Shown: positions 1 to 34,904 of the stretch, piece by piece
Layout of the letters: every line of letters begins with the position of its first letter
Numbering within the stretch: the stretch's first letter is position 1
Source of the DNA: Nitrospirota bacterium
GTDB lineage: Bacteria; Patescibacteriota; Gracilibacteria; UBA1369; LOWO2-01-FULL-3
Length of the DNA stretch: 34,904 nt
Assembly (NCBI GenBank): GCA_030598325.1
Contig: JAUVQE010000003.1
Span: 1-34,904, forward strand
Reading direction: 5' to 3'
Program-made: the position numbers and the translations under genes
Notes under the pieces: model-generated
Told to the model about the DNA's origin: nothing
The model's database searches: none
Seen by the model: the letters and a program-made list of their open reading frames with translations, nothing else

Positions 1-233
1 ACAATCACGAAAGAAAACAATGGACAAGAAACAAGATGACTCCTGTTGCATACAGAAATCATCTTCTAACCAAGGTCGAGGGTTAGGGGGTTCTAAACTG
101 TCTACCAAATGGGGTACACATCACCAAGCAATTGCGAGTTTTGCGATCCGCAGCGCAGCCGATTCCGCGTAATCGGCGAAGCAAAGGAGAAAAATTTCAA
201 GCTTTTTCAGAAAAACCCTATTTCAACAGTTGC

Positions 234-422
234 TTAACGACTCTGCCCAGCTAAGAGTTCGTCCAGGATTTCCTGGTCTGTTTTGGCTTCTTTAATTTCA
301 ATTGGCCTTAGAATGATGACTCTGTCTTCAACTATCAGAGAGAACCAGCCGGTGGTACAGAGACGGTGGTATGATTTTGGGATTGTTATTTGGTGATTGG
401 GTGATATTTTGATGAGTTTCAT
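234..422 (-). CDS. SpoVT/AbrB (MazE-like) domain protein, putative antitoxin or regulator
   Basis: MKLIKISPNHQITIPKSYHRL... resembles the AbrB swapped-hairpin start (K.-.-.-.-QITIPK); short 62 aa ORF with acidic tail; no partner toxin visible in the window. Confidence 0.55.
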   Translation of the reverse strand: MKLIKISPNHQITIPKSYHRLCTTGWFSLIVEDRVIILRPIEIKEAKTDQEILDELLAGQSR

Positions 423-497
423 AGGTGGAGTGGGGTTATTTTTTGGAAATGTTCAAAAATTCAAAAATTTTGAAATTTTGAGATTTTCATAAAAAGA

Positions 498-527
498 GGG
501 TAAGGAGGGTAAGAGGGTAGCAGGGGG
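498..527 (+). other. G-quadruplex-capable motif upstream of the pilus operon
   Basis: GGGTAAGGAGGGTAAGAGGGTAGCAGGGGG: four runs of at least 3 G separated by 5-6 nt loops, in an AT-rich intergenic region. Confidence 0.5.
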
Positions 528-593
528 ATATAAAATTTTTCTAAATTATTTTGTATTTGAGGATAGATTTGCGGTTTGGGAGGAACGCAACCC

Positions 594-622
594 TTCACAA
601 AAAGGCTAATTTATGGTAAAAT
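594..622 (+). promoter_or_regulatory. Sigma70-type promoter for the pilus operon
   Basis: TTCACA (594-599) - 17 nt - TAAAAT (617-622), upstream of the ATG at 657. Confidence 0.55.
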
Positions 623-656
623 ACAAAGACGATAAAACAAAAATAAACACAAAATA

Positions 657-2381
657 ATGGCAATAAACCAGGAAATTCTGGTAAAAGCACTATTGGAGAA
701 GAAATTGATACAAGAAAAGGCCTTAACCGGCTTTATCAGTCATGCCAAAACTCAAAATAAATCTCTGGAAAGTTTGCTGTTTGAACGTGAAGTAATATCG
801 GATAGTAAATTGGGAGAAGTGGTCGCGGAACTTTATGGCGTTCCATTTATAAAAATCACTGAAAAAACAATATCCGAACCATTACTCAGAATAATTCCTT
901 ATACGTTAGCATCCCATCAATTCGTAATCCCTTTCGAAAGCAACGGAAGCGATCTGCAAATAGCATTAAACAACCCTCACAATTTTGAATTGATGAGTTT
1001 TATTGAAAAAAAGACGGGACTAACAATAATTCCCCATTACGCGACCAAAAAAGACTTAAAAACAGCATTAAAAGTATACAACAGAGACGTTAATCGAAAA
1101 TTTAATACACTACTGAAAAGCGCGTTAAAAGACCCGACAAAAATAGAATCGTTAAAAGACGCGGCCAAAATTTTGGATACAATAATATTCTTTGCGTACC
1201 AAAACAACGCTTCGGACGTTCACATCGAACCGCACAAAGAATTCATATTAGTCAGATACAGAATTGATGGAATTCTTCAAACAATTGCCGAATTACCGAT
1301 GGCGATACTTGAATTGCTCACAACAAGAATAAAAGTTCTGGCAAATATGCGGACAGATGAACACAGGGCGGCGCAAGACGGACGTTTCAAAATTGAACTG
1401 GAAAATATTGAAATAACCCTCCGTGTTTCGATCATTCCAATATATGAAGGAGAAAAAACAGTCCTCAGATTATTGAGTTCCACAAGCCAGGAATTGAATT
1501 TGGAGGCATTGGGTTATTCGGACAGAAATCTAAAAGTAATCCATAATAATATTTTGAAAACAAGTGGATTAATACTGATGACGGGACCGACAGGATCAGG
1601 AAAAACAACCACTCTATACTCAATTTTAAAATTACTTAATTCTCCCGAGGTAAACGTAGCAACAATCGAAGATCCAATCGAATACAGGCTCGAAGGAACA
1701 AATCAAATTCAGGTTAACCCCAAAACAAATTTAACCTTTGCCAAAGGGTTGCGGGCATTACTTCGACAAGATCCGGATATCGTAATGGTGGGGGAAATCC
1801 GTGACGAAGAAACCGCGGACATAGCAATAAACGCGGCATTAACAGGACATATAGTTTTAGCGACACTGCATACAAACGACGCCGCGTCCACCATCCCGAG
1901 AATGCTCGAAATGGGTGCGGAAGCATTTTTATTATCCGCGACAGTAAAAACGATAATCGCCCAAAGGCTGGTCAGAACAATCTGCTCAAAATGCAAAAAA
2001 GCTTACAAAATAAGTAAAGAAAAATTCAACGAACTTGGACAAAAATTTAATTTGGGTAAAAATTTCGATGAAATTTTTCAGGAAATCAGCGAAACAAACC
2101 CCAAATTAAAAGAAACCCTGTCCGGAACCGAAGTAATCATCAGTAAAGGGGAGGGTTGTGCCTCATGTTCGGGAAGCGGATATAAAGGCAGAACTTCAAT
2201 AGCGGAAGTAATGGAAATAACAGAAGATATTAAAACACTCATATTAAAAAACGCTCCACCGAGAGAACTGGAAGATAAAGCAAGAGAACAGGGGATGACC
2301 ACAATATTCGCTGACGGAATTTTAAAAGTTCTTAACGGGGAAACCACATTGGAAGAAGTATTAAGAGTAATGCGTACTTAA
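657..2381 (+). CDS. pilB: Type IV pilus assembly (extension) ATPase, PilB/GspE family
   Basis: Walker A MTGPTGSGKTTTLYS, Asp box IEDPIEYRLEG, Walker B-like DPDIVMVGEIRDEETA, His box GHIVLATLHTNDA, tetracysteine CSKC...CASC zinc motif. Confidence 0.95.
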   Translation: MAINQEILVKALLEKKLIQEKALTGFISHAKTQNKSLESLLFEREVISDSKLGEVVAELYGVPFIKITEKTISEPLLRIIPYTLASHQFVIPFESNGSDLQIALNNPHNFELMSFIEKKTGLTIIPHYATKKDLKTALKVYNRDVNRKFNTLLKSALKDPTKIESLKDAAKILDTIIFFAYQNNASDVHIEPHKEFILVRYRIDGILQTIAELPMAILELLTTRIKVLANMRTDEHRAAQDGRFKIELENIEITLRVSIIPIYEGEKTVLRLLSSTSQELNLEALGYSDRNLKVIHNNILKTSGLILMTGPTGSGKTTTLYSILKLLNSPEVNVATIEDPIEYRLEGTNQIQVNPKTNLTFAKGLRALLRQDPDIVMVGEIRDEETADIAINAALTGHIVLATLHTNDAASTIPRMLEMGAEAFLLSATVKTIIAQRLVRTICSKCKKAYKISKEKFNELGQKFNLGKNFDEIFQEISETNPKLKETLSGTEVIISKGEGCASCSGSGYKGRTSIAEVMEITEDIKTLILKNAPPRELEDKAREQGMTTIFADGILKVLNGETTLEEVLRVMRT

Positions 2382-2390
2382 CCCAAAAAA

Positions 2391-3599
2391 ATGCCAAAAT
2401 TTGAATACGTTATCACAGACGAAACGGGGCGGAAAAAAGAAGGCACAATAACCGCCTCAAATAAGCTAAAGGCGACAGAAAAACTTCGCAGGAAAAACGA
2501 AATAATCATTTCGATAACCGAAAAAAAGAGAGGAAAATTTTTTCTATTCGGAAAACCAAGAATGAGTTTGCAGGAAAAAGTTGTCTTCACGAAAAGTTTG
2601 GCGACAATGATAAAAGTAGGAATAACAGTTACGGAAGCGTTCGAAATAATATTTGATCAGGCTGAAAAAAGAGGATTGAAATCAATGTTTGAAGATATCT
2701 TGGAAAGAATCAAAACAGGGCAATCTTTGGCCAGTTCTTTAAGGAAATACAATAATGTTTTTTCCGATCTTTTCGTGAATATGATCGAAACAGGAGAAGA
2801 AAGTGGAAATTTGGGACGTGTATTACACCGATTGACAATACAGCTTGAAAAAGAATACGAACTTAAAAAAAGGGTATTCAGCGCATTAATCTATCCCGCT
2901 GTTATTATTTCGGTCACCATAATTATGGCGATTGGAATAGTGCTTTTTATAATGCCGAAAATCACAGGAATATTCGAAAAATTCGACATTGATCTACCTT
3001 TACCAACAAGAATACTGATAGGATTTAGTAAATTTTTAACCGAGCAGACATTAATAGCGATTGGTTTGACGGTAGGGATAGTGGGCGGAATAATATTTTT
3101 GGGAAAATTAAAAGCTCTAAAACCTTTCTGGCATACCTTGTCTTTAAAATTACCGGTTTTCGGAGATTTGCTGATTTCCGCGAATGTAGCCCGTTTTTCA
3201 AGAACAATAAATTCACTTCTGCAGTCCGGAGTTCCGGTAGCGGAAGGATTGGGAATGACCGGAAAAATGCTTGATAACACGCTATATAAGACAGTTCTGG
3301 AAGAGGTCAGTGAAAAAATCGTACAGGGAGGAGGCATAGGGGAAAATTTGGAAAAACACAGAAAACTTTTTCCTCAATTGGCCACAAAGATGCTACAAAT
3401 TGGAGAAAAAACGGGAAGCCTGGAAGTTACCACAAAATACATAGCACAACTCTACGAAAAAAATGTTGAAGACAAAACAAGAAATTTATCAGTTCTACTG
3501 GAACCGCTTCTGCTTGTTTTTATGGCGGTAATGGTTGGAGGAATAGCACTTTCGATAATATTGCCAATCTATCAGCTCCCGAACCTTCTCAATAAATAA
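2391..3599 (+). CDS. pilC: Type IV pilus inner-membrane platform protein PilC/GspF
   Basis: Two GspF-like repeats (FTKSLATMIKVGITVTEAFEI; FSRTINSLLQSGVPVAEGL), C-terminal LLEPLLLVFMAVMVGGIALSIILPIYQL. Confidence 0.95.
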   Translation: MPKFEYVITDETGRKKEGTITASNKLKATEKLRRKNEIIISITEKKRGKFFLFGKPRMSLQEKVVFTKSLATMIKVGITVTEAFEIIFDQAEKRGLKSMFEDILERIKTGQSLASSLRKYNNVFSDLFVNMIETGEESGNLGRVLHRLTIQLEKEYELKKRVFSALIYPAVIISVTIIMAIGIVLFIMPKITGIFEKFDIDLPLPTRILIGFSKFLTEQTLIAIGLTVGIVGGIIFLGKLKALKPFWHTLSLKLPVFGDLLISANVARFSRTINSLLQSGVPVAEGLGMTGKMLDNTLYKTVLEEVSEKIVQGGGIGENLEKHRKLFPQLATKMLQIGEKTGSLEVTTKYIAQLYEKNVEDKTRNLSVLLEPLLLVFMAVMVGGIALSIILPIYQLPNLLNK

Positions 3600-3600
3600 T

Positions 3601-4077
3601 ATGAAAATATCAGAAAAAACAAACAGAACACCAAAAGCCTTCACACTCGTTGAAGTAGTCCTCGTTATAATTCTAATCGGAGTATCAGTAGGCTTTTCGA
3701 TTCTCTATCATCAATCCTCCCAGGTGCGGGCGGATATAAACTCACAGGTTGCGCAATTTACGTCATACGTAAGGCTGGCCCACAGCGACGCTTTATCCGG
3801 ACTTGAAGACCAATCGCACGGAATACATTTGGAAACGTCTTCATACACGATCTTCATTGGGAGTTCTTATGACCTCATGGACGAATTCAATTTTGTTATA
3901 GAACTGTCCCCGACAATAACAATAGAAAATATAAGCCTTAACGGAGGAGGAAGCGACATAATATTTACAACCACAGCAGGCGAAACCGCGCAATACGGGA
4001 CGTTGGATTTTGTCTCAACTCAAATTGGAAAAACAATAAATGTAGAAATAACCAAATTTGGAACAGTAACTTATTAA
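3601..4077 (+). CDS. Type IV prepilin-like minor pilin (GspH/FimT-like)
   Basis: Class III signal KA/FTLVEVVLVIILIG followed by a single hydrophobic helix. Confidence 0.8.
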   Translation: MKISEKTNRTPKAFTLVEVVLVIILIGVSVGFSILYHQSSQVRADINSQVAQFTSYVRLAHSDALSGLEDQSHGIHLETSSYTIFIGSSYDLMDEFNFVIELSPTITIENISLNGGGSDIIFTTTAGETAQYGTLDFVSTQIGKTINVEITKFGTVTY

Positions 4078-4078
4078 T

Positions 4079-5929
4079 ATGAAAAACCGTCATCTAAAAA
4101 AAGGATTCTCAATAATAGAAGTATTGCTGGCAATAACAATCTTCGCAATATTCTCTGCGGGAATTTTTTATCTTTCTTTGGACACCATACAAAGAGACAT
4201 AAAAGTTAATTTAAACACGGAAGCGATTTTATACGCACAAGAAGGATTGGAAGCGGCTCGAAACATCAGAGACAAAAACTATCTTCTTCTGACAAATGGA
4301 GACAAAGGCTTGTTTCTCAACGAAGGAAGTTGGGAATTTGTAATAGCCCCGGAAGATATTGACGGATTTTACAGCAGAACAATCACAATTGAAGACGTTT
4401 ATCGTGACGAAAACGGAGACATTGACGAGGAAGGGTTATATTTCGATTCGGACACAAAAAAAATAACATCCGAAGTGTCATGGCTACAAAAAGGAGTAAT
4501 TCCAAAATCGATTTCGCTAACGTCATACCTGTCAAACTGGACAGGCGATGACTGGATAGAAACAACATGTACGGATTTCGATGCGGGAACATATGAAGGT
4601 ACGGAAACAGGAATTACCGAAAGCCCCCCTGAAGATAATTGCGATATTGTGCTTACAGCCGTTGAAATGGGAAGCGAATATTTCTATTTCGGTAATTTCG
4701 GACACCATGGAAATGATATAATTGTTGAAGGGAATTACATATATCTCGCTACAGAATATTCCAATAAAGGACTGGTAATACTCGATATTTCAGATCTTGA
4801 AAACATTACCACCGCAAGTGAGGTAGATATTGGACACAAAGGAAATCGTTTAACAAAAGCGGGTAATTATGTGTACATGGGAACACAAAATGGTGCTTTG
4901 GGACTGACTGTGGTAAACGCGTCAGATCCCAATAACGCATTTTTATATTTTTCCTGGCCGTTGGGAGGACTGGGTAACCAACCGACCATATCTGGGAGCA
5001 ATCTCTACATGACTGTAAATGAAAGTGGTTCGGGATTACAGATATTCGATGTAAGCGCAGAACAATTGCCAACTCCGTTATTAATAGACAGTTATGACTT
5101 TGACAACGAAGCTTATATTGCCAAAATAAACGGAAATTACGCATATGTAGGGCTTGGTGACGACTCATTGGGACTCAGGGTTATGGATATTTCAGACCCA
5201 TATGATATTACCGAAATAGCGTCTCTTAACGTCGGAGAGGAAGTTAACGCGATAACAATAACAGGAACAATCGCGTTTATTGGGACGGAAGGCAGCAATG
5301 ATTCTTTACAAGTAATAAATATATCCGATCCGGAAAATCCAACAATAGTAACATCACTTGATGTAGGAGGTGAAATAGAAGATTTGGTGATATCGGGTGA
5401 TTATCTATACGCGGCCGTTGATAACCAAAACGCGGGACTGGCGGCAATAAACATATCAAACCCATTCTCGCCGTATCTCGTATACAATCTGGATATTGAA
5501 GGAAAAGGGTCAGGAATTGACGCAAACGAAACGTATGTATTTGTAGCAACCGACACGAAAAACAAAGGCCTTGTAATAATAGGAACAACAGTAGCAAGTG
5601 TTGTGGAAAGCGGAGCATTTACTTCTCAAATTTTTGATACGGGAAGCTCCGACACCAGATATAATTTTATTGAATGGGATCATGAAGAGGTGCCAAGCGC
5701 TTCTGTGAAATTTCAGCTTAGAACCGCTGACTCCGCTGAAAATATAGCAACGGCAACGTGGGTGGGCTCGGACGGAACGGTCGATACCTATTATGAAAAT
5801 CCACGCACAATTATTACACTGGATCCGGGAAAAACCGGAGTAAGATATTTCCAATACAAAACATTTATTGACTCAGACGGAATAACCAGTCCAGCGATCA
5901 GCAGTGTAAGAATTAATTTCACACCATGA
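4079..5929 (+). CDS. Prepilin N-terminus fused to LVIVD-type beta-propeller repeats and a C-terminal beta domain
   Basis: KKG/FSIIEVLLAITIFAIF signal; repeated GLVILDISD, GLTVVNASD, GLQIFDVS, GLRVMDISD, SLQVINISD, GLAAINISN blades; C-terminal SGAFTSQIFDTGSSDTRYNFIEWDHE region. Confidence 0.8.
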   Translation: MKNRHLKKGFSIIEVLLAITIFAIFSAGIFYLSLDTIQRDIKVNLNTEAILYAQEGLEAARNIRDKNYLLLTNGDKGLFLNEGSWEFVIAPEDIDGFYSRTITIEDVYRDENGDIDEEGLYFDSDTKKITSEVSWLQKGVIPKSISLTSYLSNWTGDDWIETTCTDFDAGTYEGTETGITESPPEDNCDIVLTAVEMGSEYFYFGNFGHHGNDIIVEGNYIYLATEYSNKGLVILDISDLENITTASEVDIGHKGNRLTKAGNYVYMGTQNGALGLTVVNASDPNNAFLYFSWPLGGLGNQPTISGSNLYMTVNESGSGLQIFDVSAEQLPTPLLIDSYDFDNEAYIAKINGNYAYVGLGDDSLGLRVMDISDPYDITEIASLNVGEEVNAITITGTIAFIGTEGSNDSLQVINISDPENPTIVTSLDVGGEIEDLVISGDYLYAAVDNQNAGLAAINISNPFSPYLVYNLDIEGKGSGIDANETYVFVATDTKNKGLVIIGTTVASVVESGAFTSQIFDTGSSDTRYNFIEWDHEEVPSASVKFQLRTADSAENIATATWVGSDGTVDTYYENPRTIITLDPGKTGVRYFQYKTFIDSDGITSPAISSVRINFTP

Positions 5930-6447
5930 TAAAAAAAATAAATAAAAATAGAGGAACCACTTTAATAGAAATATTATTTTATTTTGTAATAGTTGGAGTA
6001 CTTCTCTTTGTGGCAATGAATTTTGCGATTCAAATACTTAACGTGTCAAAACAGTCGGAAAATGCCCATGAATTACAGGCCAACATAAATTTTGTGTCAC
6101 AGAAAATTGTCTCAACGGTTCAGACAGCAGAAAGCATAGATGACACAAATAGCATATTTGATAATGATCAGGGAAAACTCTCGCTAAATTTATCAGAAGC
6201 GTCAAAAACACCAACATTGTTTTACATTTCCAGTGGAGATGTTTTTATCAAAGAAGGCAGTGACGCAGCGGTCAAAATCAATTCGGAATCAATAAACTGT
6301 TTAAGCCTGAGATTTCAACGCATCACATACGCTAAGACCCCGGATCAGATAATCATAGACGCCGTTTTTGAAGTAAAAAACGTGGAAATAACAAATCTTG
6401 AACAAACATTACCATTTCACACATCAGTATCATTAAGAAAAATATGA
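5926..6447 (+). CDS. Minor prepilin-like protein (PilW-like position)
   Basis: NRG/TTLIEILFYFVIVGVLLFVA signal and hydrophobic helix; ATGA overlap with the upstream gene. Confidence 0.7.
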   Translation: MIKKINKNRGTTLIEILFYFVIVGVLLFVAMNFAIQILNVSKQSENAHELQANINFVSQKIVSTVQTAESIDDTNSIFDNDQGKLSLNLSEASKTPTLFYISSGDVFIKEGSDAAVKINSESINCLSLRFQRITYAKTPDQIIIDAVFEVKNVEITNLEQTLPFHTSVSLRKI

Positions 6448-6857
6448 AAAATATGAAAAGTCTAAAAACATTATCGAATAATAAAGGATCAATCGCATTA
6501 ATCAGCGTATTAGTAATCTGTGCAATAATGATACTGTTTACTGTCAGAATGTCGGAATCCAATATCTCCACCATGTATCAATATTTAAATAATGAATCCA
6601 GCCAAATAATTTATCGTGCGGCAGAGAGTTGCTTGGAAGAATCAATCTTAAGAATTGAAAAAGACACATCCTTTTCAGGAACGACTTTGAATTTAGGTGA
6701 CGCGACTTGTGTTTCAACGGTAACAGGAAGTGATGTTAAAACAATTTCAATTGTAATTAATTACAATTCATACACTCAAAACTATTCCGCGGAAGCGTCT
6801 GTCACAACTGGCGGGAACGCAAATAATATTGAGCTTCAAAAATGGGAGAAAACCTAA
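6444..6857 (+). CDS. PilX-like minor pilin
   Basis: NNKG/SIALISVLVICAIMILFTVRMSESN; IIYRAAESCLEESILRI resembles the PilX family; ATGA overlap with the upstream gene. Confidence 0.6.
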   Translation: MKNMKSLKTLSNNKGSIALISVLVICAIMILFTVRMSESNISTMYQYLNNESSQIIYRAAESCLEESILRIEKDTSFSGTTLNLGDATCVSTVTGSDVKTISIVINYNSYTQNYSAEASVTTGGNANNIELQKWEKT

Positions 6858-6869
6858 TAATATAGAGAC

Positions 6870-8525
6870 ATGAGTTTATTTACAAAAAGAATACTGGGGA
6901 TAGATATACATGATTATTCTGTCGAACTTGTAGAAATAAGACAGAAAGGAAAAGAAATGTATCTGGAGGCTTACAACAGGGCTTTACTGGAAACAGACGT
7001 TGTGAAAAACGGCGAAATAAAAAAACCGGAAGAACTTAAAAAAGTTCTAATCGAATTAATAAAAAACGCGAACCCAAAAGCTGTAGAAACAAGAAATACA
7101 GCAGTAATTTTCCCCTCAAGCAAGGTATTAACCCATATTTTTACTTTTCCGGCAAATCTGGACGAAAACGAAATCAAGAAATCAATAGCGTATGAGGCGG
7201 AAACAATAATCCCATTCTCGATAAACGATGTTTATTGGGATTTTATGGTCATAGAAAAAGAAGATGTTTCAAAAAAACACGCATCCCAATATGTATTTTT
7301 TGCATGTGTAAACAAGCAAATAGCGGATGAATATACCGCGGTTCTTGAGTCAATAGGTCTAAATCCACTCTTGTCAGGGATCAATGCGGAAGCACTCAAA
7401 TATGCGATGTGGGAACAAATGAACAAAGATGAAACAAATTTAATTCTGGATATAGAAACTCTTTCAGTTAATTATTTGGTAGTCAAAAATCAAAAAATTC
7501 AATACTTTTTTAGTTCAAACGAAGGAGGCAAAAAACTATTAAGCAAGCTTTCAAAAGAGCTTCAGTCACCGGAAAAAATAATTCTTAACAAAAAAGAACA
7601 AAGAGAATTCAAAAGTATGTCAAACACAGATGAACTAAAAAAATTCATAGGAAAAAACTACAAAAGAGGGAAAGCGATAATAGAAGAATTGGCCGAGAAA
7701 GCAACAAGCATAAAAGTACAAAACATTATCCTTACGGGAGAATTTCTCAATCTCCCCGGTTTTTACGAAGTAGCGAAAACATATTTTCCCGATCAAAAAA
7801 TCCTTATTGGGGATCCCAAAACAAATTTAAAAATAGAGCAGGGGAAATTTATACCCATGGAAACAAGATCAAAAAGCGAAATTCCTTATTCAACACATTT
7901 TGCAAACGCTATCGGAATTGCATTAAGAGCAGTAAACGGGAAAGATGAATCAGGAGGAATAAATCTTTTACCGGGCAGACTAAAAGAAAGCATAACAAAC
8001 AAAAAAAAATCACTAATAATCGCGGCGGCGGTTATACTGATGACGGGAATATCGCTTTTCACAGCAACTTTTTTGTTTTTTATGCACCAAAACTTAATGT
8101 ACGACAGATTAAAATTGGAAATCGAAAAATCAACAATTGAAAATATGATATACGGAACAAGATATCAGCAAATACATGAAGAAATAACAGCATTAAATAA
8201 AGAAATAAACGAACTCAACGATATAAACAACACGCTGTTTTCCATGCCAATTACACTTGAAGAAATATTAAAATTAGTACCTGAAGGCGTGGAAGTAAAA
8301 TCAATGGATTTTATTGACGAAGAATTGACAGTTTCAATAACAGGAATAGCAAAGACAAGAGCGAAATTATTAGAAATCCAAGGTAATTTTGAGAACGCAG
8401 AATTTATCGAAGAGGTGATTGCCCCAATTTCAAATTTTGACGAAGAATTACAAATATCATTCGTGATAAAAATAAAATTGAATTTTATTAAACTTGCCAA
8501 ATATGACTCAGGTGCAGATATCTAA
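6870..8525 (+). CDS. PilM-PilN fusion protein of the type IV pilus alignment subcomplex
   Basis: N-terminal actin-like PilM (LGIDIHDYSVELVEI...), then GGINLLPGRLKES (PilN INLLP motif), a TM helix and a PilN-like periplasmic domain in one frame. Confidence 0.8.
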   Translation: MSLFTKRILGIDIHDYSVELVEIRQKGKEMYLEAYNRALLETDVVKNGEIKKPEELKKVLIELIKNANPKAVETRNTAVIFPSSKVLTHIFTFPANLDENEIKKSIAYEAETIIPFSINDVYWDFMVIEKEDVSKKHASQYVFFACVNKQIADEYTAVLESIGLNPLLSGINAEALKYAMWEQMNKDETNLILDIETLSVNYLVVKNQKIQYFFSSNEGGKKLLSKLSKELQSPEKIILNKKEQREFKSMSNTDELKKFIGKNYKRGKAIIEELAEKATSIKVQNIILTGEFLNLPGFYEVAKTYFPDQKILIGDPKTNLKIEQGKFIPMETRSKSEIPYSTHFANAIGIALRAVNGKDESGGINLLPGRLKESITNKKKSLIIAAAVILMTGISLFTATFLFFMHQNLMYDRLKLEIEKSTIENMIYGTRYQQIHEEITALNKEINELNDINNTLFSMPITLEEILKLVPEGVEVKSMDFIDEELTVSITGIAKTRAKLLEIQGNFENAEFIEEVIAPISNFDEELQISFVIKIKLNFIKLAKYDSGADI

Positions 8526-9072
8526 CAGTTTGAAACGAATACTACTAATAACGCTGGTGCTTATCTTTATAAGTACCTCTACGGTAGTAATTATTGGAGA
8601 ATCAATAAAAAGTTTAGGTAGAGAAATAGAACAATTAAATATATTTCTTGAGGATGCGGAGGAAATTCAACCAAATTTTGAAACAAGCCTGGAAATGTAT
8701 ACCAAAGAGACAAAACAGATAATAAATTTTTTATCCGAACTAAGACCTGATACAGAAAAAGAAATTGTTGATGCGATATCCAAAATAGAAGATGTAGGAA
8801 AAGGGCTGTCTTTAAATATAGAACTGAAACACCTGGAAACCAAATCTATGGAAGTTGAAACAACAGAAAGAGGAGCTCTTAGCTATAGCATTTCTTTTTA
8901 CGGAACGATGACAGATTTAAAAAACTTTACAAAAGAATTGGAAAAGTTAATGTTCTTTATTAAAATTGAAGAAATAAATTTTGAAGATACAAAATTTCTT
9001 GATGGAGGCGAATTAAAAGAAAGTAAAAATATAAATATGAAAATTGTACTTTATACCAAACAATCATCATGA
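8494..9072 (+). CDS. pilO: PilO-like protein
   Basis: One TM helix, coiled coil, then ferredoxin-like LSYSISFYGTMTDLKNFTKELEKL typical of PilO; overlaps the pilM-pilN end (an alternative start at 8503 is possible). Confidence 0.65.
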   Translation: MPNMTQVQISNSLKRILLITLVLIFISTSTVVIIGESIKSLGREIEQLNIFLEDAEEIQPNFETSLEMYTKETKQIINFLSELRPDTEKEIVDAISKIEDVGKGLSLNIELKHLETKSMEVETTERGALSYSISFYGTMTDLKNFTKELEKLMFFIKIEEINFEDTKFLDGGELKESKNINMKIVLYTKQSS

Positions 9073-9278
9073 AAATAAAAAACTACAAAAGCTATTTACC
9101 ATTCGGGCTCTCCATGCTACTATTCCTAACAGTAATATTTTGGCTCTTGTCACTATATTTTAATTTAAATGGAAAACTGGAGGAGGAAGCAAAGGTAGAG
9201 ATTAAACTGCCGGTAATAGAATGGAATAAATATATGGAATTACCCAAGCAATACGAGGAAGATAAAGTGGATAGATAA
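9069..9278 (+). CDS. Small bitopic membrane protein of the pilus cluster
   Basis: ATGA overlap with pilO-like gene; single TM LPFGLSMLLFLTVIFWLLSLYF and a charged tail. Confidence 0.6.
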   Translation: MKIKNYKSYLPFGLSMLLFLTVIFWLLSLYFNLNGKLEEEAKVEIKLPVIEWNKYMELPKQYEEDKVDR

Positions 9279-9319
9279 CAACTTTCAATTATAAATATAA
9301 CTCATTAACAAACATTCCT

Positions 9320-9760
9320 ATGAGAAACAAAAGAGGTTTCACCCTCGTGGAAGTCTTATTGGTAATTGTGATTATCGCGATTCTTGCAGCAATCGTTATA
9401 GTTGCTATTAATCCAGGAAGACAAATTTCACAAGCAAACAACACTCAACGAAGCAGTGATGTAAAAACTATTCTTGATGCAGTACACGAGTACGCAATCG
9501 ACAATAGAGGAGTATATCCTACCGGAATAACAGCGGTACCTACAGTTATAGGAGACGACGCGCTGGAAATTGACATTTGTTCTTTCCTTGTGCCGACGTA
9601 CATAGCTGCAATGCCTTATGATCCAAATGTCGATGGAGGCGCCTATACAGATTGTACAACGTATTATACCGGCTATACGATATCGCAGGACGCTACCATC
9701 CGTGTCACAGTTGCCGCGCCATCAGCAGAATTAGAGGAAACAATTAGTGTAACGAGATAA
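9320..9760 (+). CDS. Type IV major pilin / pseudopilin
   Basis: MRNKRG/FTLVEVLLVIVIIAILAAIVIVAINPGRQ canonical class III signal and pilin helix. Confidence 0.88.
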   Translation: MRNKRGFTLVEVLLVIVIIAILAAIVIVAINPGRQISQANNTQRSSDVKTILDAVHEYAIDNRGVYPTGITAVPTVIGDDALEIDICSFLVPTYIAAMPYDPNVDGGAYTDCTTYYTGYTISQDATIRVTVAAPSAELEETISVTR

Positions 9761-9777
9761 AAGATTATCCAAACTTA

Positions 9778-9812
9778 AGAGTCTCTTCATTAGAAGAGGC
9801 TCTTTTTATTTA
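9778..9812 (+). terminator. Intrinsic terminator of the pilus operon
   Basis: AGAGTCTCTTC-ATTA-GAAGAGGCTCT (11-bp stem with one G-U) followed by TTTTATTT. Confidence 0.85.
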
Positions 9813-9844
9813 TACAGCTCGCATTGTAGCTAAAATCAAATTCC

Positions 9845-11068
9845 CTACAAATTCAAAAGATACGCCGCAGCCTCCTCTTTCTGGGAATCATATTCATTCT
9901 CAATATCCTCATCGGTAATCTCTACGATAATATCGGGGATCAAGCCGACATCATCAATATTTCTCCCATCCGGTGTGAACCACTTTGCAATAGTCATTCT
10001 AATACTTGAGCCGTCGGGAAAACTATCAACCTCCTGAACAGTACCTTTCCCAAAACTTTGAGTTCCCATAACAACACCTCTTTCGTGATCCTGAATAGCG
10101 CCCGCGACAATCTCGGAAGCGGAAGCACTACCCGCATTAATCAAAACAACCAAAGGTACATTTAAAATTTTCGGATTACCATCTGTAAACATTGTGTTAT
10201 CCTCTTCCCCCCGCTGTTTCACAACAACAGCTTCAGTATCAGCCGGCAGTAAATATGACAAAAGCTCAATCGCAATATCGAGATATCCGCCACCATTAAA
10301 TCTCAAATCCACAATAAGACCATCGGGCTCGTCCAGGATCATCTCACTCACAGCCTTTCCGAAATTTTCATTAGTTTTGTCATTAAACTGATTAACACTC
10401 AAATATACAATATTTCCATCCAATTTCTCCACAGTAACACTCTCTATATCGATAGTATCTCTCACAATAGAAACATCAAAAGGATCTTTCAAATTTTCAC
10501 GAAGAATAGTCAAAATGACAGTAGTACCTTTTTCTCCACGAATACTCATAATCGCGTCAAAAAGAGTCATTTCACTCGCCAACTCTCCTTCAATCATAAA
10601 AATAATATCACCGGGAAGCAGACCGGCTCTCTCGGCGGGACTATCACGCAAAGGCGAAACAACCACCAAACTATATCCCTCAACCGTCAACTCCGCGCCA
10701 ATTCCCTCAAGTGTTCCCTCAAGACTGGTATTAAAATTCTCACTTTCCTCAGGAGTCATAAAAACCGTATAAGGATCTTCAAGTGAATTTACAAGCCCTT
10801 TTATGGAGCCATAAAGCATATTCTGCTCATCCAACGCCGCTTCATCAACATAATAATTATCCAATTGGTCCAAAACAGTCCAATAAAGTTCAAGGTCAAT
10901 ATCAATATCACTGCTCGAAACATCATTTTCAATATTTCTATCCCGCTCGATATCGACGGAAGCTCCACCCAAAAACCCCTGACTCACAGCCTGCCATCCC
11001 AACACAAAACTAATTGCCGCGACCAAAAAATAAATGAAAAAATAATGTGGACGTCGTTTTTGATACAT
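9845..11068 (-). CDS. ctpA: S41 family C-terminal processing peptidase
   Basis: N-terminal TM, PDZ (GIGAELTVEGYSLVVVSPLRDSPAERAGLLPGDII), catalytic region NAGSASASEIVAGAIQDHERGVVMGTQSFGKGTVQ. Confidence 0.93.
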   Translation of the reverse strand: MYQKRRPHYFFIYFLVAAISFVLGWQAVSQGFLGGASVDIERDRNIENDVSSSDIDIDLELYWTVLDQLDNYYVDEAALDEQNMLYGSIKGLVNSLEDPYTVFMTPEESENFNTSLEGTLEGIGAELTVEGYSLVVVSPLRDSPAERAGLLPGDIIFMIEGELASEMTLFDAIMSIRGEKGTTVILTILRENLKDPFDVSIVRDTIDIESVTVEKLDGNIVYLSVNQFNDKTNENFGKAVSEMILDEPDGLIVDLRFNGGGYLDIAIELLSYLLPADTEAVVVKQRGEEDNTMFTDGNPKILNVPLVVLINAGSASASEIVAGAIQDHERGVVMGTQSFGKGTVQEVDSFPDGSSIRMTIAKWFTPDGRNIDDVGLIPDIIVEITDEDIENEYDSQKEEAAAYLLNL

Positions 11069-11074
11069 AAAATT

Positions 11075-11869
11075 TTAAGTAAATTTAATAATTTGTTTAA
11101 TATCTAATGCTTTTTTTGTTTTCTCGTCAATCTCAATAAGAACCGAGCCAAAAACCATTTTCCCTTCGGTCTCGGGTTCATGTTTCGCCGGCATTTGAGT
11201 TAAAAATTTATTGATAATAAGATCCTTTTTTACTCCAATTGAGGAATCATAAGCGCCAACCATTCCGGCATCGGAAATATATGCCGTGCCATTCACAAAA
11301 ATATGAGCATCGGCGGTCGCGACATGTGTGTGGGTGCCGACAACATCGGAAACTTTACCGTCCAGATAAAGGCCAAAAGTGTATTTCTCACTGGTGGCCT
11401 CGGCATGAAAATCCACAATAATTCCGGCAAGATTTTCGTGCGCGGTTTCCTGCAAAATTCTATCTATAACCTTAAAAGGGCTATCCACATGAGGTCTCAT
11501 AAAAACCTGCCCCTGAATATTCACAACAAGAAGCCGATTCATCATTCCGTCTTCAATAATTTCATAACCCCGTCCGGGAGTGTTGGGCGAAGGGTAATTA
11601 GCGGGACGAAGCACAGGAAATTTAGGATCATTCAACTTAAGAACGCCGGACTTATTTCCCCAGACATGATGACCGGAAGTAAAAAAATCGACCCCGGCCT
11701 TCTGCATTTCTTCAATATGTTCCGGAGTAAAACCATTACCGTGACTCAAGTTTTCAGCGTTAGCGATCACAAGATCAGGAGAATATTCTTCCTTCACATC
11801 GGGTAAAATTTTCTTCACAGCTTCCCTTCCCCCTCTTCCAGCAATATCCCCAATAAACAAAATTTTCAT
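11075..11869 (-). CDS. YmdB/TIGR00282-type metallophosphoesterase
   Basis: MKILFIGDIAGRGGREAV...NAENLSHGNGF...TSGHHVWGN...DFHAEATSEK...GTHTHVATAD. Confidence 0.9.
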   Translation of the reverse strand: MKILFIGDIAGRGGREAVKKILPDVKEEYSPDLVIANAENLSHGNGFTPEHIEEMQKAGVDFFTSGHHVWGNKSGVLKLNDPKFPVLRPANYPSPNTPGRGYEIIEDGMMNRLLVVNIQGQVFMRPHVDSPFKVIDRILQETAHENLAGIIVDFHAEATSEKYTFGLYLDGKVSDVVGTHTHVATADAHIFVNGTAYISDAGMVGAYDSSIGVKKDLIINKFLTQMPAKHEPETEGKMVFGSVLIEIDEKTKKALDIKQIIKFT

Positions 11870-11873
11870 GCTT

Positions 11874-14060
11874 TTATTTTATTACTTTTAACGGAGCAAT
11901 ACTAAGCGCTAATTTTTTTACTCCGACCTTCGGATCTTCAAACGCGACAGTCGCTACACCCCCCACAACGCTAACCACAATACCATTTCCAAACACATTA
12001 TGCGAAACTTTGTCACCCGAAGAAATCTCAATATCAAGCCCTTTATCAAGCTCAACAGGAATAGGCCGATTATCAATATCCGACACCGAAATATGCTGTC
12101 TGGCACTATGCCCGCCAAAATTAGCCTCAATAAATTGCTCATCAATATCAGCTAAAAACTGAGAAGGCGCATTAGCTCGCGACTCTCCATAAAGCATCCT
12201 GCTCCGGGCATGAATCAGATATAGCTTTTCCATGGCCCTTGTCATAGCGACATACATCAGCCTGCGTTCCTCCGCCAATTCACCCGGATCCATCAAGCTT
12301 CTGTTGTGCGGGAAAATTCCCTCTTCCAGGCCGGCAATAAACACATAAGGAAATTCAAGTCCCTTAGCCGAATGAACAGTCATCAAAGTAACCGCGTTGT
12401 CCTCATCGTCCAGGCTGTCGAGATCCGAAATCAGACTGACCTCCTCAAGAAAAATATTCAGACTAACTCCGCTCTCAAGGTCATTATATTTGTGGGCAAC
12501 CGAAATAAGCTCATTAATATTTTCAATTCTCGCCTCACCTTCGACACTCCCATCGTTAATCATTTTCTTGTAACCGGTTTCATCCAAAACAAACTTTATC
12601 ATCCCGCTCGCCGGCGTTTCTTTGTTTTTCTCCTGCAAATTTTTAATCAGTTTGACGAAATCTTCCAGAACTTTGGCTTTACTCTCCGGAATTTCTTCAA
12701 TCTCGTTAGCGAGCAACATGGCGTCAAAAAAAGATAAATTATGTTTGATCGCAAATTCGCGAACGGTATCGAGGGTTTTTGCCCCAAGTTTGCGGGTTGG
12801 GGTGTTTATAATCCGGAAAAGGCTCACGGAATCATTTGGATTTTGAATAACTCGCAGGTACGCGAGAAGATCTTTAATTTCTTTTCTGGAATAAAACTTG
12901 ATTCCACCGACGATTTTGTAAGGAATGCCGTGCCTCATAAAAACTTCCTCGAAAATACGGGACTGGGCGTTTGTGCGGTAAAGCACAACAAAATCTTTAT
13001 AAGCCGGAAATTCGCTTCCAATAAGTATATTCTCGATTTCACAAGCAACCATTTGTCCTTCATGCCTCTCGTTGTCCGTAAGCCAACGACGAACTTTGTC
13101 ACCGCCCTCCCGCTCGGTCCAAAGAACTTTTTCCTTCCTATGCGCGTTTTTCTTTATGACGCAATTCGCGGAATCCAGAATAATTTGAGTAGATCTGTAA
13201 TTTTGTTCCAGCATTACGACTTTCGTTTCCGGATAATCTTTCTCAAAATCGAGAATATTTCGAATAGTCGCGCCCCGCCAACTGTAAATACTCTGATCCA
13301 CATCCCCAATCACACAAATATTTTGATATTTTTCCGCCAAAAGCTTGATAAGCACATATTGCGCCTTATTCGTATCCTGATACTCATCCACGGAAATAAA
13401 TTTAAATTTTTCCTGATATTCATCAAGGATATCGGGAAATTTTTGGAATAATTCCACGGTTTTCATAATAATATCATCAAAATCCAACGCACTACTTCGT
13501 ATCAAAGCCTTTTGGTATAGAGGATAAATTTCCGCGACCTTTTCTGAAAAATAATCATTTGCGTAGCTTCGGAATTCATCGGAACCGATCAGTTGATTCT
13601 TAGCATTCGAAATATGGGCAAGCACCGCCTTCGGATTTACCCGTTTTACATCCAGATTCATATCTTCCATGACTCTTTTTATCAAAATTTGCTGATCAGC
13701 CATGTCGTAAATACCAAAAGAATTTTCATAATCCAAAAGATGAATATGTTTTCGGAGAATTCTTACGCAGATTGCATGAAAAGTTCCGACACTCGGAATA
13801 GAGCCACCATAATTATTATTAAGATCAATAGAAAGCAGTTTCGCGATCCGATTTTTCATCTCATTCGCAGCCTTGTTTGTAAAAGTAACCGCCAGAATAT
13901 TCCAGGGGCTTACTCCCTTTTCCTCAATCAACCAGGCGATTCTATGGGTAAGAGCTCTTGTTTTTCCACTCCCGGCCCCCGCAACAACAAGCAAAGGTCC
14001 GGTAAAATGAGTTACCGCCTTAATCTGTTTATCATTCAAGTTTTCTAAAATTTTGCTCAT
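11874..14060 (-). CDS. pcrA: UvrD/PcrA superfamily 1 DNA helicase
   Basis: LNDKQIKAVTHFTGPLLVVAGAGSGKTRALTHRI; VDEYQDTN; LEQNYRST; VTLMTVHSAKGLEFPYVFI; EERRLMYVAMTRA. Confidence 0.96.
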   Translation of the reverse strand: MSKILENLNDKQIKAVTHFTGPLLVVAGAGSGKTRALTHRIAWLIEEKGVSPWNILAVTFTNKAANEMKNRIAKLLSIDLNNNYGGSIPSVGTFHAICVRILRKHIHLLDYENSFGIYDMADQQILIKRVMEDMNLDVKRVNPKAVLAHISNAKNQLIGSDEFRSYANDYFSEKVAEIYPLYQKALIRSSALDFDDIIMKTVELFQKFPDILDEYQEKFKFISVDEYQDTNKAQYVLIKLLAEKYQNICVIGDVDQSIYSWRGATIRNILDFEKDYPETKVVMLEQNYRSTQIILDSANCVIKKNAHRKEKVLWTEREGGDKVRRWLTDNERHEGQMVACEIENILIGSEFPAYKDFVVLYRTNAQSRIFEEVFMRHGIPYKIVGGIKFYSRKEIKDLLAYLRVIQNPNDSVSLFRIINTPTRKLGAKTLDTVREFAIKHNLSFFDAMLLANEIEEIPESKAKVLEDFVKLIKNLQEKNKETPASGMIKFVLDETGYKKMINDGSVEGEARIENINELISVAHKYNDLESGVSLNIFLEEVSLISDLDSLDDEDNAVTLMTVHSAKGLEFPYVFIAGLEEGIFPHNRSLMDPGELAEERRLMYVAMTRAMEKLYLIHARSRMLYGESRANAPSQFLADIDEQFIEANFGGHSARQHISVSDIDNRPIPVELDKGLDIEISSGDKVSHNVFGNGIVVSVVGGVATVAFEDPKVGVKKLALSIAPLKVIK

Positions 14061-14112
14061 GTGAAATTTATTTGGAGCACTATTATATAGAAAAAAAATA
14101 TAATAACAAACA

Positions 14113-14141
14113 TTGACCTTTTACTTTAATTCTGCTTAAAT
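14113..14141 (+). promoter_or_regulatory. Candidate promoter for the zinc-ribbon/structured RNA locus
   Basis: TTGACC (14113-14118) - 17 nt - TTAAAT (14136-14141). Confidence 0.45.
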
Positions 14142-14164
14142 TCTCCCTCGTATGCTCATTTACA

Positions 14165-14618
14165 AATAGAAATTTAAAGTTGGGGAAGCAAAACAAAGAA
14201 GGGACCACGAATGGAAACGCAAACGGAAACACGACCGCAAACGCAAACGGAAGTCAGCTTTTGTAACAATTGCGATGACCACAGTAAAATGGGACATCAT
14301 TTCTGCCCCGACTGCGGAAGGAGGACAAACGGAGACAGCAGGGACACAACAACATACTGCCTGAGATGTGTAGGAAAGCTCAAGGCAGTACTGTCTGAAC
14401 GTGTCCTGCAAAAAGAATGTTATTGTCCCAACTGCAGGACAATGACAGACACATTGTTCGAGCCCACCAAGATGCTCGGCTTCTAACAACTTTCCGGCTC
14501 CCCCAAAGCCCTACCCTACGTCAGCTACTAAAATTATTATCAGGATATTCTAAAAATATACTTGAAATATCAGCTGGCGTGGGGAAAAACTAAACTTTCT
14601 CAACTTTAGATTTCTATT
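14165..14618 (+). repeat. Imperfect inverted repeat arms (14165-14188 / 14595-14618) enclosing a small ORF
   Basis: AATAGAAATTTAAAGTTGGGGAAG pairs with CTTTCTCAACTTTAGATTTCTATT over 24 contiguous positions; the 3 non-Watson-Crick positions are all G-U on the + strand. Confidence 0.75.
14211..14486 (+). CDS. Small double zinc-ribbon protein, function unknown
   Basis: Four CxxC motifs: FCNNC, FCPDC, YCLRC, YCPNC; AGAAGGG upstream of the ATG. Confidence 0.65.
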   Translation: METQTETRPQTQTEVSFCNNCDDHSKMGHHFCPDCGRRTNGDSRDTTTYCLRCVGKLKAVLSERVLQKECYCPNCRTMTDTLFEPTKMLGF

Positions 14619-14619
14619 C

Positions 14620-15636
14620 CTAATACTGGACAACCACTTTGTCCCCGACCTCAGTAAAGCCAAATAGCCATACAGCATTATCATCCCCGATCCTGATACA
14701 GCCATGGCTTACAGGGATGCCTAAATGACTCACAGCCTCCGTCCAGAACCAACCACCATCATTTCCCAGGCTGGGGAGGGCGTGCATCCCGTACCCGCCG
14801 GCTCTAAACATCTGAAAATAAGGCATTATATAGTGTGGAGATTTCGAACCAACGCGAAGTTCCTGCTTCAAACTGATATAGGTCGTTCCAACAGGAGTAG
14901 GAGTAGCCGAAGCACCCGTACTTACCCGAAATTCTCTTATTACGTCCTCACCCAGTTTTACATACATCATCTGTTCGGAAAGATCGACTAAAACAGACCT
15001 TTCCCCATCCAGATTCATATCCATCACGGAACCACTGTCAAAAGCATAAGACAATCTTTTTCTCAAATTCTCAGAACTTTCATCAACATCTCCAACCATA
15101 ATTTCAAAGGAAAACTGCGCGTCATCAATCCACTGAATGCCACTAAGAATAGGAGTAAAATACTCTTTTATTACATCAGGCTCATCCGGAGCTTCCGACC
15201 AAAAAGTAAAAGAAGCAATTTGTCCCGGATCAATTCTCAGCTGATCCATGCCAATTCTGTTCGAGTCTTCCCAGTTTGTTTCCTCGACACCTAAAAGTTC
15301 GGGTGAATAAAAAATACTGTCCCGATCTCGTTCCTTATCGGTTCCCAAATGCATTTCCGGCCCCAGACACTCACTTTCAGCGGAAAACCAGGGCATATTA
15401 CCGGTATTTTTAATAAAAACCTTAACCCGGAAAATTTCTCCCGGTTCAATTTTAAGTTTTCTTCTGACAGCCACAACTTCAGCATCATAAGATTCACCTT
15501 CTTCGGGAAAATTAAACCCGCACACCTCTCTCTCGCCGCTTTCCATATCATCCGCAAAAGCAACAGAACAGCTGATCACGCTAGCGAAAATGACCAAAAC
15601 AATCGGAAATAATCTGAATAATCTACTGAAACGCAT
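14620..15636 (-). CDS. L,D-transpeptidase (YkuD) with N-terminal NBR1-type Ig-like domain
   Basis: Signal peptide; VKVFIKNTGNMPWFS...IDPGQIASFTFWSEAP (NBR1-Ig-like); catalytic YGMHALPS...HLGIPVSHGCIRIGDDNAVWLF. Confidence 0.88.
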   Translation of the reverse strand: MRFSRLFRLFPIVLVIFASVISCSVAFADDMESGEREVCGFNFPEEGESYDAEVVAVRRKLKIEPGEIFRVKVFIKNTGNMPWFSAESECLGPEMHLGTDKERDRDSIFYSPELLGVEETNWEDSNRIGMDQLRIDPGQIASFTFWSEAPDEPDVIKEYFTPILSGIQWIDDAQFSFEIMVGDVDESSENLRKRLSYAFDSGSVMDMNLDGERSVLVDLSEQMMYVKLGEDVIREFRVSTGASATPTPVGTTYISLKQELRVGSKSPHYIMPYFQMFRAGGYGMHALPSLGNDGGWFWTEAVSHLGIPVSHGCIRIGDDNAVWLFGFTEVGDKVVVQY

Positions 15637-15671
15637 AATTTTTATTTTTATTTTTATCCAATTCTCATATG

Positions 15672-15700
15672 ATTATACCACAAAAAGACAGTAAATTCAA
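15672..15700 (-). promoter_or_regulatory. Promoter of the L,D-transpeptidase gene
   Basis: Minus strand TTGAAT - 17 nt - TATAAT with extended -10 TGG. Confidence 0.6.
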
Positions 15701-15716
15701 GCACGGAAGACCACTA

Positions 15717-16475
15717 TCAAAACCTTCCAAAATAGTTTACAACAAAACGCTTACTTCCAGGATTCATATATAAAGCAACGGTTTGATTGTTAGGCAGGGC
15801 AAGCCCAATTGTTCCTTCAACACTTTTTAAACTCAAACTATCCGGTTTATTTGGATTATCAAGAGTCACATCGGCAAATAATTTAACTTTTGGAGAAAGA
15901 AGCGCTAAAAACTTAATTCTTGCAGCCATTGCTGTTTTATCAGGAGTTTTTGCGAATTGTCCCAAAAATGCAATTCTCAAATTTCCTTTTTGAAGGGTAT
16001 AACCAAAATACATCTTTTTTTTCTCCTTTTGTTGATAACCCTCTAAGCCCAAAACAGCACCTAATACATTCGCTTCCAGCTTTAATTTATAAAGCTTGGC
16101 ACTCGTTTTTTGTGGCTCAAGCAACATTTCTTGCTGAAATTTTAATTTAAGTATTTTCCCAAGCTTCACTTTAAAAGCTCTTTTCAGCATAAAAGCGTAT
16201 TCCCCTCGCATCTCTAATTTGACTGCAACCGCAATTTTTAATCTCAATTTACGGGGAGTATGGCTTTTAGTAAGAGTATCAACTTCTTCATTATTCCCAC
16301 CAACTCTTCTCAATGCATTTTTTCGTCTGGTTGCATTATTATCTAACCTTTTCTCTCTCTCCTTTATTTGGAGATCATGCTGATCTTGCGATTCCAGCTT
16401 ATTAACAACAACAGCCACTTTTGGTTTACGCTTGGGTTTAACTTTGGGCTTATCTTTTCTTGCTTCTAGTCCCAT
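15717..16475 (-). CDS. Hypothetical, strongly basic, beta-strand-rich protein
   Basis: 252 aa, Lys/Arg-rich N-terminus (KPKVKPKRKPK), amphipathic strand-like segments; one base from the upstream ORF; no family recognised. Confidence 0.7.
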   Translation of the reverse strand: MGLEARKDKPKVKPKRKPKVAVVVNKLESQDQHDLQIKEREKRLDNNATRRKNALRRVGGNNEEVDTLTKSHTPRKLRLKIAVAVKLEMRGEYAFMLKRAFKVKLGKILKLKFQQEMLLEPQKTSAKLYKLKLEANVLGAVLGLEGYQQKEKKKMYFGYTLQKGNLRIAFLGQFAKTPDKTAMAARIKFLALLSPKVKLFADVTLDNPNKPDSLSLKSVEGTIGLALPNNQTVALYMNPGSKRFVVNYFGRF

Positions 16476-16476
16476 A

Positions 16477-16797
16477 TTATAAATCTTTTAATAATTGATC
16501 AGCTTTTTTAGAGTCTTCTTTTGCCCCCCTATTTTCAATTTTTCCGACAACTCTTCGATAATCCTTATCAATTTCTTCATTACTTTTATCAATATATTTA
16601 TCAAAAATACTTAAAGATACTTCATCGTCTTTTCTTAATTCCTCCCACTTTTCCTCTTCCCATTCAAGAACTTCAATTGCCTTATCGACTTCATCGTCAC
16701 TCAATCCGGCAACCTTATCGATACACAGTTTTTTCTCATTATCCTCAAGAGAATAAGAATCGTTAATTAATTCTTTTAATTTTTCCCGTTTATTCAT
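16477..16797 (-). CDS. Hypothetical small acidic helical protein
   Basis: 106 aa, EVLEWEEEKWEELRKDDE; tightly spaced between nrdR and the basic protein gene. Confidence 0.65.
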   Translation of the reverse strand: MNKREKLKELINDSYSLEDNEKKLCIDKVAGLSDDEVDKAIEVLEWEEEKWEELRKDDEVSLSIFDKYIDKSNEEIDKDYRRVVGKIENRGAKEDSKKADQLLKDL

Positions 16798-16799
16798 AG

Positions 16800-17252
16800 T
16801 TAACTTTTATTTGCCAACTTTTGTAATTCTTTCTTAAAGGTATCAATATCCCTGAATTGTCTGTAAACAGAAGCAAAACGAATATAAGCGACCTCATCCA
16901 GACTTTTCAAAGCTTCCATAATTCCTTCCCCGATAGCTTTACTTGGAACTTCTTTCCCCATTCCGGACCATTTTTCTTCCAACTCATTTATAAACTTTGT
17001 GACTTGTTCTTCCGTAACTTTTCGTTTTTCACAAGCTTTCCAGATACCTTTTTCAACCTTCTCACGATCATAACTTTCCCGGGCCCCGTCTTTTTTTACC
17101 ACTAAAAACTTTGTAATTTCGGGCCTCTCAAAAGTGGTAAACCTGTGCTTACAATCCTCACACTCACGACGTCTCCTCACAGCCTTGTGACTATCAGTTT
17201 CTCTGGAATCCAGCACACGAGTATCGTTCTTTTTACATTTAGGACAAATCAT
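16800..17252 (-). CDS. nrdR: Transcriptional repressor NrdR
   Basis: MICPKCKKNDTRVLDSRETDSHKAVRRRRECEDCKHRFTTFERPE plus ATP-cone. Confidence 0.97.
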   Translation of the reverse strand: MICPKCKKNDTRVLDSRETDSHKAVRRRRECEDCKHRFTTFERPEITKFLVVKKDGARESYDREKVEKGIWKACEKRKVTEEQVTKFINELEEKWSGMGKEVPSKAIGEGIMEALKSLDEVAYIRFASVYRQFRDIDTFKKELQKLANKS

Positions 17253-17264
17253 ATAAACAATTTA

Positions 17265-18380
17265 TCAAATCTTCTTGAATTCCGCCACCAAATATCCATC
17301 TGTCATTCCTGCGATATAATCCTTTACGGCCACAACAAAATCTTCATCGCCGACAATTCCGGGAAATTTAGAAGGATTTTTCATATAAAACTTAAATAAC
17401 TTTGAAATTTTCTGCTCCCCGGCCTTAACAAAATCATAAACCTTCGGATTCATATAAAAATTATCATACAAAAACTTGCGAAGAACGCCGGTCATCTTGT
17501 CCATTTCAGGGCTGAAATGAGCAAGAACGCCTTTATGTTGAACAACATCCTCAAGAGTTTTAATTTCAGAATTCTTAATGTTCGCCTCGGTCTGAGCGCA
17601 AAAATTTTCAATCATCAATGAAATTATCGTGCTGATTCCGCGGGAAACTTTTACCTCTTCGGATAAATCTTTGCCGTATCTTTTACCAACATCGCTCATC
17701 GCCATTTTCCAGATATCAAACTCAGCAAGCTTTTTAATATTAATCAGCCCGGACCGGAATCCGTCATCAATATCATGATTGGTATACGCAATTTCATCAG
17801 CAATATTAACAACCTGCGCCTCCAAATGCGCAGAAGTTTCAAATTTCTTTTCAGCCTGATCCCAGGAAGTCTGATGCTTAATGAGTCCGTCCAAAACTTC
17901 AAAACTCAAATTCAAACCGTCAAAATTGGGATAAGTCTTCTCCAAAACTTCAACAACCCTCCTGGATTGTTCGTTATGTTCAAAATGCATTCCATGTTCC
18001 TGCATAAGCTTATTAAGCATTTCCTCCCCGCCATGCCCAAACGGTGGATGCCCCAAATCATGCGCCAAAGCTATCGCCTCACACAAATCCTCGTTCAATC
18101 TTAGCCTGCGCGCAATATCACGGCTTATCTGGGCGACCTCAAGAGTGTGGGTTAGTCTGGTTCTGTAATGATCCCCGCTACCGGCGATAAAAACCTGAGT
18201 TTTTTCGTTCAGTCGGCGAAAGGCTTTGCTATGGATAATTCTGTCCTTATCTCTCTGAAAACACATACGTCCATCGTTAGCTTCCCTAGATTTTCGCCCA
18301 ATACTTTCCCCGCTTTTTATAGAATAAGGCGCGAGCCATTTTTTCTCTTTTTCCTCTAATTCTTCACGTGTTAGAGCCAT
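17265..18380 (-). CDS. dgt: dGTP triphosphohydrolase-like HD-domain protein
   Basis: SREANDGRMCFQRDKDRIIHSKAFRRLNEKTQVF; HD motif LTHTLEVAQISRDIAR...LAHDLGHPPFGHGGE. Confidence 0.95.
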   Translation of the reverse strand: MALTREELEEKEKKWLAPYSIKSGESIGRKSREANDGRMCFQRDKDRIIHSKAFRRLNEKTQVFIAGSGDHYRTRLTHTLEVAQISRDIARRLRLNEDLCEAIALAHDLGHPPFGHGGEEMLNKLMQEHGMHFEHNEQSRRVVEVLEKTYPNFDGLNLSFEVLDGLIKHQTSWDQAEKKFETSAHLEAQVVNIADEIAYTNHDIDDGFRSGLINIKKLAEFDIWKMAMSDVGKRYGKDLSEEVKVSRGISTIISLMIENFCAQTEANIKNSEIKTLEDVVQHKGVLAHFSPEMDKMTGVLRKFLYDNFYMNPKVYDFVKAGEQKISKLFKFYMKNPSKFPGIVGDEDFVVAVKDYIAGMTDGYLVAEFKKI

Positions 18381-18387
18381 AGGACAG

Positions 18388-18416
18388 TTGAAGTTAAAGC
18401 GACTATATGATATACT
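18388..18416 (+). promoter_or_regulatory. Promoter for ORF 18444-18812
   Basis: TTGAAG (18388-18393) - 17 nt - TATACT (18411-18416). Confidence 0.6.
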
Positions 18417-18443
18417 ATATTAATCTAAAAACAAAAAAACATA

Positions 18444-18812
18444 GTGAAAAACGCACCAAGTCAGAAATCAAATCTTTCAGAAACAGCAAAGGAAGTAAAT
18501 CCATTGCTTATAAAAACGTACAAGGAATTAAGAGATGAAGTAATCGGAGAAAGAAAAGAATATTATAATGAAATGGAGGAGGAATATGGAAAAATAGAAC
18601 CAATTCCCGAAGCGTTGAGACAGGAAAATATGGTGAATCTGGCCAATAAAATAATTCGCGCAGAAGCAACGGAAGAAGAAAAAGTCGATTTTAGAATTCG
18701 TCTGGCGAGAGTAAAAAGTAAAGTTTTTTCAGATCCAGAATTGGATAATGACAAGAAAAAAACAATTGTAGACAATTTTGTCAGAAAATTACAGGACGTT
18801 GTGACCGGATAA
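18444..18812 (+). CDS. Hypothetical helical protein
   Basis: 122 aa charged ORF preceded by a good promoter and followed by a hairpin; no recognised family. The ORF track starts at ATG 18444. Confidence 0.65.
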   Translation: MKNAPSQKSNLSETAKEVNPLLIKTYKELRDEVIGERKEYYNEMEEEYGKIEPIPEALRQENMVNLANKIIRAEATEEEKVDFRIRLARVKSKVFSDPELDNDKKKTIVDNFVRKLQDVVTG

Positions 18813-18838
18813 AACGTATAAAACAAAAAGAATTTATG

Positions 18839-18869
18839 ATAGCCTTGTAGCAGATATAAGGCTATTTTT
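18839..18869 (+). terminator. Intrinsic terminator / leader hairpin abutting the xer gene
   Basis: ATAGCCTT-(11 nt)-AAGGCTAT perfect 8-bp stem followed by TTTT; the next base begins ATG at 18870. Confidence 0.7.
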
Positions 18870-19763
18870 ATGAAAATGGATTCCCTCATTCAGGATTTTC
18901 TGGAGTATTGCGAGGTTGCGCAGAACAAATCTGAAAGAACGATAGATAATTACAAAAGATATCTTGGAAGGTTTCAGGAATTTTTGGAAAAAAACATTAG
19001 TCCGTCACAAATTACATTAAAAATCATACAAAACTACAGACTTTACCTAAAACGCCAAGATCTAGGGCAAAAAACTCAAAACTATCATCTGATTTCGCTT
19101 CGCGCATTTCTGAAATACCTTTCAAAAAACGATATTAAAGCGCTCGCTCCGGAAAAAATAGAACTCAGCAAAACAGCGGAAAGAACAGTAGAAGTGCTTT
19201 CTCACGAAGAACTAAAAAGATTATTTTCAGCGATCGATCGCACTTCATCCGCCGGCTATCGCGACGCCGCAATCCTCGAAACACTCTATTCGACAGGCCT
19301 CCGTGTTTCCGAACTTGCCTCTCTAAATCGTGACCAGGTCGATATAAAAAGAAGAGAATTCATGGTCCGGGGAAAAGGCAAAAAGCCACGAATTGTTTTT
19401 TTATCAAAAAAAGCGGCCGAAATTATCCGGTCCTACATGAAAACTCGCGACGACAACTTCAACCCACTCTTTATTAACAGCGGAAAAGGTCAGTCGTCAG
19501 ATATCCTGGACTCAGAAGCCAGGCGCCTCTCCACTGTCTCCATCGAAAAAATCGTCCGAAAGTACGCCCTAAAAGCCGGCATCATCAAAAAAGTAACTCC
19601 ACACACCCTCCGTCACAGCTACGCGACCGAACTCCTGATAAACGGCGCTGACATTCGCTCCGTCCAGGAAATGCTCGGCCACAGTTCAATCACAACCACC
19701 CAAATCTACACCCACGTCACAAACAAAAAGCTCAAAGAGATTCACGATAAGTATCATCGATAA
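18870..19763 (+). CDS. Tyrosine recombinase XerC/XerD-like
   Basis: SAM-like N-domain; ETLYSTGLRVSELASL, TPHTLRHSYATELLINGADIRSVQEMLGHSSITTTQIYTHV (catalytic R, H-x-x-R, H, Y). Confidence 0.95.
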   Translation: MKMDSLIQDFLEYCEVAQNKSERTIDNYKRYLGRFQEFLEKNISPSQITLKIIQNYRLYLKRQDLGQKTQNYHLISLRAFLKYLSKNDIKALAPEKIELSKTAERTVEVLSHEELKRLFSAIDRTSSAGYRDAAILETLYSTGLRVSELASLNRDQVDIKRREFMVRGKGKKPRIVFLSKKAAEIIRSYMKTRDDNFNPLFINSGKGQSSDILDSEARRLSTVSIEKIVRKYALKAGIIKKVTPHTLRHSYATELLINGADIRSVQEMLGHSSITTTQIYTHVTNKKLKEIHDKYHR

Positions 19764-19765
19764 TC

Positions 19766-20524
19766 CTACTTCGCCACAAAACTGGTAGCTCCCAACCACG
19801 CCAAATCAAATATCGCCCTGTTCGTCTCAGCATTATTCGCGCTCTCTATAATCACCCCCATCATCTCATTCCGATCAAAAGAAAGCGTCGAAACCTTATT
19901 ATCATAGATATATTGGGCATTTTTGAACGCAAATTGCTTCGGGTTTACCGCAAAAATCTTAAGTAAATTATTTTCCGCAAGACCAATCAGGTTATTTTCA
20001 AAATATTTTTCATGAAATTCATCATTCGGACATAAAAATCTATGATTTTTCCCTTTCTTCAGCGCTTCCTCATTGTAATTCTCCAAAAAATCGGGATAAA
20101 GCTCGGAAACATACTTAAAGTTAACAAAACCCACAATTTCCCCTTTACATTCCAGCATATCGTCAAAAATCTCTCCTACTCGGGATTTCCCCTCCAAAAA
20201 ACGAACATTTGGCTTAAAACGGCGCGTATTCTGAAGATTAACAAGCTCAGGTACAAGTCTTTTCGCCACCCTGTAGTTATCCTCAGCGCCCTCAAGAATA
20301 GTCGCAGGATCCACGGGAATATAGAAAAGAACCCCATTTTTCTTTGTTTTCCGCAAAAACCCCTTCTTTTCAAGGTTTTCAAGAGTGTTATACGTGGTAA
20401 CTCTGTGAGAACCAGCCTTCTTTGCGATAGTTCCGGCACCTCCGCCACCGATTCCAAGAAGTACGGTATACACATTTGCCTCTTCCCGGGAAAAACCTAA
20501 TTTGTTAAGCTCACTTTTGACCAT
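19766..20524 (-). CDS. TrmB-family transcriptional regulator
   Basis: wHTH LNKLGFSREEANVYTVLL...TIAKKAGSHRVTTYNTLENLEKKGFLRK; start set to 20524 (MVKSELNK) rather than 20563 because a candidate -10 (20569-20574) places the TSS near 20562. Confidence 0.8.
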   Translation of the reverse strand: MVKSELNKLGFSREEANVYTVLLGIGGGGAGTIAKKAGSHRVTTYNTLENLEKKGFLRKTKKNGVLFYIPVDPATILEGAEDNYRVAKRLVPELVNLQNTRRFKPNVRFLEGKSRVGEIFDDMLECKGEIVGFVNFKYVSELYPDFLENYNEEALKKGKNHRFLCPNDEFHEKYFENNLIGLAENNLLKIFAVNPKQFAFKNAQYIYDNKVSTLSFDRNEMMGVIIESANNAETNRAIFDLAWLGATSFVAK

Positions 20525-20610
20525 CCGATTATGGGTTTGTAATAAACTGTAGACGACTATCAACAGATATTATATGGTGCTAAACCCTATTTTTAAAGCG
20601 AAAATCCGAA

Positions 20611-20637
20611 ATTTTGCCATTTTCCCGTTTGCAAAAT
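20611..20637. promoter_or_regulatory. Inverted repeat in the divergent trmB-like/ftsE intergenic region
   Basis: ATTTTGC - 13 nt - GCAAAAT. Confidence 0.4.
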
Positions 20638-20686
20638 GTAGATTTGTTTTATTGTGGAAATATGACTATCCAATTACTCCGTAAGT

Positions 20687-20695
20687 TGTTATAAT
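20687..20695 (+). promoter_or_regulatory. Extended -10 element of ftsE
   Basis: TGTTATAAT (TGn-TATAAT) ending 6 nt upstream of the ATG at 20702. Confidence 0.55.
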
Positions 20696-20701
20696 CGACA
20701 T

Positions 20702-21376
20702 ATGATCACCGTTGAAAAAGTCACAAAAGTATATGGGAAAAAAAGAGTACTGGATGATGTCTCCTTCGAAATAAAGGGAGGCGAATTTGTTTCTATAGTG
20801 GGAACTTCAGGAGCGGGAAAAACCACACTGATTCACGCAATGATTGGAGCGGAAGAAGTCGAAAAGGGAAGGATAAATATAGATCGGTACAATGTAACCG
20901 GGCTTTCAAAGTCAAAGATTCAGGAATACAGAAGAAAGATCGGAATAATTTTTCAGGATTACAAACTTTTGCCAAAAAAGACGGTTTTTGAAAATGTTGC
21001 ATTCGCGCTTGAAGTAGCGGGATACGGAAAAAGCTTCATTCAAAGACGAACGGCGGATGTGTTGAAACTTGTAGGACTGGAAGAACAGCGCAACCATTTC
21101 CCAAAACAATTATCAGGAGGGGAAAGACAAAGAACGGCAATAGCAAGAGCTCTGGTCCATGCGCCGGAACTTCTGATCGCGGATGAACCAACAGGAAATC
21201 TCGACCCGGAAAATGCAATCGCGCTCGCAAAATTATTTCTAAAAATAAACAAACACGGGACTACAGTAATAGTCGCGACTCACAACAAGGACATAGTTAG
21301 CGAATTCAACAAAAGAGTCATCACGCTAGACAAAGGGCGGCTGGTAAGCGACAAAGAGCACTCAACTTATAATTAA
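20702..21376 (+). CDS. ftsE: FtsE-like ABC transporter ATPase
   Basis: Walker A GTSGAGKTTL, signature LSGGERQRTAIARAL, Walker B LLIADEPTGNLD; FtsE-like GIIFQDYKLLPKKTVFENVAFALEV. Confidence 0.88.
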   Translation: MITVEKVTKVYGKKRVLDDVSFEIKGGEFVSIVGTSGAGKTTLIHAMIGAEEVEKGRINIDRYNVTGLSKSKIQEYRRKIGIIFQDYKLLPKKTVFENVAFALEVAGYGKSFIQRRTADVLKLVGLEEQRNHFPKQLSGGERQRTAIARALVHAPELLIADEPTGNLDPENAIALAKLFLKINKHGTTVIVATHNKDIVSEFNKRVITLDKGRLVSDKEHSTYN

Positions 21377-21381
21377 CAATC

Positions 21382-22389
21382 ATGGCAACATACGAAGAAT
21401 CCGGAGTAAACATAAATCTCGGTGATAAGTGTTCGGCAATCGCGTACTCGGCGGCAAAAAAAACTTTTGCGGGTCGCAAAGGGATGATAGGGGAGCCACT
21501 TACGGATGAAGGCGGTTTTTCCGGAGCGCTCGATATGGGCGATTATTATTTGGTGCAAAACGATGACGGGGTCGGAACAAAGATAAAAATTGCGGAAATG
21601 ATTGGGAAATACGACACTATGGCATACGACTTGATTGCGATGGTTGCCGATGACGCGGTTTGCATGGGAGCTGAAACAATTTCGATCACAAATACTTTAG
21701 ATGTAGATAAAGTAGATGAATCTAAAATTACACCACTGATGGCAGGGCTGGAAAAAGCCGCTTTAGAGCACAAAATCGTAGTTCCGGGAGGAGAAATCGC
21801 GGAACTTGGCGAAATGGTAAATGGATATATTTGGAATGCGACAGCGGTTGGGATTGTTGAAAAAAATAAATTTATAACCGGCGAAAATATCAAAAAAGGA
21901 GACAAATTAATAGGTCTCCACTCAGACGGCCTTCGCTCAAACGGATTTTCACTCGTACGTTACATCCTAAAAAATAAATTTGGAGAAAATTGGCACCGGG
22001 AACGCTTCAGTGATACACAAACTTGGGGCGAAGCGGTTCTTACTCCATCAAAAATTTACTCTTCCGCAATCCTCGAAATGCACGGACGGTACAAAGAAAA
22101 ACCAAAAGTAGACCTAAAAGGGGTCGTCCATGTAACCGGTGGTGGAATTTTTTCAAACACTGATCGGGTTTTAAAGAAAACAGGACTAAAAGGTCAGTTT
22201 ACAAATCTTCCCGAACCCCACGAAATGATGAAAAAACTCATGGAATTCGGAAACGTATCAAAAGAAGAAGCATACAAGACATGGAATATGGGAATTGGAA
22301 TGATTCTCATATCAAACGATGTAGAAGAAATCCGGAAAATCTGCTCAAAGCACAAAATCGAATCTCAGATCATCGGAGAAATCGGTTAA
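21382..22389 (+). CDS. purM: Phosphoribosylformylglycinamidine cyclo-ligase (AIR synthetase)
   Basis: YEESGVNI; DDGVGTKIKIA; MVADDAVCMGAE; HSDGLRSNGFSLVR; HVTGGGIFSN; TWNMGIGM. Confidence 0.93.
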   Translation: MATYEESGVNINLGDKCSAIAYSAAKKTFAGRKGMIGEPLTDEGGFSGALDMGDYYLVQNDDGVGTKIKIAEMIGKYDTMAYDLIAMVADDAVCMGAETISITNTLDVDKVDESKITPLMAGLEKAALEHKIVVPGGEIAELGEMVNGYIWNATAVGIVEKNKFITGENIKKGDKLIGLHSDGLRSNGFSLVRYILKNKFGENWHRERFSDTQTWGEAVLTPSKIYSSAILEMHGRYKEKPKVDLKGVVHVTGGGIFSNTDRVLKKTGLKGQFTNLPEPHEMMKKLMEFGNVSKEEAYKTWNMGIGMILISNDVEEIRKICSKHKIESQIIGEIG

Positions 22390-22409
22390 AATAAATCTTC
22401 CCACAAAAC

Positions 22410-24635
22410 CTAAATCAAAGGCTCATCAAATTCAGGCTCCTCCTGATGCCCAAGGTCACCAAATTCCCCAGCTTCATCCCATTTTGAAAGCATTTCCTCG
22501 ACTTTGTCACGAGATTCGCAATAAGTCGCCCTGGAATTTGCAATAATTTCAGGAGCAAAATGATTTCCCGCTTTTACATTCGGACAATCAATAGTCCGCG
22601 CCGAAAACGCCTCACGAATCTCTCCATCCACAGACATTTTGCAATAAAATTCACGGACACCGAGATTTATAATATCCCTCTCTTTGAACACCGGCGTGTA
22701 TTCCTCAGCCAAAATCTTCGCATCATCAGCCCCTACACGGAAACTAATCACGGAACCAACATTACCAAACACCGTTTTTCTCACGAAATCAGACAACTGT
22801 CCCATATACTGATGCGCGATTGTCAAATTCAACCCGTACTTCCGCGCCTCCGACAAAATTTCCGCAAACGTATCCGTAGCAAAATTCTGAAACTCATCCA
22901 CATAACAATAAAAATCACATCTTTTACTTTCTTCCGTATCCGCCCGGGAAAGCGCCGCCTGATACAACTTCGTAATAATCATCGCGCCAAGCAAACCACT
23001 GTTTTCCTCACCAAGTAGCCCTTTCGAGACTTTTATGAAAATAATTTTTTGACCATCCATGATCTCCCGCAAATCAAATTTGCTATCCGGCTGACCAATA
23101 ATATTTCGAATCATATTCGTAGCGACAAACTGCCCAACCTTATTCAAAAGCGGCGTGATCGCCTCCGCATCAAACTTCTCACTCCATCCCGCAAACTCGC
23201 TCACCCAAAAATTCTTTACCACATTATCCTGAATCCGGGAAACAATGGTCTGACGATAGTTTTTATCAGTCAGCATTTTGAGAATAGAGAGGACGGTGGT
23301 ATTTGGACTATCAAGTAGCGCCAGAACCGTATACCTCAGCACATGTTCTAACCTGTCAGTCCAGTTTGAACCAAAAAGCTTCTTGAAAATCTGAATAAAG
23401 CCAATGGTCACCTGCATCTTTTGCGCCTCAGCAACATTTTCCATCGGATTAAAAGAAATCGGGAAATTCAGGTCAGCGGGATCAAAATAAATCACATCTT
23501 TTATACGATCTTTCGGCACATATTTCATGCAATTATCAACCAAATCTCCATGCGGATCCAAAACTCCAACGCCCTTTCCGGCTTCAATATCCTCTTTAAT
23601 CAAAAGTTCAAGCAATTTCGACTTACCGGAACCCGATTTTCCCACTACATAAAGATGCCGGCGCCGATCACTCCTTTTTATTCCAAACTTATCAAAATTG
23701 TTATGATAATTGGTGATACCAAAAACACTCACATCCTTTTCTCCCATTCTCGGTAGATCCTGTGGGGCCTCTGATTTCTTCGCGAGAACATGCACCACAT
23801 GTGGAACCAAATCCGGATTTGGCAAATGATATAAAGTAGCCAGCTCTTTCGGCCCCAGCATATAAGAATTCACCAACTTCCTTCCCCTGTACTCAGCCAA
23901 AAAAGTCTTTTCGTTCAAACGAACCGGTTTAAATTCCTGAACATCGGTCTTATTAAATTGATAAAAACTGTTTATAACGGCCTCAAGCCTCCTCCGGGCT
24001 TCGGCCTTGTCTTTCGAAAAATAAGCCAGACGAATCGTACAATGAAAAGGCTCCACCTTCGCCTTCTCTATAGCAAGCGTATTTCTCACTTTCATCACAC
24101 TATTTTCGTCCTTAATTCTCATTCTGTCACGAAGGGAAAAAACTTTTTTAAAATTATTCCACTTCAGGAAAATCCTGCGCTTAAAATGATGAAAAGCGCT
24201 CTCTTCCCGCGGGTTTATAACAACCTGGCACCAAACCTGATCTCCCGAAGCAATCTTTGAAACAACTGAAAAAAGCCGAATCTGACTATCCTCATCAAAT
24301 TCATCATAAGTTTTAAACGGATAAACATCACCTTTTCTAAGCCTTAACCTTACCCCGCTCATACCCATCTTATTCGAATCATAAGATTGGGTGTAATCGG
24401 AAGTCTCCTTGATTTCACAATCCGGATATGCGGAGTAAAGCAAACCCTCCATCGTTTCATAAAAATTATCCGGAACCGCGAAGAATAAATACGTATACTG
24501 CTCATAACCAAAAAATTCCATTGAAATCGTCACATTCTTAACCGTATTTTGCAAATTCACAAGAAGCTCCTGGAAAATAGTTTCCTTTTTCTTCACACCA
24601 TCTCCTTGTGGCACTACAACTTGAAAATACTTCAT
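22410..24635 (-). CDS. VirD4/TraG-type (type IV secretion coupling-like) ATPase
   Basis: Walker A VVGKSGSGKSKLLELLI; GVLDPHGDLVDNCMKYVP; CDFYCYVDEFQNFATDTFAEILSEARKYGLNLTIAHQY. Confidence 0.85.
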   Translation of the reverse strand: MKYFQVVVPQGDGVKKKETIFQELLVNLQNTVKNVTISMEFFGYEQYTYLFFAVPDNFYETMEGLLYSAYPDCEIKETSDYTQSYDSNKMGMSGVRLRLRKGDVYPFKTYDEFDEDSQIRLFSVVSKIASGDQVWCQVVINPREESAFHHFKRRIFLKWNNFKKVFSLRDRMRIKDENSVMKVRNTLAIEKAKVEPFHCTIRLAYFSKDKAEARRRLEAVINSFYQFNKTDVQEFKPVRLNEKTFLAEYRGRKLVNSYMLGPKELATLYHLPNPDLVPHVVHVLAKKSEAPQDLPRMGEKDVSVFGITNYHNNFDKFGIKRSDRRRHLYVVGKSGSGKSKLLELLIKEDIEAGKGVGVLDPHGDLVDNCMKYVPKDRIKDVIYFDPADLNFPISFNPMENVAEAQKMQVTIGFIQIFKKLFGSNWTDRLEHVLRYTVLALLDSPNTTVLSILKMLTDKNYRQTIVSRIQDNVVKNFWVSEFAGWSEKFDAEAITPLLNKVGQFVATNMIRNIIGQPDSKFDLREIMDGQKIIFIKVSKGLLGEENSGLLGAMIITKLYQAALSRADTEESKRCDFYCYVDEFQNFATDTFAEILSEARKYGLNLTIAHQYMGQLSDFVRKTVFGNVGSVISFRVGADDAKILAEEYTPVFKERDIINLGVREFYCKMSVDGEIREAFSARTIDCPNVKAGNHFAPEIIANSRATYCESRDKVEEMLSKWDEAGEFGDLGHQEEPEFDEPLI

Positions 24636-24658
24636 AATTAATCAAATTTTAGCACACA

Positions 24659-24687
24659 ATTAAAGCACTTTTCTCTTTTTTTGTCAA
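24659..24687 (-). promoter_or_regulatory. Promoter for the VirD4/TraG-like gene
   Basis: Minus strand TTGACA (24687-24682) - 17 nt - TTTAAT (24664-24659); the -35 overlaps the TGA stop of the upstream Cys-rich gene. Confidence 0.65.
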
Positions 24688-26345
24688 TACACAGCCTCAC
24701 GATAGCATTTTTCGCAATAAATATTCCTTCCCTTCTCCGGATCATATGTAGTTTTAATATCACAACCACACTTATCACACTTATTCTCCCATAATTTCCT
24801 AGGATTTTTCGAAGCCAACAACTTCAAGTGTCTACAATCCGGACATCTCTTCGATAAATTTACTCCCATCCTCTTGCATAAATCAAATTCTTCTCTCAAA
24901 AATCTATAGTTCTTTCCACAATCCACACATGCTAATAACTTCCCGACAATATCATCCCCAGCCTTAAGAATAAGATCTGGGACCTCGCACTCACCCTTCT
25001 TATACCCTTTCGGATCCTTTTCCCTCCACTTCCATCCATTTTTCACAACTTCCTCCTCACTCATCGGAAAGTATTCATTGGCAACCGTCTCATTGTACGA
25101 ATACAGAGATAATTCAATCGGTAAAAACTCACCATACTCTCCTGTTTTTAAAACATGCTCTAAGACTTTGCTCCTTAATTCATTATATTCCTCAGCAGAA
25201 TATTTCTTGTTTAATACACAGTTTTCTGACTTTGAATGGATACCATCACATCCAAAACTATCCTTTAAATAAAAACAAGAATACAAATAATCACTATCAA
25301 TACTAGCTATCGTACAAAAAGAAAACCTCAGTCTTTTATTGCTTTCTCCACCTGAACAAAGCTCGTAGCACAACTCAATATCCTTATCATGCATTGCCAA
25401 ATCCATAGAATCCTTTACGTTAACTGCCTCATACATATATTTACAATCTTCCAAATCGAAACAATCATAACAGTCAAAACTATTTTTACAGTTTTGCATA
25501 TAATCACCAGAACAATTTTCACAATTAATTAGATTTCGTGCTTTTTTTGGAACTTTCTCACTAAATTCTATGAATTCTTTAAGCAGTTCTTCTGAATTTT
25601 GCGTTAACTTTCCCGTAACAATCTTTTTGTATTCTTCTTTTGAATATTGGTCGTTCTTAAAACAGTATTGTTTTTTTGAAAGACTCGCACACATAAAACA
25701 ATCACTACATCCAGTCGAGTCAGCCACATATAAACAATCTCTACAATTATTACAATTGATCATATTTTGAGAAGAATAACAGTTCTTACAATTTATAGAT
25801 GAACAAATAAGCTCACAATGATCTATAAAATTACAATCTAGACAATCGTTGGAGTATTGACTCTTTCTACAGTAATAACAATCTTCCAAAAAATAGCTAC
25901 CAGGACTCATATAAGTATTTTTGCAAAAAGCTAATAAGCTATTATAATCTGAATTTTCATTATTCAACTGAAGCAACCCCATCTTTGGGACAACATCAAG
26001 TAATTCTTTATACTGATCAAAAAATGGCCTGGAGAAATCAAAGTCTCGCCCATAATCCATTGCATCCCATTTATCACTCCACCAACAATCAACACAATAA
26101 ACAGGAAAACTTACTTTATCATCAAAAAAAGACACCATGGATTTTTCACATAAGTCACATTTTCTTTTATATAAATAGCGTTCATTTCTGAAAGCTAATC
26201 TCCGTTGTTGCCTGCAATCAGGACAAAGAGTCGGCGGTGGAACTTCATATTTTCTTCCCCCAAATTCAGGAGAAATCTTTTTGAAAAAAGCCAAATCATC
26301 TTCGGCAATCTCAAACTCAGAACCACATTGTTTACAATTATCCAT
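24684..26345 (-). CDS. Cys-rich protein with terminal zinc-ribbon modules and central Cys-rich repeats
   Basis: Start placed at 26345 (MDNCKQCGSEF); paired CxxC modules at both ends; central ...EDCYYCRKSQYSNDCLDCNFIDHCELICSSINCKNCYSSQNMINCNNCRDC... repeats. Confidence 0.8.
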   Translation of the reverse strand: MDNCKQCGSEFEIAEDDLAFFKKISPEFGGRKYEVPPPTLCPDCRQQRRLAFRNERYLYKRKCDLCEKSMVSFFDDKVSFPVYCVDCWWSDKWDAMDYGRDFDFSRPFFDQYKELLDVVPKMGLLQLNNENSDYNSLLAFCKNTYMSPGSYFLEDCYYCRKSQYSNDCLDCNFIDHCELICSSINCKNCYSSQNMINCNNCRDCLYVADSTGCSDCFMCASLSKKQYCFKNDQYSKEEYKKIVTGKLTQNSEELLKEFIEFSEKVPKKARNLINCENCSGDYMQNCKNSFDCYDCFDLEDCKYMYEAVNVKDSMDLAMHDKDIELCYELCSGGESNKRLRFSFCTIASIDSDYLYSCFYLKDSFGCDGIHSKSENCVLNKKYSAEEYNELRSKVLEHVLKTGEYGEFLPIELSLYSYNETVANEYFPMSEEEVVKNGWKWREKDPKGYKKGECEVPDLILKAGDDIVGKLLACVDCGKNYRFLREEFDLCKRMGVNLSKRCPDCRHLKLLASKNPRKLWENKCDKCGCDIKTTYDPEKGRNIYCEKCYREAVY

Positions 26346-28008
26346 AAATGGCTTCGTTATAGCATTTTTCACAATAAACAGTTTCCGGTCGATCCGGTGC
26401 ATATGAAGTTTTTATATCAACTCCACACTTGTCACACTTACGAGTCCAAACTTTATGAGGATTTCGCACCGACAACCGAACTTCGTTTCGAGTTTCAGGA
26501 GCCAATCTAGGAATCGGAATCTTCATTCTACGATAAAACTTCAATTCCTTCTCATTAATTTTATAAGGTCGCCCACTCTTCTCACATACCAAATTTTTAC
26601 TCAAAATATCGTCACCAACATCATCAATCGAATCAGGAATCTTCTCACCATTTTCAATCTCTTTTTCCTCTTCCTCTACCCAATTCAAGCCTGCCTCCGA
26701 AACTTCTTCCCGATTCATGGGAAAGAGATCATTGGCAACCGTTTCATTATAAGCCCACGGCGAAATGTTCATCGGGAAAAATTCACCCCACTCACCGGTA
26801 GACTTCATATGCTCAATAATTCGCGCTCTCATTTCAAAATAATCTTCCTTAGAATACTGTTTATTCAAAATACAATACGAAGCCTTCTTCATATTACTGC
26901 AACCAAAAAGATCATGAGAATTTTGGGCAATAGTATCGCAATAACGAGTGTCGTTTGCATGCCAAACAAATGATCCATAAGCACAATTTACGCCGGAAAT
27001 AGAACCCAACATTTCATAAAACAATTCGCATCCTTCATGTCCAACATGATCACTACTCGCGGCATCTTTGATACCCCAACCCGCAAGATAAACATCCTTC
27101 AAATCTTCAGCCGGTCCGGAAATATCAAAACAGTTATAAGCATTCTTCGCATTCACCAAATTATCACCAAAACTATTTTCAACATTCACCAAATTTGCAA
27201 ACTTATGAGGGAATCCTAATCGAAATTTATCAAACTCAGCCTTCATTCGTTCCACCGCAGAATAACTACCAAAATCATACTCCTTCATCTTCGTTTCATA
27301 CTCCTCTTTCGAATATTTCTTATTAAAAATATGATATTCCTTATTCCTCAGCCCCACACAAAACGCACAATTACTACAAGAACGACAATCAAACAAAAAC
27401 GCGCTATCCCGACAATTCTGCGAATTTCTACAATACTTACTCTCATACATTTTCACACAATCAATCAATTCGTAGCTCAATCTCGATTCCTCAACCCAAT
27501 AAGTGTCGTACAAATCCTGCGAATGAAAACAAAAACCGTCATACATACAATCCTCATTGAAATCCCCTCCAAAAACCAGATAACAATTCTTGTTTGAAGT
27601 CGTAATATTGCAATATTCGCTATTCTCAGCCTTCATATTCATCAAACTAAACCGCGGAACCGCCAACTGCAGCTCATGGAATTGTTCAAAAAAAGGCCGG
27701 TTAAAGTCATAATCACGGCCATATTCCTTTGGATCCCAATCATCACTCCACCAGACATCCTGGGAATAAACTTTATATGGTTTGTCAGAAGAATACAGGG
27801 AAATTATCGGATTACCGGTCAGATCACATTTATCTTTGTAAATTCTCCGCTCATTTCGATGAGCCAAACGTCGGCGCAATCGCTCATCCGGACACAAAGT
27901 CGGCAAAGGGAGCTTCATTCTTCGCAAAAGATCCTGTTCCCATTCAGTAATAACAAAATTTTTCCCGCTTACCCTGCATTTAAGGTTTAAATCAGCCATG
28001 GAAAACAA
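26338..28008 (-). CDS. Paralog of the neighbouring Cys-rich protein
   Basis: Collinear similarity (PTLCPDERLRRRLAHRNERRIYKDKCDL; WWSDDWDPKEYGRDYDFNRPFFEQ; NETVANDLFPM; KCDKCGVDIKTSYAPDRPETVYCEKCYNEAIYG); ATGGATAA overlap with the downstream paralog. Confidence 0.82.
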   Translation of the reverse strand: MFSMADLNLKCRVSGKNFVITEWEQDLLRRMKLPLPTLCPDERLRRRLAHRNERRIYKDKCDLTGNPIISLYSSDKPYKVYSQDVWWSDDWDPKEYGRDYDFNRPFFEQFHELQLAVPRFSLMNMKAENSEYCNITTSNKNCYLVFGGDFNEDCMYDGFCFHSQDLYDTYWVEESRLSYELIDCVKMYESKYCRNSQNCRDSAFLFDCRSCSNCAFCVGLRNKEYHIFNKKYSKEEYETKMKEYDFGSYSAVERMKAEFDKFRLGFPHKFANLVNVENSFGDNLVNAKNAYNCFDISGPAEDLKDVYLAGWGIKDAASSDHVGHEGCELFYEMLGSISGVNCAYGSFVWHANDTRYCDTIAQNSHDLFGCSNMKKASYCILNKQYSKEDYFEMRARIIEHMKSTGEWGEFFPMNISPWAYNETVANDLFPMNREEVSEAGLNWVEEEEKEIENGEKIPDSIDDVGDDILSKNLVCEKSGRPYKINEKELKFYRRMKIPIPRLAPETRNEVRLSVRNPHKVWTRKCDKCGVDIKTSYAPDRPETVYCEKCYNEAIYG

Positions 28009-28080
28009 CTATACAAGAATTTTAGAAAAACTTTAAGAAAATTTAATAATTTTTTTAAGTTTGTTTGCTAAAAAGGAGAT

Positions 28081-28956
28081 ATGATCAAATCAATTCGAAA
28101 AAACGACACCGACTATCCGGCTCTATTAAGGGAATTACACGAGTCACCGCAAAAACTTTATTACAAAGGAGACCTAAACACTCTCAAAAAAACCTGCATT
28201 AGCATCGTCGGCACGCGCAAATACACAGACTATGGAGAATTTATGACAAACAAAATAATTGAGGAACTCGCGGTTCTCGACATAGCAATTGTATCCGGTT
28301 TAGCCATAGGAATCGACGCAATCGCCCATAAAGCGGCCCTCGAAAACAACATCCCAACAATAGCGGTCTTGGGCAACGGACTTAACAACATTTACCCGAC
28401 AGCAAATCTTAGACTTGCCCAAAAAATCATCCAAAACGGGCTCATTCTCTCCGAATACGAACCGGAAACCCCACCTCTAAAATACAATTTCCCACAAAGA
28501 AACAGAATAGTCAGCGGGCTTTCCATAGCGACAATAGTGATAGAAGCCCCCGAAAAATCGGGAGCGCTGATAACAGCACGCCTCGCACTCGAACAAGGAC
28601 GGGAAATTTTTGTCGTTCCCGGAGACGCGGACAGAAAAAACAGCAAAGGAATAATCCAATTAATTCAAAGCAGTAGCGCATATCCGATCACATCAGGAGA
28701 AGACGTAATAGAAGTCCTAAAAATTCAGCCGCATCTTTTTCCTCCGGCTAAAGCCAAAAATCCGCCCACACTCTACAAATTCACACCGGAAGAAATACAA
28801 ATTCTCTCCTCCATGCAAAAACGCCGCCCAACCACACTCGACCAAATCGCCAAAAAATCCACACTGGCAGTTGAAAAAATCCTCTCCACTCTCTCAATCC
28901 TCGAAATAAAAGGCCTGGTCTCAACAAAAGATGGAAAATATCTCCGCAAGTGCTAA
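28081..28956 (+). CDS. dprA: DNA-processing protein DprA
   Basis: ISIVGTRKYTDYG; VSGLAIGIDAIAHKAAL; PTIAVLGNGLNNIYP; FPQRNRIVSGLS; SGALITARLALEQGREIFVVPG; C-terminal winged helix. Confidence 0.96.
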   Translation: MIKSIRKNDTDYPALLRELHESPQKLYYKGDLNTLKKTCISIVGTRKYTDYGEFMTNKIIEELAVLDIAIVSGLAIGIDAIAHKAALENNIPTIAVLGNGLNNIYPTANLRLAQKIIQNGLILSEYEPETPPLKYNFPQRNRIVSGLSIATIVIEAPEKSGALITARLALEQGREIFVVPGDADRKNSKGIIQLIQSSSAYPITSGEDVIEVLKIQPHLFPPAKAKNPPTLYKFTPEEIQILSSMQKRRPTTLDQIAKKSTLAVEKILSTLSILEIKGLVSTKDGKYLRKC

Positions 28957-28983
28957 AATGTCCTCAGCAAAACATCATCCAGT

Positions 28984-30192
28984 ATGCACAAGATCAGAAC
29001 ACATCACAAACACGAAGAAGGAAAAATCTTCTCCCGATTAATCCTCATAATAGGTTTCGGGATAGGGTTGTCACTTCCAATATTTCCAAACTTTGTAAAA
29101 ACAATCTTAAGTACGGATTCGGCAACAAGCGCCTTTTATTCAACAATGGCGATAGTAATGATGATAACGGCACTGACCAGTACATTTCTCCTGAGAAAAG
29201 TCGAAAGATCCACAATAATAAAAGTAAGTCTCATTATTCTAAGCGCTTCATTTTTTGCCTTAATATTTGTGACGAGAATACAGTCGCTTGCGATTTTAAA
29301 CGCGCTTCAAGTCATTTTTTTACTGTTTGTAGTCATGACACTATCTCTATACGTAAGAGATTTTGCCAAAAGTAGAGACTTAGGCAAAGAAGAAGGAAAA
29401 TTTTTCAAATATCAAAACCTCGGTTACTTCGTCGGGCCGCTTATAGGTGGATTTACAGCGGTATATTTCGGTTATGAAACCGCATTTATATTATCATCCC
29501 TTGCTTTTATGCTCGGGTTTTTATATTTCAGTCATTTGCGTATCGTCCAGAAACATCCCGCAATTGTCGAAGGAAAAAAACAACCGCAATTTAAATTTTT
29601 TGAAAATCTAAAACACTATTTTAGAGAAAAAAACAGACGCAAAGTTTTCATATTCACTTTATTTTTAATGATATGGCTGGGATTTAAAAGGCTCTACATA
29701 CCGCTTTATATAGTGTTTTCCGGATACATAGAAAGCATGACGGGAATTATACTTGCCCTGACTATAGTTCCATTAATTTTAATGGAAGAAAAAACAGGGG
29801 AGTACGCCGATAAGCATGGAGTCAGAAAGCCAATAACACTTGGATTTACAATAATGGCGCTAAGCCTCCTGATAATCTTTTTCAACCCGTATACATTCGT
29901 CAATTTTTTTATTATCGTAGCCGCGCATTTCGGAATGGCGCTGGTGGAGCCGCTACAAGAATATTTTCTTTTTAAAAACATGAAGAAAAAAGACGAAGAT
30001 AATTTATATGGAATATATATGACCGCGGATCCGATAGCACTTTTCCTGACACCGACAATTGGAGCGGTAATACTGATATTTTTCCAGTTCAATCACTTAT
30101 TCCTGTTTTTTGGAATAATTATGGCTATCGCAAGCGGATTTTCGTGGTTTACCCTAAGACAGAAGTTGCCCGATGAACTTCCTCAAGAGTAG
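28984..30192 (+). CDS. MFS-type membrane transporter
   Basis: Roughly 12 hydrophobic segments; YQNLGYFVGPLIGGFTAVYFGYETAFILSS is MFS-like. Confidence 0.8.
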   Translation: MHKIRTHHKHEEGKIFSRLILIIGFGIGLSLPIFPNFVKTILSTDSATSAFYSTMAIVMMITALTSTFLLRKVERSTIIKVSLIILSASFFALIFVTRIQSLAILNALQVIFLLFVVMTLSLYVRDFAKSRDLGKEEGKFFKYQNLGYFVGPLIGGFTAVYFGYETAFILSSLAFMLGFLYFSHLRIVQKHPAIVEGKKQPQFKFFENLKHYFREKNRRKVFIFTLFLMIWLGFKRLYIPLYIVFSGYIESMTGIILALTIVPLILMEEKTGEYADKHGVRKPITLGFTIMALSLLIIFFNPYTFVNFFIIVAAHFGMALVEPLQEYFLFKNMKKKDEDNLYGIYMTADPIALFLTPTIGAVILIFFQFNHLFLFFGIIMAIASGFSWFTLRQKLPDELPQE

Positions 30193-31879
30193 TCAAACCC
30201 TGAGCGACTTTCAAAAAACCATCTTCCCGCAATGTAATAATGCCATCTTTTCTCGCCGCCGCGATTAAATCAACAGAACTAGCGTTATCGAGAATCAACT
30301 GCTTCATTTCTGAAGTAATAGTCACGACTTCGGCAAGAACAAGCCGTCCAAGATAACCGGTGTTGCTACAGGCATCACATCCATGAACTTTGGCGATCTT
30401 ATCGGGGATCTGTGCCTCAATCCCCGGATTAACTTTTTTCAGATTTTCAAATATTTCCGAGAATTCTTTTTCTTCACTTTTGCTAATGGGCTCGGATGTC
30501 ACACATTTCGGGCAAACTTTACGCACCAGGCGCTGGGCGACAATAGTATTAAGAGCGGGCGCCACCATAAAAGACGGAAGCCCCATATTCACAAGACGCG
30601 GAATAGCTTCAAGCGCGCTGTTTGTATGAAGAGTGCTTAAAAGAATATGACCGGTAAGAGATGCCTGCGCCGCGGTTTCAGCGGTTTCAATATCACGAAT
30701 TTCCCCAATCATAACAACATCAGGATCATGCCTTAAAATAGAACGCAGTCCCGTGGCGAAATTATAATCACGGCTTTCATCAACCTGACTTTGAGTGACC
30801 CCTTTCATGTAATATTCGACAGGATCTTCCAGGGTGATAATTTTATTTTCGGGAGTATTCATTATCCCGAGAATTGAATACAAAGTTGTGGATTTACCGC
30901 TTCCGGTAGGACCGGTAACAAGAATCATTCCCTGGGAAATGGTTGAAGCTTTTTGCAATTTTTTTAAAGCCAACCCCTGGAATCCAAGCTCTTCAAGAGT
31001 CAGAGCTTTGCGACCCGAAGGTAAATATCTGCATACAAAAGATTCACCATACGGAGTTGGGATCGACGCGACACGAACAGCGGTTTTATTTTTATTAAAA
31101 ACAAAAACATATCGGCCATCCTGCGGTATTGAAACCACATTAAGCTTCATTTTCGATTGATATTTGATTTGCTCGGCGATTTTGGAATAAATGCCTGCAT
31201 CAATTGTAAAAACCTCATGAAGCACGCCGTCTATACGAAACCTGACAACAACACGCCCTTCCTCCGGCTCATAATGGACGTCGGATGCATGAGTTTTCAT
31301 TGCGGCAACATTTAAAAGGTTTAACCCCTCCTCAGCTGTAATTTCAGAAAGTTTTTTTGGTAAATCTTTTAATTGGGTGATTTCTTTCTCATAAGTTTTG
31401 ATAGCCCCTTCCTCGACTTTCTCAATAATTTCAATTTTTTTATATTTTTGCGTGGATTTATAAAATTTTAAAGCATCATCAATTCCGGCGGATGAAGCCA
31501 AATTTACATTAACTTCATAGCCTTGTTTTTGTAGGGCCTCAATTGTGCTTTTTGTTTCAGGATCTTCAGGTTCTTCTACGGCAACCCTCATTTTTTTCCC
31601 GACTCTGAAAAATGGAATAAGCCGAGCCTTCTGCGCATCCTCATAATCAACCAATTTTAAAAAATCAGCATTAAGCGGAGTTTTTGCAATATTTATATAA
31701 GGCAATTCCAAATCTCCGGCACGCTTCAAAGTGGATTTTTCCTGAAATTCTCTGTTCACCTGGGAAACAGCGGTAGAAGTGGTCACCATTTTTGACGCAG
31801 ACTTTTTGCTTTCAGCAGAACCCTGTGCCTGATCAGCCACTTGCGCTTTGTCACCCGTAGTAAGATCCTGATTTACCAT
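30149..31879 (-). CDS. Second PilB/GspE-type ATPase
   Basis: Walker A VTGPTGSGKSTTLYSILG; LEDPVEYYMKGVTQSQV; DPDVVMIGEIRDIETAETAAQASLTGHILLSTLHTNSA; CPKC...CDAC zinc motif. Confidence 0.94.
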   Translation of the reverse strand: MVNQDLTTGDKAQVADQAQGSAESKKSASKMVTTSTAVSQVNREFQEKSTLKRAGDLELPYINIAKTPLNADFLKLVDYEDAQKARLIPFFRVGKKMRVAVEEPEDPETKSTIEALQKQGYEVNVNLASSAGIDDALKFYKSTQKYKKIEIIEKVEEGAIKTYEKEITQLKDLPKKLSEITAEEGLNLLNVAAMKTHASDVHYEPEEGRVVVRFRIDGVLHEVFTIDAGIYSKIAEQIKYQSKMKLNVVSIPQDGRYVFVFNKNKTAVRVASIPTPYGESFVCRYLPSGRKALTLEELGFQGLALKKLQKASTISQGMILVTGPTGSGKSTTLYSILGIMNTPENKIITLEDPVEYYMKGVTQSQVDESRDYNFATGLRSILRHDPDVVMIGEIRDIETAETAAQASLTGHILLSTLHTNSALEAIPRLVNMGLPSFMVAPALNTIVAQRLVRKVCPKCVTSEPISKSEEKEFSEIFENLKKVNPGIEAQIPDKIAKVHGCDACSNTGYLGRLVLAEVVTITSEMKQLILDNASSVDLIAAARKDGIITLREDGFLKVAQGLTTLEEVHRATSVLG

Positions 31880-31904
31880 AAGTTAGATACAAAAATATCT
31901 AAGT

Positions 31905-31913
31905 ATTATAGCA
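31905..31913 (-). promoter_or_regulatory. Extended -10 promoter of the second pilB-like gene
   Basis: Minus strand TGCTATAAT (TGn-TATAAT), between nusA and the pilB-like gene. Confidence 0.5.
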
Positions 31914-31936
31914 AAAAACGGACGATTTAGCTAGAA

Positions 31937-33184
31937 CTAAGCAACTTTTTTTACAGCATCCACAATCTTCTTTGCTCCATCCTCATCAATCCCATCAACT
32001 TCAGCCAAATCCTTCTTGCCAAGCCCTTTAATCTGTTCCACCAAAGTTAAATTCGCCGTAGATAATTTTTCTACCAATTCCTTATCCAGACCAAGATCTT
32101 CAACTTTTTCAACAACAAGCTTCTTTTCTCCTTTAGGAGTCTTACCTTCATAATCACTAATATCAAGAATATCAATTTCCCAGCCGGTCAAAATAGAAGC
32201 CAATCTAACATTTTGCCCCTGCTTCCCAATGGCAAGAGGCCTTTGATCCGGTTGTACGAAAACCTTAACTCTCTTCAACTTTTCATTCAGCTGAATCACA
32301 GAAGTTTTGGCGGGAGCCAAAGAGGTTTTTATATACTCAGTCATATCCTCTGACCACTGAATAATATCTATTCTTTCACCATTCAGTTCATCCATAATGT
32401 TCTGAACACGAATACCTTTTTGTCCGACACAGGAACCGATTGGGTCAATCTTTTCATCAGTTGAAAGAACAGCGACTTTACATCTGACGCCAGGATCTCT
32501 GGCAATTGACTTAATTTCAACAATCCCGGATTTAATTTCGGGAATCTCAAGTTCCAAAAGCTTTTTGACCAAATTCGGATGAGTTCTCGAAATCATCAAT
32601 TGGGGTCCTTTCGTTGTTTTAATAACTTTATCCAGATAAAGCTTGATCCTTTGTCCGGAATAATATTTTTCCCCGGGGATCTGATGCTCATAAGGAATAT
32701 TTGTGGTCGTTTTATTGTCCAGGTTTATATAAACATTTGTGCCGTCAACTCTGTGAACAATAGCGTTTATAAGCTCATTCTCTCTGTTTTTGAAAGTTTC
32801 ATACAAAACATCTCTTTCAGCGTCCTGAATTTTTTGAATGACGACCTGTTTCGCCGCTTGCGCGGCAATTCTTCCATAATTTGTAGGCGTAACATCAATG
32901 CGAACAGTATCACCGACTTTTGCTTTCTTACTATATTTTTTGGCATCCACTTCACTAATTTCCCTGTCTTCATCTTCAATCTTTTCAACAACTTCTTTAA
33001 CCAAATAAACAGTAGTAACGCCTGAATTTTCATCCAGATCAACGTCTATTTCCTGTTCTTTATTCCCATAATCTTTTCTGTAAGCCGCCCGTAGAGCGGA
33101 TTCGATAGTTTCGATTACAGTTTCCTTTGCGATATTTTTCTCGTCACAAAGTTGACTAATTGCCGCAAAAAATTGTGATTGCAT
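31937..33184 (-). CDS. nusA: Transcription elongation factor NusA
   Basis: IETIESALRAAYRKDYG; RDPGVRCKVAVLSTDEKIDPIGSCVGQKGIRVQNIMDELNGERIDIIQWSED; KH domains; C-terminal HhH. Confidence 0.97.
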   Translation of the reverse strand: MQSQFFAAISQLCDEKNIAKETVIETIESALRAAYRKDYGNKEQEIDVDLDENSGVTTVYLVKEVVEKIEDEDREISEVDAKKYSKKAKVGDTVRIDVTPTNYGRIAAQAAKQVVIQKIQDAERDVLYETFKNRENELINAIVHRVDGTNVYINLDNKTTTNIPYEHQIPGEKYYSGQRIKLYLDKVIKTTKGPQLMISRTHPNLVKKLLELEIPEIKSGIVEIKSIARDPGVRCKVAVLSTDEKIDPIGSCVGQKGIRVQNIMDELNGERIDIIQWSEDMTEYIKTSLAPAKTSVIQLNEKLKRVKVFVQPDQRPLAIGKQGQNVRLASILTGWEIDILDISDYEGKTPKGEKKLVVEKVEDLGLDKELVEKLSTANLTLVEQIKGLGKKDLAEVDGIDEDGAKKIVDAVKKVA

Positions 33185-33202
33185 AAGTAAAAAATTAATT
33201 AT

Positions 33203-33234
33203 AAAAAAACTGAATCTTAAATTAATTAAGATCC
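33203..33234 (-). terminator. Intrinsic terminator downstream of recX
   Basis: Minus strand GGATCTTAA-TTAAT-TTAAGATTC-AG-TTTTTTT. Confidence 0.7.
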
Positions 33235-33235
33235 T

Positions 33236-33724
33236 TTATCCACTACGATCATAACACCGCTCAACAGCCTTGTAAATAGCATCTCTGTTAAGCCCGCGAG
33301 AATACAAAAACCGGTAAGCTTTCATTTTCTGTTCCTGAACCGGATATTTTTTAAACCTTTTTAAACGTTTTGTTAATAATTCATAAGCAATTTTATTCTC
33401 ATCTATCTCCGTTTCTTCCAGGCCCGACTCAATCAATTCCTTCTTCACACCTTTAAACTTAAGATCCCGGGCGATAAGAACCCGTCCCCGGGGCCTAAGC
33501 CTGATGCACTCGGAAATATAATCCTTCACGAACTGCTCATCGTTCAAATATCCAAGATCGACCATTCTCCGGATAACATTTTTTATATCATCCTCGCTTA
33601 TTTCTGCGCGCTTTGTTGAATATTTAGCAAGTTTTTTCTCCATTTCACTCATTGTATATCTTTTTTTGGAAAATATTCTCAAAGCATACCGCAATAATTT
33701 GTCATAACCTTCAGGAAAATTCAT
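33236..33724 (-). CDS. recX: Regulatory protein RecX
   Basis: LRYALRIFSKKRYTMSEMEKKL; RMVDLGYLNDEQFVKDYISECIRLRPRGRVLIARDLKFKGV; immediately downstream of recA. Confidence 0.9.
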   Translation of the reverse strand: MNFPEGYDKLLRYALRIFSKKRYTMSEMEKKLAKYSTKRAEISEDDIKNVIRRMVDLGYLNDEQFVKDYISECIRLRPRGRVLIARDLKFKGVKKELIESGLEETEIDENKIAYELLTKRLKRFKKYPVQEQKMKAYRFLYSRGLNRDAIYKAVERCYDRSG

Positions 33725-33777
33725 TAAAGTATTTTATATTGCTACATTCGCGTTCGCTTCGCTACCGCGTTATGTAA

Positions 33778-34842
33778 TTAAGCTTCAACCGGCAAGTTCT
33801 CAGCCGGTAATTTCGCCACAACCTTCTTTTTGTCCTCCGGCTTTCCAAAAACCAACGTTTTTACGTCTTTTTCAATCTCTCTAAGCACTCTCTCGTTTTC
33901 CATCAAAAAAGCTTTAACACTTTCTCTGCCCTGGCCGAGCTTTTTATCTTTATAACTGTAGAAAGAGCCGGATTTACGGGTCACATTATATTTGGTGGCC
34001 AAATCAAGAAGATCGCCTTCAAACGAAATCCCTTTATTGTACATAATATCGAATTCAGCAATCTTAAAAGGAGGAGCAATCTTATTTTTCACTATTTTAA
34101 CTTTAACCCGATTACCAACCAGTTCTTTTTCAATGGTTCCGATACCCTCGATTTTGCCAATAGCCCGGATATCCATTCTGACGGACGTATAAAACTTCAA
34201 AGCCCGTCCTCCGGTAGTGGTTTCCGGATTTCCAAACACAATTCCGATCTTCATTCTCAATTGGTTCAAAAAGATAACTGTAGTTTTCGTTTTAGAAACA
34301 AAAGAAGTAAGTTTTCGCAAAGCCTGGCTCATCAATCTGGCCTGAAGCCCCATATGAGCGTCACCCATATCACCTTCGATCTCCGCACGTGGAGTCAAAG
34401 CGGCAACACTATCAACAACGACAACATCAAGAGCGTTGCTTCTCACTAAAGTCTCAAGAATCTCAAGCGCCTGCTCCCCGCTGTCCGGCTGAGAAAGAAG
34501 AAGTTCATCCGTATTGACGCCTATTTTTTTTGCGTATTCGGGATCAAGAGCATGCTCCGCGTCAATAAAGGCAACACTGCCTCCGTTTTTTTGCGCTTCT
34601 GCGAGAATATGGAGACTCAAAGTGGTTTTTCCGGAACTCTCAGGTCCAAAAATCTCCACAACACGTCCACGAGGCACGCCTCCACCCAAAGCTATATCCA
34701 GCGACAATGAACCGGTAGATATTGTTTCAATAGGGGACAGGGCACCATTCCCTAATTTCATAATAGCCCCCTTTCCAAAATTTTTCTCGATTTGAGAAAT
34801 AGCTAATTCAATAGCTTTGTCTTTTTCATTTTTTGCATTCAT
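33778..34842 (-). CDS. recA: Recombinase RecA
   Basis: Start placed at [79 protein letters not shown]. Confidence 0.98.
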
Positions 34843-34872
34843 ATTTATGAGGTTAAAAATATTTGTGTCCCT

Positions 34873-34902
34873 AGTATAGGTGAGCGCACACTCACCTGTC
34901 AA
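34873..34902 (-). promoter_or_regulatory. recA promoter with palindromic operator filling the spacer
   Basis: Minus strand TTGACA - GGTGAGTGTGCGCTCACC (18 nt) - TATACT; the spacer is flanked by perfect inverted GGTGAG/CTCACC half-sites. Confidence 0.8.
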
Positions 34903-34904
34903 TA

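Follow-up and report, generated by a model that had tools for sequence, protein, structure and literature searches.

Does the small zinc-ribbon gene between uvrD/pcrA and ykuD of a Gracilibacteria-type genome lie in a transcript whose structure has a function of its own, and what would this function be? The window, i.e., the whole stretch of 34,904 nucleotides analysed here, stems from a 0.92-Mb, 74%-complete draft genome (G000), which we compare with two sister species of the same genus (G001 and G002). The element covers 14113-14619 and is oriented divergently to uvrD and convergently to ykuD. We give about even chances to a genus-restricted fold-back mRNA whose closed ends would govern how stable the RNA is, how it is processed, or how its zinc-ribbon product is translated. 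The locus is composed of the following parts:

11874-14060, - strand: uvrD/pcrA
14113-14142, + strand: candidate sigma-70-like promoter (TTGACC ... TTAAAT/TAAATT), a weak match (9/12)
14153-14190, + strand: near-invariant 5' leader block (36/38 and 37/38 positions identical between G000 and the sisters, 39/42 in the third pairwise comparison)
14165-14188, + strand: 5' arm of stem P1, pairs with 14595-14618
14179-14189, + strand: GTTGGGGAAGC in the P1 5' arm, could pair alternatively with the C-rich motif
14199-14205, + strand: Shine-Dalgarno-like AAGGGAC, its GGG ~7-11 nt upstream of the ATG in three species
14211-14486, + strand: ORF of 91 aa, fast-evolving four-CxxC (double) zinc-ribbon protein
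14495-14507, + strand: conserved C-rich motif CGGCTCCCCCAA(A), unpaired in the minimum-energy fold
14514-14584, + strand: P2, conserved 3' UTR hairpin (14514-14526/14572-14584 plus an apical stem)
14595-14618, + strand: P1 3' arm, adjoins the ykuD stop codon (14620-14622, - strand)
14620-15636, - strand: ykuD (L,D-transpeptidase)

Both sister species examined carry the element at the same place (ykuD / element / uvrD-pcrA). G001 likewise has it between uvrD and ykuD; G002 uses the same site, but holds a second zinc-ribbon ORF inside the element. Elsewhere in the family, sister genera often have just about 60-200 bp between ykuD and uvrD, or else unrelated genes. Thus, both the element and the promoter region belonging to it appear to have been added in this genus. 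The extra genes that other genera place in this gap (L136-L139) differ and are unrelated. Elsewhere in the window, a type IV pilus / type II secretion-like cluster (PilB, PilC, pilin-like genes, PilM) lies upstream at 657-9760, and a second PilB-like ATPase is encoded at 30149-31879.

The end parts of the element (38-nt 5' block, 3' arm, C-rich motif, and 3' UTR hairpin) are 73-100% identical. Between G000 and the sisters, 23/24 and 22/24 positions of the P1 3' arm are shared, 13/13 and 12/13 of the C-rich motif, and 55/70 and 52/71 of the P2 region (73-79%). Fourfold-degenerate sites of the neighbouring ykuD are 34-37% identical between G000 and the sisters and 58% between the two sisters, while those of uvrD are 44% identical between G000 and G001; by these alignments, the divergence of both genes from G000 is near saturation. 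For nrdR, the corresponding identity is 56-59%, from few sites. Because the structured ends are nearly letter-for-letter the same in three species while the zinc-ribbon gene changes fast, it is these ends that seem to be functional and regulatory. The comparison shows the ends to be under strong purifying selection and the ORF to be diverging fast; at the level of the alignment, conservation is highest in the ends and not in the protein.

The two arms form P1 (14165-14188/14595-14618), 24 contiguous pairs of which three are G-U. This stem had been proposed in a sequence-only reading of the DNA and proves real: P1 ranks first among the contiguous, G-U-allowed stems on both strands of the 34.9-kb window, followed by one of 17 pairs, and the longest stems in 25 dinucleotide-shuffled control windows reach 15-20 pairs (whole-window scan, partner within 700 nt). 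Its arms are present around the orthologous zinc-ribbon genes of both sisters, and 24/24, 24/24, and 23/24 pairs are kept in the three species. Two variable pairs inside the arms are Watson-Crick in some species and G-U in others when read on the + strand; this is consistent with a + strand RNA because a G-U pair there is an A-C mismatch on the other strand. The variable P1 pairs thus stay pairable in the + strand sense only. Double compensatory changes are absent from P1 in the three sequences available.

P2, the second stem proposed by the same reading (14514-14526/14572-14584), recurs in both sister species. Across the three sequences, 95.8% of its cells are paired versus 30-51% when the alignment is slid, and three pairs are altered on both sides in a compensatory manner. 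With only three sequences, the control by shuffling is weak: 29/500 shuffles attain the covariation score and 43/500 the double-change count; over all measures, the observed values are attained by 29-79 of 500 shuffles.

Folding energies point to the same strand. Compared with shuffles, the + strand folds 7-8 standard deviations better (z = -7.1, and -7.9 in a repeat run), whereas the - strand reaches z = -4.1 in both runs. Over the full length in the three species, z amounts to -7.9, -5.8, and -4.5 for the + strand versus -4.1, -2.8, and -2.8 for the - strand. Taken alone, the 3' UTR body of the window element has z = -6.5, and the ORF segment yields -3.8, -1.9, and -1.9 in the three species. 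The bulk of the + strand fold excess thus appears to sit in P1 and P2, as judged from the folding models. Within the ORF, the hairpin 14355-14390 forms locally in the fold of the window sequence. The hairpins 14392-14451 and 14459-14478, which had been listed among the structures of the transcript, retain just 9/20 pairs in each orthologue; by this alignment, they are not conserved and not supported as functional structures. The comparison supports the overall proposal that a zinc-ribbon ORF is embedded in a structured transcript, with the same place in three species, near-invariant ends, retained pairing, and compensatory changes in P2.

The enclosed ORF indeed encodes four CxxC pairs, and all four are retained in the three species at a protein identity of 35-61%. 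The product is a charged protein that scores 25.6 bits against the Pfam double zinc ribbon DZR (PF12773), just under the gathering cut-off of 27.3 bits; the match has E below 0.01 for all four proteins of the element. Structure prediction of the protein gave low confidence (pLDDT 45). A tandem 12/24-nt repeat at 14206-14252 (GGAAACGCAAAC) encodes its N-terminus, and the orthologues have other simple repeats at the N- or C-terminus. In G002 (L046:9897-10524, - strand), the two zinc-ribbon ORFs are each preceded by the same AAGGGACACAC leader and apparently arose by duplication inside the arms. Two neighbouring genes at 24684-28008 of the window encode large, Cys-rich proteins of 572 and 556 aa that are related to each other and carry zinc-ribbon-like CxxC motifs at the termini.

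Of the promoter that had been assigned to 14113-14141, a match is found, but a weak one; its TTGAYC is also present in both orthologues, yet identity over 14113-14150 does not exceed 55-71%. A search of the + strand revealed no intrinsic terminator. Near the predicted transcript start, a frame of five codons (ATG CTC ATT TAC AAA TAG, MLIYK; 14152-14169) terminates within the P1 5' arm. Its counterpart is MFIYK in G001, and in G002 CTG replaces the ATG; the frame may be chance or a leader peptide.

Two partners would compete for the 5' leader in the fold-back mRNA that we favour. One possible partner of the leader GUUGGGGAAGC(C) is the terminal arm, with a duplex of about -26 to -29 kcal/mol over the whole arm; the other is the conserved, otherwise unpaired GGCUCCCCCAA in the 3' UTR (-15 to -18 kcal/mol). 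The C-rich motif is complementary to the leader in all three species, but the energy of this pairing does not go beyond that of shuffles (p = 0.18, 0.08, and 0.08). In partition-function folds, the leader/C-rich pairing has a probability of 0.33, 0.87, and 0.82 without the 3' arm and of ~0 with it, and P1 reaches at least 0.95 once the arm is present. A co-transcriptional switch through the conserved C-rich motif is possible on these models. The GGGG is kept despite making two of the three G-U pairs of P1, presumably because it must pair with both partners.

The predicted molecule would be a structured mRNA of ~470 nt, starting near 14150 and ending near 14620. P1 would pair its 5' leader and 3' terminus end to end; the loop would hold the zinc-ribbon ORF (two in one sister), and the 3' UTR would contain the C-rich motif as well as P2. 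During transcription, the leader GUUGGGGAAGC(C) would pair first with GGCUCCCCCAA. Once the 3' arm is made, P1 would displace this pairing and close the molecule. Closed in this way, the RNA would have a protected 5' end and a double-stranded site for processing of the RNase III type, and synthesis of the zinc-ribbon protein would be limited or timed. A broader and doubtful, if possible, reading takes the element as a new class of structured RNA in one Gracilibacteria-type genus, with a bistable end-to-end fold as its conserved functional unit, zinc-ribbon ORFs as variable cargo, and a product that may bind the RNA. The bistability in this reading consists of the C-rich motif and the terminal arm competing for one 5' leader.

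The alternatives differ from the fold-back mRNA in where they place the function. It is unlikely, but best supported among them, that the RNA itself is the main product of an RNAIII-type dual-function locus, acting in trans by targeting its exposed C-rich motif to ribosome-binding sites of other mRNAs, with the zinc-ribbon ORF as a second, dispensable output. In its favour, the ORF diverges, and is doubled in one species, whereas the RNA ends stay conserved; moreover, the minimum-energy fold leaves the nearly invariant C-rich motif unpaired. RNAIII of Staphylococcus aureus, 514 nt long, likewise combines long-distance helices with an internal ORF and accessible UCCC motifs (PMC3861533). However, an exact-match search revealed no trans target: G000 and G002 each contain GTTGGGGGAGC once, both times inside unrelated reading frames and at about chance level, and the element's own 5' leader is a possible partner of the motif.

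Alternatively, the conserved blocks might be DNA-level protein-binding sites or regulators of ykuD/uvrD, e.g., a convergent-transcription or terminator sequence, with RNA pairing as a by-product. The P1 arm sequence is more invariant than base pairing alone needs, the 3' arm directly adjoins the stop codon of ykuD, and the element sits in antisense orientation between this gene and uvrD; given the sequence invariance, some DNA-level role of the arms is possible. As the whole explanation it is improbable, since the variable pairs are pairable in the + strand sense only, P2 carries compensatory changes, the fold excess over shuffles is smaller for the - strand in each of the three species, and uvrD has its own TATAAT-like promoter sequence with or without the element. 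Slightly less probable still is the small cassette bounded by terminal inverted repeats that had also been suggested, its arms being transposase-recognised ends of a passenger gene moved in trans: near-invariant inverted arms do bound an interval that is absent from sister genera and holds variable cargo of one or two ORFs, but the element is present in a single copy per genome, keeps its site in three species despite near-saturated synonymous divergence of its neighbours, shows conservation past the arms to P2 and the C-rich motif, and comes with no transposase and no obvious target-site duplication (no direct repeat outside the arms in flanks inspected by eye).

The restricted distribution of the element emerges from all searches. 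The search for further copies with the same arms returned one copy per genome, in its own genome and in the sister species. DNA and protein searches of 195 relatives found it nowhere beyond the two sisters, and the 5' arm retrieved only these two from GTDB contigs. A covariance model of the 3' region detected no further element in 89 genomes of the order; the next match (E 0.024), in which the invariant sequence of C-rich motif and arm is missing, appears to be due to chance. A protein profile found no further homologue in 288 genomes of the class, and two other weak protein matches look like ribosomal protein L32 rather than orthologues. Viral contigs gave chance matches only, and phage and plasmid records held no copies. 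The check for a known RNA family returned none: Rfam 15 (4227 models) has no match in the window at the gathering threshold, and relaxed thresholds yield only sub-threshold, chance-looking matches in the element region. No tmRNA or tRNA is called in the window; a tmRNA, with its tRNA-like ends and tag ORF, is rejected as the identity of the element, and over-threshold tmRNAs lie on other contigs of G000 and G002.

Only a few bacterial mRNAs, all from well-studied species, are known to pair their 5' and 3' UTRs over a long range. The candidate would extend it to the uncultured candidate phyla radiation, for which a limited literature search found no described regulatory RNAs, and to a locus whose RNA ends outconserve the enclosed protein. 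The element is compact and could be moved into a laboratory host for testing.

Mobile insertion cassettes consist of IS ends around a passenger gene and lack a transposase. The element resembles them in the inverted arms that flank a small gene, but differs in its single copy, its fixed site, the lack of an obvious target duplication, and the structured RNA within the arms. RNAIII shares with it a length of about 500 nt (for the element, a predicted structured RNA), a small internal ORF, and a C-rich motif; it belongs to a different phylum and has no sequence relation to the element (no Rfam match), whose RNA has no known targets. In the icaR mRNA of S. aureus, a C-rich 3' UTR motif (UCCCCUG) is complementary to the 5' UTR, and the resulting double-stranded RNA is a substrate of RNase III (PMC3868564). 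In the element, too, the C-rich 3' UTR motif is complementary to the 5' leader, at an energy not beyond that of shuffles. However, the icaR pairing is short and covers the Shine-Dalgarno region, whereas the C-rich motif here would pair upstream of it; the element has a second, 24-bp terminal stem, and icaR encodes a repressor. In the hok mRNA of plasmid R1, the 3' end folds back onto the 5' region and closes the molecule (PMC5502269). Both are small-protein mRNAs whose 3' end returns to the 5' region, which for P1 is a matter of prediction and conservation. The closing stem of the element is longer and terminal, with no Rfam match; its product is a zinc-ribbon protein rather than a small hydrophobic membrane toxin of the Hok type, and no antisense RNA is known for it, in contrast to hok. 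Judged by these likenesses of architecture, hok, icaR, and RNAIII are functional analogues of the element and not its relatives.

Follow-up and report, generated by a model that had tools for sequence, protein, structure and literature searches.

P0001 and P0002, two cysteine-rich proteins encoded by overlapping genes in a 34,904-nucleotide stretch (hereafter, the window) of the genome of a tiny, uncultured gracilibacterium, represent a family whose members probably act as interchangeable components of a molecular machine that has not been described. Each protein consists of two beta-solenoids flanked by finger modules, and the family co-occurs with, and in many loci adjoins, a soluble ATPase of the VirD4/TraG/HerA superfamily. 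Judging from sequence comparison, it is quite possible that the solenoids serve this VirD4/HerA-type motor, which would be hexameric, as dedicated partner subunits, and that the paralogs are substrate-selecting adaptors. The features of the window are listed in Table 1.

Table 1. The P0001/P0002 locus: genes, domains and neighbors in the window
Feature	Position	Strand	Description
P0002 gene	26338..27999	-	553 aa; upstream gene of the pair; AlphaFold2 pLDDT 92.1, pTM 0.92
P0002 domains			double treble clef (ligands lost in both fingers) - solenoid 1 - solenoid 2 - double treble clef (last finger alone Cys4)
P0002 solenoid 1	27330..27630	-	residues 124-223; about eight 12-residue coils; NKxYSKEEY cap at the end
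ATGGATAA overlap	26338..26345	-	P0002 stop codon / P0001 start codon
P0001 gene	24684..26345	-	553 aa, 47 Cys; downstream gene; AlphaFold2 pLDDT 86.3, pTM 0.89
P0001 domains			layout as in P0002; complete Cys4 in all four treble clefs
Soluble VirD4/TraG/HerA-superfamily ATPase	22410..24635	-	741 aa; no transmembrane segment
TrmB-like winged-helix regulator	19766..20563	-	252 aa from ATG (19769-20524)

The original prediction of two overlapping paralogs of about 555 aa is borne out by the two same-strand ORFs of equal length that share ATGGATAA and encode proteins with 39-41% identity. Start codons were taken as the first or nearest Met; the start of P0002 is most likely the ATG at 27999, the TTG at 28008 being the alternative of the gene-calling tool. 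P0001 and P0002 belong to separate orthologous groups, which adjoin each other in another genome (G050) as well, and orthologs of P0001, with 50-63% identity, are present in about a dozen relatives. The domain order of both proteins is mirror-like, ZZ-S-S-ZZ, where ZZ is a double treble clef and S a solenoid, and this layout is retained in 254 full-length relatives. The resemblance of the C-terminal module to the N-terminal one, noted originally, reflects homology (hhalign probability 99.9, E 2e-31, 38% identity), and the two central halves are homologous to each other, too (probability 99.9, E 6e-37), so that both the end modules and the central halves are true internal duplications. The sequence motifs that had been pointed out, namely, two copies of NKxYSxEEY, the NETVAN...FPM linker and the C-terminal C-x2-C ... 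C-x2-C module, are all present. The end modules had been described as zinc-ribbon-like; metal-finger modules do occupy both ends, but the fold is that of treble-clef pairs (PF13451/PF23477) rather than of zinc ribbons. Likewise, the roughly periodic central cysteines do line a beta-solenoid, with a register that is strict (3/12-residue) in the first half and looser in the second.

In solenoid 1, the 12-residue coil is strict and every third residue faces inward; solenoid 2 is less regular. The autocorrelation of the Cys frequency along solenoid 1 reaches 0.72 at lag 3 and 0.70 at lag 12, and an alignment of 224 sequences splits into 12-residue units, such as NKNCYL..,.EDCYY.., CELCYECIDC and CKNCFGC. 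The inward class consists of Cys, Ser, Leu and Val, with 13.8 Cys per protein at the 34 inward positions of solenoid 1 vs 0.40 at the 68 others. The AlphaFold2 models are confident and contain the repeats; the first solenoid of P0001 is weakly modeled (pLDDT 55-69), and the model of P0002 was built on a deeper alignment. A Foldseek search of the PDB yielded no significant match, the best hits being left-handed beta-helices at a TM of about 0.1, a likeness that we dismissed as a generic solenoid resemblance; with the left-handed beta-helix enzymes LpxA, GlmU and gamma-CA, specifically, there was no significant structural match (best E 0.01, with a TM of 0.07-0.08; best E 0.45 for the P0001 model). 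Among viral models, the best Foldseek match was not significant either (E 0.013), and one zinc-ribbon match, with 40 residues superposed at 0.4 A, supports the finger fold only. Sequence searches of solved structures with a single query and with the A4 profile gave nothing useful, and the A2 profile retrieved just one LIM-type finger. The solenoid proteins have no match to a characterized family, in line with the original prediction.

The solenoid cysteines look like a packed core of reduced residues because they are interchangeable with Ser, Leu and Val at the same sites, as well as with Ala, and show no pairing signal. The association between Cys at positions i and i+6 is on average -0.09, with several pairs between -0.3 and -0.53, and the number of Cys is even in 49% of the proteins, that is, without an even-number bias. 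Side-chain volumes compensate for each other at spacing 3 (mean r -0.195) and spacing 9 (-0.119) in the inward phase only, the coupling being flat in both outward phases; our initial guess of compensation at spacing 6 was discarded, the value there being slightly positive. The proposal that these cysteines serve metal storage or form a redox scaffold, for which the stacking of Cys in the solenoid and their number, up to 47 per protein, might speak, is therefore highly improbable: the cysteines are volume-coupled like packing residues, several i/i+6 pairs are negatively associated, and the minimal relatives described below retain the coil with as few as 4 and up to 14 Cys. The Cys residues are not essential to the coil, given that the inward residues of these minimal solenoids are Ser (39%), Cys (19%), Ile (16%) and Val (14%). 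The closest geometrical analog is the hyperactive beetle antifreeze protein (TmAFP, DhbAFP; PDB 1EZG), a 12-residue coil in an in-out-out register, with Cys among the residues that point inward at every third position (PMC8038014). In these antifreeze proteins, inward Cys six apart form disulfides. The analogy is limited to the coil geometry, with no sequence or Foldseek match: in the proteins described here, the solenoid is present in duplicate, bears caps and lies between zinc modules, the Cys are not paired 2-8, and the location is presumably cytosolic. An ice-binding role, to which this shared coil would point, is scarcely conceivable, considering that there is no TxT or Thr array (Thr accounts for 2.3% of the outward positions), no evident signal peptide and no disulfide pattern, and that the linkage to the ATPase would be left unexplained.

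The metal sites of P0001 and P0002 appear, by sequence, to be confined to the terminal fingers, of which the upstream protein retains only one of four. The C-terminal finger of P0001 matches PF23477 (27.9 bits vs a cut-off of 27) and is the sole finger of the pair recognized by Pfam; P0002 itself, at 19.7 bits, is below the cut-off, and so are the PF13451 and TIGR04272 matches. Across the family, PF23477 is matched by 39 of 64 members and PF13451 by 24 of 64 (E<=0.01). P0001 keeps 16 of 16 finger Cys, as do its closest orthologs, with the exception of L040, whereas the P0002 fingers read CSCE, CTSV, CSAT and CCCC, with ligands lost in three of the four. Among 126 members, the finger is complete in 90% for F1, 31% for F2, 42% for F3 and 95% for F4, and the four ligands are kept or lost as a set: under independent loss, an expectation that ignores relatedness, only 2.8% complete F2 and 11.5% complete F3 fingers would be expected. 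Because the ligand set is lost while the domain is kept, the fold apparently does not need zinc in many paralogs. The mean charge is +5.0 for F3F4 and +2.1 for F1F2, compared with about -5 for each solenoid; nucleic-acid binding, another function considered in the original prediction, is a possible role of the basic terminal fingers only. Each end of P0001 and P0002 corresponds to one module of the PF13451 (zf_Tbcl) and PF23477 (zf_Tbcl_2)/TIGR04272 proteins, and stand-alone double treble-clef proteins of 96-129 aa occur in relatives without the solenoid family. Unlike these proteins, P0001 and P0002 carry two copies of the module, flanking two solenoids, and family members have lost ligands as sets.

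The ATPase gene, on the same strand, begins 48 nt past the stop codon of P0001, and the two coding spans are 52 nt apart. Homology to the motor domain is detected by PF02534 (43.7 bits) and PF10412 (31.9 bits), both above the gathering thresholds, and the Walker motifs are intact. An N-terminal transmembrane segment is absent from the 37 type-A sequences examined (the window ATPase and its orthologs); transmembrane windows exceed the threshold in just four of these, at about 340-368, inside the motor domain. The motor domain is shared with VirD4/TraG coupling proteins and HerA helicases (PF02534, PF10412, PF01935), but the window ATPase lacks the membrane anchor, has a solenoid as the partner instead of a relaxase or NurA, and scores far below the curated equivalog cut-offs; the full-length HerA model NF040819 gives 15.2 bits vs a cut-off of 970, and only the DUF87 core matches. 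Among the neighbors scanned by Pfam, there is no VirB4, VirB6 or relaxase. In a recent survey of Patescibacteria, only 148 of 5,713 VirD4 homologs are located near virB4 (Quinonero-Coronel 2025; PMC12102498). The type-A ATPases probably account for some of these orphan VirD4 homologs; a term search of that survey turned up neither zinc nor a solenoid partner. This neighboring gene, which did not figure in the original prediction, is the main clue to the role of the pair.

A type-A ATPase is encoded in 39 of 43 family-positive relatives and in none of 17 family-negative ones (Fisher p=1.5e-11, a value that ignores kinship, with taxonomic families f1, f4, f8 and f12 each holding both states). 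The count includes full-length orthologs with at least 50% identity over the aligned length, and partial ones if located on contig ends; the four positives without the ATPase are MAGs that are 79-90% complete. The pattern recurs in the rest of the class (9 of 9 positives, 0 of 5 negatives). The linkage does not simply reflect the presence of any VirD4, because the family-negative genomes hold other VirD4 paralogs of about 730-920 aa. A family gene is found within 3 kb of the ATPase at 22 of the 37 loci, and within 500 nt at 13; most of the other 15 loci are truncated at a contig end, but six are not. Outside the class, a family gene adjoins the ATPase in three genomes (G072, G216 and G324), and in a phylum-wide sample, all 24 genomes with a solenoid match encode a VirD4/HerA-type ATPase, in many cases adjacent or on the same contig. 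In G246, it is not a type-A ATPase that accompanies the double-solenoid gene but a 1016-aa VirD4 nearby, which has a hydrophobic segment at the N-terminus.

The simplest form of the association comes from another Patescibacteria class, where 11 of 195 genomes encode a minimal, single-solenoid protein without zinc fingers, which measures 229-237 aa where it stands alone. In G123 and G242 (230-237 aa), a stretch of about 95 residues at the N-terminus is followed by the single solenoid, which has the same cap as the full-length members (GKRFCIANMQFEEEEY). The minimal solenoid aligns with the full-length one (hhalign probability 97.9, E 5e-13), and its profile matches both halves of the full-length members. 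In 10 of the 11 genomes, the gene lies directly 3' of that for a soluble ATPase, the two overlapping by up to 14 nt or being separated by up to 16 nt (in L197, for instance, the pair is at 6474-8516 and 8533-9231), with a TrmB-like gene before the ATPase in two of the ten; none of the minimal-pair ATPases has an N-terminal transmembrane segment, and the one from G242 is 25% identical to the window ATPase (E 8e-29). In the eleventh genome (L204), the ATPase and the solenoid are joined in one 629-aa ORF with intact Walker motifs; compared with the two proteins that G410 encodes separately, the identity is 46% and 68%. This fusion, seen once, lacks the ATPase N-terminus and the first 39 solenoid residues, and could be a decaying locus.

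The source genome, which is 74% complete, contains two family copies; among 60 relatives, 46 have family matches, with up to 32 copies in a 1.5-Mb genome, and in some genomes the family fills up to about 3-4% of the sequence. A scan of 84,980 species yielded at least 78 loci, and among the matches listed, all those with names come from Patescibacteria, the others being labeled 'bacterium'; these are chiefly Peregrinibacteria, Peribacteria and Gracilibacteria, with a few others such as Abawacabacteria, Nomurabacteria and Harrisonbacteria. The wide occurrence of similar proteins in other CPR genomes, suggested in the original prediction, is supported. The closest relative of 60 of 66 paralogs is found in another genome, and the median best identity is 42% within a genome vs 55% to another genome, which, at the level of sequence divergence, indicates that the paralogs are old and argues against a recent expansion by gene conversion. 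A mobile-element origin was also rejected, there being no match among phage and plasmid records and a single fragment in IMG/VR. Most of the genomes are MAGs, in which contig ends hide neighbors; some appear under both G handles and accession names, so the array and ATPase-locus counts were each taken from one set, and the alignments were made non-redundant. We found no description of the family in the open-access papers searched. Such solenoid proteins are presumably sometimes auto-named 'Caib/baif family protein', a name for which a text search found nothing.

TrmB-like genes are a recurrent, if partial, companion of the family. In the loci analyzed, 26 of 33 are divergently arranged, head-to-head, with respect to a family gene, at a median gap of 163 nt, a TrmB-like gene is present at 26 of 120 array heads, and TrmB and family copy numbers are weakly correlated (Spearman 0.38). 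The copy in the window, about 2 kb beyond the ATPase, is a doubtful candidate for a dedicated regulator and is probably not specific to the solenoid family, given its ortholog (78%) in the family-negative G002. The other neighbors, an SLH protein, EamA and a Mur ligase, as well as an AI-2E-type transporter and an RNase Y-like protein recognized by eye, were set aside as lineage synteny or housekeeping genes, and the window contains no Rfam match.

Under the adaptor model, the solenoid would be the conserved part that docks on the motor in a physical complex, which we infer because the solenoid is the sole part common to all forms and was fused to the motor once. The ancestral form would have had one solenoid per motor; in the lineage of Gracilibacteria and Peregrinibacteria, the solenoid would have been duplicated in tandem and capped at both ends by double treble clefs, followed by expansion to many paralogs, up to 32 per genome, many in operons with their own TrmB-like regulator. 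The paralogs would then be alternative substrate-selecting adaptors, whose basic treble-clef ends hold a substrate that the motor translocates or remodels. The assignment of substrate selection to the finger ends follows from their appearance as a later addition, their positive charge and their variable ligand state; many paralogs lack complete F2 and F3 fingers. The likeliest substrate, considering the fold and charge of the ends, would be nucleic acid.

The main rival to the adaptor model is that the paralogs are putative substrates exported by the ATPase, perhaps T4SS effectors delivered into the host of an epibiont. VirD4-like ATPases are classical substrate receptors, epibiotic growth of Saccharibacteria requires T4SS genes (PMC12857230), and the large size of the family, its many operons with their own regulator and the VirD4 with the hydrophobic N-terminal segment near the double-solenoid gene of G246 would all fit; indeed, a ratio of 10-30 solenoids to one motor would suit clients or effectors no less than adaptors. 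We nevertheless consider export unlikely, in view of the lack of a membrane anchor in the type-A ATPase, the minimal module with one solenoid per ATPase, the single fusion, the absence of an evident export signal in the sequences, and the age and conservation of the paralogs, which are unlike those of fast-turnover effectors. An alternative that is likewise improbable is a DNA-processing or defense machine, in which a HerA-like motor would move along DNA and the solenoid and finger proteins would be its DNA-binding or sensing subunits, as in HerA-effector systems. The partner has no nuclease, NADase or other effector domain, the neighbors are housekeeping genes, and P0001 and P0002 have no PADLOC match, even though the ATPase matches the HerA and conjugative coupling-protein models and, at the superfamily level, mad8 and HerA in PADLOC, and such a function would agree with the basic terminal fingers and the patchy presence of the family among relatives.

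At the level of protein structure, the family is a clear case from nature of Cys packing in a 12-residue solenoid that apparently has neither disulfides nor metal, and it shows zinc fingers shedding complete ligand sets with the domain itself retained. One group of orphan VirD4 homologs is now tied to a specific partner family that has no name in the literature searched, so that an orphan motor and a family of hypothetical proteins become one testable system. A soluble motor swapping among tens of Cys-lined solenoid adaptors, many of them locally regulated, would constitute a new class of machine, a possibility that we regard as somewhat doubtful. Patescibacteria have tiny genomes with many VirD4-like ATPases far from secretion loci, the roles of which are unexplained (PMC12102498); if the adaptor model is true, an ultra-small genome would gain many substrate specificities from one pump.

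Family members without zinc modules are encoded at several loci outside the window (Table). Four such loci (L151, L152, L157 and L158) encode short members, about 313-335 aa, that consist of two solenoids, with a type-A ATPase encoded nearby. In L168, the double-solenoid gene lies ~1.1 kb upstream of that for the VirD4 protein, which has a hydrophobic segment at the N-terminus, and the gene between them encodes a sigma-70 region 4/HARE-HTH protein.

Table. Loci of solenoid proteins without zinc modules, and genes in the window
Feature	Position	Strand	Remark
Double-solenoid protein without zinc fingers, 1016-aa VirD4 and gene between	L168:4900-9945		
Minimal ATPase and solenoid	L204:8199-10085	-	in-frame fusion
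PilB/T2SSE-type ATPase, first	window 657-2381		typed only by clustering with second
PilB/T2SSE-type ATPase, second	window 30149-31879		T2SSE by Pfam
XerC/D-type tyrosine recombinase	window 18870-19763		PF00589

The two PilB/T2SSE-type ATPases differ little in length (574 and 576 aa), and ~28 kb separates their genes. Another protein family, of 712-737 aa and without a Pfam match, is encoded repeatedly (L034:12032, L039:4451-6661, L153:11623), with the TrmB-like gene on one side of its gene and the ATPase or array on the other. An SLH-domain protein with Big_1/invasin-like repeats (L063:7656-10439) adjoins a family gene.

Stops or frameshifts split family genes at L038:1725-3530, L044:8644-10177 and L042:8368-9953, some adjoined by intact copies, which suggests turnover or assembly errors. 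The L204 fusion, in which the ATPase part lacks ~146 N-terminal aa and the solenoid part 39, could be either a natural fusion or a decaying locus.
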